From: Methanosarcina sp.
GTDB lineage: Archaea > Halobacteriota > Methanosarcinia > Methanosarcinales > Methanosarcinaceae
Reading direction: 5' to 3'
Length of the DNA: 45,330 nucleotides
Assembly: GCF_028693135.1 (NCBI RefSeq)
Contig: NZ_JAQUVZ010000028.1
Span: 1 to 45,330, forward strand
Shown here: positions 1-45,330 of the stretch, piece by piece
Numbering within the stretch: position 1 is the first letter of the stretch
How the letters are laid out: each line of letters opens with the position of its first letter
Notes under the pieces: generated by a model
What the model was told of the DNA's origin: nothing
Database searches by the model: none
What the model saw: only the letters and a program-made list of their open reading frames with translations
Program-made: the position numbers and the translations under genes

Positions 1-563
1 GGAGCTTTGCACCTAAACATTACTGTAAAAGCACATCCTGATAGGATTACTCCAAATGGAAAGAGTAGCACATAGGCAATTCATGAAACAGCTTCTTGTC
101 GCACTACAGCAAATTCGCAACACTGCCAATCAAATTCTACCTGAATAATATTTTTTCGAGTCTCTTTTTCATTCGGGCTTCTTTTTTCTGCTTTTTTTTG
201 CAGGGCCTCCAGACAAGCTGGCGGAGGTGCTTATATTTACCTGAATTAAAAAACGGTATGGGGTAAAGGAAAATATTCCCTCGGTTCTGGGGCTATTCCT
301 TCAGTATTTGTTTCTCTTAATTACGGTGCCGGCTTTTGAGTCATTTTTTATCTGGTTGGCAGGTCGGCCCAGGTCCTTGCGGCGTAGGGAGAGTGAGCTG
401 AAAGATTCCCTCCCCGGTTCCGGAATTGCTCGGGCAATTAATCGGGGACCATCTTTCTCTATATAATCCTATAAATTTATTCTAAGTAATTTTTTTATAA
501 TAGTTTGAATGTAATATTAATTAATTTAGAAATTGACTAAAATATGTTAATTGCTGGAATACC
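1..563. other. Intergenic region with dispersed repeat, no complete gene
   Basis: No complete gene is visible. Two short open stretches at the left edge could be tails of something cut by the window: frame 1 is open from base 1 to a TAG at 73-75, and another frame is open from about 29 to a TAA at 146-148 with a helical-looking tail (residues such as MKQLLVALQQIRNTANQ). Neither can be assigned. Bases about 178-295 are a copy of a dispersed hairpin repeat listed separately. Bases 410-450 hold further G+C-rich inverted segments around CGGGCAATTAATCGGG. From about 465 to 555 the DNA is very AT-rich and probably carries the promoter of the downstream DUF432 gene. Confidence 0.5.
178..295 (+). repeat. 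Dispersed hairpin repeat, copy 1
   Basis: The core is a G+C-rich hairpin, CCTCCAGACAAGCTGGCGGAGG, preceded by a T-rich run and followed by TGCTTATATTTACCTGAATTAAA and a diverged tail (TATGGGGTAAAGGAAAATATT). The same order of parts recurs at about 42420-42545 on this strand and at about 28870-29000 on the opposite strand. It lies between genes in all three places. It could be an RNA hairpin, a terminator or a REP-like mobile hairpin; nothing in the sequence decides between these. Confidence 0.6.
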
Positions 564-1307
564 ATGTACGGTTACTACGATCCCCCATTTTCAGTTGAAC
601 AGGAAGGAATTTCGATATCCGTAGAAAAAACAGGAGAAGGATGGACATACAAGAGGACTTTTGGAAATGATGAAGTGGAAAAACTCATCCTTGGAGATAG
701 AAAACGCATTATCATAAATCCGGTTGAACCCCTGAATACTCCGAAAGAAATTACTCCAAATCTGCTGATAGAGTTTGAGAAAACACTGCTCCTTGCAGGC
801 GGGGATAAAAAACGGATTTTTTTGACTTTTCCGATTGAAATAGGCGTTTTTATCTCGGAATCTAAAAATAAGAGTCCACAGCTCCTGGACGTGCTCAGCC
901 TGGCGAGGCAGAAATTTACCCTTTACGGAGAGGTTTCGAATGGAGTTGTCTGCAAGCACTGGAAAAGCAGCTTATACTCAAGTTTTCCTTCCCTTAACCC
1001 CCTGCAGGAAGGAGTTATGGAGCTTACTCTCAGAAATATCTCCTCTGATTGGGCTTCAATCTCAAAAGCTGTTTTCAGTGCATACGGGATGAAACTGTAC
1101 TATGACGGGGACGTCTTCATGAAAGCCCGTATGGATATCCTCAACAGAAATACGGCTGAAACAGGTTTCGAAATGCAGCCTATTAACGGAGAGATGAAAG
1201 GTTATCTTGTGAAAGACCAAAAAATCCGGAAAGAGGCTTTTGGCGTCTACGGCCTCCGGAAGCTTGGCTTTGTGCCTCTTAAATTTTATATGGGGTGGGG
1301 CTTTTGA
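564..1307 (+). CDS. DUF432 family protein
   Basis: A 247-residue soluble protein with no signal peptide or membrane segment. Its sequence fits the archaeal DUF432 (COG2430) family of unknown function; this is recognition by eye, not a search. The ATG follows CTGGAATACC, a weak ribosome site, after an AT-rich promoter region. Its last codons overlap the start of an MscS channel gene: the TGA at 1305-1307 lies inside the next reading frame. Such overlap points to translational coupling, so the protein may act with, or regulate, the channel. No catalytic motif is evident; the C-terminus is rich in glycine and aromatics (FYMGWGF). Confidence 0.75.
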   Translation: MYGYYDPPFSVEQEGISISVEKTGEGWTYKRTFGNDEVEKLILGDRKRIIINPVEPLNTPKEITPNLLIEFEKTLLLAGGDKKRIFLTFPIEIGVFISESKNKSPQLLDVLSLARQKFTLYGEVSNGVVCKHWKSSLYSSFPSLNPLQEGVMELTLRNISSDWASISKAVFSAYGMKLYYDGDVFMKARMDILNRNTAETGFEMQPINGEMKGYLVKDQKIRKEAFGVYGLRKLGFVPLKFYMGWGF

Positions 1308-2221
1308 TCTTCCCGAATATTAATTTTTTTGATTTTGAGCTGTATGAAACCTCTAAAGGCATAGTTACCCCGGAGGATCTGATAAAGTTTGTTCTCATTC
1401 TTTCTTTTTCAGTCCTCCTTTCCAGAGTTCTCACACTTTACCTGCGCAGATCTCTCAAAGACCGGGTCAGTAAGGATGTGGGTGAACCAATCCTCAAACT
1501 CCTTTATTATGGCTCTCTTATTGTCGTTTTCATTGCTATACTTCCCCTGATAGGATTTGACCCATCAGGGATCCTGCTTGCAGGAGGAGTCGCAGGTATC
1601 GTCATCGGTTTTGCGAGCCAGAATATTGTTGGAAATCTGGTTGCAGGGTGTTTCCTTATGTTTGAGAGACCCATAAAAATAGGGGACCAGGTGGAAATCA
1701 ATGGGACTGCTGGCTATGTAACCGATATCCGTATAATATCGACCCTTATCCGTACCTACGATGGGCTTCTTGTCCGCCTGCCAAATCAGCAGGTGTTTAC
1801 AACAAACATCACAAACATTGTAGGACACCCGGTAAGAAGGTTTGAATACACAATTGGGATCCGCTATAGTGACGATGCCAATGCCGCAATCTGGCTCATT
1901 AAGGATCTTATAGATAAGGAGCCTTTTGCCCTCCTGTCCCCCCCTCCTTCCGTTTTCGTAAACGACCTGGGGGATAGTTCTGTAAAACTAGTTATCAGGA
2001 TCTGGGCTCCTGTGAATGAATGGTTCGGGATGAAAACAAGGCTTCTGTGGAATATTAAGAAAACCCTTGAAGAGAATGGCATAGAAATTCCTTTCCCGCA
2101 GCGGGTGCTTCATATCAAGACTGATTCGGAAAACAAGCCTCAAGAACTTGAAAATCTGAAAGAAAAACAGTTTGAAGAAAAAGAATGTATATTGAATTTT
2201 GAAGAAAGAGTATTAAGCTGA
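1295..2221 (+). CDS. Small-conductance mechanosensitive channel (MscS family)
   Basis: A 308-residue membrane protein that should open on membrane tension and release solutes during osmotic downshock. Three hydrophobic segments lie at about residues 22-45, 65-85 and 90-118. The last is the glycine/alanine-rich pore helix (LLAGGVAGIVIGFASQN), followed by the beta domain (IKIGDQVEINGTAGYVTDI) and an alpha/beta C-terminal domain ending in IPFPQRVLHI, all typical of MscS. The listed start is a GTG at 1295; a TTG at 1304 that overlaps the upstream stop codon is equally possible and better placed after GGGGTGGGG. It is coupled to the DUF432 gene. The last 45 residues are charged and variable. A second MscS paralogue lies at 32.2-33.1 kb. 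Confidence 0.9.
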   Translation: MGLLIFPNINFFDFELYETSKGIVTPEDLIKFVLILSFSVLLSRVLTLYLRRSLKDRVSKDVGEPILKLLYYGSLIVVFIAILPLIGFDPSGILLAGGVAGIVIGFASQNIVGNLVAGCFLMFERPIKIGDQVEINGTAGYVTDIRIISTLIRTYDGLLVRLPNQQVFTTNITNIVGHPVRRFEYTIGIRYSDDANAAIWLIKDLIDKEPFALLSPPPSVFVNDLGDSSVKLVIRIWAPVNEWFGMKTRLLWNIKKTLEENGIEIPFPQRVLHIKTDSENKPQELENLKEKQFEEKECILNFEERVLS

Positions 2222-2553
2222 ACCCGGATGAATCGTTGATTAAGCTGAATGGCTAAAGCTGAACAAGGCTGAACTGTTGATTAAGCGGAATAGCTAAAGG
2301 ATAAGAAAAGCAGGCCTTTTAAGGTACAGATTTTCGGATTAATCCTTTCGGATTATCCTTATTTCCCTGCACATCCTTTCCCTTACATGAAAGTACTGTG
2401 AGTTGAAAAGTACTTTCATTTTTTTGTACCTGTAATTAGAAGAATTTCGTGTTGTTTTTAGTGTTGTTTTTAGTGTTTTTAGTGTTGTTAGTGTTGTTAG
2501 TGTTGTTAGTGTTGTTAGTGTTTTTAGTGTTGTTAGTGTTGTTAGTGTTGTTT
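2222..2553. other. Intergenic region between convergent genes, with tandem repeat
   Basis: The region separates the MscS gene (plus strand) from the hydrolase gene (minus strand), so both transcripts end here. Bases 2222-2300 hold loosely repeated words (TTGATTAAGC, GGCTAAAG, GCTGAAC). Bases 2385-2425 contain the inverted pair GAAAGTACT ... AGTACTTTC followed by a T run, a plausible terminator for the MscS transcript. The TTAGTGTTG repeat occupies the rest. Confidence 0.55.
2388..2426 (+). terminator. Probable terminator hairpin after the MscS gene
   Basis: ATGAAAGTACT and AGTACTTTCAT form an inverted repeat separated by about ten bases, followed directly by TTTTTT. This is the classic hairpin-plus-T-tract shape; archaeal terminators depend mainly on the T tract. 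Confidence 0.5.
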
Positions 2554-2557
2554 TTAT
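2451..2557. repeat. Imperfect 9-bp tandem repeat (TTAGTGTTG)
   Basis: About eleven imperfect copies of TTAGTGTTG, with some TTG replaced by TTT, run up to and into the stop codon (TTA at 2554-2556) of the minus-strand hydrolase gene. The repeat keeps a period of nine and has no visible ribosome site, so it is not read as coding. It lies in the 3' untranslated region of the hydrolase transcript. Confidence 0.8.
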
Positions 2558-3135
2558 TTTCTGTCCTTAAGTGCATCCCTGATAGGTTTAACTGTAAGGG
2601 CTCCAGGTGTCCCTTTCATGTTATGGGGAGGCCAGCTGCCGGATCTTATTTCTTCCGAGTTTTCGTCGTGTTCGTCTTCAAGGAGCAGGATAACCCCTAT
2701 GTCCCCAGGGACAGCGTCTACCAGCTTTGCTCCACAGGCTTTGAGTTCTCCCAGGGCTTTTTTCCCTTTTTCCTCTTCAAAGGGGATCGTGCAGCCCTTT
2801 ACGACGTTTGCCCGAAAGCCCCTCTCTAGAAAGCCGAGAGCGTTGTGGTAGATGCAGACCTCATCAACCAGGCCTGTTATGAATACCTCGTCAATGCCCA
2901 GCTCTGCAAGTTCCAGTTCGAGTCTCGGGTTTGTAAAAGCGTTGTAGTGATCTTTCGGAAGCCTGAGTACAGCAGTATTTCCCCCGCTGAGGGCCTTTTT
3001 CACAAGTTTCACTATAGGATCGACGATTGTCTTGCCCAGGGGAGCCACGAGGCTGCCTTCGTATTCCCTACTTTCATATTCGTATTTCTCAAACACGAAA
3101 TCGTTTGTCATGTCTATGATAACCAGTGCTTTCAA
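2554..3135 (-). CDS. Isochorismatase-fold cysteine hydrolase
   Basis: A 193-residue enzyme of the isochorismatase/nicotinamidase superfamily, which hydrolyses amides or similar bonds through a cysteine nucleophile. The likely catalytic triad is visible: Asp8 in IIDMTNDF, Lys61 in LPKDHYNAF and Cys94 in GLVDEVCIYHNAL. Length and order fit the family. The usual metal-binding histidine motif of true nicotinamidases is not clear, so the substrate is unknown; nicotinamidase, N-carbamoylsarcosine amidase-like or other activities are all possible. The last 50 residues are acidic and charged (EDEHDENSEE) and look lineage-specific. It is a single gene, divergent from the giant protease at 3448. Confidence 0.85.
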   Translation of the reverse strand: MKALVIIDMTNDFVFEKYEYESREYEGSLVAPLGKTIVDPIVKLVKKALSGGNTAVLRLPKDHYNAFTNPRLELELAELGIDEVFITGLVDEVCIYHNALGFLERGFRANVVKGCTIPFEEEKGKKALGELKACGAKLVDAVPGDIGVILLLEDEHDENSEEIRSGSWPPHNMKGTPGALTVKPIRDALKDRK

Positions 3136-3447
3136 ACTTTCACCCTTATCCTGTATCCTTTAATCCATCTCGTATTTTATCTTTTATTTGCTTTATTTGC
3201 GATAAGTTTACCCATGGAGCCTTTTTTTGAAGCAACTTTTCTCAGACCAGCATGAAAATATAAAAACACTTAATACCTATAAAATATATAAAATATTCAA
3301 TAGTGTGCGCATTAATTACATCATATCTTTTTAATGTTATTTTGTTAAATGTACGGATTATTTTGCGTTTAAGCCGATTATGAAGCTTAATGTGTGTTCT
3401 AAGTTTACTATTATTACAAAACAAAATAAATAATATAAAGGGATAAA
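3136..3447. promoter_or_regulatory. Divergent AT-rich promoter region
   Basis: This 312-base gap separates the minus-strand hydrolase from the plus-strand giant protease. No gene is seen. It is strongly AT-rich with several possible TATA elements (for example AAAATATATAAAATATT near 3282-3296). AGGGATAAA just before the ATG at 3448 is the likely ribosome site of the protease gene. Confidence 0.5.
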
Positions 3448-6400
3448 ATGCTAAAAAAACTCCTTATATTCTTTTTACTTGCTGCAATATGCCTCATGAT
3501 AGGGCAAGCGTCAGCAATTTCAGAAAACCTGACTTTTATAGAAAATGGATGTACAACATATGAAAGTAATCGACTTATAACATTTGAAAATAATGCACCA
3601 ATTGCACTTGAAAATAATGAATTCCTTACAGTTGAAACTAATGAAGCTATTCCATCTGGAACTGATTCTTCAGGATTTTTTTCACTTGCTCCTTTGAATC
3701 CCGAATTTGAAGAGTATCTGGAAAATGAAGAACTAAGTGAGGACCGAATACTCCTTACCTCAAGTGAGTCTTCTGACGAGGAGACCGATGATTTGGTAAC
3801 GGGCTTTACTCCCGCCCCCGTAGATCTCTCACACCTGAAAACTGTTGAAAATCTGGAAAGTTTGAGTAATTTTCCTGCTTCTTACGACCTCCGAACCCTC
3901 GGGCGTGTGAGCCCTGTCCGGGACCAGAAAGACGCAGGAAGTTGCTGGGCATTTGGGGCTTATGCATCCCTTGAATCTTACATTCTCGGATCAGAAGGAA
4001 AAAACATGGACTTTTCCGAGAACAACATAAAAAACCTGCTTTCCAATACCGAACCCGAAGGTTTTGACTACGACGAAGGCGGAAACGCTTTTATGACTAC
4101 GGCTTACTTTGCCCGCTGGAGCGGTCCGATAAGTGAAACCGATGATCCCTACGATCCTCACTCCGGGGTTTCCTCAACAGACCTTCCTTCCTTAAAACGT
4201 ATCCCGGAAGTACTCTACCTCCCGGTGAGAAGCGGACCCGAAGATAACGACCCGATTAAATGGGCCCTCATGAATTACGGGGCAGTTGACTCTCAGATTT
4301 GCATATCTTCCGGTGGTTATGACGCTGTCAACTGCAGTTATTATTATGGAGGCTCGAATTCTGCAGACCATATCATAGGCATTGTGGGCTGGGACGATTC
4401 TTTTGACCGAAACAAATTCACTCCTGCAGCTCCTGGAGACGGGGCATTCATTGTCAAAAATTCCTGGGGTACCGGCTGGGGAAAGGATGGTTTCTTCTAT
4501 GTTTCGTATTACGATACCGTCATAGGAAGTGGCAGTACCATCCATATAACCGAAGATCTCAGTTCCTATTCCTATGTGTACCAGTACGATCCACTGGGCT
4601 GGGTTGAAAGTATCGGGTCATCGGGAAGCAGCACAGCCTGGGCAGCCAACGTTTTCACAGCCGAAGAAGCCGAGACCCTTGAAGCTGTGAGTTTCTATAC
4701 CCCTACCACCGGCACAGGGTACGAAATCTATATCTACACAGATCCGATTTCCGGGCCCATAAATCCTGAAGGAGCAGAAAGTTCTGCTAACGGGACAATT
4801 GCCTTTGCAGGCTACCATACAGTTTCCCTGGACTTCGGAGTCCCGCTTGAGCTAGGGCAGGACTTTTCAGTAGTTGTAAAATTTACTACCCCCGGGTATT
4901 CTTTCCCTGTGGCAGTTGAATTCCCGCTGGAAGGGTACAGCAGTAAAGCCAGGGCAAATCCCGGAGAGAGTTTCTTCAGCCCGGACGGGGGGAGATGGGT
5001 GGATACCTCCCTTGCTGTGGAAAACATGAATGTCTGTATCAAAGCCTTCACAAACCGGAGCGATGCAGCGGAAGCTGCCTTCACGGCTGATGTGACATCG
5101 GGCCCGGTTCCCCTTACGGTCGAGTTTATTGATGCAAGTACCTTTTCCCCCACGGCCTGGTACTGGGACTTCGGGGACGGAAACACTTCCACCGATCGTT
5201 TCCCGGTCCACAGCTATGCGGAAGCCGGAAAATATAATGTAACACTCCGCGTGGAAAATGAATATGGCAATAACACTATTGAAAAAACGGAATGGATCCG
5301 CGTAACTGACTCTTCTCTACTCTATGTGGACGATGACGGGCCTGCTGACTTCAGTTCCATCCAGGCTGCGGTTAACGCTGCTTCCCCCTATGCCACAATC
5401 ATTGTCAGAAACGGCACGTACATGGAAAACGTGGATGTTGACAGAGCTGTTACAATCATTTCCGAGTTTGGGCCTGAGTACACGGAAGTAAAGGCTGCAA
5501 ACCCGAAAGATTCCGTGTTCTACGTAACGGCAGATGCAGTTAACATTTCAGGTTTTACCGTAAGTGGAGGGTCTGAACCTTTTTCTTCTTATTCCTACTA
5601 CACCGCCGGAATCTCTCTCTATGAGGTAAAGGACTGCAACATAAGCGGAAACGTGCTTTCGGACAATTATTGCGGGATTTGCGCACTTGGTTCAGAAAAC
5701 GGTACCCTGAACGGAAACAGGGCCGAATCCAATAAGTTTGGAATCTATCTGTCCTGGTCGAAAGGGAACAGCCTGAGAAACAACCGGATGGAGGACAACT
5801 CTTATAATTTTGCAATTAAATCTGCTTCAACAGAACAGGACATTGACGATAGCAACACAGTTGACGGAAAACCTATCTATTATCTTGTAAACGAAAGCGA
5901 CTTTGTCCTGGATTCAGGTTCGAATGCAGGGACAGTTTATTGTATTGATTGCCAGAACGTAACAGTCCGGGACCTGAACCTCACAGGAAACTACTACGGG
6001 CTTTATCTTTACAATACTGTGGATTCTCACTTTGAGAACATTAGCTCATCAGAAAATGAATACGGGTTCTACATCAAAAATTCCCCCGGTTTAAATTTCA
6101 CGGACAACTCCGCAAGTTCAAACTACTACTACGGGTTTTACATTGCAGATTCCAAATGGGAATCTCTCTCCGGCAATAGAATGGACGGGAACTATTACAA
6201 CTTTGAAATTGAAGGAGACTGTTCTTCGCAAAACGTACCTGATATAGAGTCAAGCAACCTGTGGAATGGAAATCCCTTCTATATCCTTTCCGGAGTCTCC
6301 GATTATGTTCTGGATGCGGGATTTGATGCTAGTTCTGTTTATTTGCTTAATTGCCTGAACGTAACAGTCCGGGACCTGGAATTCCGGGACGGCATGTATG

Positions 6401-9400
6401 GAGTCTACCTTTACGGGACGGAAAAGGCAGCAATCGTAAACAATACGTTCTCCGGCAACCTGTGCGGGGTCTACCTTGAGGATTCCGGGAACAATACGGT
6501 AGAGGGCAACGAACTTTCGGATAATACCCTGGGAATTTACCTGACTGCCTCTTCAGGAAATGCCCTGAAAAACAACACCCTGTCCGAAAATTCAAATTAC
6601 GGTATATATCTTTCGGAGTCCCAGAATAACATTATACGCAGAAACAATGCCTCAGGGAGTTATGCCGGAATTTATGCAGCCTACTCCAATGGCAACACTT
6701 TCCTGGAAAACATTGCTTCTAACAATACTTTAGGGCTCTGTCTGCTTGATTCGAACTACAACACCCTGACATCAAACACTGCAAATTCGAACAGTGAAAG
6801 TGGGTTTGACCTGACCATCAGCCAGCACAATACCCTTTCAGGGAACACCGCTTCGGAAAACGCTCGCGGCATTACTCTTCAGGGCTGGACAGGAGAAGCT
6901 TTGACTTCGGATAATGTCCTTTATTCCAACATCGTTTCAAATAACTCGGAACTCGGGATCTGGCTTACCGTAGCTACAAATAACACTCTCTACGGAAATT
7001 CGTTCGACAACATAAAGAACGTTAAGGACACGGGCCACAATACCTGGAATACCACTTCAGGAAACTACTGGAGCGATTATACGGGCTCTGATGCTGACGG
7101 AAATGGGATTGGAGATACTCCCTACGTTATCAACTCCCTGACAGGAAGTAAGGATTACCTGCCTATTTGCAGGGAACCGGATGTCCCGCTTACCCTCACT
7201 GTGGGTCCCGGAGCCGGGGCTTTTTCCTCGATCCAGGCAGCTATAGATGCTGCATGGGAAGGGGACACGCTTCTTGTAAGCCCGGGCACTTATACGGAAA
7301 ACGTGAAGGTGAATAAATCGGTCAGCATTATTTCTTCCTCAGGGAACCCTGAAGGCACAATTGTCCGTGCTGATGATCCCGAAGAACATGTCTTCAACGT
7401 GACTGCGGATTTTGTAAACATCAGTGGGTTTACTGTTTCCGGGGCTTCTGAAGAGGAAGCTGCTGGGGTCTACCTGGAAGGGGTATCCGGCTGTACTTTA
7501 AGCGGGAATGTCCTTTCTGACAGTTATTTTGGGATCTGGTTAAGCGAGTCCGAAAACTGTACCCTTTCAGGAAATAACGTGACTGGAGGAAGGTTTGGAA
7601 TCTACTTTAAGGGTTCCGATAACAACTCAGCAGGCAATAACAGCATTAGTTCTGTCTCTACCTGTGGGCTCTGGCTCGATGAAGCCTCAGGAAATGAATT
7701 CTTCGGAAACGAGCTGCAGGACAATGGATACGGGATTGCGGTTCTGGACAGGAGTAATGAAAACGATCTGCACAACAACATCATCAGCGGAAGTGCCGAA
7801 TTGGGGTTCTGGCTCTCGGGTTCAGGGGCAAATGTCCTGAGAAACAATTCAATGCAGGTCAACACTTTCAACTTCATGGACGAATATATCGGGTTGGGAT
7901 TAACCCTTCCAAACGATATCGATACCAGCAACCTTGTGGACGGCAAACCGATATATTATCTCGTGGAAGAGTCTGACCTTGTTCTAGATTCCACCTCAAA
8001 TGCCGGCACTGTCTGCCTGATAGCCTGTGAAAACGTTACAGTAAAGGATCTGGTGCTCGAAAAGAACGGATTCGGGTTTTTGTCCTTCGGATCTTCTAAT
8101 TCCACCCTGTACAACCTCACAGTATCCGACAACAGGTATGGGATTCTGGGCTTGGCCGACGACAGTAACAACTGTTCAAATAACACTGTTGAGAATAATA
8201 GTTATGGAATCTATTTTGTTTTAGGGGAAAATAACGACCTGAATAACAACAGAATCTCGGAAAACAAGGTTGGGCTCATGCTGCTCGCGGATTCCGGTAC
8301 CCTGAAAAACAACCTTCTTTCAGGCAACGAATACAACTTCGGGGCAGAAGCTATCTCAGGAAGCGATGGGATCGATATCGATACCAGCAATCTTGTGAAC
8401 GGAAAGCCCATTTACTACCTTGTAGGGGAATCCGACAGGGTGCTCGATGCTTCTTCCAATGCAGGGGTCGTGTATCTTGTTGACTGCGATAACATAACAG
8501 TCAGGGACCAGGTGCTTGAGCACAATATGTACGGCCTTTTCCTCTACAACACGACAAACTCGAGCTTTGAGAACAATATCATTAGCCTCAATGACCAGGG
8601 TATTTCCCTCTCCCATTCCGACAACAATGCCCTTCTGGAAAACACTGTAGACCGAAATGGTATGGGCATTTACCTATATAGTTCAGAAATCAATATCCTG
8701 CGGAACAACAACCTGTCAGAAAATTCGGATGGGCTGAGACTCTACACTTCCGGGAACAATAGCATCTACAACAATCTTTTCCGGAACTCGGATAATATTA
8801 TCCTCTCGGGAAAATGTGCCGGAAACACCTGGAATGCCAGCAGAACCGAAGGGACAAATATCCTCGGGGACCCGTATATCGGAGGCAACTGCTGGGCAAA
8901 CCCGGAGGGGACAGGTTTTTCCGAAACCACTCCGGATGCTGATGGAGACGGTTTCTGTGATGTTCCTTACGAGATTCCGGGATCTGAAAATCAGTTGGAT
9001 AGTCTCCCTCTCTACAACCCTTCTGAAGATACCAACGGCGGAGAAGGAGTAAACGACGAAAATGAAGTAGATGAAGAAGTAGATGAAGAAGTAGAAGAAG
9101 AACAAAGTGGGAGCAGTGGGAGCCGGTCAGCCATTTTTGGAGGTGTTTCAGGAGTTCCTTCTGTCAACGTCCTGGTAGCGAGTGTTTCCAGGCAGCAGGT
9201 TCTCGCAGGTCAGCAGGCAGAGTTTACCTTCAGTGAATCCGGATGCAGTGTTACGGGCATCAGCTTTGTTTCAGGGACCAGTGTCGGGACAGTGAATGGG
9301 AAAGTGGAGGTTCTGAGCGGCCTGCCAAAAACGGTTCTGGAAAATCCGGAAGGCGTGGTCTACCAGTACATGAACATCGTGATCGGAAGCCAGTTCTTTG

Positions 9401-9798
9401 GGGAATCCGGTTCTTTTGAAAATGCCGTGATCAACTTTAAGGTCCCTCATAACTGGATGGACGAAAATAGGATCGATGAAGCAAGCATCGTTTTGAACCG
9501 TTTCCATGAAAATGCCTGGACCCCGCTTACGACTGAAAAAATCGGGGAAGACGACGAATTCCTCTACTTCAGGGCTGAAACTCCGGGCTTTTCCTATTAT
9601 TCAATTACAGGGGAAAAGAAAGGTGCCATTACGATAAAGCCGGCAGAAACTTCCGGCTCTGAAGCAGATGCACAACAAATGATGGGGGACAACGTTCCGG
9701 ATACAACCTCAGAAAAAGAAAAGAAAAGTCCGGGTTTTGGGATTGTCTTTACAGTTGCGGGAATTTTATCCGTACTGTTCCTGTTGAAAAAGAAGTAA
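3448..9798 (+). CDS. Giant secreted papain-like (C1) protease with PKD, beta-helix and PGF anchor
   Basis: A 2116-residue surface protein. An N-terminal signal peptide (about 1-24, KKLLIFFLLAAICLMIG) leads to a papain-type peptidase domain at about 145-375 with Cys166 (GSCWAFG), His308 (SADHIIGIVGW) and Asn338 (IVKNSWGTGWG), so the catalytic residues look intact. A lectin-like domain often found with C1 peptidases follows (about 386-535), then a PKD domain (about 542-620, WYWDFGDGNTS). Two long right-handed beta-helix blocks of NosD/CASH-type repeats follow (about 625-1235 and 1248-1855), each opening with SSIQAA and a TYxENV segment. An acidic linker (EVDEEVDEEVEEEQ) precedes a PGF-pre-PGF domain (about 1904-2054) and a C-terminal PGF motif, membrane helix and lysines (2092-2116), the archaeosortase sorting signal. 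It probably sits lipid-anchored on the outer cell face. It is transcribed alone. Confidence 0.92.
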   Translation: MLKKLLIFFLLAAICLMIGQASAISENLTFIENGCTTYESNRLITFENNAPIALENNEFLTVETNEAIPSGTDSSGFFSLAPLNPEFEEYLENEELSEDRILLTSSESSDEETDDLVTGFTPAPVDLSHLKTVENLESLSNFPASYDLRTLGRVSPVRDQKDAGSCWAFGAYASLESYILGSEGKNMDFSENNIKNLLSNTEPEGFDYDEGGNAFMTTAYFARWSGPISETDDPYDPHSGVSSTDLPSLKRIPEVLYLPVRSGPEDNDPIKWALMNYGAVDSQICISSGGYDAVNCSYYYGGSNSADHIIGIVGWDDSFDRNKFTPAAPGDGAFIVKNSWGTGWGKDGFFYVSYYDTVIGSGSTIHITEDLSSYSYVYQYDPLGWVESIGSSGSSTAWAANVFTAEEAETLEAVSFYTPTTGTGYEIYIYTDPISGPINPEGAESSANGTIAFAGYHTVSLDFGVPLELGQDFSVVVKFTTPGYSFPVAVEFPLEGYSSKARANPGESFFSPDGGRWVDTSLAVENMNVCIKAFTNRSDAAEAAFTADVTSGPVPLTVEFIDASTFSPTAWYWDFGDGNTSTDRFPVHSYAEAGKYNVTLRVENEYGNNTIEKTEWIRVTDSSLLYVDDDGPADFSSIQAAVNAASPYATIIVRNGTYMENVDVDRAVTIISEFGPEYTEVKAANPKDSVFYVTADAVNISGFTVSGGSEPFSSYSYYTAGISLYEVKDCNISGNVLSDNYCGICALGSENGTLNGNRAESNKFGIYLSWSKGNSLRNNRMEDNSYNFAIKSASTEQDIDDSNTVDGKPIYYLVNESDFVLDSGSNAGTVYCIDCQNVTVRDLNLTGNYYGLYLYNTVDSHFENISSSENEYGFYIKNSPGLNFTDNSASSNYYYGFYIADSKWESLSGNRMDGNYYNFEIEGDCSSQNVPDIESSNLWNGNPFYILSGVSDYVLDAGFDASSVYLLNCLNVTVRDLEFRDGMYGVYLYGTEKAAIVNNTFSGNLCGVYLEDSGNNTVEGNELSDNTLGIYLTASSGNALKNNTLSENSNYGIYLSESQNNIIRRNNASGSYAGIYAAYSNGNTFLENIASNNTLGLCLLDSNYNTLTSNTANSNSESGFDLTISQHNTLSGNTASENARGITLQGWTGEALTSDNVLYSNIVSNNSELGIWLTVATNNTLYGNSFDNIKNVKDTGHNTWNTTSGNYWSDYTGSDADGNGIGDTPYVINSLTGSKDYLPICREPDVPLTLTVGPGAGAFSSIQAAIDAAWEGDTLLVSPGTYTENVKVNKSVSIISSSGNPEGTIVRADDPEEHVFNVTADFVNISGFTVSGASEEEAAGVYLEGVSGCTLSGNVLSDSYFGIWLSESENCTLSGNNVTGGRFGIYFKGSDNNSAGNNSISSVSTCGLWLDEASGNEFFGNELQDNGYGIAVLDRSNENDLHNNIISGSAELGFWLSGSGANVLRNNSMQVNTFNFMDEYIGLGLTLPNDIDTSNLVDGKPIYYLVEESDLVLDSTSNAGTVCLIACENVTVKDLVLEKNGFGFLSFGSSNSTLYNLTVSDNRYGILGLADDSNNCSNNTVENNSYGIYFVLGENNDLNNNRISENKVGLMLLADSGTLKNNLLSGNEYNFGAEAISGSDGIDIDTSNLVNGKPIYYLVGESDRVLDASSNAGVVYLVDCDNITVRDQVLEHNMYGLFLYNTTNSSFENNIISLNDQGISLSHSDNNALLENTVDRNGMGIYLYSSEINILRNNNLSENSDGLRLYTSGNNSIYNNLFRNSDNIILSGKCAGNTWNASRTEGTNILGDPYIGGNCWANPEGTGFSETTPDADGDGFCDVPYEIPGSENQLDSLPLYNPSEDTNGGEGVNDENEVDEEVDEEVEEEQSGSSGSRSAIFGGVSGVPSVNVLVASVSRQQVLAGQQAEFTFSESGCSVTGISFVSGTSVGTVNGKVEVLSGLPKTVLENPEGVVYQYMNIVIGSQFFGESGSFENAVINFKVPHNWMDENRIDEASIVLNRFHENAWTPLTTEKIGEDDEFLYFRAETPGFSYYSITGEKKGAITIKPAETSGSEADAQQMMGDNVPDTTSEKEKKSPGFGIVFTVAGILSVLFLLKKK

Positions 9799-10247
9799 GG
9801 AGGATAAAGGAAGACAAAAGAGGACAAAAACCTGAACCGTTGATTCAGTGAGGGGAAATTATTTTTCCTTTCACTTTCTTTTTTGCTGCCCGAATTGCGC
9901 ATCGGGATCTCAGGAAATCGAAGATTTTCTGGGAGTTGCACTGCAAGTGCAACAGTACGCGGTCCTTTTCGCTGCGCTCAAGAGGACTAAGCGATGGGTT
10001 ATGGCAATTAGCTTCATTCAAGAGGACAGAATTAAAAATGTTTATGACCCGTACAACGTCATTCGCCTTATCGTATCGTTTTTGTCACGCTCGACGCAGG
10101 AGCGTGGTCTTACAAAGAAAGAAGAATATACGAAAGGAGAAGAGAAAAGCTACAAAGTAAAACCGGTAGAAAAATCTGTGTCTGAATATATAACCGATTC
10201 AGGCACCTCAAAAATTAAAGCAAGTTAAAATAAGAGAGCCCAATTTC
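9799..10247. other. Intergenic region with dispersed hairpin element
   Basis: This gap lies between the convergent giant protease and the minus-strand TPP enzyme. It holds one copy of the dispersed hairpin element (9889-10106) described separately. Short open frames here fall inside the repeat and show no ribosome site or family resemblance, so no gene is called. Confidence 0.6.
9889..10106 (+). repeat. Dispersed modular hairpin element, copy 1
   Basis: The element starts with CCCGAATTGCGCATCGGG, an inverted repeat, includes TGCACTGCAAGTGCA, then the imperfect palindrome GTCCTTTT...AAGAGGAC at 9962-9987, a variable middle, and a flank ending TTTTTGTCA. It closes with a perfect 7-bp stem hairpin at 10086-10106 (CACGCTC, loop GACGCAG, GAGCGTG). 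The same order of parts occurs inverted at 29221-29450 and directly at 42056-42229. The copies differ in the middle but keep the ends. Confidence 0.75.
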
Positions 10248-11984
10248 TCAGTATTTTCTGCACTGGCCTTTTATAAAAATAACTGAAATTCCCGGAAGGG
10301 CGAGTTTTTCTGTGATAAGGTCCGAAAGTTCTGAAATAGGGACCGGTTTTTTTCTTTCCTTTCCTACTTCCTTTCCTGTCTCCTGCTGTGTATTACTTTT
10401 GCTTTCTTTTTCCCTGTATGAGTCTTCTTTTCTTTCTTCTCCATCTAAATCAAAAAAAGACACATCAGGCACTATCGCTTCTACCACTTTTCGCAGGTCA
10501 GGGACGTTCTGGCCTCCTGTCATGGCTGCAACTTCGTTCTGGAGCACGAGTACGAGCACTTCATAACCTTCGCTTGCAGCAGTTAAGAGCCCGAGGATGC
10601 CGGAATGTGCAAGGGCAAAGTCTCCGATTACGGCTATGCCTTTTTTCTCAAAGCCGCAGGCAACCGAGATTGCCGAGCCCAGGGCAAAGCTGACATCAAC
10701 TGCAGCAAGGGGTTCAGGGGCACTCCGGACAGAACATCCCATGTCTCCGGCAACCTGAACGTCAGGTACGCGGAGAAAATGGTAAAGGGGGAGATAGGGA
10801 CAGTCCTCGCAGATGGCAGCTCTACCTTTTTTCCCTGATTCGGTACGAACAGTATCTACGGGGACTGAGACTGTTTCTTCTTCGATGTGCTCAAGGGCAA
10901 ACTCGAGATCTTCAGGCATTATTTGCCCGTATGGGAGGTGCCCCGTCTTTTTGCCGTAGACGTTGCCTGAAATCCGGATCTGCTCTTCTATGAAAGGCTC
11001 TGATTCTTCAGCTACCAATACCCTTCGGTTATTTTTAAGGAAATTCCCGATTTTCTGCAGAGGAAGGGGGTTTACAAGGTTTAGTACAAGATGAGAAACT
11101 CCGGAATAGCAGCCTGATTTTTTCAGTGTATCTTCCACAATTGAAGCCGCAAAACCTGAGGAGATAATTCCAATCCGTTCAACTTCGTTAACTCCTTTAC
11201 TCCTTTCGACTCCTTTCTGCTCAGAAGTCTGTGCGTCTGCTTCGATCTCTTCTGTTCCACCTTTAATTTCGTTCAGGTTAGTATTTTCGGCTTCTGCTTC
11301 AAGCACCGGGTAAACTTGAGAATGAAAATGCTGGTGTTTTTCCACCATCCGGAGGCCCCAGATCGAACGGTCAAACCCGGGGTGAACAGCTGAAGATGCG
11401 GGAAGGCGCCGGACTTTTCCTTTACTTTTCTCCAGGCCTGCGGTTACCCTTATAATGACCGGGACATGGGTTTCTTCCGAAAGTTCGTAAGCCCGCCGGA
11501 GGGTTTTGTACGCTGCATCGGGATCGACCGGGTCAAACACTGCAACTTCAGCGATCCTGCCATACCAGCGGGAGTCCTGCTCATTCTGAGAGCCTTTTAC
11601 TCCGGGGTCGTCCCCTGCAATGATTACCAGACCCGCGCCTATAGTGTGCGTAACCGAGGTTATAAGGGGGTCGGAAAGCAGATTCATCCCAACGTGTTTT
11701 ACAAGCACAAGAGCCCTTTTGCCTGAAACCGACGCTCCGAGTGCTATTTCCAGCGCAACTTTCTCGTTTGTAAGCCATCTGGCTCTATAAGTTGAACTGC
11801 GTGTGGTAGTTGATGAGTTATCTGTTTTAATTGATGAAGTTGAGGAATTATCTGTTTTCAAAAAAAGTTCCATCAGGGAGGTAACAGGATATCCGGGGAC
11901 TCCTGCTATAAGTGTGACATCACTGTCAATGGCTGCAAAATAAAGGGCTTCAAACCCGTTATATAGCGCTGCTTCTTCGTTCAA
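10248..11984 (-). CDS. TPP-dependent enzyme related to indolepyruvate:ferredoxin oxidoreductase alpha
   Basis: A 578-residue protein with the domain order of IorA-type 2-oxoacid:ferredoxin oxidoreductases: an N-terminal pyrimidine-binding domain (GVPGYPVTSLMELF, then TNEKVALEIALGAS and VLVKHVGMN), a middle domain, and a C-terminal TPP-binding domain (GDMGCS, then GDFALAHSGILGLL and LQNEVAAMTGGQ). True IorA ends in a ferredoxin domain carrying two 4Fe-4S clusters; this one stops at GQCRKY with no such cysteines, and no IorB partner is adjacent. The electron acceptor and substrate are therefore uncertain. Two low-complexity inserts stand out: a serine/threonine stretch with KTDNSST twice near residues 45-65, and a lysine/glutamate-rich stretch near residue 525. 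The start is a TTG after AAGGGGGGTTCAAC. Confidence 0.8.
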   Translation of the reverse strand: MNEEAALYNGFEALYFAAIDSDVTLIAGVPGYPVTSLMELFLKTDNSSTSSIKTDNSSTTTRSSTYRARWLTNEKVALEIALGASVSGKRALVLVKHVGMNLLSDPLITSVTHTIGAGLVIIAGDDPGVKGSQNEQDSRWYGRIAEVAVFDPVDPDAAYKTLRRAYELSEETHVPVIIRVTAGLEKSKGKVRRLPASSAVHPGFDRSIWGLRMVEKHQHFHSQVYPVLEAEAENTNLNEIKGGTEEIEADAQTSEQKGVERSKGVNEVERIGIISSGFAASIVEDTLKKSGCYSGVSHLVLNLVNPLPLQKIGNFLKNNRRVLVAEESEPFIEEQIRISGNVYGKKTGHLPYGQIMPEDLEFALEHIEEETVSVPVDTVRTESGKKGRAAICEDCPYLPLYHFLRVPDVQVAGDMGCSVRSAPEPLAAVDVSFALGSAISVACGFEKKGIAVIGDFALAHSGILGLLTAASEGYEVLVLVLQNEVAAMTGGQNVPDLRKVVEAIVPDVSFFDLDGEERKEDSYREKESKSNTQQETGKEVGKERKKPVPISELSDLITEKLALPGISVIFIKGQCRKY

Positions 11985-12035
11985 GTTGAACCCCCCTTCC
12001 GGGAATTATAGGATTTTCGATAGATTCCGGCACCG

Positions 12036-12155
12036 TTTAAATATTTTTTAAACAGTTTTTGAACAGGTTTTAAACAGTTTTAAACAGTTTTAAACATGTT
12101 TTAAACAGTTTTTAAACAGTTTTTAAACAGTTTTTGAACAGTTTTTAAACAGATT
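12036..12155. repeat. Tandem repeat of TTTTTAAACAG units
   Basis: About ten imperfect 10-11 base units (TTTTAAACAG, sometimes TTTTTGAACAG) fill most of the 160-base gap between the stop of the methanogenesis marker 11 gene and the start of the IorA-like gene, both read on the minus strand. Many units contain the near-palindrome GTTTAAAC/GTTTTAAAC. The AAAAAATATTTAAA segment at its iorA-side end is a candidate TATA element for the IorA-like gene, so changes in repeat number could alter spacing of promoter elements. Confidence 0.8.
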
Positions 12156-13122
12156 TTTCCATGTTCATCGGCTTTATTTCTGTTCCGGGAATAATGGATT
12201 CTTCGGGTCTTGCGAACCAGGGCAGGGCGGCAAGAGCACCTATTACCCCGTTGCCTTCAAGCAGAACTTCCACATTGTTTTCTTCGGCGCAGCGCAGGGT
12301 GTCTGCCTTCGAGACCCTTTCGGTCCGGCAGCGGTTGCTGTATGAGTAAAGTCCTTTTGCATAAAAATCAGATAGTACTACAAGCCCTGTTTCTCTGGAT
12401 GCGCTGTATTTTTCAAGGGCTTTTTTTAAAGAGTCTACGAGCCTTGACTTCGCTTTTTCGTCCACACAGCCGAATTCCAGGACCGTTGACATGCAGTTCT
12501 GAGTCTTTTCCGGGACAGGGAAGAGCTGGACAAGGGCGTGGGAGAGGTAAACGGCTTCCTGGCAGTCCAGTTCCTTTGCGATGTTATGGGTCAGGGTCCA
12601 GGTGGCTCCTATATCCTTTGAATCGGTGTCATCTATGCCTATAAGGACGCGGTCCCTGCGGGGAACCACAACCGTCCCTCTAGCACAGCGTTCTCCTCCG
12701 GATTCGGAAATACTGTAGCGCAGAACTCCGTCTGCAAGTGCTCTGCAGCGGGTTGCACCAACGCCTCCGCCTCCCAGCCCTGCATAGGTGATCTCCACTT
12801 CGTCCCCCTGCACGATCACGGATTCTATGCCTGCGGCTGCAACCGAGGGTTTGAGTTCGAGTTTTGAGGTTCCGGTTTTCATTAAATAGCGGATCATATT
12901 TCCCGTTGAACGGGCTTTCAGGATAAGAGGAGCTTTTGCGTAATGGTAAAGGGACCAGGCTGCTCCGCTGTAGCAGTTGGAGTGTTCCATAATCTCCGCG
13001 TACTCGTTTTTCGCGTCACATACCGCATAAATGCCCCGGTAAGGTACTGTATAGGGGTCGTCCAGAGTAATCTCCTCAATCTGTCTGTTATCCAGTGCAC
13101 AGGCGTTTATATGTTTTGTAAT
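12145..13122 (-). CDS. Methanogenesis marker protein 11, probably with a non-standard ATT start
   Basis: The protein resembles methanogenesis marker 11, a family confined to methanogens and related to the TiaS N-terminal fold; IGIDDTDSKDIGATWTL is the recognisable motif. Its function is unknown. The first ordinary start in frame is the ATG at 12990 (281 residues), but the open frame continues upstream and the extra sequence looks genuine: it reads DPYTVPYRGIYAVCDAK just before that ATG. No in-frame ATG, GTG or TTG exists in this extension. A strong ribosome site, AAAAAGGAGG (GGAGG at 13131-13135), lies eight bases before an in-frame ATT at 13120-13122, and a TATA element sits at about 13194-13208. 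I therefore place the start at the ATT (325 residues). A sequence error or a frameshift remains possible. Confidence 0.78.
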   Translation of the reverse strand: MTKHINACALDNRQIEEITLDDPYTVPYRGIYAVCDAKNEYAEIMEHSNCYSGAAWSLYHYAKAPLILKARSTGNMIRYLMKTGTSKLELKPSVAAAGIESVIVQGDEVEITYAGLGGGGVGATRCRALADGVLRYSISESGGERCARGTVVVPRRDRVLIGIDDTDSKDIGATWTLTHNIAKELDCQEAVYLSHALVQLFPVPEKTQNCMSTVLEFGCVDEKAKSRLVDSLKKALEKYSASRETGLVVLSDFYAKGLYSYSNRCRTERVSKADTLRCAEENNVEVLLEGNGVIGALAALPWFARPEESIIPGTEIKPMNMEKSV

Positions 13123-13130
13123 GCCGAAGA

Positions 13131-13140
13131 CCTCCTTTTT
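13131..13140 (-). promoter_or_regulatory. Strong ribosome binding site of the marker 11 gene
   Basis: AAAAAGGAGG on the minus strand, with GGAGG ending eight bases before the in-frame ATT at 13122 and 141 bases before the first in-frame ATG at 12990. Its position decides the start call above. Confidence 0.7.
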
Positions 13141-13193
13141 ATGGGGGATAGAAAGTGGGAGGATAAATTTGTTTGGTCGAAAAGCCCATTTCC

Positions 13194-13208
13194 TATAAAT
13201 ATATATAG
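13194..13208 (-). promoter_or_regulatory. TATA box of the marker 11 gene
   Basis: TATATATATTTATA on the minus strand, about 60 bases upstream of the ribosome site. With the usual archaeal spacing of about 25 bases, transcription would begin near 13175, leaving a leader of about 50 bases. Confidence 0.6.
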
Positions 13209-13343
13209 GTATCGTAGGTTTGGCAAGTTGAATAAGGTAAATGTTTGCCTTGAATAAGGTAGAGTTTTTCCGGGTAAACCGGGCTCGAGTATAAGCATCT
13301 TACAATACAAGTATCTAACTGTTTTATCTCAATTACAATGAAT

Positions 13344-13753
13344 TTATTTCAAGAGCCATACCATATTTTGCCCGATATTCCTCATATTCTCGATGCCTTC
13401 CTGATCCTGTTCAACTTCTCCTTTGGCATTTCCGTAAACCATGTTCCAGTAGCTTGAGCCTGCAAGGAACATTTCTTTACTGTATAAGAAGTTGTTCAGG
13501 GTGTCAAATATAAGTTGTTCAGGGTATCAAATGCGCTGATAGCTCCTCCACGGCTGGCAGCTACAACTGATGCTCCGACTTATGTTTAAAAGCCCTTTAT
13601 TTCCTGCCAGCACCATGCTGGTCCTGTCAATTAAGGCTTTCATCTGGGAAGTTACCCCAGCAAAATAGACGGGAGAACAAATAAAAATTCCATCCGAAGC
13701 CGCCATTTTTGCCAGGTACTCATTAAAAAAATCATCTGTATTGACACATTGTT
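13344..13753 (-). pseudogene. Decayed flavodoxin-like (FMN reductase / iron-sulfur flavoprotein family) gene
   Basis: Minus-strand translation recovers the second half of a flavodoxin-fold protein, but in pieces in different frames. One piece reads GIFICSPVYFAGVTSQMKALIDRT, a typical FMN-binding stretch, and runs into a frameshift near 13585. The next piece (RGGAISAFDTLNN) is in another frame and is broken by a 21-bp duplication (13489-13509 and 13512-13532, one mismatch). The tail reads YWNMVYGNAKGEVEQDQ and ends WLLK with a TAA at 13344-13346. The N-terminal half is missing where the sequence meets the radC end. The parent was probably a NADPH-dependent FMN reductase-like or iron-sulfur flavoprotein. 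Confidence 0.8.
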
Positions 13754-13763
13754 TTTTTCGTTT

Positions 13764-14453
13764 TTACCTTACAAAGCCCTCATCTTTGAGGCTCACGTAC
13801 CTGCCGTCTCCTATGATTATATGGTCAAGAATATCGATCCCGAGGAGCTTTCCTCCTTCAACCAGCTTTTCCGTAACCATTATGTCCTCCCTGCTCGGGC
13901 TCGGATCTCCTGAAGGGTGGTTGTGAACCATGATCACCGATGCTGAAGATTCAAGAAGAGCCAATTTAAAAACCTCACGCGGATGTACAATGCTTGCGTT
14001 CAGGCTTCCGACTGATACTACTTCTTCTTTCAGGATCTGGTTTTTTGTATCAAGATAAAGTGTTATAAATTTTTCTTTTTTTTGTTCGCGCATTTTAGGA
14101 TACATCAGGGTATAGACATCTTTTGGAGAACAGATTTTCCGTTTCGGTTCTTCCACAAAAGTCTCAAGCCGCCTTGCAAGTTCGAAAACTGCAGCTATCT
14201 GGGTAGCCTTTGCTTTTCCAACCCCATGGACCTGCGTAAGCCTTGAAACATTTGCAAGGCTGAGCTGCTTGATGCTGTATTCTGCTAATATCCGGTTGCA
14301 CAGGCTGACCACATTCTCTTCCCTTGACCCTGTCCTCAGGACTATCCCCAGCAGTTCGGCGTTTGAAAGGGACTCCGGCCCGTTTTTAATTAGCCGCTCC
14401 CTGGGGCGCTCTTCTTCAGGAATATCCTGAATCCTTATTTTGGTTACTTCCAC
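13764..14453 (-). CDS. radC: RadC/YicR family JAB-domain protein
   Basis: A 229-residue RadC homologue. It has a helix-hairpin-helix segment (VHGVGKAKATQIAAVFELARR, about residues 75-95) and a C-terminal JAB/MPN metal-binding motif with His177, His179 and Asp190 region (HNHPSGDPSPSRED). Length and order match bacterial RadC. The family was once linked to DNA repair, but that role is doubtful and its biochemical activity is unknown; some members sit on mobile elements. The start is a GTG at 14453 behind GGGGGATAGAAA. Upstream is a short tandem repeat. The gene ends ten bases from the decayed flavodoxin gene. Confidence 0.9.
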   Translation of the reverse strand: MEVTKIRIQDIPEEERPRERLIKNGPESLSNAELLGIVLRTGSREENVVSLCNRILAEYSIKQLSLANVSRLTQVHGVGKAKATQIAAVFELARRLETFVEEPKRKICSPKDVYTLMYPKMREQKKEKFITLYLDTKNQILKEEVVSVGSLNASIVHPREVFKLALLESSASVIMVHNHPSGDPSPSREDIMVTEKLVEGGKLLGIDILDHIIIGDGRYVSLKDEGFVR

Positions 14454-14835
14454 TTTCTATCCCCCATACTCCCATATTCCCATATTCCCATATTCCCATA
14501 TTTCGTCCTGACCGAACAGGTACTCATTGCTGGCACACCTGCTGTATACAGAGCGTAATCTGTGCAGAGCGCTAATCTTTGCAGAGCACTAATCTGTGCC
14601 CTTATTAACAGTAACTGTTCGGGCTGACAGTAAGTTATATTATGAACAGTTATTATTGACAGTGTTAATATTTGAAGCTTTTCAAACAAAGCCCAATTTG
14701 CATTAAAATGATCCGGCATTTCTATTATATGGAACAAAATGGATAGTATCCCGACATGCACAGAGTTGTATTTAAACCGAGCCGGGGAAAAGGCGCCGAC
14801 CCTTACTTATACCGGGAAGTTCATAAGGCTCTTTG
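14454..14835. other. Divergent intergenic region with 8-bp tandem repeat
   Basis: The gap lies between radC (minus strand) and the MobB-MoaE gene (plus strand). An 8-bp tandem repeat is listed separately. Bases 14530-14600 contain repeated TGCAGAGC-CTAATCT words. A short open frame on the minus strand here shows no coding character. Promoters for both genes must lie here; no TATA element stands out. Confidence 0.45.
14463..14502. repeat. 8-bp tandem repeat (TCCCATAT) x5 upstream of radC
   Basis: Five consecutive units of TCCCATAT, the first with one change (TCCCATAC-like), end nine bases before the radC GTG. It occupies the leader next to the radC ribosome site, so copy-number change could affect radC expression; that effect is inference. 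Confidence 0.8.
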
Positions 14836-15672
14836 ATGAAGGTCATTTCTGTTGTAGGGTATAAGAAATCGGGCAAAACATCCCTTGTTTCAGCCCTGGT
14901 CCGGGAACTTTCCGGGTTTGGGGCAGTAGGTACTGTAAAGCACATGGGGGAACAGCGCCTCAACTCAGAGGAAACAGATACAGGTAGGCACTTTGACTCA
15001 GGGGCAGACATGGTAATAGGAATCACGGGCTCTGAACTTGTCAGTTTTTCCAGAGACTCCGACCTTGAAGATGCCCTTGATATGCTCTGCGACCGCGGGC
15101 TTGATTTTGCAGTTGTGGAAGGGTTTAAGGACAGCAAGCTCCCAAAAATCGCTCTGGGCAACCTTGAAGACGTTTCTAACGTCATCATGAAGCTTCCGGA
15201 AAACTCCGATATACACGAGGAACTGACAGCCTCCCTGGTCGGAATGGCCCTTGCCCAGCCTGACCACTACACCCTGGACGCGCTTATAAAGAAAATCCGG
15301 AAAAACTCGGCTATAAGGAAAGCAGGAGCAATCGGCACATTTACCGGTATTGTCCGTGAGCTTGCAGGAGAGGAGAAGACAGCCAGGCTCGAGTTTGAGA
15401 AATACGAACCTGAAGCCTCAAAGGCCCTGGACAAAATCCGGGACGAAATCAAGCAAAAAGAAGGCATCCTCGAAGTCCTGATCCACCACAAAACCGGTGT
15501 AATCGAAGCCGGAGAAGACATCGTCTACATTGTCATCGCATCTGCCCACAGGACCGAACTTTTCCCGGCCCTCAGCGAAGCCATCGAGCGAGTAAAAGCC
15601 GAAGCTCCTATCTGGAAAAAGGAGTTTACGGAAAAAGAAGAGTTCTGGGTCCACGACAGGGAACACACCTGA
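14836..15672 (+). CDS. MobB-MoaE fusion protein (molybdopterin cofactor synthesis)
   Basis: A 278-residue bifunctional protein. Residues 1-125 are MobB-like with a Walker A motif (GYKKSGKTS, residues 8-16), a GTP-binding protein that assists addition of GMP to molybdopterin. Residues about 135-278 are MoaE, the large subunit of molybdopterin synthase, with the conserved SAHRTELFPA and APIWKKE segments that hold the catalytic lysines. Such fusions are known in archaea. Methanogens need this pterin for molybdenum or tungsten formylmethanofuran dehydrogenase. A TTG at 14833 immediately precedes the ATG; I chose the ATG. The mobA gene follows 93 bases downstream on the same strand, and the MoaD partner is not nearby. 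Confidence 0.92.
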   Translation: MKVISVVGYKKSGKTSLVSALVRELSGFGAVGTVKHMGEQRLNSEETDTGRHFDSGADMVIGITGSELVSFSRDSDLEDALDMLCDRGLDFAVVEGFKDSKLPKIALGNLEDVSNVIMKLPENSDIHEELTASLVGMALAQPDHYTLDALIKKIRKNSAIRKAGAIGTFTGIVRELAGEEKTARLEFEKYEPEASKALDKIRDEIKQKEGILEVLIHHKTGVIEAGEDIVYIVIASAHRTELFPALSEAIERVKAEAPIWKKEFTEKEEFWVHDREHT

Positions 15673-15765
15673 ATACAAAAAATGTAACAGGAAGAGAAGA
15701 AAAGAAAAAGAAGAGCCGATTAAAAACGAGAAGCTAAGAGCAGCAAAAACCGGGACGGAAATTAA

Positions 15766-16440
15766 ATGAGCGGAAAAACAGAACTTAAACCGGGGAGAAC
15801 AAAAGCCAGAAGCGCAATCGTTCTGGCAGGAGGCCGGGGCCGCCGGATGGGTATAGTCGAAAAAGCCCTCCTCGAATTTGAAGGAAAAACCATCCTTGAA
15901 CGCCTGCTTGAAAACCTCTTCCGGGTCGTGGATGAGGTAATACTCTCGATCCGTGACATCCACCAGAAAGAAAAACTCCTCCCGGTGCTCGAAAAATTCC
16001 CTGCTCGTGAAATCCGTTTCTGTTTTGATTCCATAGAGGATGCCGGCCCCCTTGAAGGCATCCGGGCTGGGCTGCTTGAATCCAGATCAGAATACTCTTT
16101 TGTCTGCGCCGGGGATATGCCTTTTGTAAACATCAGGGTTGTAGACCTGCTGTTTGAAAAAGCAGAGGGGCACGACGTTGCTCTCCCGAGGTGGGAGGAG
16201 AGAATGTTTGAGCCTCTACACGCAGTTTATTCCAGGAAACTGATCCCTGAAATCGAAAAAGCCTTTGAGAGAGGCAAACATTCCGTACTTACACCGGTTT
16301 TCGAGATGCCTGATGTTGTTTTTGTTGAGGTAGCGGAAATTCGGGAACTTGATCCTGAATTGAGGACTTTTGTTAATATTAACACGGTTGAAGATCTTAA
16401 GAGTATGATCGGATCTGCGGTGGAAAAAGTGAAATTGTAA
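15766..16440 (+). CDS. mobA: Molybdenum cofactor guanylyltransferase MobA
   Basis: A 224-residue nucleotidyltransferase that transfers GMP from GTP to molybdopterin to form the guanine dinucleotide cofactor. The signature loop is visible (VLAGGRGRRMG, residues 21-31, with the substrate lysine in EKALLEF), followed by the metal-binding region CAGDMPFVN and the conserved EERMFEPLHAVYS. Length fits MobA. It lies 93 bases after the MobB-MoaE gene, in the same direction, and probably shares its transcript. The ATG has only a weak ribosome site (GGACGGAAATTAA). Confidence 0.9.
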   Translation: MSGKTELKPGRTKARSAIVLAGGRGRRMGIVEKALLEFEGKTILERLLENLFRVVDEVILSIRDIHQKEKLLPVLEKFPAREIRFCFDSIEDAGPLEGIRAGLLESRSEYSFVCAGDMPFVNIRVVDLLFEKAEGHDVALPRWEERMFEPLHAVYSRKLIPEIEKAFERGKHSVLTPVFEMPDVVFVEVAEIRELDPELRTFVNINTVEDLKSMIGSAVEKVKL

Positions 16441-16514
16441 TAAAATTCCGGTAAAACGTTGTTGATCTGTTTTCTAATTACCGAAATAGCCTGATTCGCA
16501 TCTCAAACCGTTCA

Positions 16515-16536
16515 TTTCCCGCGCTTTGCGCGGCTT
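16515..16536. repeat. Hairpin CCGCGC-TTT-GCGCGG between mobA and the Roco gene
   Basis: A perfect 6-bp G+C stem with a 3-base loop (CCGCGCTTTGCGCGG), followed by CTTTTCCGTAA. The trailing sequence resembles the flank of other hairpins in this window (GGCTTTCCCGTAATATAAG read on the complement near 35.2 kb), so it is probably a member of the same hairpin family. It could also act as the mobA terminator. Confidence 0.55.
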
Positions 16537-16706
16537 TTCCGTAATTTATGTTACAAAATAGAAAATTATTTAGCTGACAACCCTCTCTACTTTTCAGTTT
16601 CAATTATTTTTTTATGCAGAGATTGTCTCTGGATAACAGCTCAAATACTATATTGAATTTTTTATTGTTATCCGGAAAACTCATTCACAGTGAGGCAGGG
16701 TTATAG

Positions 16707-19274
16707 ATGGAATCAAACAAGATTAAGGATCTGATTAGAGAAGTTCAAAGAAGTAAAGCAACAGTATTGGATCTTTCGTCCATAAATCTTACCTCTCTGC
16801 CGCCTGAAGTCTCCGAGTTGAAAAATCTCACTCTACTTTTCATGGATAATAGCCAATTGACTTCGCTACCACCTGAAATCTTCGAGTTGAAAAACCTCAC
16901 TGAACTTTACATACATAATAATCAATTGACCTCCCTGCCACCTGAAATTTCTGAGTTAAAAAATCTTACTGAACTTTACATATCTGGTAATCAATTGACT
17001 TCTTTACCACCTGAAATATCCGAATTGAAGAATCTAATTCAACTCGACATATCTGGTAACCAATTGACTTCTTTGCCACCTGAAATATCCAAATTGAAGA
17101 ATCTAACTCAACTCAACATATCTAAAAATCACCTTAGATCGCTGCCTCCTGAAATCTTCGAGTTGAAGAATCTAACTCAACTCGATATGTCTAAAAATCA
17201 CCTTAGATCACTGCCCCCTGAAATCTCCGAATTGAAAAATCTTACTAAACTTTACATATTTGATAATCAATTGACTTCTTTGCCTTCTGAGATTTCTAAG
17301 TTGAAAAATCTTACTAAACTTGACATATTTGGTAATCAATTGACTTCGCTTCCGCCTGAAATCTCTGAGTTGAAAAATCTTACTGAACTTGACATCTCTG
17401 CTAATCAATTGACTTCTCTACCACCAGAAATTTTGGAACTGGGTCTGGAGATTGAATGGGAAGGTAGTTGGAAGTCTAATATAATTTTTGTAAAGGAAAA
17501 TCCCTTTGAAAATCCTCCAGTAGAGATTGTGAGGCAAGGAAGGGAGGCAATTGTCAACTATTTCAAGTCGTTAGAAGGTGAAAAAAGACCCCTAAACGAA
17601 GTTAAAGTTTTGCTGGTAGGAGACGGGGGAGCAGGTAAAACTTCACTGGTGAAGAGGATTTTCGGGGAAGAAGTTGATGGAAATGAGCCTCAGACGCAGG
17701 GTATCAATATCAGGATGTGGGTAGTGGAAAACGGGGAACGGGAAATAAAAGCTAATTTCTGGGACTTTGGCGGACAGGAGATAATGCATGCCACACATCA
17801 GTTCTTTTTGTCCAAAAGAAGTTTCTATATTCTGGTGCTGGACGGAAGGAAAGACGAAAAGCCTGAGTACTGGCTCAAGCTCATTGAAAATTTCGGCGGA
17901 AATTCTCCGGTTTTAGTTGTGATTAATAAGATAGATGAAAACCCTGCATTTGAACTGAACAGGAAGTTTCTTCAGGAAAAGTATCCTTCCATCGGAGACA
18001 AAGGTTTTTACCGTTTGTCCTGCAAGTCAAATGAAGGAGTTGAAGAGTTCTCTAAAGCTTTGCAAGAGGAACTGACAAAGGTAAAGCACCTTGAAATCAA
18101 ATGGCCTAAAAGCTGGTTTAATGTAAAGAGCAGGCTTGAAAAAATATGTCCAAATTGTTCTTCAAATATTAAGGGCGAAGACGCTTGTGAGTACTTTAAT
18201 TTTATAGAGTATAAAGAATATAAACAGACATGTGATGAAGAAGGAATAAAAAGCGAATCCGAACAGAATACTCTTGTTGATTTCCTTCATGACTTAGGTG
18301 TTGTACTCCATTTTAAAGATATACCTCTTCTGAATACGCATGTCCTTGAACCCGAATGGGTGACTAATGCGGTGTATAAGCTGGTTAACTCAAAGGAGAT
18401 TGCCGAATCAAAAGGAGTTCTGAAACTTGATATGTTCGCTGAGATTTTAAAGCAAAGAACTGAAAGAGATTTTTCTTATCCTCCCGATCAGTATGGTTTT
18501 TTTATCAGTTTGATGAAGAAATTTGAACTCTCCTATGACCTTGATGACAGCACCGTGCTGCTCCCCGGTTTGCTGGAAATTCAGGAACCAGATTTCGAGT
18601 TTGATTACGAAGGAACTTTGAGGTTTATAATTGATTATGATTTCCTTCCACCTTCGGTGATGCCGCGTTTTATCGTGAAGATGAACAGGGACATAAAAGA
18701 CGATCTGCGCTGGCGTACAGGCGTTGTTCTGGAAGACAAAGGCTTCAAATCTACTGCTGTGATCAAATCAGACAATGAAGCAAAGAGAATAAGCATTTAC
18801 GTAAACGGAAGACAAAGAAGAGATTATTTTTCTGTTATCCTCCAAAGGTTCCGTGAAATAAACAATAATTTTGAAAAGTTAAAAGCTATAGAAAAAATCC
18901 CACTGCCTGATGAACCTGAAGTAACTGTTGGTTATGAACATTTAATCAAGCTGGAGTTGAGGGGAATTGATACCTACATGCCCGATGGCTCTGATAATGA
19001 ATATAAGGTAAGTGAGTTGCTGGGAACGGTTATCAATGGAAATGGTTTAATGGAAATCCTGAAGGAGATCCTGCAAAAAACAGAAATGAATGAAAGAGAA
19101 ATCTTGAAGATACTTCAAAATATACAAAAAATTGAATCTGAATCTGAAGTTGAAGATTCTCTTCTGGAAAAAATCAATCGGATTATCACGTTAAATCCTA
19201 ACGTTTTTGGTGTAGGACCGAACATTAACGAAATGATCAATTTATATCTGGAACGGAAAAAGCGGCGTTCCTAA
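16707..19274 (+). CDS. Roco protein: leucine-rich repeats, Roc GTPase, COR domain
   Basis: An 855-residue cytoplasmic protein of the Roco family, relatives of human LRRK2. Residues about 20-250 form about ten 23-residue leucine-rich repeats (pattern LTSLPPEISELKNLTxLxIxxNQ). The Roc GTPase follows, with the P-loop at 305-312 (GDGGAGKT), the switch II motif at 353 (DFGGQE) and the base-specificity motif at 407-410 (NKID). A COR dimerisation domain spans roughly 465-700. The C-terminal 150 residues have no recognised kinase; they end in a helical segment (NEMINLYLERKKRRS). Roco proteins of Methanosarcina have served as models of the nucleotide-dependent dimer cycle. The partner and signal are unknown. 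It has its own AT-rich leader and stands alone. Confidence 0.93.
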   Translation: MESNKIKDLIREVQRSKATVLDLSSINLTSLPPEVSELKNLTLLFMDNSQLTSLPPEIFELKNLTELYIHNNQLTSLPPEISELKNLTELYISGNQLTSLPPEISELKNLIQLDISGNQLTSLPPEISKLKNLTQLNISKNHLRSLPPEIFELKNLTQLDMSKNHLRSLPPEISELKNLTKLYIFDNQLTSLPSEISKLKNLTKLDIFGNQLTSLPPEISELKNLTELDISANQLTSLPPEILELGLEIEWEGSWKSNIIFVKENPFENPPVEIVRQGREAIVNYFKSLEGEKRPLNEVKVLLVGDGGAGKTSLVKRIFGEEVDGNEPQTQGINIRMWVVENGEREIKANFWDFGGQEIMHATHQFFLSKRSFYILVLDGRKDEKPEYWLKLIENFGGNSPVLVVINKIDENPAFELNRKFLQEKYPSIGDKGFYRLSCKSNEGVEEFSKALQEELTKVKHLEIKWPKSWFNVKSRLEKICPNCSSNIKGEDACEYFNFIEYKEYKQTCDEEGIKSESEQNTLVDFLHDLGVVLHFKDIPLLNTHVLEPEWVTNAVYKLVNSKEIAESKGVLKLDMFAEILKQRTERDFSYPPDQYGFFISLMKKFELSYDLDDSTVLLPGLLEIQEPDFEFDYEGTLRFIIDYDFLPPSVMPRFIVKMNRDIKDDLRWRTGVVLEDKGFKSTAVIKSDNEAKRISIYVNGRQRRDYFSVILQRFREINNNFEKLKAIEKIPLPDEPEVTVGYEHLIKLELRGIDTYMPDGSDNEYKVSELLGTVINGNGLMEILKEILQKTEMNEREILKILQNIQKIESESEVEDSLLEKINRIITLNPNVFGVGPNINEMINLYLERKKRRS

Positions 19275-19499
19275 CCAAGTGGCAATTCGGGCGGCTGTCA
19301 CATAAAAAAGTCAGATCAATCGCAAAGCTGAAATGTTCAGGTTTTTACTTTTTTGTCTATGTAATTTTATGAGAAAGCCGGTCGCCTCCGACGACCGGTG
19401 GGAGCCCGGGGTATAAGACTTCGATTCACTCCGGTGATTCTGGCTTACTGAATTAAAACTGAATCTTACTTTTCCTACGGAAATTTTTACTTAATTTCT
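19275..19499. other. Convergent intergenic region with hairpin
   Basis: The gap separates the Roco gene from the minus-strand TudS-related gene. A hairpin at about 19378-19402 (CCGGTCG, loop, CGACGACCGG) follows TTATGAGAAAG, the same lead-in seen before the hairpin near 36.03 kb. Another G+C-rich patch (GGGAGCCCGGGG) follows. No gene is seen. Confidence 0.5.
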
Positions 19500-20009
19500 T
19501 TACGTGCTGGCGTCCTCTATCTCAAACTTAACCCCGCGCCTTTCAAGCTCTTTTATAATCTCTTCCATAAACACACCCGGCCCCGGGACGTGGCTGTGGT
19601 GGAATTCTTTTACTTTCCCGGGCTCGCCGCCGACGCTTGTGATTTCCACGGCGCAGGAGGGGCTTTTCGGGATGCCGATTATCCTGATGTTTGTGCCGTT
19701 TGTTGCGAGGTCTTCGAGGAGGTCTGCAAGGGGGGTGAAGATTTTCCGGCAGAAGCGCCTGTAGGAAGGGTGTTCGAGCTGGTCTTTCGTGATTTCCCGG
19801 CGCCTCATTCCGAAGTACATGGCTTCGGGGCAGGGGAGCTGGATCACGTTCATTCCTCTTGCGTCAACAGGGGTAGCCGGCTTTACGCCTTTGATTCTTG
19901 CAAGGGGGTTAAGCAGGCAGTGGCCAACGACAACAACTTCATCCATGGTGTCGCTTGTTTCGGATTCTTTGGGGACCGGAGAGATCTCATAATATTCCAG
20001 TTTTTTCAT
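19500..20009 (-). CDS. TudS-related (DUF523-like) putative desulfidase
   Basis: A 169-residue protein resembling short TudS/DUF523 proteins. TudS enzymes remove sulfur from thiouracil using a 4Fe-4S cluster held by three cysteines. Three matching cysteines are visible: in GHCLLNPLARIKG, in QLPCPEAMYFG and in PKSPSCAVEI, all in the expected order. Unlike classical TudS this one has a distinctive insert (RREITKDQLEHPSYRRF) and may act on another substrate. The listed start gives a 22-residue extension before MDEVVVVGHC; an internal start at that methionine is possible but has no ribosome site. A TATA-like ATATATAAT lies upstream near 20058-20070. It is divergent from the membrane protein at 20196. 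Confidence 0.8.
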   Translation of the reverse strand: MKKLEYYEISPVPKESETSDTMDEVVVVGHCLLNPLARIKGVKPATPVDARGMNVIQLPCPEAMYFGMRRREITKDQLEHPSYRRFCRKIFTPLADLLEDLATNGTNIRIIGIPKSPSCAVEITSVGGEPGKVKEFHHSHVPGPGVFMEEIIKELERRGVKFEIEDAST

Positions 20010-20195
20010 AGAATCATTTACTGCGTTTGTTTATTTAGTTTTTACCTGAATAAGAGATTATATATTTATCTTCTGCATATGTATCCGAAAATGGTATCTG
20101 TGAGCCTTCATACCAGCCCGATTTTTACAATAAGTAAAGGCGGGATTTCGGGAGGCAGGCAGGATCACTGCTTTATAAGCGGAAGGTCATTTCAT

Positions 20196-21110
20196 ATGTA
20201 TGAAGATTTTGGAACAACACTTAACAGAGGCTTCAAGACCTGGACCAGGAATTTAAACATTTGTATTCCATTTATTCTTAATTTTTTTGTTAGTTTAATT
20301 CTTTATGCCTTTTTCTTTGGTTTAATGGGTTTCCTGCTCTTAGGCTCAAACACAGGAAGCATAGCTGACCCTTCTACTCTCCCTCCCGCAGAACTTTATA
20401 ACATGCTCTGGGAAGGAATCAGGGACAATATGGTAGTCTCGGGGCTGGCAATTATCGTTTTTTCCCTTCTTGGCATGTTCTTACAGGCATTTTTCACAGC
20501 AGGGGCAATCGGGATGGCAAAAAAAGCTTCTGAGACCGGGGATACCATACTCTCCGATATGGTCTGGTCCGGTTCGAAAAACGCTTTCAGGCTGTTCCTC
20601 ACAAGCCTGCTGATCACCTTGATGTTTCTTGCGGGCATTGTATTCATAGTGCCTGGAGCCCTTAAAATTGGGGACCTGAGCGGTCTGAGTGATCTGGTCG
20701 AGAATCCGGAAGCAGCTGTTGGAGGCATGGGCACGCTCGCAATAGGAATCTTTGTCTGGGGAATCTATAGCCTGGCTATAAACATCGTGCTTTCCCTTAC
20801 CCCTTACGCCCTCGTAATCGATGAGCTTGATCCTCTTGACGCTCTAAAAAAAGGTTACAGTTTTTTCAAAAAGAATAAACTCGATGTTTTCTTAATCTGG
20901 GTAATTGCAATAGGGCTGGCTTTCATCAATGGTCTTGTCGGGGAGTATCTTGGTTCACAAAACACTCTGATCTCAGGCATCACATATATTGTTCCAGTTC
21001 TCGTACTGCAGCCGCTTACTACTATCCTGTGGACACGCCTCTACCTGGCCGGGGAAGGAAGGGAGCTCGACAACCATTATGACCTGCTCTCTGTTCCGGA
21101 TGGGTTCTAA
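20196..21110 (+). CDS. Polytopic membrane protein of unknown function
   Basis: A 304-residue protein with about six hydrophobic segments (around residues 25-50, 85-110, 130-160, 190-215 and 245-290). It begins MYEDFGTTLNRGFKTWTRN, a short amphipathic lead seen in related archaeal membrane proteins, and has the conserved-looking LDPLDALKKGYSFFKKNKLDVF near residue 215. It resembles uncharacterised archaeal membrane families such as DUF4013/DUF7847, by eye only. The open frame extends much further upstream, but that part overlaps the antisense TudS-related gene; the ATG at 20196 has an AAGGT ribosome site eight bases ahead and begins the hydrophobic protein. No transport motif is visible. Confidence 0.75.
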   Translation: MYEDFGTTLNRGFKTWTRNLNICIPFILNFFVSLILYAFFFGLMGFLLLGSNTGSIADPSTLPPAELYNMLWEGIRDNMVVSGLAIIVFSLLGMFLQAFFTAGAIGMAKKASETGDTILSDMVWSGSKNAFRLFLTSLLITLMFLAGIVFIVPGALKIGDLSGLSDLVENPEAAVGGMGTLAIGIFVWGIYSLAINIVLSLTPYALVIDELDPLDALKKGYSFFKKNKLDVFLIWVIAIGLAFINGLVGEYLGSQNTLISGITYIVPVLVLQPLTTILWTRLYLAGEGRELDNHYDLLSVPDGF

Positions 21111-21130
21111 AAGGCTCCTGAAATCCACAC

Positions 21131-21236
21131 CATTTTCTATTTTTCTTTTTTTCTTTCCATTTTTCTATTTTTCTTTTCTTCTTTCTATTTTTCTTTTCTT
21201 CTTTCCATTTTTCTATTTTTCTTTTCTTCTTTTTAT
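21131..21236 (+). repeat. Pyrimidine-rich tandem repeat, probable terminator zone
   Basis: Units of about 25-28 bases built on CTATTTTTCTTTTCTTCTTTCCATTTT are repeated about three and a half times directly after the membrane protein gene. Long T-rich tracts terminate archaeal transcription, so the array can serve as a terminator. The opposite strand is purine-only over the same span. Confidence 0.7.
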
Positions 21237-21317
21237 TATCAGTCGAATACCCCACTAGCTTGCTGCGGGGTGCGCCAGCGCAACTTTTATTTTGTTTTGC
21301 TTTTTTATTTTTTATCT

Positions 21318-21358
21318 TTATTATTGTTTTTATTATTGTTTTTATTATTGTTTTTATA
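21318..21358. repeat. Short tandem repeat TTATTATTGTTT
   Basis: Three to four units of about 12 bases (TTTTTATTATTG). No coding potential. It lies in the gap after the membrane protein gene. Confidence 0.65.
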
Positions 21359-21511
21359 ATAGTTCTCTCGTCTCATTCAGCTATCTTCAATTTTTAATAC
21401 TGATTTCGCATTGATAAATGCTTAAAATTGACCATTATAGATTTTGTTCTTTTTTGAGAAACTCTTTTACAGGGTTTTTTTCTGATCAGTATTTCGTGTT
21501 CTCGAAAGTCA

Positions 21512-21523
21512 TTTATATATAAA
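21512..21523 (+). promoter_or_regulatory. Consensus TATA box of the HTH-CBS regulator
   Basis: TTTATATATAAA is a near-perfect archaeal TATA element 59 bases before the regulator ATG, so transcription should begin near 21547. Confidence 0.7.
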
Positions 21524-21562
21524 CTCTTTTAATTATGTTAACCAATGACGTTAAATACCATA

Positions 21563-21577
21563 ATTACTATCGGTAAT
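21563..21577. promoter_or_regulatory. Inverted repeat ATTAC-TATCG-GTAAT before the regulator start
   Basis: A perfect 5-bp inverted repeat with a 5-base spacer ends four bases before the ATG of the HTH-CBS gene and just downstream of the predicted transcription start. Its place suits an autoregulatory operator. It also occupies the site where a ribosome-binding sequence would be expected, and none is visible. Confidence 0.45.
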
Positions 21578-21581
21578 ATAT

Positions 21582-22145
21582 ATGCAGCTTCCAACACCCG
21601 AAGATCTTAAAAAAAGAAGAAATGAACTCGGGCTTACCCAGAGCGACCTGGCTAAAAGGGCCGGTGTAAGCCAGCCTCTTATAGCCCGTATCGAATCGGG
21701 AGATGTAGACCCCAGACTTTCAACAGTCAGGAAAATCCTTAATGCTTTTGAGGGAGCTGAAAAGGAGCAGCAGATCATCATAAGGGACCTGATGCATTCT
21801 CCTGCAATTCACGTTTCTCCTGAAGACTCGGTAGAAGAAGTGGTAAATCTTATGCACATTCATGGTTTTTCACAGGTTCCTGTGCTTGAGAGAGGCGTTC
21901 CTGTTGGAAGTATTTCTGAAGATATGATCGTAAAACTGATGGGTGAAAGCAAGAAAAGATCCATCTCTCAGTTGAAAATTTCAGGAATAATGGGGGAGGC
22001 GTTCCCGACAGTATCTCCTGGAATATCGATCTCAGTAGTTTCGCATATACTTGAAGGAAATCCTGCCGTACTTGTGGTAGAAAAAGGAACCGTCGTAGGC
22101 GTTGTAACAAAACATGATGTTATGAAGCTCCTTCAGGACCAATAA
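21582..22145 (+). CDS. Transcriptional regulator with XRE-type HTH and two CBS domains
   Basis: A 187-residue protein. Residues about 8-55 form a lambda-repressor/XRE helix-turn-helix (LGLTQSDLAKRAGVSQPLIARIESG). Residues about 68-187 hold a CBS pair (HVSPEDSVEEVVNLMHIHGFSQVPV and the second repeat ending VVGVVTKHDVMKLLQ), which in this family usually binds adenine nucleotides. It therefore probably changes DNA binding with energy state or a nucleotide; the ligand is not known. HTH-CBS regulators of this shape are common in archaea. It is a single gene with a strong TATA box and a possible operator over its own start. Its targets are unknown; the adjacent aminotransferase and flavin genes are candidates only by proximity. 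Confidence 0.9.
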   Translation: MQLPTPEDLKKRRNELGLTQSDLAKRAGVSQPLIARIESGDVDPRLSTVRKILNAFEGAEKEQQIIIRDLMHSPAIHVSPEDSVEEVVNLMHIHGFSQVPVLERGVPVGSISEDMIVKLMGESKKRSISQLKISGIMGEAFPTVSPGISISVVSHILEGNPAVLVVEKGTVVGVVTKHDVMKLLQDQ

Positions 22146-22481
22146 CCGGAATCCGTTTTCCTTTTTCCTTGAGCACCGAAATCTGAGACCAAACGTGGAA
22201 AGCACATGAATTATATACTAGGATTCAATTAAACCTGAATCCTTAATTTAATTCCGGGCTCAACCTGTCTGAAATGACCGAATAAACATGGCAAATGCGG
22301 TCGAAAATGTATCAGGGCATGAGATACTGCGGAGCCTTCCTGGCACACTGTATCATAAATATATAACTCTGGGTTATTTCAGGGCTACATAATTGAAAAT
22401 TATAGAGTTTACATAAATTCCCTTAATAAATCAAAAACAAAAACCGATTAAATTTTTGAAAAATTGTGGAGTATAATATAC
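22146..22481. promoter_or_regulatory. Leader and promoter region of the class V aminotransferase gene
   Basis: No gene is seen in 336 bases. ATAAATATATAA at about 22355-22366 is the best TATA candidate, about 115 bases before the ATG; a second AT-rich stretch at 22390-22450 is closer. GGAG at 22467-22470 lies 11 bases before the ATG at 22482. Confidence 0.45.
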
Positions 22482-23633
22482 ATGGATCTGGAAGATACCC
22501 TTCTCATGATGCCTGGTCCCGTACCTGTCGCACCCAGAGTCCTCAGAGCAATGTCAAAACCGATGATCAACCACCGGAGTGCTGAATTTGCCGGAATTTA
22601 TACCGATTGCAGGGGAATTCTTGCTGACGTTTTCCAGACAAAAAATGACATCTTTTTGCTCAGCGGCTCCGGGACTGCGGGAATGGAAGCCGCAGTCGGA
22701 TCTGTGGCTGGAAGCGGGGATAAAGTTATCGCTATAGAAAACGGAAAGTTTGGACAGCGTTTCAAAGACCTTGCAGCTATCTATGCTGAAGTGGTGCCCC
22801 TGGAGTTTGAATGGGGGCTTCCTGTTGACCTTGAACAGGTTAAGGAAAAGCTCGAGGAAGGAGCAAAAGCCATCACCCTTGTCCACAACGAGACCTCTGC
22901 GGGTATCATGAATCCTGCTGCAGAAATCGGCAAACTTGCAAAAAAACACGATGTTCTTTTTATTATGGATGGCGTAACCTCTCTTGGAGGAGATGTAGTC
23001 AAAGTCGATGAATGGGGCGTTGACATTGCAATCGTGGGTTCACAGAAATGCCTTGCAGCTCCACCGGGAATGGCAGCTGTTTCCGTAAGTGAAAAAGCCT
23101 TTGAGGCTATAAACGGCATGAAGAAGAGACCATACTATAATGACCTTAAGGCATATAAAAAGAGCGGGGATAAACCCAAACCGGAAACACCCTACACTCC
23201 GGCTATTCCTCTGTTCTATGCCATGCAGGAGGCCCTTCACATCGTAAAGGAGGAGGGCATGGAGGCAAGGATCATAAGGCACAGGGCTCTATCCGAAGCA
23301 GTAAGGGCAGCAGCTGGCGCAATGAACATAGAGATGTTCCCTCAGCTTAACGAGTACAGCCAGTACTCCAACACCGTCACTGCAATGAAATCTCCTGCAG
23401 GGATTGAAGGGGAAGACATTAAAAACGACATGAAGAAAAGAGGCGTAATTATAGCTGGCGGACAGGAACACCTGAAGAACAAGATTTTCAGGATTGGTAG
23501 CATGGGAAATGTAACTGCAAGGGATGTTCTCTCCACTATCCAGCAGCTGGAAATCGTGCTGAAGAAGCGGGGTTATATTGACAGCGTGGGAGCAGGCACG
23601 GAAGCCGCAACACGCGTTCTTGACAGGGCATGA
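22482..23633 (+). CDS. Class V aminotransferase (alanine-glyoxylate / aspartate aminotransferase type)
   Basis: A 383-residue PLP enzyme of fold type I, class V. Characteristic segments are MMPGPVPVAPRVLRAM at the start, LSGSGTAGMEAAVGS, FIMDGVTSLGGD, and the PLP lysine in IVGSQKCLAAPPG. The relative MJ0959 of Methanocaldococcus is a broad-specificity enzyme that can make phosphoserine and glutamate/aspartate family amino acids; a similar role is inferred here. An upstream in-frame TTG at 22464 would add six residues; the ATG at 22482 is the better start because GGAG precedes it. It is followed after 89 bases by the riboflavin synthase gene in the same direction. Confidence 0.9.
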   Translation: MDLEDTLLMMPGPVPVAPRVLRAMSKPMINHRSAEFAGIYTDCRGILADVFQTKNDIFLLSGSGTAGMEAAVGSVAGSGDKVIAIENGKFGQRFKDLAAIYAEVVPLEFEWGLPVDLEQVKEKLEEGAKAITLVHNETSAGIMNPAAEIGKLAKKHDVLFIMDGVTSLGGDVVKVDEWGVDIAIVGSQKCLAAPPGMAAVSVSEKAFEAINGMKKRPYYNDLKAYKKSGDKPKPETPYTPAIPLFYAMQEALHIVKEEGMEARIIRHRALSEAVRAAAGAMNIEMFPQLNEYSQYSNTVTAMKSPAGIEGEDIKNDMKKRGVIIAGGQEHLKNKIFRIGSMGNVTARDVLSTIQQLEIVLKKRGYIDSVGAGTEAATRVLDRA

Positions 23634-23698
23634 GAGGATTTAAAAAATCCTTCATAACCAAGTTTATAAACGTTTCAGGAAAACAAGAAGAACATTAA

Positions 23699-24187
<489 letters not shown>

Positions 24188-24227
24188 AGTGATTTTAAGT
24201 TAAAAACAAGACTGGAGACCTTAATAG

Positions 24228-24632
24228 ATGACTATCAGCCTAGGATTTGTTGTAGCTGAATTTAACAGGGATCTGACCTACCAGATGGAGCTGCTTGGAA
24301 GAGAGCATGCGGAATTCCTGGGGGCAACAGTTAAAGAGACCATTCTCGTGCCCGGAGTCTTTGACATGCCTCTTGCAATCAAGAAGCTCTGCCAGAGGGA
24401 GGACATTGACGCAGTGGTAACCATTGGGTCAGTAATCGAAGGTGAGACTGACCACGATCAGGTGGTTATGCAGCATGCTGCAAGGAAGATCATGGATCTT
24501 TCCCTTGAGTTCAACAAGCCAGTAACTCTCGGAATCCCGGGTCCGGGTATGACCAGGATGGCTGCTCATGAACGTGTCGACTATGCTAAAAGGGCAGTAG
24601 AAGCTGCAGTAAAACTGGTGAGACGGCTGTGA
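24228..24632 (+). CDS. ribH: 6,7-dimethyl-8-ribityllumazine synthase
   Basis: A 134-residue enzyme that condenses 5-amino-6-ribitylaminouracil with 3,4-dihydroxybutanone phosphate. Family segments are clear: [49 protein letters not shown] with the catalytic histidine, and [13 protein letters not shown]. It is short compared with bacterial RibH (about 155) but normal for archaea. It follows ribC and precedes an aminotransferase gene by 55 bases. Together with ribC it completes riboflavin synthesis. Confidence 0.95.
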
Positions 24633-24687
24633 AGTTCTGTGATGCTTCAATAAGCTATAGAAAAATGTAACAAAGCAGGACATTCCT

Positions 24688-25830
24688 ATGACATCCGCAA
24701 GGCTCAAGCGTGTAGAAGAATCCGCAACGATCCGGATCTCCAACATTGCAACCAGAATGATTAAAGAGGGTACAGACGTTATCAATTTTAGCCTTGGCGA
24801 ACCTGATTTCGATACCCCTAAAAACATCTGCGATGCTGCATCAAAGGCGATGTACGGGGGAAAAACCCACTACGCCCCTTCTGGAGGCGTTCCAGAGCTA
24901 AGAGCAGCCATTGCCGAGAAACTGAGGACTGAAAATCATCTGGAGGTAACCGAAAAAGATGTGCTGGTTACCCCGGGTGCAAAGCAGGGAATTTTCGAAA
25001 TAATGATGGGGGCCCTTGACGACGGAGATCAGGCCCTCCTCTTTGACCCGGCCTGGGTAACTTATGACGCCTGCATTCGTTTTGCAGGGGCAGATACGGT
25101 CTGGGTACCTACAGTCCCTGAAAAAGGTTTCCTGCCGGACAATTTCGCCGATTACATAAACGACAAAACAAAGCTCATTGTTGTAAACAGCCCTGGCAAT
25201 CCGACAGGCGGAGTATTCGGGAAAAAGACCCTGAAGTGCATTGCTGATATTGCAATTGACCACGACCTTCTGGTAGTTTCAGATGAGATCTATGAGAAAA
25301 TCATCTACGACCGGGAACATATTAGTATTGGCAGCTTTGACGGAATGCAGGAGAGAACCATCACTGTAAATGGTTTTTCCAAGGCATATGCAATGACTGG
25401 CTGGAGGCTCGGATACCTTACCGCTCCCCCTGATATCTTTAAGCTTCTACAGAAGATCCAGTCCCACTCTGTAAGCAGCGCCACTACATTTGTTCAGTAC
25501 GGTGGGCTTGAAGCTCTTCAGGGGCCTCAGGACGGAGTCAAGGCAATGGTTGACCGCTTTAAGATGCGCAGGGATATCCTCATCGACGGGCTGAATAAAA
25601 TAGGGCTTGAGTGCAAGAAGCCAGACGGGGCCTTCTATGCCTTTGCCAATGTGAGCGAGTATGGAAACGGGACCAGGGTTGCTGAAAGGCTCCTGAAGGA
25701 AGCTCACGTGGCAGTTACCCCGGGAGTCGCTTTCGGGTCTTCCGGAGAGGACTTTATCAGGATTTCCTATGCAACATCCATTGATAGAATCCGGGAAGCT
25801 CTTGATAGGCTTGAAAAGGTATTTGCATAA
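24688..25830 (+). CDS. Class I aminotransferase (aspartate aminotransferase type)
   Basis: A 380-residue fold-type I PLP enzyme. It shows the N-terminal INFSLGEPDFDTPKN, the NSPGNPTGGVF segment, the aspartate in VVSDEIYEKIIYD, the PLP lysine in GFSKAYAMTGWRLGY, and the substrate-carboxylate arginine near the end (DFIRISYATS). It most likely makes aspartate and glutamate from their oxoacids, but archaeal members also accept aromatic or other amino acids. It lies downstream of ribH in the same direction and converges on the FAD synthase gene. Confidence 0.92.
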   Translation: MTSARLKRVEESATIRISNIATRMIKEGTDVINFSLGEPDFDTPKNICDAASKAMYGGKTHYAPSGGVPELRAAIAEKLRTENHLEVTEKDVLVTPGAKQGIFEIMMGALDDGDQALLFDPAWVTYDACIRFAGADTVWVPTVPEKGFLPDNFADYINDKTKLIVVNSPGNPTGGVFGKKTLKCIADIAIDHDLLVVSDEIYEKIIYDREHISIGSFDGMQERTITVNGFSKAYAMTGWRLGYLTAPPDIFKLLQKIQSHSVSSATTFVQYGGLEALQGPQDGVKAMVDRFKMRRDILIDGLNKIGLECKKPDGAFYAFANVSEYGNGTRVAERLLKEAHVAVTPGVAFGSSGEDFIRISYATSIDRIREALDRLEKVFA

Positions 25831-25905
25831 AACACTATTCCGAAGCGATCTTATTAAAAAGAGGTCAAAAAAGTATTTTCTTAATATAAATACGGTAGAG
25901 GTAAT

Positions 25906-26325
25906 TTACCCATACCGTTTAATGACCTCTTTTATGATTGCGCCGGTACTGCAGAGGGGGCACTCCTTTGAAAATGGAACCCTAACTACTTTTGCAGGGA
26001 GCCCTCTTTTAGTAAGTTCTTTTTCCAGAGTCTCAATTTCAAAATACTGATCGTAACCCAGGGCAATGATGTCCGGTTTTATTACTTTAAGGGGTTCGAA
26101 CATGTCTGTTTCACTGCCAAGAAGGGCTGTGTCTACCGTTCCAAGTGCATTTACCATTTCAAGCCGCTGCTCCTCGGGAACTATTGGTTTTGGTTTATGA
26201 GTCACATTGGAATCCCTGGCAATAATGACAAAAAGCTCATCTCCAAGAGCTCGTGCCTGGGCCAGGAAATAAACATGTCCCGGATGCAAAATATCAAAAG
26301 TTCCGGTAGCAAGTACACGCGTCAA
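25906..26325 (-). CDS. ribL: FAD synthase, archaeal RibL type
   Basis: A 139-residue cytidylyltransferase-fold enzyme that adenylates FMN to FAD with ATP. The nucleotide-binding motif ATGTFDILHPGH (HPGH at residues 14-17) is near the start and the second motif is VPFSKECPLCSTGAIIKE near the end, with the two cysteines typical of archaeal RibL (MJ1179). An in-frame ATG at 26361 would add 12 residues; I prefer the TTG at 26325 because AGGTGATTTA precedes it directly and the protein then begins like its relatives. It converges on the class I aminotransferase gene. Its nearness to ribC and ribH groups FAD synthesis in one locus. Confidence 0.9.
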   Translation of the reverse strand: MTRVLATGTFDILHPGHVYFLAQARALGDELFVIIARDSNVTHKPKPIVPEEQRLEMVNALGTVDTALLGSETDMFEPLKVIKPDIIALGYDQYFEIETLEKELTKRGLPAKVVRVPFSKECPLCSTGAIIKEVIKRYG

Positions 26326-26701
26326 TAAATCACCTGATCTCGGGTAATATCCTGCAAGCATAAGAAACTTACTGAAAAGAACCCCACTCCCTGACTTCTC
26401 AAAATTCCATGTGGCAGGACAGTATTCAACCTGTGTATTCTGTTAACGATTATTGCCAACTTAAGACATAACCTTTGTGGAAACATGCTCTAAATTATCG
26501 CAAGTAATATATACGGTTCATAAATATGACTATAGGTCATTGATATGAAGCTCTGACAGCGGAAGTCTTAAAATAAATTATGCAAAGCCAGAAATTTTCC
26601 CCTCTTCCGGAAGTGGCTGTTACCCTCGGGATTATCACAAGTAATATATAATTCGGGCAAAAATTACCATCTAGATAAATTTATACTAAGAGGAAACCCG
26701 C
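26326..26701. promoter_or_regulatory. Divergent region with a repeated promoter-like motif
   Basis: The gap separates ribL (minus strand) from the homocysteine gene (plus strand) and holds no gene. ATTATC(G/A)CAAGTAATATATA occurs at 26494-26513 and again at 26631-26650 with a single difference. Each copy contains a TATA-like AATATATA, so they may be two promoters or a duplicated operator plus TATA. The second copy is about 50 bases before the ATG. GAGGAAACCCGC is the ribosome site. Confidence 0.55.
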
Positions 26702-28204
26702 ATGGTTAAAAAATCGATTCATGAGATAAATAAAAAAATTGAAGATGGAAGCGTCAATGTAGTCACAGCCGAGGAAATGGTCGGGATTGTTGAAAACCTT
26801 GGCGTGGAAGGTGCTGCAAGAGAAGTGGATGTGGTCACTACAGGCACTTTCGGAGCCATGTGCTCTTCAGGTTTGATGCTTAATCTAGGTCATTCGGAAC
26901 CTCCAATTAAGATTCAGAAAGTCTGGTTCAATAATGTTGAGGCATACAGCGGGCTTGCTGCTGTTGACGCTTACCTTGGAGCTGCCCAGACATCGGACAC
27001 AAGAGGAATGCAGTATGGTGGAGCACATGTTATTGAAGACCTGCTGAGAGGAAAAGAAATCAATGTGCATGCAACCTCCTATGGGACAGACTGCTACCCC
27101 AGGAAAGTGCTTGATACGGCAATTACCCTTGAAGACTTAAACGAAGCTGTCCTCCTCAACCCCAGAAACGCCTACCAGAAATATGCGGCTGCAACAAACA
27201 GTTCAAAAAGGATTCTGAATACTTATATGGGAGAGCTTTTACCCAACTTCGGGAACGTAACCTATTCCGGAGCTGGAGTGTTGTCTCCTCTCTCAAATGA
27301 TCCCAGCTATGAGACTATAGGGACAGGCACAAGGATTTTTATGGGTGGAGCCCAGGGCTATGTTATCGGAAACGGGACCCAGCACTCTCCCTCCAGCGGG
27401 TTTGGGACCCTCATGCTTAAAGGGAACCTGAAAGAGATGAACCCTGATTACTTAAGGGCTGCTTCTTTTACGGGCTACGGAACAACCCTTTACATGGGAA
27501 TTGGAATTCCGATCCCTATTCTTAATGAAAAACTCGCAGCTGCAACTGCAGTGCGTGATGAGGACATTATGACCGATATCCTCGACTATGCTGTGGGCAG
27601 CAGGGATAAGCCTGTGATAAGGCAGGTAAACTATGCCGAGCTCAAGTCAGGCTCGGTGCAGATTGAAGGAAAGGATGTTCCGACCTCCTCCCTCTCAAGC
27701 TTCAAGAACGCAAGAAAGATTGCAAATGAACTTAAGGAATGGGTAAAGCACGGGAAATTCTTTGTCAGCATGCCTGTGGAAAAGCTTTGCTGTGAAGGCT
27801 CAGCAAAATCCATGAAACAGACTCAGGCAGTACCTCTTGTAAAAGACGTCATGTCCGATTTTATTGTAACAATCAAAAAGGACCAGACGGTTCAGGACGC
27901 TGCAAAGAAGATATGGGAGAACTCCTTCAACCACCTTGCTGTGATTTCTGATACAGGTGAACTGTTAGGAATCCTGACTGCCTGGGATATCTCAAAAGCC
28001 GTCGCCGAAAACATATTTGATTCCGTAGAAAGCGTCATGACGAAAAAAGTCCTTACCTGTGCTCCGAACGAACCTGTGGATCTTGCAGCTCGCAGGCTGG
28101 ACCGCTACGGTGTTTCTGCAATGCCTGTAATCGATGCACAGAGACGAGTCCTCGGAATAATCACCAGTGACAACATAAGCAAACTTCTCGCAAGGAGGTA
28201 CTGA
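26702..28204 (+). CDS. L-aspartate semialdehyde sulfurtransferase (homocysteine biosynthesis, DUF39-CBS)
   Basis: A 500-residue protein matching MA1821 of M. acetivorans, which makes homocysteine by sulfur transfer to aspartate semialdehyde. Residues about 1-370 are the DUF39 domain; Cys54 (GTFGAMCSSG) and Cys131 (SYGTDCYPRK) stand at the positions I recall as conserved and persulfide-related in MA1821. Residues about 385-500 form a CBS pair (VKDVMSDFIVTIKKD and VMTKKVLTCAPNEP), perhaps a sensor. The next gene, a NIL-ferredoxin, starts two bases after the stop and is the known partner. The pathway bypasses O-acetyl- or O-succinyl-homoserine. It has a good ribosome site (GAGGAAA) and a duplicated promoter-like motif upstream. 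Confidence 0.93.
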   Translation: MVKKSIHEINKKIEDGSVNVVTAEEMVGIVENLGVEGAAREVDVVTTGTFGAMCSSGLMLNLGHSEPPIKIQKVWFNNVEAYSGLAAVDAYLGAAQTSDTRGMQYGGAHVIEDLLRGKEINVHATSYGTDCYPRKVLDTAITLEDLNEAVLLNPRNAYQKYAAATNSSKRILNTYMGELLPNFGNVTYSGAGVLSPLSNDPSYETIGTGTRIFMGGAQGYVIGNGTQHSPSSGFGTLMLKGNLKEMNPDYLRAASFTGYGTTLYMGIGIPIPILNEKLAAATAVRDEDIMTDILDYAVGSRDKPVIRQVNYAELKSGSVQIEGKDVPTSSLSSFKNARKIANELKEWVKHGKFFVSMPVEKLCCEGSAKSMKQTQAVPLVKDVMSDFIVTIKKDQTVQDAAKKIWENSFNHLAVISDTGELLGILTAWDISKAVAENIFDSVESVMTKKVLTCAPNEPVDLAARRLDRYGVSAMPVIDAQRRVLGIITSDNISKLLARRY

Positions 28205-28206
28205 GC

Positions 28207-28593
28207 ATGAAGATAAAGATCAGCATCCCTACGGAAAGGATCCATGATCCCATTATCTCCGAGTCCATTATCGAAACAGGAATCCGGCTCAATATCATGG
28301 TCGCTAATATCGACTCGACTTACGGAGAACTGATCGCAGACGTGAAAGATTCCAGGTTCAACAGAATTAAAAGAGCTCTTGAGTCAAGAGGAGCAATAGT
28401 TGCAATTCTGGACCAGCCCATTCACAGGGACGAGGAAGAATGTGTTGACTGCGGAGCCTGTATCTCCGTCTGCCCGATGAATGTCTACACTTTTGATGAG
28501 ACCTGGAGCCTCTGCGTGGACGAAAAGAAGTGCATCCAGTGCGGCATGTGTATCAAGATGTGCCCGCACGGGGCTTTAAAACTTGGAGAATGA
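28207..28593 (+). CDS. NIL-domain ferredoxin, partner of the homocysteine sulfurtransferase
   Basis: A 128-residue protein matching MA1822. Residues 1-72 form a NIL ligand-binding domain (also found in methionine transporters). Residues 75-128 form a ferredoxin with two 4Fe-4S motifs: Cys79, 82, 85, 89 and Cys109, 112, 115, 119; an additional Cys103 is present. It is thought to supply electrons for sulfur transfer with the upstream DUF39 protein. GGAGGT ahead of the ATG overlaps the end of that gene, so translation is coupled. T-rich DNA follows the stop codon. Confidence 0.94.
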   Translation: MKIKISIPTERIHDPIISESIIETGIRLNIMVANIDSTYGELIADVKDSRFNRIKRALESRGAIVAILDQPIHRDEEECVDCGACISVCPMNVYTFDETWSLCVDEKKCIQCGMCIKMCPHGALKLGE

Positions 28594-28611
28594 AGGAAAA
28601 CCGAATCGCGG

Positions 28612-28682
28612 ATTTTTCTTCTTTTTTCCCTTCTCTTCTCTTCTCTTCTTTTCTCTTCTTTTCCTATCTTTTCCTTTTTTTA
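28612..28682 (+). terminator. Pyrimidine-rich terminator tract after the homocysteine operon
   Basis: About 70 bases of nearly pure T and C (repeats of TTCTCTTC and TTTTCC) begin 18 bases after the ferredoxin stop codon. T-rich tracts of this kind end transcription in archaea. Confidence 0.55.
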
Positions 28683-28869
28683 CCTTACATTTCTCCCTTT
28701 CCCGGTACTTCGGTGGTTACTGATCAATTATTTGATCTATTTCGGCACCTGTATCTGGAAGCTTTCAGTTCTATCTCCCTGCACCACACCGGGTCTGAAC
28801 CCGCACACCAGCAAGATAAAAAGCGCCCGACAAAACGACACCGCAATTAAGAGAAACAATACATTGGAG

Positions 28870-29000
28870 AAATATTCCAGGGCTGAGAGAATTTATCCTT
28901 AACATCGAAAACCGGTATTTAATTCACAGGTAAATATAAGCGCCTCCACCAGCCGGTCTGGCGGCCCTGGAAAAAAAGACCGAAAACAGAAGAAAAAAAG
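28870..29000 (-). repeat. Dispersed hairpin repeat, copy 2 (reversed)
   Basis: Read on the minus strand it gives GCCGCCAGACCGGCTGGTGG and then AGGCGCTTATATTTACCTG and GAATTAAATACCGG, parallel to bases 178-260. The hairpin loop differs (ACCGG instead of ACAAG) while the stem words and the downstream flank are kept. Confidence 0.6.
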
Positions 29001-29220
29001 ATTAAAAAACGACATATAAAAGAGTCTTTTTCAGATAGAACTTAATTCTGCTCCGTTTGGTATACTTACAGGTTTTTTGTTGCTTTCCTGTGCTAGTTTT
29101 GTTGATTTTTTTGTTGATCTTTTATTGGGCTCCCCGGTCATTTCTATCGGTTAGTTTTTTACAGTGGTCTCAGTAGTTTTCACTTTCAGGCTCTGATTTT
29201 CTCTTCTTTTTTTATCTGAA

Positions 29221-29450
29221 AGCCGCTCTCCTGCGTCGAGCGTGACAAAAACGCACGGTACAGCGAATAAGGTTGCACGGGTCAGAACAATCTAATTTCG
29301 TCCTCTTGATCACAGTTCAGTATTAACATTCATAATTTAGTCCCCTGAGCAAAGTTCACTGCTACAATCCATCAAGTAGTCCTCTTGAGCGCAGCGAAAA
29401 GGACCGCGTACTCCCGAGGCGCAATTCGGGCAGCGAAAAGGACCGCGGGC
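29221..29450 (-). repeat. Dispersed modular hairpin element, copy 2 (reversed)
   Basis: Read on the minus strand it has CCCGAATTGCGCCTCGGG, the palindrome GTCCTTTT...AAGAGGAC (29379-29404), a variable middle, a flank ending TTTTTGTCA and the hairpin CGCTCGACGCAGGAGAGCG near 29225-29243. The order matches 9889-10106 exactly. A further CCCGAATCGTAATTCGGG inverted repeat and a second GCAGCGAAAAGGACCGCG lie just outside, at 29430-29470, suggesting partial tandem duplication of one module. Confidence 0.7.
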
Positions 29451-29739
29451 TCCCGAATCGTAATTCGGGCTGTAGAGCGTTCATAAGAGAGTATAGGTGT
29501 GGATACTGATTTCTACTATGAAACTCCCATTATTTATAGATTGAAACAAATAATTATAATGTATAGTAAGATGATTACAGGTTAAAGTCATATGCTGTCA
29601 GAAATGTATGCTGTCTGAGGTAACTTCTGTAAGACCTGCATTTTAAAAACATATCAGCAACTCCCGCAAAAACAGATCTTTTTCTCTGTATTTTTCATTA
29701 TGAGAAATAAAACAGGCGGGGGAATCTTTACAAAGAAAA

Positions 29740-29766
29740 CGAATTTGCATAGCGAATTTGCATAAT
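29740..29766. repeat. Direct repeat CGAATTTGCATA x2 upstream of the DUF166 gene
   Basis: CGAATTTGCATA occurs twice with a 13-base period, about 35-60 bases before the ATG at 29802. It may be a duplicated regulator site or simple slippage; its placement in the leader is the only hint. Confidence 0.5.
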
Positions 29767-29801
29767 GACTTTGGAATCCTTGAAAAAGGAGGAGCAAAAA
29801 T

Positions 29802-30614
29802 ATGAGAATCCTCGTACTTTATACAGGTGAACTCGGAAAAAAAGTAATCCAGAATTTGATAAATTCGTCAAATTTCTGCGTTTCGTGCGGTGAGCTCTGC
29901 AACCACTGCCGCCAGGCAAGGAAATCTTATGCAAACCTGATTGTGGGAATCCATGAGTTTCCGGACGACCTGCCTCCATTTATTGAAGAGCCCGCCCAGT
30001 TCCTGCCTCCAAAGCTGCCAGAATGTGATTTGATCCTTGCTATAGGGATCCACCCTGATCTCCTTGCAGCCATTCCCGAAGTCGTGAAGAACACAGGGGC
30101 AAAAGCCGTAATTGCACCCGCTGAAGACTATAAAAAGACTCCCGCCGGGGTCCTTGAGCAGCTCAGAAAAGAACTCGAGGCCACAGGTGTTGAATTCGAG
30201 GCTCCAAAACCCTTCTGTTCCCTCGAAAAGACCGGAAAGCCAATCATAGACGCTTTCGTGGACCTTGGCTTCGGAAGGCCGGTGCTCAGAGTCGAGATGA
30301 GCCCTGACGGAAAGATGTTCATAGGGGCAGGCGTAATCCGGGATGCTCCATGCGGCTCAACCTGGTTTGTCGCAAAAAAACTCGGATGGACAGATCTTTC
30401 GGAATACAAAGAAACCATTTCAGGAGCCCACCACTCCTACCCCTGTACCGGAAGCATGGACAAAGACCCCCAGATCGGGGATACCATCCTGCACAAAGCC
30501 GGATATATCATCAGGGAGGCTGTGGAAGACGCAATGGAATGTTCTAAAAAGGAAAAGGCCCGACTTTCGGCAGCCTCCGGGGATGAAGGCCAGGCAATAA
30601 CTTCTGATAATTGA
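29802..30614 (+). CDS. DUF166 family protein
   Basis: A 270-residue soluble protein fitting the archaeal DUF166 family, whose function is unknown to me (an old thymidylate synthase label exists but I see no support here). It opens with a Rossmann-like strand (MRILVLYTGELGKKVI), followed by a compact cysteine cluster (NFCVSCGELCNHC, residues about 25-38) that could bind an iron-sulfur cluster or zinc. Further cysteines lie in KPFCSLEKTG, RDAPCGST and SYPCTGSM. The start has a strong AAGGAGGAG ribosome site. The C-terminal tail (SAASGDEGQAITSDN) is polar. It converges on the AIM24-like gene. Confidence 0.8.
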   Translation: MRILVLYTGELGKKVIQNLINSSNFCVSCGELCNHCRQARKSYANLIVGIHEFPDDLPPFIEEPAQFLPPKLPECDLILAIGIHPDLLAAIPEVVKNTGAKAVIAPAEDYKKTPAGVLEQLRKELEATGVEFEAPKPFCSLEKTGKPIIDAFVDLGFGRPVLRVEMSPDGKMFIGAGVIRDAPCGSTWFVAKKLGWTDLSEYKETISGAHHSYPCTGSMDKDPQIGDTILHKAGYIIREAVEDAMECSKKEKARLSAASGDEGQAITSDN

Positions 30615-30707
30615 GTTCCTGAAAGAATAACTTCCAAAAAATGGAGGAAAATCTTCCAAAAAAGGAAGGAAAATCTTCCAAAAAAGGGCTTAAAAAAGGG
30701 CTCATTT

Positions 30708-31415
30708 TCAGGTCTGGGCCTGGAAATAAACCTCTTCATAGGGCTGAATTACCACAAACCCCTTTCCCTTAAAAGCCATCTGGACGGATTCCCCGCTGCT
30801 TCTTCCTACGAAGGTTTTGAGGGAAACATCGGTTTTAATCTCCGGTTCCAGGTCTCCTGACCAGGCAACAGTGGCGTTGGGGTCGGTGAAGACCGGATGT
30901 TCTGCGGTTACCCGCAGAGTCAGAGGGTCGTAGTGGGTGGTGATTGCAATCATCCCTGTCCCTTCCAGTTTTACGTTAAAAAGCCCTCCTGCCATCATGC
31001 CTGCAACTTTTTTCATCATCCTGATATCCCAGCTGATTGAGTCTTCGAATGCAAGGAGGTCGTTGCCGTTTACGAAGATGGATTCGTTTTCAAGTTTCAG
31101 GACCGAGACCTTCTTGCCTTCATCTGCAAGGTACAGTTTTCCCTGGCCTTCGGCTTTTGTCAGGATCACTCCTTCTCCTGTAAGGGATTTTTTCACGAGC
31201 TTTCCAAGTCCGTGTTCCAGGATTCCTTCCCGGATAAACTTTATGTCTCCGGTGTATGCGACCATTGAGCCCCTTTTTGTCCAGACCATTCCGTTGAGAT
31301 TTACCTCAAGCAAGCGGTCGCGTTCAAGTTCAAAACCCCCCTGTCCAAGGTCTTTTTCTCCTGTGTTTTTGATGAAGTCTTCTATCGAATAACGGCCAGT
31401 TGTTTCGTTTTCCAT
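30708..31415 (-). CDS. AIM24 family protein
   Basis: A 235-residue protein with the beta-rich AIM24/TIGR00266-like fold, recognised from [28 protein letters not shown] and the terminal GEVYFQ-like tail ([10 protein letters not shown]). Mitochondrial Aim24 affects inner-membrane organisation; the prokaryotic role is unknown. There is no signal peptide and no catalytic motif. The ATG follows GGAGATGGGACACA, a reasonable ribosome site. It is divergent from the Mth938-like gene. Confidence 0.85.
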
Positions 31416-31638
31416 TGTGTCCCATCTCCGGTTATTTTTTTGTAGTTAATCTGTTTCAAAGTTTAATTGTTTTCACTGGAATATAAATTAATACTCATAT
31501 ATCCCCTGTTGCCCCATAATTGTGTGAAGTTATGCATTTTCGGGAATTTTCTGTTACTTATATGAAGTATGCGTCACAATTAAAGAATATGAGATATCTT
31601 CAGTTATCTGTTTCAGTTTTAATTTCAGGAGGTAGACC

Positions 31639-32001
31639 ATGAAACCAAAGATTGATTCCACAAGTTTTGGTTCTATAACTGTAGAAGGAGAGACTTTTGA
31701 TTACGATATTCTCATCCGCCTCGACGGCAGGGTAGAAAATCGGGAAAAAATGCTTTCAAAAGAAAAATACGGGACTTCTCATAAAATCTCTCTTGAAGAA
31801 GCAGAGCAAATCTACGAGGAAGGGACTGAAAAAATCATCATCGGTACCGGACAGACCGGTTTTGTGCAACTTTCTGAGGAAGCGGAAGACTTTTTCACGG
31901 GAAAGAAATGCGGGATCGAGCTTTTCCCGACTCCCTGGGCAGTTGAACGCTGGAATGAAATTGAAGGCAGAGTTTCTGCAATGTTCCATATAACCTGCTA
32001 A
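31639..32001 (+). CDS. Mth938-like domain protein
   Basis: A 120-residue protein of the Mth938/DUF498 family, related to the mitochondrial complex I assembly factor NDUFAF3. Visible family features are FGSITVEGETFDYDI near the start, the central strand-turn EKIIIGTGQTGFVQL and the terminal ELFPTPWAVERWNEI. No enzyme activity is established. The AGGAGGT ribosome site six bases before the ATG is one of the best in the window, suggesting strong translation. It stands alone with an AT-rich promoter region containing TATATGAAGT-like elements. Confidence 0.88.
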   Translation: MKPKIDSTSFGSITVEGETFDYDILIRLDGRVENREKMLSKEKYGTSHKISLEEAEQIYEEGTEKIIIGTGQTGFVQLSEEAEDFFTGKKCGIELFPTPWAVERWNEIEGRVSAMFHITC

Positions 32002-32204
32002 GAAGCAAAGACAAACGATTGATAGACGATTGACAGATAATTATTAGAAATAGGGCAGAGCTGTCCAGGTTTTTGCTGTATCAGCCCTGCCTTTCGGTTA
32101 ACTTGTATAACTGCATTTTTTCTGTTTTTTATTCAATTATCTGATTTTTTTCTGCATTTTATCCAATTATATTTACTCAAATTTTTTTATTCCAATTCTT
32201 TTGC

Positions 32205-33074
32205 TTACATTTCCTTTATCTTTGTTTCCTTTATATCCTTTACATGTATGTCCATCTGCGGGAAGGGAATTTCGATTCCTTCTCTTCTGTAAACCTCAAA
32301 GACCTCTGCAGTCAGATCATTCTTTACAGCCCAAAGATCCCCGGTTTTTGTCCAGGCCCTGAGCTGCAAATTTACGGACGAATTGGCAAGCTCGGTAGTG
32401 ACTACTGCAGGTTCGGGTTCCGGGAGGACAAGAGGATGCCCTTTCATAAGTTCAATGGCTATCTTGATAGCTTTTTCAATATCTGAAGAATAGCTTATGC
32501 CCACATCCACGGAAGCCCTTCTTGTAGGCATGCGTGTCATATTGACAATGGAACTTCCCCATACAAGCTTATTCGGGATTGTTATAAGCTGGTTGTCAGG
32601 GGTCAGGAGTTCTGTTGACATAATCCCCACTGATCTCACTTTTCCCGTCTGTCCGTTTATGATTACTATCTCTCCCATGTCAATAGGTCTGATTGCCGCA
32701 ACCCACACTCCAGCTGTTATGTTCGTAAGGGTATCCTGCATCCCCAGGCCCAGAACCAGGCCTATTACCGCAGAAAGTCCTACTACAAAACTATCCACAT
32801 CAAAACTAAGGCTCTTCAAAAAGGCCAGGATAACTATCACATACAGGAGGATGCTCAGAAAATGTGCCAGAAACTGAGTTGTAAGGTCAGGTAGTTTTGT
32901 TTTCTGTATTCCTTTCCTGAAAATATAAACAAGAAATTTAACTGAAATAAACCCTGCAATCAGCACTATTATTGCAAAAATCAGCCTGGATACTGTTATA
33001 TCAGTATACGGGATAACCTGTTTTATTATTCCATTGCTTTGTTCTATTACTCCACTGCTTATTCCATCGCCCAT
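32205..33074 (-). CDS. Mechanosensitive channel, MscS family (second copy)
   Basis: A 289-residue membrane protein. After a short external lead, helices lie at about residues 28-50, 68-90 and 92-115; the third is the pore helix (GLSAVIGLVLGLGMQDTLTNITAGV), followed by the beta domain (IDMGEIVIINGQTGKVRSVGI) and the C-terminal domain ending IPFPQMDIHV. It differs much from the 1.3-kb paralogue in sequence, so the two are old duplicates, and it has no DUF432 partner. Its role is osmotic release of solutes. T-rich DNA follows the stop codon. Confidence 0.92.
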   Translation of the reverse strand: MGDGISSGVIEQSNGIIKQVIPYTDITVSRLIFAIIVLIAGFISVKFLVYIFRKGIQKTKLPDLTTQFLAHFLSILLYVIVILAFLKSLSFDVDSFVVGLSAVIGLVLGLGMQDTLTNITAGVWVAAIRPIDMGEIVIINGQTGKVRSVGIMSTELLTPDNQLITIPNKLVWGSSIVNMTRMPTRRASVDVGISYSSDIEKAIKIAIELMKGHPLVLPEPEPAVVTTELANSSVNLQLRAWTKTGDLWAVKNDLTAEVFEVYRREGIEIPFPQMDIHVKDIKETKIKEM

Positions 33075-33524
33075 TTTTTATCTCCTTCGTTTTTATCTTC
33101 CGGTGCAGAAAAGATCAAAATGATTTTTTAGATCAAAATGGTTTTTTTAGGCCTACGTCTTGTTTATTTTTTGATGTTAGTCCGGGCCCATATCAGTTAG
33201 ATTTGTCCTCAGCATAAAATATGTTTAATTGATTTTATAAGTATCCTATCGAAGATAACTTTTTTCTCCTGCTTTTTTCCTCAGGAACAGGATTACGTAG
33301 AACAAACTTTAACATCTACAGGGACTAAAGAAATACACTTCAAATAAACGCATCAAATAATTAACTTTACCAAATTATTTATCTTATTAAATTACTAAGT
33401 ATTTTACGTATTAAACCCAAAAGAGTTATTAACATTATATAATTATCAATTTATAAAATTATTAATTTATAGATTTATTGGCTCCATTTATTTATTAAAT
33501 TCATCAAATTAAGGAAGGCCTAAA
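33075..33524. promoter_or_regulatory. AT-rich divergent promoter region
   Basis: No gene is seen in 450 bases between the second MscS gene and the coiled-coil gene. Bases 33340-33510 are over 80 percent A+T with repeated ATTAAATTA and TTTATAAAATTATTAATTTATAG words; several could be TATA elements, none clearly best. AAGGAAGGCC is the ribosome site of the coiled-coil gene. Confidence 0.45.
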
Positions 33525-34802
33525 TTGAAATGGATCAAAAAGCTCTTCGGAAAACAAGAAAGCTCTCAAGAAAAAACTATTTCCAGTGAAGTCAGTTTTG
33601 ATGAACTGCCCGCATTGCTGGATAAGAGTTCTCAAAAAATATCTTCAGAAATAGAAAAGGACGTTTCAGACCTTTTCAGAAAGCTTGAAGTTGCGAGTTC
33701 TGAGCTTAAAGAAAGCAATGCCAGGCTTCTGGAAGCAAAAGTCGAGGGAGATTTTGACATAAGGGCTGTAAAAAGAGCGAAGAGCAACCGGGAAAATGTA
33801 ACAAAACAGGTCGGAGTATTCATAGACAGATTAGGAGTCCTGGAGAATACGGATTTCAGGACTCTTAAAGGGTTTCATGAAGCAGCTGTGCAGAACCTGG
33901 ACACCTGCCTTGAACATATGAACCAGAGTTTCCGATACACCAGGGCTGTCTTTCCTCAGGAGTCAAAAGATGTTACTGAAAGCCTTGGCAGGTTGGGTGA
34001 GGTCCTTAATGAGCTCAGGGGGACGATTCGGGGGCATAAACAGGAAATGGAAGCTATTGAAGCAGCTTCTACAGGTATGAAAAAAATTCAGGACTTATCT
34101 GCCTCAATAGAGGCTGAAAACCGGGAACTCGAATCTAAAAAACGGAAAACTCAGGCTTTAAGAGATGAAATTGCCAGCACCGTCCAGGCTCTTGAAGAGT
34201 TCAAACAGGGAGAAGCCTGGCAAAATATACAGAGCCTTCAGGGAGAATTAGATCTGGCCAGAGACAGGCTCAAAAAAGCCGAAACAGGCCTGAATTCCCT
34301 TTTTCTTCCTTTTTCAGGCAACCTCTCAAAGATAAAGAAACTCCATGAAAGCAGCAGGTATACCTTAAAGCCAGAGGTAAAGCAGCAGCTTGACATCTGC
34401 CTTGAAGCCCCTGTAAACCTTGATACTTCTTTTTTCCCGGAGCTTCAAAAGATTTTTGAAGACCCTTCCCTTGATATACAAACCCAGAAAAAAGAGAAAA
34501 CCCTGGCCCAGGTCAGGTCTGCATTTTCGGGCTTTGAAGATAAGAAAAAAGAGTATGTTGCAGCTCAAAAGGTGTTTCAAGCAAAAAAAGTCGAACTTGC
34601 AGGCTTAGATAATGGAAAACTTGCCGGACTTGAAACTCAGGAGGCAAAACTGATGGCAAGAGCCCGCCTGCTTGAAGAAGAAATTGAAAGTTCTGAAAAG
34701 AAATTGGTTGTTTTAAGGGAAGAACTTAAAACTAAAGAAGAAAAGCTTCAGTCCAGTGTAAGCGTAATTGACAGCAGCGTAAAAGTCCAATTCCTGTCCT
34801 GA
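33525..34802 (+). CDS. Long coiled-coil protein of unknown function
   Basis: A 425-residue cytoplasmic protein with a TTG start seven bases after GGAAGG. It begins KWIKKLFGKQESS, a basic amphipathic lead that might touch the membrane. Most of residues 20-260 and 345-420 show heptad-like patterns of coiled coils (for example EAENRELESKKRKTQALRDE and LARARLLEEEIESSEKKL-like stretches), broken by a less regular middle (LPFSGNLSKIKKLHESSRYT). No nucleotide-binding or catalytic motif is seen. It could be a scaffold or membrane-associated organiser. No family name is recognised. Confidence 0.8.
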   Translation: MKWIKKLFGKQESSQEKTISSEVSFDELPALLDKSSQKISSEIEKDVSDLFRKLEVASSELKESNARLLEAKVEGDFDIRAVKRAKSNRENVTKQVGVFIDRLGVLENTDFRTLKGFHEAAVQNLDTCLEHMNQSFRYTRAVFPQESKDVTESLGRLGEVLNELRGTIRGHKQEMEAIEAASTGMKKIQDLSASIEAENRELESKKRKTQALRDEIASTVQALEEFKQGEAWQNIQSLQGELDLARDRLKKAETGLNSLFLPFSGNLSKIKKLHESSRYTLKPEVKQQLDICLEAPVNLDTSFFPELQKIFEDPSLDIQTQKKEKTLAQVRSAFSGFEDKKKEYVAAQKVFQAKKVELAGLDNGKLAGLETQEAKLMARARLLEEEIESSEKKLVVLREELKTKEEKLQSSVSVIDSSVKVQFLS

Positions 34803-35446
34803 ACTTGAGAGTTTATATAATATTATTGGAAGAGAGGGGAATAAAATCCTCTCTAACAGCTCATGGGTTTGTGTGATGAACTCGAATTTAAACAAAGGAA
34901 GTTTCGGGGAAATATCGGGAAACTTATGGAAACGGTTGTCAGGAGTTTGTTAGAAAGGGCCGCCGCCGAAATATAAAAATAAAGTTATGAAACTCTTTCC
35001 CGAAAAACCATATTCACTATCTTGAACCTGTCTTTTCACCGAGCGAAGCTCGGGCCAGTCCGAAAAAGCACAAAAACAAAATAAAAGGCTTTTTAGATAC
35101 AGAATTCAGTAATTTTTCCCTTTTTTGAAATCGGGTTCAGAAGCTCCTTTTTTTCTGTTCTTATATTACGGGAAAGCCGCACTTCGTGCGTGACAAGCTC
35201 CGTTAAAGACGCTAATGATGTTGCTCCGGTTTAGTAAATCTCACTTCTTCGTTTCCACAGGCCTTTTTGGTTTAATTTAAAAAAAGTAAAAATGAAAAAT
35301 AATTAGCAAACTTATAGTCAACAAAGAAAATATTTGCACATATGAACAAGAGCAATAACCGTAAATAACACTCTAAAAGTTCAATTAATTGTTGAGTTGA
35401 CTATATCTACAGCTCATTCTATTTTCGTGTTCGTCTGTATTACATC
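34803..35446. other. Intergenic region with large repeat, left copy
   Basis: Most of this gap is the left copy of a large repeat (34860-35230). Bases 35230-35446 are AT-rich and carry no gene; ORFs here lack ribosome sites. The minus-strand gene at 35447 ends at its right edge. Confidence 0.6.
34860..35230 (+). repeat. Large modular direct repeat, copy A
   Basis: The unit runs CATGGGTTTGTGTG, AACTTATGGAAACGGTTGTC, GGGGCCGCCG-like word, CCCGAAAAACCATATTCAC flank, the hairpin CCGAGC-GAA-GCTCGG (35039-35053), a T-rich middle, and the hairpin CCGCACTTCGTGCG with GTGACAAGCTCCGTTAAAGA (35175-35205). Copy B at 36921-37306 keeps all parts in the same order. Parts also occur alone at 36009-36090 and 37873-37970. 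Confidence 0.8.
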
Positions 35447-35722
35447 TCATCGGGTGATATAAGGACCAGGTATTTCTTGTATACTTGCAACTATTATCAT
35501 TGATATATCCCTGTCTTCGCTCATTTCTTGAAGAATTTTCCCATTAACCTCAACAAATTTACGGCAGAAAAATTCAAGATAGTAATCCGGTTCCCAAAGA
35601 TTCCGGTCAGCATACTTCAGTAGAAATTCCTTATTCAACGTCTGAAGATAATAATCAGGACCTTCACTTTTGCTTCCGACCCTTCCCTGTTTTACGTAAA
35701 CAAATCCCTTAAAAGTTTCCAT
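35447..35722 (-). CDS. Small hypothetical protein
   Basis: A 91-residue protein with a very good ribosome site (GGAGGAGACATCTT before the ATG), which supports it as a real gene. It is rich in aromatic and charged residues (GPDYYLQT, WEPDYYLEFFCRKFVEVNG); the doubled PDYYL word suggests an internal repeat of about 28 residues. No membrane segment or known motif is seen and I do not recognise the family. It lies between large repeat copies together with the MntA-HepT genes, so it may be part of an accessory insertion. Confidence 0.65.
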   Translation of the reverse strand: METFKGFVYVKQGRVGSKSEGPDYYLQTLNKEFLLKYADRNLWEPDYYLEFFCRKFVEVNGKILQEMSEDRDISMIIVASIQEIPGPYITR

Positions 35723-35868
35723 AAGATGTCTCCTCCTTCTGACTGCAGCTCAAGCTTGAAAAAAGTGAATTTATTCAAAAGACAAAAACTGCAACAGTTA
35801 ATAGTATGTTTTGAATATAACTATTTTTTGGATGCAAATTTAATATTTATTAATATTATATTAATACC

Positions 35869-35995
35869 CACATTTCGAACCCTAACACTCAGGTACCAAT
35901 GTACTGCACAAAAAGGTTATTTATCTGGCATGGAGTCAATAAAAAGACCTGAAATCGAGCATTATTTGCCCATATTGGCAGGGGTTCGAAATGTG
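35869..35995. mobile_element. MITE-like element with 14-bp terminal inverted repeats
   Basis: CACATTTCGAACCC at 35869-35882 is the exact inverse of GGGTTCGAAATGTG at 35982-35995, enclosing 99 bases. This is the shape of a non-autonomous transposable element. The inner right half is open as a short peptide (MESIKRPEIEHYLPILAGV) that could be the tail of a former transposase. No target-site duplication is clear at the edges. No related transposase gene is present in the window. Confidence 0.6.
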
Positions 35996-36008
35996 CATTA
36001 AGACTCAT

Positions 36009-36090
36009 TTTTTTCTTTTCTTATATTATGAGAAAGTCGCACTGCGTGCGTGGCAAGCTCCGTTAAATAATCCAATGATGTACTCTGGCT
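36009..36090 (+). repeat. Isolated right-end module of the large repeat
   Basis: CTTATATTATGAGAAAGTCGCACTGCGTGCGTGGCAAGCTCCGTTAAATAA matches the right ends of copies A and B but with a changed loop (CGCAC-TGC-GTGCG rather than TTC) and small changes outside. It shows that the right-end hairpin can exist without the rest. Confidence 0.65.
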
Positions 36091-36100
36091 TTCTGAGAGA

Positions 36101-36463
36101 TTAACAGGATTCTTTTTCCTTTTCATTCAGAATTTTAATAATCAGAGACTTCAAAAAAGGAGCATCTTCTACTACCGTATCCCAGACAACCTCAAGATCA
36201 ACACCAAAATATCCATGCACTACTTTATCCCGGAATCCAGCCATATCTTTCCAGGGGACATCAGGGTGAGTTGACCTCAAAGAATCGGGTAAATTTTTCG
36301 TTGCTTCTCCTATGATCTCGAGAGCACGTACTACAGCATATATTGTTTTTGTGTCCTTGGAAAACTCTTCAAAATTAAACCCTTCAATAAAATCTTCTAT
36401 TTTTTCAATCGAGTCGAGTATGTCCATTAAATAGTCTACAGAATTCCTTTCCTCGACTCTCAT
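36101..36463 (-). CDS. hepT: HepT-type HEPN toxin (RNase)
   Basis: A 120-residue HEPN protein. The RNase motif RX4HXY is visible at Arg78, His83 and Tyr85 (FRDKVVHGYFG). In characterised pairs, HepT is an RNase whose tyrosine is AMPylated and silenced by the partner MntA nucleotidyltransferase; all key residues are kept here, so the module should be active. Its ATG overlaps the end of the mntA gene by four bases, and antitoxin comes first. It ends in a charged tail (KILNEKEKESC). It lies between the two large direct repeats. Confidence 0.93.
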   Translation of the reverse strand: MRVEERNSVDYLMDILDSIEKIEDFIEGFNFEEFSKDTKTIYAVVRALEIIGEATKNLPDSLRSTHPDVPWKDMAGFRDKVVHGYFGVDLEVVWDTVVEDAPFLKSLIIKILNEKEKESC

Positions 36464-36768
36464 AGAGCTTCTACCTCATTCAGAATTCTCTTTCCTATAT
36501 TGGGTTTAAGCGCACTCTTCATTACCAGGTCAACCTTTACTTCTAAAAGGTCGCTTAGATAGTTTTCCAGTTCAATGTATTTCAGAAGCCCAGGCTTCTT
36601 ATTAAATTGTACCAGAACATCCAGGTCACTATCTTTGGTCTGCTCCCCGCGAATATAAGACCCAAAAATCCCAAGATAGCTTACACTATATTTTTCTCTT
36701 AACTCTGGTAGATGTTGCCTTAATATTTTAATAAAATATTCTGCATCTTTTAGCTCTTGAGAAGGCAT
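36460..36768 (-). CDS. mntA: MntA-type nucleotidyltransferase antitoxin
   Basis: A 102-residue minimal nucleotidyltransferase. The signature GSX10DXD is intact: Gly36-Ser37 and Asp48, Asp50 (FGSYIRGEQTKDSDLDVLV). By analogy with the Shewanella pair it transfers AMP from ATP onto HepT to neutralise it. The gene is first in a two-gene operon and overlaps hepT by four bases (ATGA). Its promoter lies in the AT-rich stretch just upstream (36790-36830). Confidence 0.93.
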   Translation of the reverse strand: MPSQELKDAEYFIKILRQHLPELREKYSVSYLGIFGSYIRGEQTKDSDLDVLVQFNKKPGLLKYIELENYLSDLLEVKVDLVMKSALKPNIGKRILNEVEAL

Positions 36769-37597
36769 TGTTTCTGGAGTCCTCCATGAATTTCCGCATA
36801 ATGTGGTTTAAATAGTGAATTTATCGCTAAAGGGAATATGCGTAGTATCTATTTGTCCCTTTCTCCATTTGCCTTTTTAACAAATGAATCTACAGAAAGA
36901 CACCGTTGAACAGTAAATCAGTTCATGGGTTTGTGTGGTTGACTAAGAAAAACTTAGAAAGGCGCGGGAAGATAGCGAGAAACTTATGGAAACGGTTGTC
37001 AGGAGTTTGTTAAAAGGGGCCGCCGTCATAATATAAAAATAGAGTTATGAAACTCTTTCCCGAAAAACCATATTCACTGTCTCGAACCTGTCTTATCACC
37101 GAGCGAACGCTCGGACCGGTCCGAAAAAGCACAAAAACAAAAGCAAAAAGAAAGATTTTTCACACACAGAATTCAGTGAGTTTTCGATCTCATAAAACTG
37201 TCATGATAGCACTTTAAAAATCCTTTTTTTTCTTTTCTTATATTACGGGAAGGCCGCACTTCGTGCGTGACAAGCTCCGTTAAAGACGCTAATGACGTTG
37301 CTCTGGCTCCTATCTCATAACCAAAATTTGTCAAAATAAGTGAGATTTATATATTTTACTAAAATATACTTTTTATCAATAGTATATCTTATTAAAATAC
37401 AATTTTCCAATAAATTATATTATAGTAAAATACATAAGTGCAGAGTACCTAAATTAAATCTGAAAGGCAGGATAATACACATAAAGCCGATAATAACATG
37501 GCTTCTGGAATAATACCATCGATGCCCTGAAAATCAAAACTTTAAAAATCCCAGGCAACATTTCCTGCATCAGGATGCAGCTTTATTTCGAAACTCA
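36769..37597. other. Intergenic region with large repeat, right copy
   Basis: It contains the promoter region of mntA at its left edge, copy B of the large repeat (36921-37306), then about 150 bases of very AT-rich DNA (37325-37440) and a leftover stretch next to the antitoxin-like gene. No gene is seen. Confidence 0.6.
36921..37306 (+). repeat. Large modular direct repeat, copy B
   Basis: It parallels copy A along its whole length: AACTTATGGAAACGGTTGTC, GAGTTTGTTA, TTATGAAACTCTTTCCCG, CCATATTCACT, the hairpin CCGAGC-GAAC-GCTCGG at 37099-37114, AAAAGCACAAAAACAAAA, and the right hairpin CCGCACTTCGTGCG at about 37253-37267. The stem of the first hairpin is the same as in copy A but the loop has one extra base, and the T-rich middle differs in length. 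A and B are in the same direction and enclose the MntA-HepT genes. Confidence 0.8.
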
Positions 37598-37807
37598 TCA
37601 GACTTCATCCAGTCTTACAAATTTCTCTTTTTCTTCAAGTTTTTTATACTGGTGCTCCATGAATGTCTCGTAATCAACTTCATTCATAAGGCGTTTGAGG
37701 ATGTCGTTGTAAGTTTCCCCTTTCAAACCATACTGTTTCAATCTGTCTCTTACGTCTTTTGTAACTGGAATTGTGGTAGCTTCACTCATAATGTTCTTTT
37801 TAACCAT
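37598..37807 (-). CDS. Small antitoxin-like protein (VapB/DUF7557-like), orphan
   Basis: A 69-residue acidic protein with the pattern ATTIPVTKDVRDRLKQYGLKGETYNDILKRLM, which resembles archaeal VapB-like/DUF7557 antitoxins with a ribbon-helix-helix type N-terminus. A second possible start is the ATG at residue 7 (MSEATT), which fits the family length better; neither has a strong ribosome site. No PIN-domain or RelE-like toxin gene follows on the minus strand, so it appears to be an orphan or to act on a distant toxin. Confidence 0.65.
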   Translation of the reverse strand: MVKKNIMSEATTIPVTKDVRDRLKQYGLKGETYNDILKRLMNEVDYETFMEHQYKKLEEKEKFVRLDEV

Positions 37808-38151
37808 TAGAATTATAAGAATTCATAAGTTACTATTAATTACTTTTAAATAGCGGTCCTGAAAACTCTAATCAAAACTTAGAAAGGCGCGGGGAAATTG
37901 CGAGAAACTTATGGAAACGGTTGTGAAGGGTTTGTTAGAAGGGGCCGCTGCCGAAATATAAAAATGAAATTATGAGTCATCGCCAAATCAGTTAATCTTA
38001 TGAATTTATAACTTATCAGCTCATTAATTTTAATTTGGGAACTAAATTTCGTGGGGGCCGAGAGTTTTTTCAGAGAGTTCTCTGTTTCCTGTGTTTTTTG
38101 TGCACCTATTGGGAGATTTTCGGGATTTAAGAAATTGATGCGCTGGTTATT
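37808..38151. other. Leader region of the second giant protease with partial repeat
   Basis: Bases 37873-37970 are a left-end fragment of the large repeat. The rest is leader DNA of the protease gene. TTGGGAACTAAATTTCG and AGAGAGTTCTCT (an inverted word) are seen at 38030-38085. No gene is seen. Confidence 0.5.
37873..37970 (+). repeat. Left-end fragment of the large repeat, copy C
   Basis: AAACTTAGAAAGGCGCGGG, AACTTATGGAAACGGTTGT and GGGGCCGCTGCCGAAATATA match copies A and B, then the match stops abruptly at about 37970, before the hairpin part. It shows that the left module also occurs alone. Confidence 0.7.
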
Positions 38152-41100
38152 ATGAGCAAAGTATTGTTGCGTTTGTTTGTTAGTGTCTTTCTGGTCTCGG
38201 TTTTTCTGTCAGGGACTATAAGTTCCTGCTTTTCAGACTTGAAGATGGCTTCTGCAGTTGAATTCATCCCGGCTGAAAACATTAGTGAAAACAGCAGCAT
38301 TCCCACAGATGAGGGACAGCAGGCTGTTTATTCTGGAGAGACTTTAAGCCCTGCACAGAAGAAGCTCTCAAGCGACCTGCTGAAGTTGAGTGATGAGCGT
38401 TATCTGTCAGGAGAAGAGTCGCCTGAAACTCTGCGAGCTCGTATGGTTAAGCTGGGACAGTTGAGTCAGGAAGATCCTGTTTTGATAAGAGCGGTTCTTT
38501 CAGGAGAAAACCCGGAGAATACTGCAGGTTCAGGGGAAAATGCCAGCGAATCTTCTTCTTCTTATCCGGATGAAAAAGTCTATGTGTACGTTTACCTGGA
38601 GCCTTTTGCAAATAGCAGTATACTTGACGGGTATTGCGAGGTTGGGGACAGGGATGAAGAAAATCATGTTGCAGTAGCGTGGGTTTCGCTTGAATCCCTT
38701 GAGACGGTGGCTTCTCTTCCCGAGGTAAGGAACATTCAAACTGTTCTGCCTCCTTTTGTCAGGCAGGGAAATACGGTTTCGGAAGGAGACTCAATTCTTA
38801 ACTCTTCCCGCCTCAGGGAACTTTACGGGGTAAATGGGACCGGAATAAAAATCGGAATCATCTCTGATGGCGTGGACAACCTTGAGGATATCCAGGCTAC
38901 GGGTGATCTTCCTTCCGATGTGCATGTCCTGATCAATAAGAGAGGAGGAAACGAAGGCACGAATATGCTTGAAATCGTCCATGATATCGCACCCGGGGCA
39001 GAACTATATTTCCACGAATTCGGGAACAACAGGCTCGAATTCAACGGGGCGGTCGATGCCCTTGTTAACGCAGGGTGTACTGTAATCTGTGACGATGTAG
39101 GCTGGCTTGCTGAACCCTTCTTTGAAGACGGGATAGTGGCAGACCATGTAAAAGAAGTAATAGAAAGCAAGGACATTCTCTATGTGAGCGCAGCAGGTAA
39201 TGACGCGGACCACCATTACCAGGGTTCTTTCTATGACAATGGAAGCAGCTGGCATGATTTCAGCAGCGGAAAGGGAGACGTAGAGAACCTGCAGCTCGAG
39301 ATCCCACCCTCGGGAGAGGTATGGGTTGTTCTCCAGTGGGCCGACATGTGGGAACATTCGGGAAATAACTATGACCTTTACCTTAAAAACAGGAATACTT
39401 TAGAGACCATCGCATCCAGTGAAGTTTATCAGGATGGAGACAATCTCCCCCTCGAATATATAATGTATACCAATAGTGGAAATAACACCCTTAACGCTTC
39501 TATCGATGTCCGAAAAACTTCCGGGGAAGCCAGAGAACTCGAACTCTACATTTACTGCTGGACCGGGGCAACACTCAGAGATGTAAACCTCGTTTCCAGA
39601 GACTCGATTTTCGGGCACCCGGCACTGCCTGAAGTAATAACTGTAGGGGCAGTAGGGACCGGAAAATCAGGAGATCATTATATAGAGTCTTTCTCTTCCG
39701 CTGGTCCGGTTACTCTCTACTATCCCTCTCCGGAGATTCGCCCTAAAACAGATATCTCAGGAATTGACGGTGTAAGTATCACAGGTGCAGGTGGGATCTC
39801 TAAGCGGTTTTACGGTACAAGCGCCTCTTCTCCTCATGTTGCAGCCATTGCAGGGCTGGTCTGGAGTGCTTCTCCTGAAAAATCAGCTATGGATATAAAA
39901 CGGCTGCTTTACACCTCGTCAACAGACCTCGGGGAGCCAGGATATGATACTGTTTTCGGATACGGGCTTGTAGATGCCCTCAGGATGTATGAACAGGCAG
40001 CAGCCGACCCCTCTACTTATACTGTGAAAACAGACGGAAGTGGAAATTTTTCCTCAATTTCGGATGCTGTAAACAGCAGCAGGCCTGGTGATTCCATTCT
40101 TGTGTATCCGGGAACGTACAGGGAAAATGTGGGTATACCCTGGGCTCTTAATATAAGTTCTGCTTCCGGAAAGCCTGATGATACTGTTCTCGAAGCTGAA
40201 TACACAGATAAGCCTGCCTTTCATGTGACTGCAAATTCTGCAAAGATAAGCGGATTTGGGATAAGCGGCTCTGGGGAAACAGGCGGGGTTGGAGGAGCTG
40301 GAGGAGCTGGAGGAGCTGGAGGAGCTGGAGGAGCTGGCATATATCTCGAAAGTGCAGCCGTCTGCACACTTATGAACAATAAGATATCAGGCTGCAGTCC
40401 GGGAGTCCTGCTGGAAGATTCCTTTAACAACACCCTTACAGGAAACAACATCTCAAACAACGCGGAAGGGCTCAGATTAACAAACTCTTTCCTGAACGCG
40501 ATCCTTGAAAACGAATTTGACAACAGTATCAATATCAATGAAGCTTCTTCAGGAGAAGCAGGGCTCTCAAACACCTGGAACACGGCTTCAGAGATACGCT
40601 ATCTGTATAATGGTGGGGTTTACGAGAGCCGATTTGGAAACTTTTACTCCGATTATGGAGGCCAGGATGCAGACGGCAGCGGGATAGGGGACACCCCCTA
40701 TGGCAGTGACCCCTCACCCCTTATTGCCAGATTTGCAGCCTACTCCAGAGGTTTTGAGGTAGGGAGTACAGTTCCTGCCCAGGATACAGTCTCAATTAAC
40801 GGGGATACCCTGGAATTCGGGATTCGGTCTACAAGATACTGCACTTTCAGCTGGTTGCTAAACGGAGTCCTGCTGCAGGCAAACGAATCTGCTTCTTCTG
40901 CGGTCCTTTTAATCAATACTGGTGAACTTACAGGCAGCATTACAAAGAACAACACTTCTACCCCTCTCCCGGCTGAATACAACCTGACAGTTATTGCGGT
41001 AAATGGCTCTTCAACCCTGCAGCACAGCTGGAACCTGACCCCCTCTCCTGTAGAAGAAGAGACTGAAACGTCTGAGGAAACGAATGAAAATAATGCAATC

Positions 41101-41973
41101 AGGAGCAGTAGTTCAGGAGATGGGGGAAGTGGAATGAGTTCAGGAGATTGGGGAAGTGGAATGAGTTCAGGAGACGGGGGAAGTGGAATGAGTTCAGGAG
41201 ATGAGGGAAGTGGAATGAGTTCAGGAGATGAGGGAAGTGGAAAGAGTTCCGGATCTGGAGGAAGTGGAGGAGGTGGTGCAGGTGGCTCTCCTGAGCCCGC
41301 ACGTAATGTAGAAAGTAAGGAACTGGCGCAGAATTTCGTCACCAGTGGAAGCCATATCCGGTTTGATTTTGCCAGAAACGCAACCCCCGTAACAGCCGTG
41401 GAATTTGATGCCAGGAAAAGCGCCGGAAAAGTTACAGTCACCGTGGAGATGCTAAAAAATCAGTCGGTTCTGGTTTCGGGCCTGCCGGAAGGCGAAGTTT
41501 ACAGACACTTCAATATCTGGGCTGGCAACAGTGGTTTTGCCTCCCCGGAAATTATTGAGAACCCAAAAGTCAGTTTCAGGGTAGAAAAAGACTGGCTCTC
41601 CGAAAATGGAATTGATCCGGCTTCAATTTCTCTTTACAGGTACTCTACTTCCAACTGGGCAAAACTTTCTTCCGGGATTACCGGAGAAGATGAGGCATTC
41701 TTCTATTTTGAATCCGAAACTCCGGGTTTTGCAGCTTTTGCAGTTGCTGGCCAGAAGCAGAATGAGTCTTTACAGTTTCCATCTCATACAGCCGTGCAGA
41801 ACAACTCGCCTGAAATAGGCCCGGACGGAGCTCCGGAACTCTGGGTCACACGTGAAAACACAGACAACTCCACTGAAGAAGGCAGCGAAGGAAACAGGAA
41901 TATACCAGCCCCAGGTTTTGTGATATGTATCATCCTTTTGCTCGCAGGCGCACTGTGGATTAAAAAGAAGTGA
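38152..41973 (+). CDS. Secreted subtilisin/sedolisin-like protease with beta-helix and PGF anchor
   Basis: A 1273-residue surface protein. A signal peptide (about 1-35) and a propeptide-like region precede a serine peptidase domain (about 220-610): Asp239 (GIISDGVD), then GNEGTNMLEIVHDIAPGAE, and Ser557 (YGTSASSPHVAA). Where subtilisins have HGT, this has Glu268-Gly-Thr, as in S53-like enzymes that use glutamate; His277 is nearby but out of register. A NosD-type beta-helix follows (about 622-860) with a GAG repeat at 713-729, an Ig-like region, and a linker of five 9-residue units (SSGDGGSGM) at about 984-1036. A PGF-pre-PGF domain (about 1050-1205) and a terminal PGF motif, helix and lysines (1250-1273) mark archaeosortase anchoring. 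It stands alone. Confidence 0.9.
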   Translation: MSKVLLRLFVSVFLVSVFLSGTISSCFSDLKMASAVEFIPAENISENSSIPTDEGQQAVYSGETLSPAQKKLSSDLLKLSDERYLSGEESPETLRARMVKLGQLSQEDPVLIRAVLSGENPENTAGSGENASESSSSYPDEKVYVYVYLEPFANSSILDGYCEVGDRDEENHVAVAWVSLESLETVASLPEVRNIQTVLPPFVRQGNTVSEGDSILNSSRLRELYGVNGTGIKIGIISDGVDNLEDIQATGDLPSDVHVLINKRGGNEGTNMLEIVHDIAPGAELYFHEFGNNRLEFNGAVDALVNAGCTVICDDVGWLAEPFFEDGIVADHVKEVIESKDILYVSAAGNDADHHYQGSFYDNGSSWHDFSSGKGDVENLQLEIPPSGEVWVVLQWADMWEHSGNNYDLYLKNRNTLETIASSEVYQDGDNLPLEYIMYTNSGNNTLNASIDVRKTSGEARELELYIYCWTGATLRDVNLVSRDSIFGHPALPEVITVGAVGTGKSGDHYIESFSSAGPVTLYYPSPEIRPKTDISGIDGVSITGAGGISKRFYGTSASSPHVAAIAGLVWSASPEKSAMDIKRLLYTSSTDLGEPGYDTVFGYGLVDALRMYEQAAADPSTYTVKTDGSGNFSSISDAVNSSRPGDSILVYPGTYRENVGIPWALNISSASGKPDDTVLEAEYTDKPAFHVTANSAKISGFGISGSGETGGVGGAGGAGGAGGAGGAGIYLESAAVCTLMNNKISGCSPGVLLEDSFNNTLTGNNISNNAEGLRLTNSFLNAILENEFDNSININEASSGEAGLSNTWNTASEIRYLYNGGVYESRFGNFYSDYGGQDADGSGIGDTPYGSDPSPLIARFAAYSRGFEVGSTVPAQDTVSINGDTLEFGIRSTRYCTFSWLLNGVLLQANESASSAVLLINTGELTGSITKNNTSTPLPAEYNLTVIAVNGSSTLQHSWNLTPSPVEEETETSEETNENNAIRSSSSGDGGSGMSSGDWGSGMSSGDGGSGMSSGDEGSGMSSGDEGSGKSSGSGGSGGGGAGGSPEPARNVESKELAQNFVTSGSHIRFDFARNATPVTAVEFDARKSAGKVTVTVEMLKNQSVLVSGLPEGEVYRHFNIWAGNSGFASPEIIENPKVSFRVEKDWLSENGIDPASISLYRYSTSNWAKLSSGITGEDEAFFYFESETPGFAAFAVAGQKQNESLQFPSHTAVQNNSPEIGPDGAPELWVTRENTDNSTEEGSEGNRNIPAPGFVICIILLLAGALWIKKK
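40290..40338 (+). repeat. In-frame 9-bp tandem repeat (Gly-Ala-Gly)
   Basis: GGAGCTGGA is repeated about five times inside the beta-helix region of the subtilisin-like protease. The run is perfect at DNA level, so it is recent and prone to slippage, but changes stay in frame. Confidence 0.85.
41104..41260 (+). repeat. In-frame 27-bp tandem repeat in protease linker
   Basis: Five units of 27 bases encode SSGDxGSGM/K, with x being G, W, G, E, E. They form a flexible Ser/Gly linker before the PGF-pre-PGF domain. High DNA identity suggests copy number varies between strains. Confidence 0.85.
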
Positions 41974-41995
41974 AGTGCAGATAGAAAAGCGGGTT

Positions 41996-42229
41996 AAATT
42001 ACGATTCCTTTGACCCGAAGAACCATATTCACTATACAGAACCTTTCTTGTCACGGCAGAGTTGCGGCTCTGCAGTTCGCTGTCCTTTTCGCTACGCTCA
42101 AGAGGACCAATTTAGAAGGTATAGTGGTGAGCTTCACAAGGTTAAGCGAACTAAATTACGATTTCTTTGACCCGAAGAACCATATTCACTATACAGAACC
42201 TTTCTTGTCACGCTCGACGCAGGAGAGCG
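41996..42229 (+). repeat. Modular hairpin element, copy 3, with duplicated 60-base flank
   Basis: The 60-base flank starting AAATTACGATT and ending TTTCTTGTCACG occurs at 41996-42055 and 42153-42212 with one mismatch. The first copy leads into the hairpin GCAGAG-loop-CTCTGC (42056-42073), the second into CGCTC-loop-GAGCG (42211-42229). Between them lies the palindrome GTCCTTTT...AAGAGGAC (42082-42107). The part from 42056 to 42229 matches the elements near 10.0 and 29.3 kb. Confidence 0.8.
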
Positions 42230-42343
42230 GCCGCCTCAAAAAATTGAAAAAACAAAACTAAGAATTGAAAAAGTAAACCTACAAAGTCAAAAATCTAAAT
42301 TCTCTGTCAGGATGCGAATAGAATTAAAACTCTCCGAAAAACA

Positions 42344-42422
42344 CTTCTTTAGTCTCAGCATTTTCTTCTTTAGTCTCAGTTTTCTTCTTTAGTCTCAATT
42401 TTCTTCTTCCGTCTCAATTTTT
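42344..42422 (+). repeat. Tandem repeat CTTCTTTAGTCTCAGTTTT x4
   Basis: Four units of 19-21 bases (CTTCTTTAGTCTCA followed by 3-5 Ts). It is non-coding and lies between the protease and alaX genes. It may act as a terminator region. Confidence 0.75.
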
Positions 42423-42545
42423 CTTTCTTTTTTTACAGAGCCGCCAGACAAGCTGGCGGAGGCGCTTATATTTTGTGTGTATTTAAATAAGGCTCATAAA
42501 TAAGGTTCATGGGGTCAAAGAAAATATTTCTCAGGTTGGAGAGAC
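42420..42545 (+). repeat. Dispersed hairpin repeat, copy 3
   Basis: GCCGCCAGACAAGCTGGCGG, then AGGCGCTTATATTTTG, and further on CATGGGGTCAAAGAAAATATTT, parallel to bases 178-295. The stem is a little longer than in copy 1 (GCCGCCAG with CTGGCGGAGGC). Confidence 0.65.
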
Positions 42546-42649
42546 ATTAACCGATGAATTAAGAGATTCCTTTAACGCAAGATTTGGAAACTCTTTTAAA
42601 GGAATATCAATTTACCTGATAATATATTTTTGAGAAAAGAGGATTACCA

Positions 42650-43387
42650 ATGACAGAAACGCTTTACTTCCTTGACTGTTACCTGAGAGAATTTGAAGCA
42701 ACCGTTGAAAAAGTGACGGATGATAAATATGTTGTCCTTGACCGCACAGCTTTCTACCCCGAAAGCGGAGGACAACCCAATGATACCGGAAAGCTTATTC
42801 GCGACAGAGATGGGGCTGAGTTTGAGGTTGTCTATGTTGGCAAGTTCAATGGAGACATAAGCCATGAAATAACTCCGGCAGGAGAAAATGCAGCTTCAGG
42901 CCTGAAAGCCGGAGACAGAGTAAAAGGGGTCATTGACTGGGACCGACGCTACAGGCACATGCGCATGCATACGGCAACCCACGTGATCGCAAACGTGATC
43001 GAAAAAGAAGCCGGAGCCCAGATCACCGGAAACCAGCTTGGGCTTGACCAGAGCCGGGTGGACTTCAGCCTCGAAGCCTTCGACCGGGACAAATTCGCAG
43101 AATACGAAAAAATTGCCAACGAAGTGATCGCCCAGAACCATCCAGTCAATTTCTATCTGGTCAGCCGCGAAGAAGCCGAAGAAAAACTCTCAAGGCTTAC
43201 CACCCTTGCCAAAGGTTTCTCCGAAGAGATCAAAGAAGTCCGCCTGGTAGAGATCGAAGGCATAACAATCGAAGCCTGCGGGGGGTCGCACCTGAAAAAC
43301 ACAGGAGAGATAAAGGGGATAAAGATCGAGAAGCTTCAGAACAAAGGAAAAAGCAACAGGAGAATGTATTTTACTCTTCTGGACTGA
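42650..43387 (+). CDS. alaX: Alanyl-tRNA editing protein AlaX (AlaX-M type)
   Basis: A 245-residue trans-editing enzyme that hydrolyses Ser-tRNA(Ala), and possibly Gly-tRNA(Ala), to stop mistranslation. The zinc ligands are visible: His107 and His111 (MRMHTATHV) and Cys210 and His214 (EACGGSHLKN). An N-terminal beta domain with the conserved FYPESGGQPNDTG is present and the C-terminal alanyl-tRNA synthetase part is absent, which makes it the medium AlaX-M form. GAGG precedes the ATG. It has its own AT-rich leader and no operon partner. Confidence 0.95.
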   Translation: MTETLYFLDCYLREFEATVEKVTDDKYVVLDRTAFYPESGGQPNDTGKLIRDRDGAEFEVVYVGKFNGDISHEITPAGENAASGLKAGDRVKGVIDWDRRYRHMRMHTATHVIANVIEKEAGAQITGNQLGLDQSRVDFSLEAFDRDKFAEYEKIANEVIAQNHPVNFYLVSREEAEEKLSRLTTLAKGFSEEIKEVRLVEIEGITIEACGGSHLKNTGEIKGIKIEKLQNKGKSNRRMYFTLLD

Positions 43388-43611
43388 ACTCAAAGCTATT
43401 CCTGCAGCTTAAGCTTAAAACTCTTCTTTTTTTCTTTTCGCATTTCCGGTAAATCAGGTTTCACTTTCCTGAAGTATGGTCCGAAACCTAAAAACAATAA
43501 GAGATGAAGTTCCATCTATTACGAGGTTCTTCATCTACTACGAGGTTCAATCTTTATCAGGGTTTTTTCTTTTGAATGAATCTTTATAAGGAATTTCGGA
43601 GAGAGGTTTGA

Positions 43612-43869
43612 ATGAGTCCTTCTGTGGACATAACGCCTGTACATCTGAAAATGACTTCTGCATTCATTATCAGAGACGAAGGGACTATCCTGATCTTTCC
43701 TTCCATCCCCTCCGAAAAACCGTCCCTTCCTTTCTGGGCAGATGACCCCGAAGAGGCCCTACGGAGCATCAAAAAACTGATTGATAATGCACCCGGGAAG
43801 ATTTATATTGCTCACGGAAGGGCATATAGTTCTGCGGAAGTAAAAGAGAGTTTTTCGAGCCTTTTTTGA
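43612..43869 (+). pseudogene. Internally deleted metallo-beta-lactamase-fold hydrolase (85-codon open frame)
   Basis: The 85-residue frame joins the two ends of an MBL-fold hydrolase: the N-terminal VHLKMTSAFIIRDEGTILI, as found in family members just before the metal site, and the C-terminal DPEEALRSIKKLIDNAPGKIYIAHGRAYS, as found near the last metal histidine. The whole middle, including the HxHxDH motif, is missing, so it cannot be an active hydrolase. The frame is still open and has a good ribosome site (GAGAGAGGTTTGA), so a short protein may be made. A recent deletion is the simplest explanation; the parent-family assignment is by eye. Confidence 0.65.
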
Positions 43870-43890
43870 AGGCTCCAAACCGTAAAAAAC

Positions 43891-44925
43891 TCATATATAG
43901 AATAAAACTGCAAGGAAAGCTGCATAAAATGCCATCAACGCTATTCCTTCCCATTTTTTGATTTCCCAGCCTGTGCTGATGAAGACAAGAAGGATCAGGC
44001 TTATGATTATCATAACAGGGGTCGTAAAGAAGAGGCTTATTTCTGCAACGGCTATGGGGTACAGAAGCCCGGAAAGCCCGAGGATCATAAATATGTTTGT
44101 GATGTTTGAGCCTATTATATTGCCAAGGGCTATGCTTCCGTAACCCTTCCTTGCTGCAGAAACAGTTACCACAAGTTCCGGGAGGGAAGTCCCTACAGCG
44201 ACCAGAGTCGTGCCTATAATGGTGTCCGGAACCCCAAAGAGTTCTGCAAAGAAGATTGACTCGTCCACAAAATACTTTGCCCCTATTACAATTGCTGCAC
44301 AGCTTAACACGAGGGTAAGGATATCTTTTCCAAAGCCTCCCTCCAGCCGGCCATTTTCATTTCCTGAGCCTGATTTTCTGTTACGGTTTCCGTTAATCTT
44401 TTGCACTGCACTGTTTATGTACTTGAATTTGAAAAAATATGTGATGAACTCCTTGAAATGGAGTTTTCCTTCATATTTTTCTGCTTCCTCAAACAGGAAA
44501 AAGACATAAGCGATATACAGCAGTATAAAGATACCTGACTCAATCATTGACAGTTCCCCGTTGAGCGCAAAAACAAAGAAGAGTACTGCTGCAAAGAGCA
44601 TGATATAGCCGTCTCTTTTGAGCATCTCAACTTCGGTTTTCATAGGGGAAAGAAATGCAGCAACTCCGACAATCAGGCCTATGTTGACAATGTTTGAGCC
44701 TACAATGTTTCCTATTACTATCCCACTTGCCTGCTGGATAGAAGCTACTATAGAAGACGCAAGTTCCGGGATTGATGTACCTACTGCAACAAGGGTCAGC
44801 CCTATAACAAATTCCGAAACGCCAAGCTTTTTTGCAATCGTTGAGGCTGCCTTTACGAAGTAATCCGAACCCTTGACCAGAAAGACCAGGCCAAGTAAAA
44901 GAATGAGAAAATTCATTGTGATCAT
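43891..44925 (-). CDS. Sodium/calcium exchanger family protein (CaxA/YrbG type)
   Basis: A 344-residue membrane antiporter with ten or eleven hydrophobic segments in two inverted halves. Each half has the alpha-repeat that forms the ion sites: LTLVAVGTSIPELASSIVAS with GNIVGSNIVNIGLIVG in the first, and TTLVAVGTSLPELVVTVSA with GNIIGSNITNIFMILG in the second. The hydrophilic loop between the halves (RNRKSGSGNENGRLEGG) is short. It exchanges calcium for sodium or protons across the cytoplasmic membrane; the direction and coupling ion are not readable from sequence. The ATG follows GATGTGATTTT. It converges on the deleted hydrolase gene. Confidence 0.93.
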   Translation of the reverse strand: MITMNFLILLLGLVFLVKGSDYFVKAASTIAKKLGVSEFVIGLTLVAVGTSIPELASSIVASIQQASGIVIGNIVGSNIVNIGLIVGVAAFLSPMKTEVEMLKRDGYIMLFAAVLFFVFALNGELSMIESGIFILLYIAYVFFLFEEAEKYEGKLHFKEFITYFFKFKYINSAVQKINGNRNRKSGSGNENGRLEGGFGKDILTLVLSCAAIVIGAKYFVDESIFFAELFGVPDTIIGTTLVAVGTSLPELVVTVSAARKGYGSIALGNIIGSNITNIFMILGLSGLLYPIAVAEISLFFTTPVMIIISLILLVFISTGWEIKKWEGIALMAFYAAFLAVLFYI

Positions 44926-45330
44926 AAAATCACATCAAAGTTGTTTTTCTTCGGTTTGATCATTATCGGTTCAAGCTGTAATCTGAATAACTTTTATTAA
45001 AAGCTTTCAGTTAAAAAGGGATATTAAGAGGCAGTTATTCGGGCAGGCTTTCGAAAGTACACAAAAAGATTACACACAGATAGAGCACAGGTCCGAGAGG
45101 GGCTGGGAAGGAGTGTCGGTACTGCAAGGCAGCAAACCACAGGAAGCCAGTGTGAATAATCAGAATCCACGGGTAAATAATTAAGCAAAACGGGCTAATA
45201 TAACCTAACTTTGACAGATTTCTATAACTAATACAGTGCAAAGTTACAAGAAACGCCTTTCTGAGATACAATCTAATTTGAAAAAATGAAAATTCATAAC
45301 TAACATCGAAATCTGTATAAAATTTTAAAT
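44926..45330. other. Intergenic region at the right edge
   Basis: No gene is supported in 405 bases. A frame on the minus strand at 45035-45271 has no ribosome site and no recognisable features. CTTTTATTAAAAG near 44992-45004 is an inverted word in the likely promoter area of the exchanger gene. The last 60 bases are AT-rich. Confidence 0.4.

Follow-up and report, generated by a model that had tools for sequence, protein, structure and literature searches.

Where translation of the methanogenesis marker protein 11 gene (mmp11) begins in Methanosarcina is a question raised by its reading frame in the window, by which we mean the whole 45,330-nucleotide stretch of Methanosarcina sp. DNA analysed here. 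The gene lies on the minus strand (Table 1), and the first ATG of its frame is located at 12990-12988, 44 codons 3' of an ATT at 13122. A scan of these 44 codons found no ATG, GTG or TTG between the two, and above the ATT 59 further codons are open in the same frame, likewise without any of the three. The match to the family HMM TIGR03280 nonetheless begins at codon 27 (position 13044), 5' of the ATG. From the ATT the frame comprises 325 codons and closes with a TAA at 12147-12145.

The preliminary description, made from the sequence alone, had pointed to the 44 open codons without a standard start, to a GGAGG eight bases before the ATT and to family-like coding sequence upstream of the first ATG. 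The open codons were confirmed on the minus strand, the GGAGG was recovered with a spacing that is invariant in 34 of 34 genomes, and the start of the TIGR03280 match bears out the coding sequence. GGAGG is the consensus RBS of Methanosarcina (PMC11409679). The protein extended to the ATT begins MTKHINACALDNR, and TKHINACALDNR is an example of a peptide within its residues 2-25.

Table 1 Features of the mmp11 locus in the window
Feature	Position	Strand	Remark
TATA-box-like element TATATATATTTATA of the presumed new promoter	13194..13207	-	Similar A/T-rich element in relatives
Shine-Dalgarno (SD) GGAGG, inside AAAAAGGAGG	13131..13135	-	AAGGAGG in 34/34 genomes
ATT (AUU), proposed start codon	13120..13122	-	Unchanged in 34/34 genomes
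Methanogenesis marker protein 11 CDS, 325 codons plus stop, TiaS-like	12145..13122	-	TIGR03280, PF22641, PF08489
Clade-specific N-terminal extension, codons 1-14, ITKHINACALDNRQ, presumably MTKHINACALDNRQ	13081..13122	-	Without counterpart in other genera
ACAAAACATATAAAC, codons 2-6, matching the BRE/TATA-like ACAAAACATTTAAA before the ATG of other genera	13105..13119	-	Same spacing
Codon 15, ATT in the window, at the canonical ATG start site of other genera	13078..13080	-	Alignment

Conservation of the SD and the ATT codon

Homologues of mmp11 were compared in 34 genomes, namely 28 of Methanosarcina (the window included), four of a sister genus and two of more distant Methanosarcinaceae. All 34 share one pattern, AAGGAGG, 8 nt, ATT and AC[AT]AAACA[CT]A, and the ATT-bearing sequences are monophyletic in the tree (support 0.93). 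Column 1 uses ATT as its single codon, while two or three codons occur in each of the other six columns with invariant Ile across the same genomes, and only one codon is used in 7 of the 155 degenerate columns that are invariant in amino acid. A column that simply encoded isoleucine should have accumulated synonymous changes, and column 1 shows only ATT. Since the ATT is unchanged in all genomes examined, it looks like a stable feature and not a sequencing error.

No indel or stop interrupts the stretch between the ATT and the DPY block in any of the 34 genomes, and the leader upstream contains many indels and is of variable length. In five genomes (L019, L020, L027, L028 and L030), a TGA stands directly before the ATT and no ATG, GTG or TTG occurs within the 60 codons after it.

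Coding evidence for the N-terminal extension

The pN/pS ratio of codons 2-9 was 0.106, compared with 0.096 in the protein body (codons 21-100). When codons 2-20 were read in the remaining two frames, the ratio was about 1.2, and the leader upstream of the ATT gave 0.67. Synonymous divergence was low in codons 2-9 (pS 0.22 vs 0.55), and a retained DNA element could be a partial cause of this. In the predicted structure, residues 1-12 have a pLDDT below 50, i.e. they are predicted to be disordered. The extension is missing from other genera of the family, whose proteins start MKEIEL..DPY and align at column 15.

Proposed origin of the extension from a promoter region

In ten sequences that represent other genera of the family, codon 15 of the window is matched in the alignment by a normal ATG, with stops shortly upstream, and ACAAAACATTTAAA or a near variant lies about 28 nt 5' of that ATG. 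The element resembles an archaeal BRE/TATA and would yield an mRNA that is leaderless or has a very short leader. Counted from the conserved Asp of Asp-Pro-Tyr, it falls at about -57 to -61, the place occupied in Methanosarcina by ACAAAACATATAAAC. In most Methanosarcina and in the sister genus, an A/T-rich element resembling TATATATATTTATA is found, followed by RAAATGGGC.

It thus seems that the gene has absorbed an ancestral promoter region and gained a new promoter, an SD and an AUU start. The ancestor of the ATT clade would have shifted transcription upstream to the TATA-like element at 13207-13194, with the SD and the AUU start becoming fixed. What had been promoter would have turned into the N-terminal extension of 14 codons, and the original ATG would have decayed. 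Read in this way, mmp11 would be a clear case of a promoter region turned into coding sequence.

Weighing of alternative start sites

A start at a downstream canonical codon, either GTG at codon 26 or ATG 12990, with the stretch upstream serving as leader, is most unlikely. Such a start would suit most gene callers, which accept ATG, GTG and TTG alone, and codon 26 is indeed GTG in 25 of the 34 genomes; however, it is GTA in eight, the window among them, and GTC in one. The ATG at 12990 is limited to the window and its nearest relative, and the other 22 aligned homologues show Ile, Val, Leu or another non-Met residue at this site. Initiation there would also delete the conserved DPYTVPY, and the segment evolves as protein. 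The resemblance of ACAAAACATATAAAC to the TATA-like element of other genera, at equal spacing, and the low pS of codons 2-9 would suit a different reading, in which the conserved segment is regulatory DNA alone, still acting as BRE/TATA, and a leaderless or nearly leaderless mRNA starts at a variable non-AUG codon. We consider this very unlikely. The leaderless start would fall at codon 15, which is ATT, ACT, ACA, ATC, AAT or ACC within the ATT clade and so is unconserved as a start, and the invariant SD would be left without explanation. The change of CAT to CAC in seven genomes and the element reading CACAGAAA in L051 degrade the TATA box and retain the His, which indicates that the protein, not the TATA box, is maintained there.

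Entry from upstream, through an in-frame ATG or through a frameshift from an upstream ORF at AAAAAGG, is highly improbable. An in-frame ATG is present 5' of the SD in seven genomes (at 21-22 codons in L007-L012, at a greater distance in L014), and initiation there is possible in principle in those species; in the window, a short frame opened by an out-of-frame ATG (13189) closes just ahead of the GGAGG. However, the triplet directly 5' of the ATT is TGA in 15 of the 34 genomes, which makes translation of that frame from upstream impossible in them; in addition, indels leave the upstream ORF unconserved, and the upstream ATG sits at about the expected TSS. An assembly error or a pseudogene in the window genome is hardly credible. 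A broken FMN reductase remnant nearby would fit such a reading, but the identical ATT is shared by 34 genomes, of which several are assembled as a single contig, and the mmp11 protein is under purifying selection. Assembly or sequence error, named in the preliminary description as a possible cause of the missing ATG, is refuted by the independent genomes with the same ATT.

Taken as a whole, the comparisons are very probably best explained if Methanosarcina and its nearest relatives initiate mmp11 at the AUU at 13122. The earlier proposal of a methanogen gene starting at ATT is therefore upheld as the best reading by the 34 genomes, in every one of which the suggested comparison of the codon with other Methanosarcina came out positive.

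Proposed mechanism of AUU initiation

In Methanosarcina, transcription starts about 23 bp 3' of the TATA box (PMC11409679), and the TATA-like element would place the TSS of mmp11 near 13170-13180, giving a leader of about 50 nt. Pairing of the GGAGG with the 16S rRNA tail would position the AUU in the P site, and initiator Met-tRNA (CAU) would read it there through a third-position mismatch. With the AUU decoded by this tRNA, the protein would begin Met-Thr-Lys-His. The weak codon is presumably offset by the strong, well-spaced SD, and output might be modest or sensitive to start stringency. A GGAGG spacing of 7-8 nt was common in a spacing histogram, which is noisy.

Reduced expression from the AUU start is plausible by analogy with bacterial infC. 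As aIF1 of Sulfolobus favours discrimination against non-canonical starts (reviewed in PMC8211752, PMC6237735), mmp11 output may, on the same analogy, depend on aIF1 stringency. In most Methanosarcina, the leader contains a CCUCC (window 13131-13164, minus strand) that is able to pair with the SD. A hairpin sequestering the SD was rejected: the folding energy was no better than that of shuffles (z -0.10), and CCTCC is missing in L016, L030, the sister genus and L050/L051.

Relation to known AUU starts

The bacterial infC gene, encoding IF3, reportedly starts at AUU and is autoregulated through it, as Butler and also Brombach and Pon are said to have found in 1987 (both cited in the reference list of PMC9845219). 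Both infC and mmp11 appear to have a conserved AUU behind an SD in a broadly conserved gene (34 of 34 genomes for mmp11). In contrast, infC encodes a bacterial initiation factor, whereas mmp11 encodes a TiaS-like enzyme in an archaeal host with archaeal factors, and autoregulation is a feature of infC, whereas stringency-dependent output of mmp11 is hypothesised from the analogy. A survey of gene clusters in bacteria and archaea found switches to AUU for 1 of 61,358 ancestral AUG and 1 of 5,080 ancestral GUG starts (PMC5622118). AUU is a rare start both there and here; the surveyed cases were single switches, whereas the AUU of mmp11 is fixed across the genus and beyond. The rarity in archaea that had been assumed is consistent with our searches of open-access papers, in which no report of a conserved archaeal AUU start was found.

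If AUU is kept genus-wide as a start, archaeal initiation tolerates this near-cognate codon and evolution can fix such starts. Gene callers restricted to ATG, GTG and TTG would then truncate mmp11 or misplace its start in these species. The gene would also offer a natural and genetically tractable test of archaeal start-codon discrimination in M. acetivorans and M. mazei.

The mmp11 protein is a TiaS-like paralogue

The predicted protein belongs to TIGR03280, with 400.9 bits against a cut-off of 255.8 (E 2.7e-120, model positions 1-290 of 292). This family scored above the cut-off in 138 of 150 genomes of the order and is thus present across the order's methanogens. The core domains of TiaS, the tRNA-Ile2 agmatidine synthetase, were detected as well (PF22641 TiaS_TCKD, 3.2e-16; PF08489 TiaS_FLD, 2.1e-6), together with the GIDDTDS motif. 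In a structure model built from 23 homologues (mean pLDDT 82.8), the C-terminal half resembles TiaS (Foldseek 3u02, E 3.1e-7; also 5xob and 3amu).

Identity of mmp11 with TiaS itself was rejected, the score to NF040849 being 29.5 bits against 600, with positions 2-150 of 422 alone matched. Although the two proteins share TCKD, FLD and GIDDTDS, TiaS has a C-terminal OB/zinc-ribbon part to which mmp11 has no match, and mmp11 carries an additional N-terminal region of about 160 residues. The mmp11 protein is thus a TiaS-like paralogue and not TiaS; a second, weaker TIGR03280 match in the window's genome is probably the true TiaS. No paper on the function of the mmp11 family was found in the open-access literature.

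A second candidate AUU start in hflX

We ran a limited screen for further genes of this kind by comparing G010 (0.4 Mb), G008 (0.4 Mb) and the window with 1.6 Mb of G030, which yielded 153 non-overlapping conserved ORF comparisons (59+83+11, repeats included). The flags took in ordinary ATG genes with a conserved leader. Where both genomes shared the codon and its distance to the SD, ATG was the most frequent (18) and ATT accounted for four, three of which were mmp11 and one of which lay inside an ATG gene.

A looser screen yielded hflX (TIGR03156, E 3.4e-92) and a redoxin-like ORF. In hflX, an invariant ATT stands 7-8 nt after GAGG (GAGA in two) in 30 of 30 Methanosarcina (L228-L257; the window's own genome is L253, C56). 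Two codons upstream of it there is a canonical ATG (12 genomes) or GTG (four genomes) that overlaps the stop of the preceding gene; this start is lost in the other 14, including the window's genome, through GTA, ATA, CTG or a one-base shift, and the ATT stays. The GAGG is only 1 nt from the ATG or GTG, which is too close, and is well spaced to the ATT. A related genus (L293) has ATA at this site. The AUU of hflX is thus likely to be a second start of this kind, for which the evidence is good and somewhat weaker than that for mmp11.

By family, mmp11 and hflX are both linked to tRNA or ribosome biology. That Methanosarcina recurrently uses initiation at AUU (and AUA) as a selected mode, in at least these two genes, with output tied to start-codon stringency through aIF1 or the initiator tRNA as an archaeal counterpart of infC control, is a doubtful extension that we offer tentatively.

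The redoxin-like gene (L258, L259, L267, L269 and L272) lacks a usable canonical start upstream of the conserved part; in L259, a TTG alone is present and lies ahead of the SD. An SD of the GGGGGG type is followed by ATA or ATT, and the gene may use one of these as its start, judging from the few loci read.

Sequences flanking mmp11

Directly after the mmp11 stop, an 11-bp tandem array of TTTAAACAGTT extends over 12036-12157 in about 11 copies. Beyond it, a TPP-enzyme/IorA-like ORF (10248-12005, minus strand) seemingly starts with TTG, preceded by a G-rich SD. On the other side, between radC and mmp11, lies the broken remnant of an NADPH-dependent FMN reductase (13345-13700, minus strand; PF03358, E 3.2e-8 on a fragment), and a 23-bp tandem duplication occurs within this region at 13489-13532.
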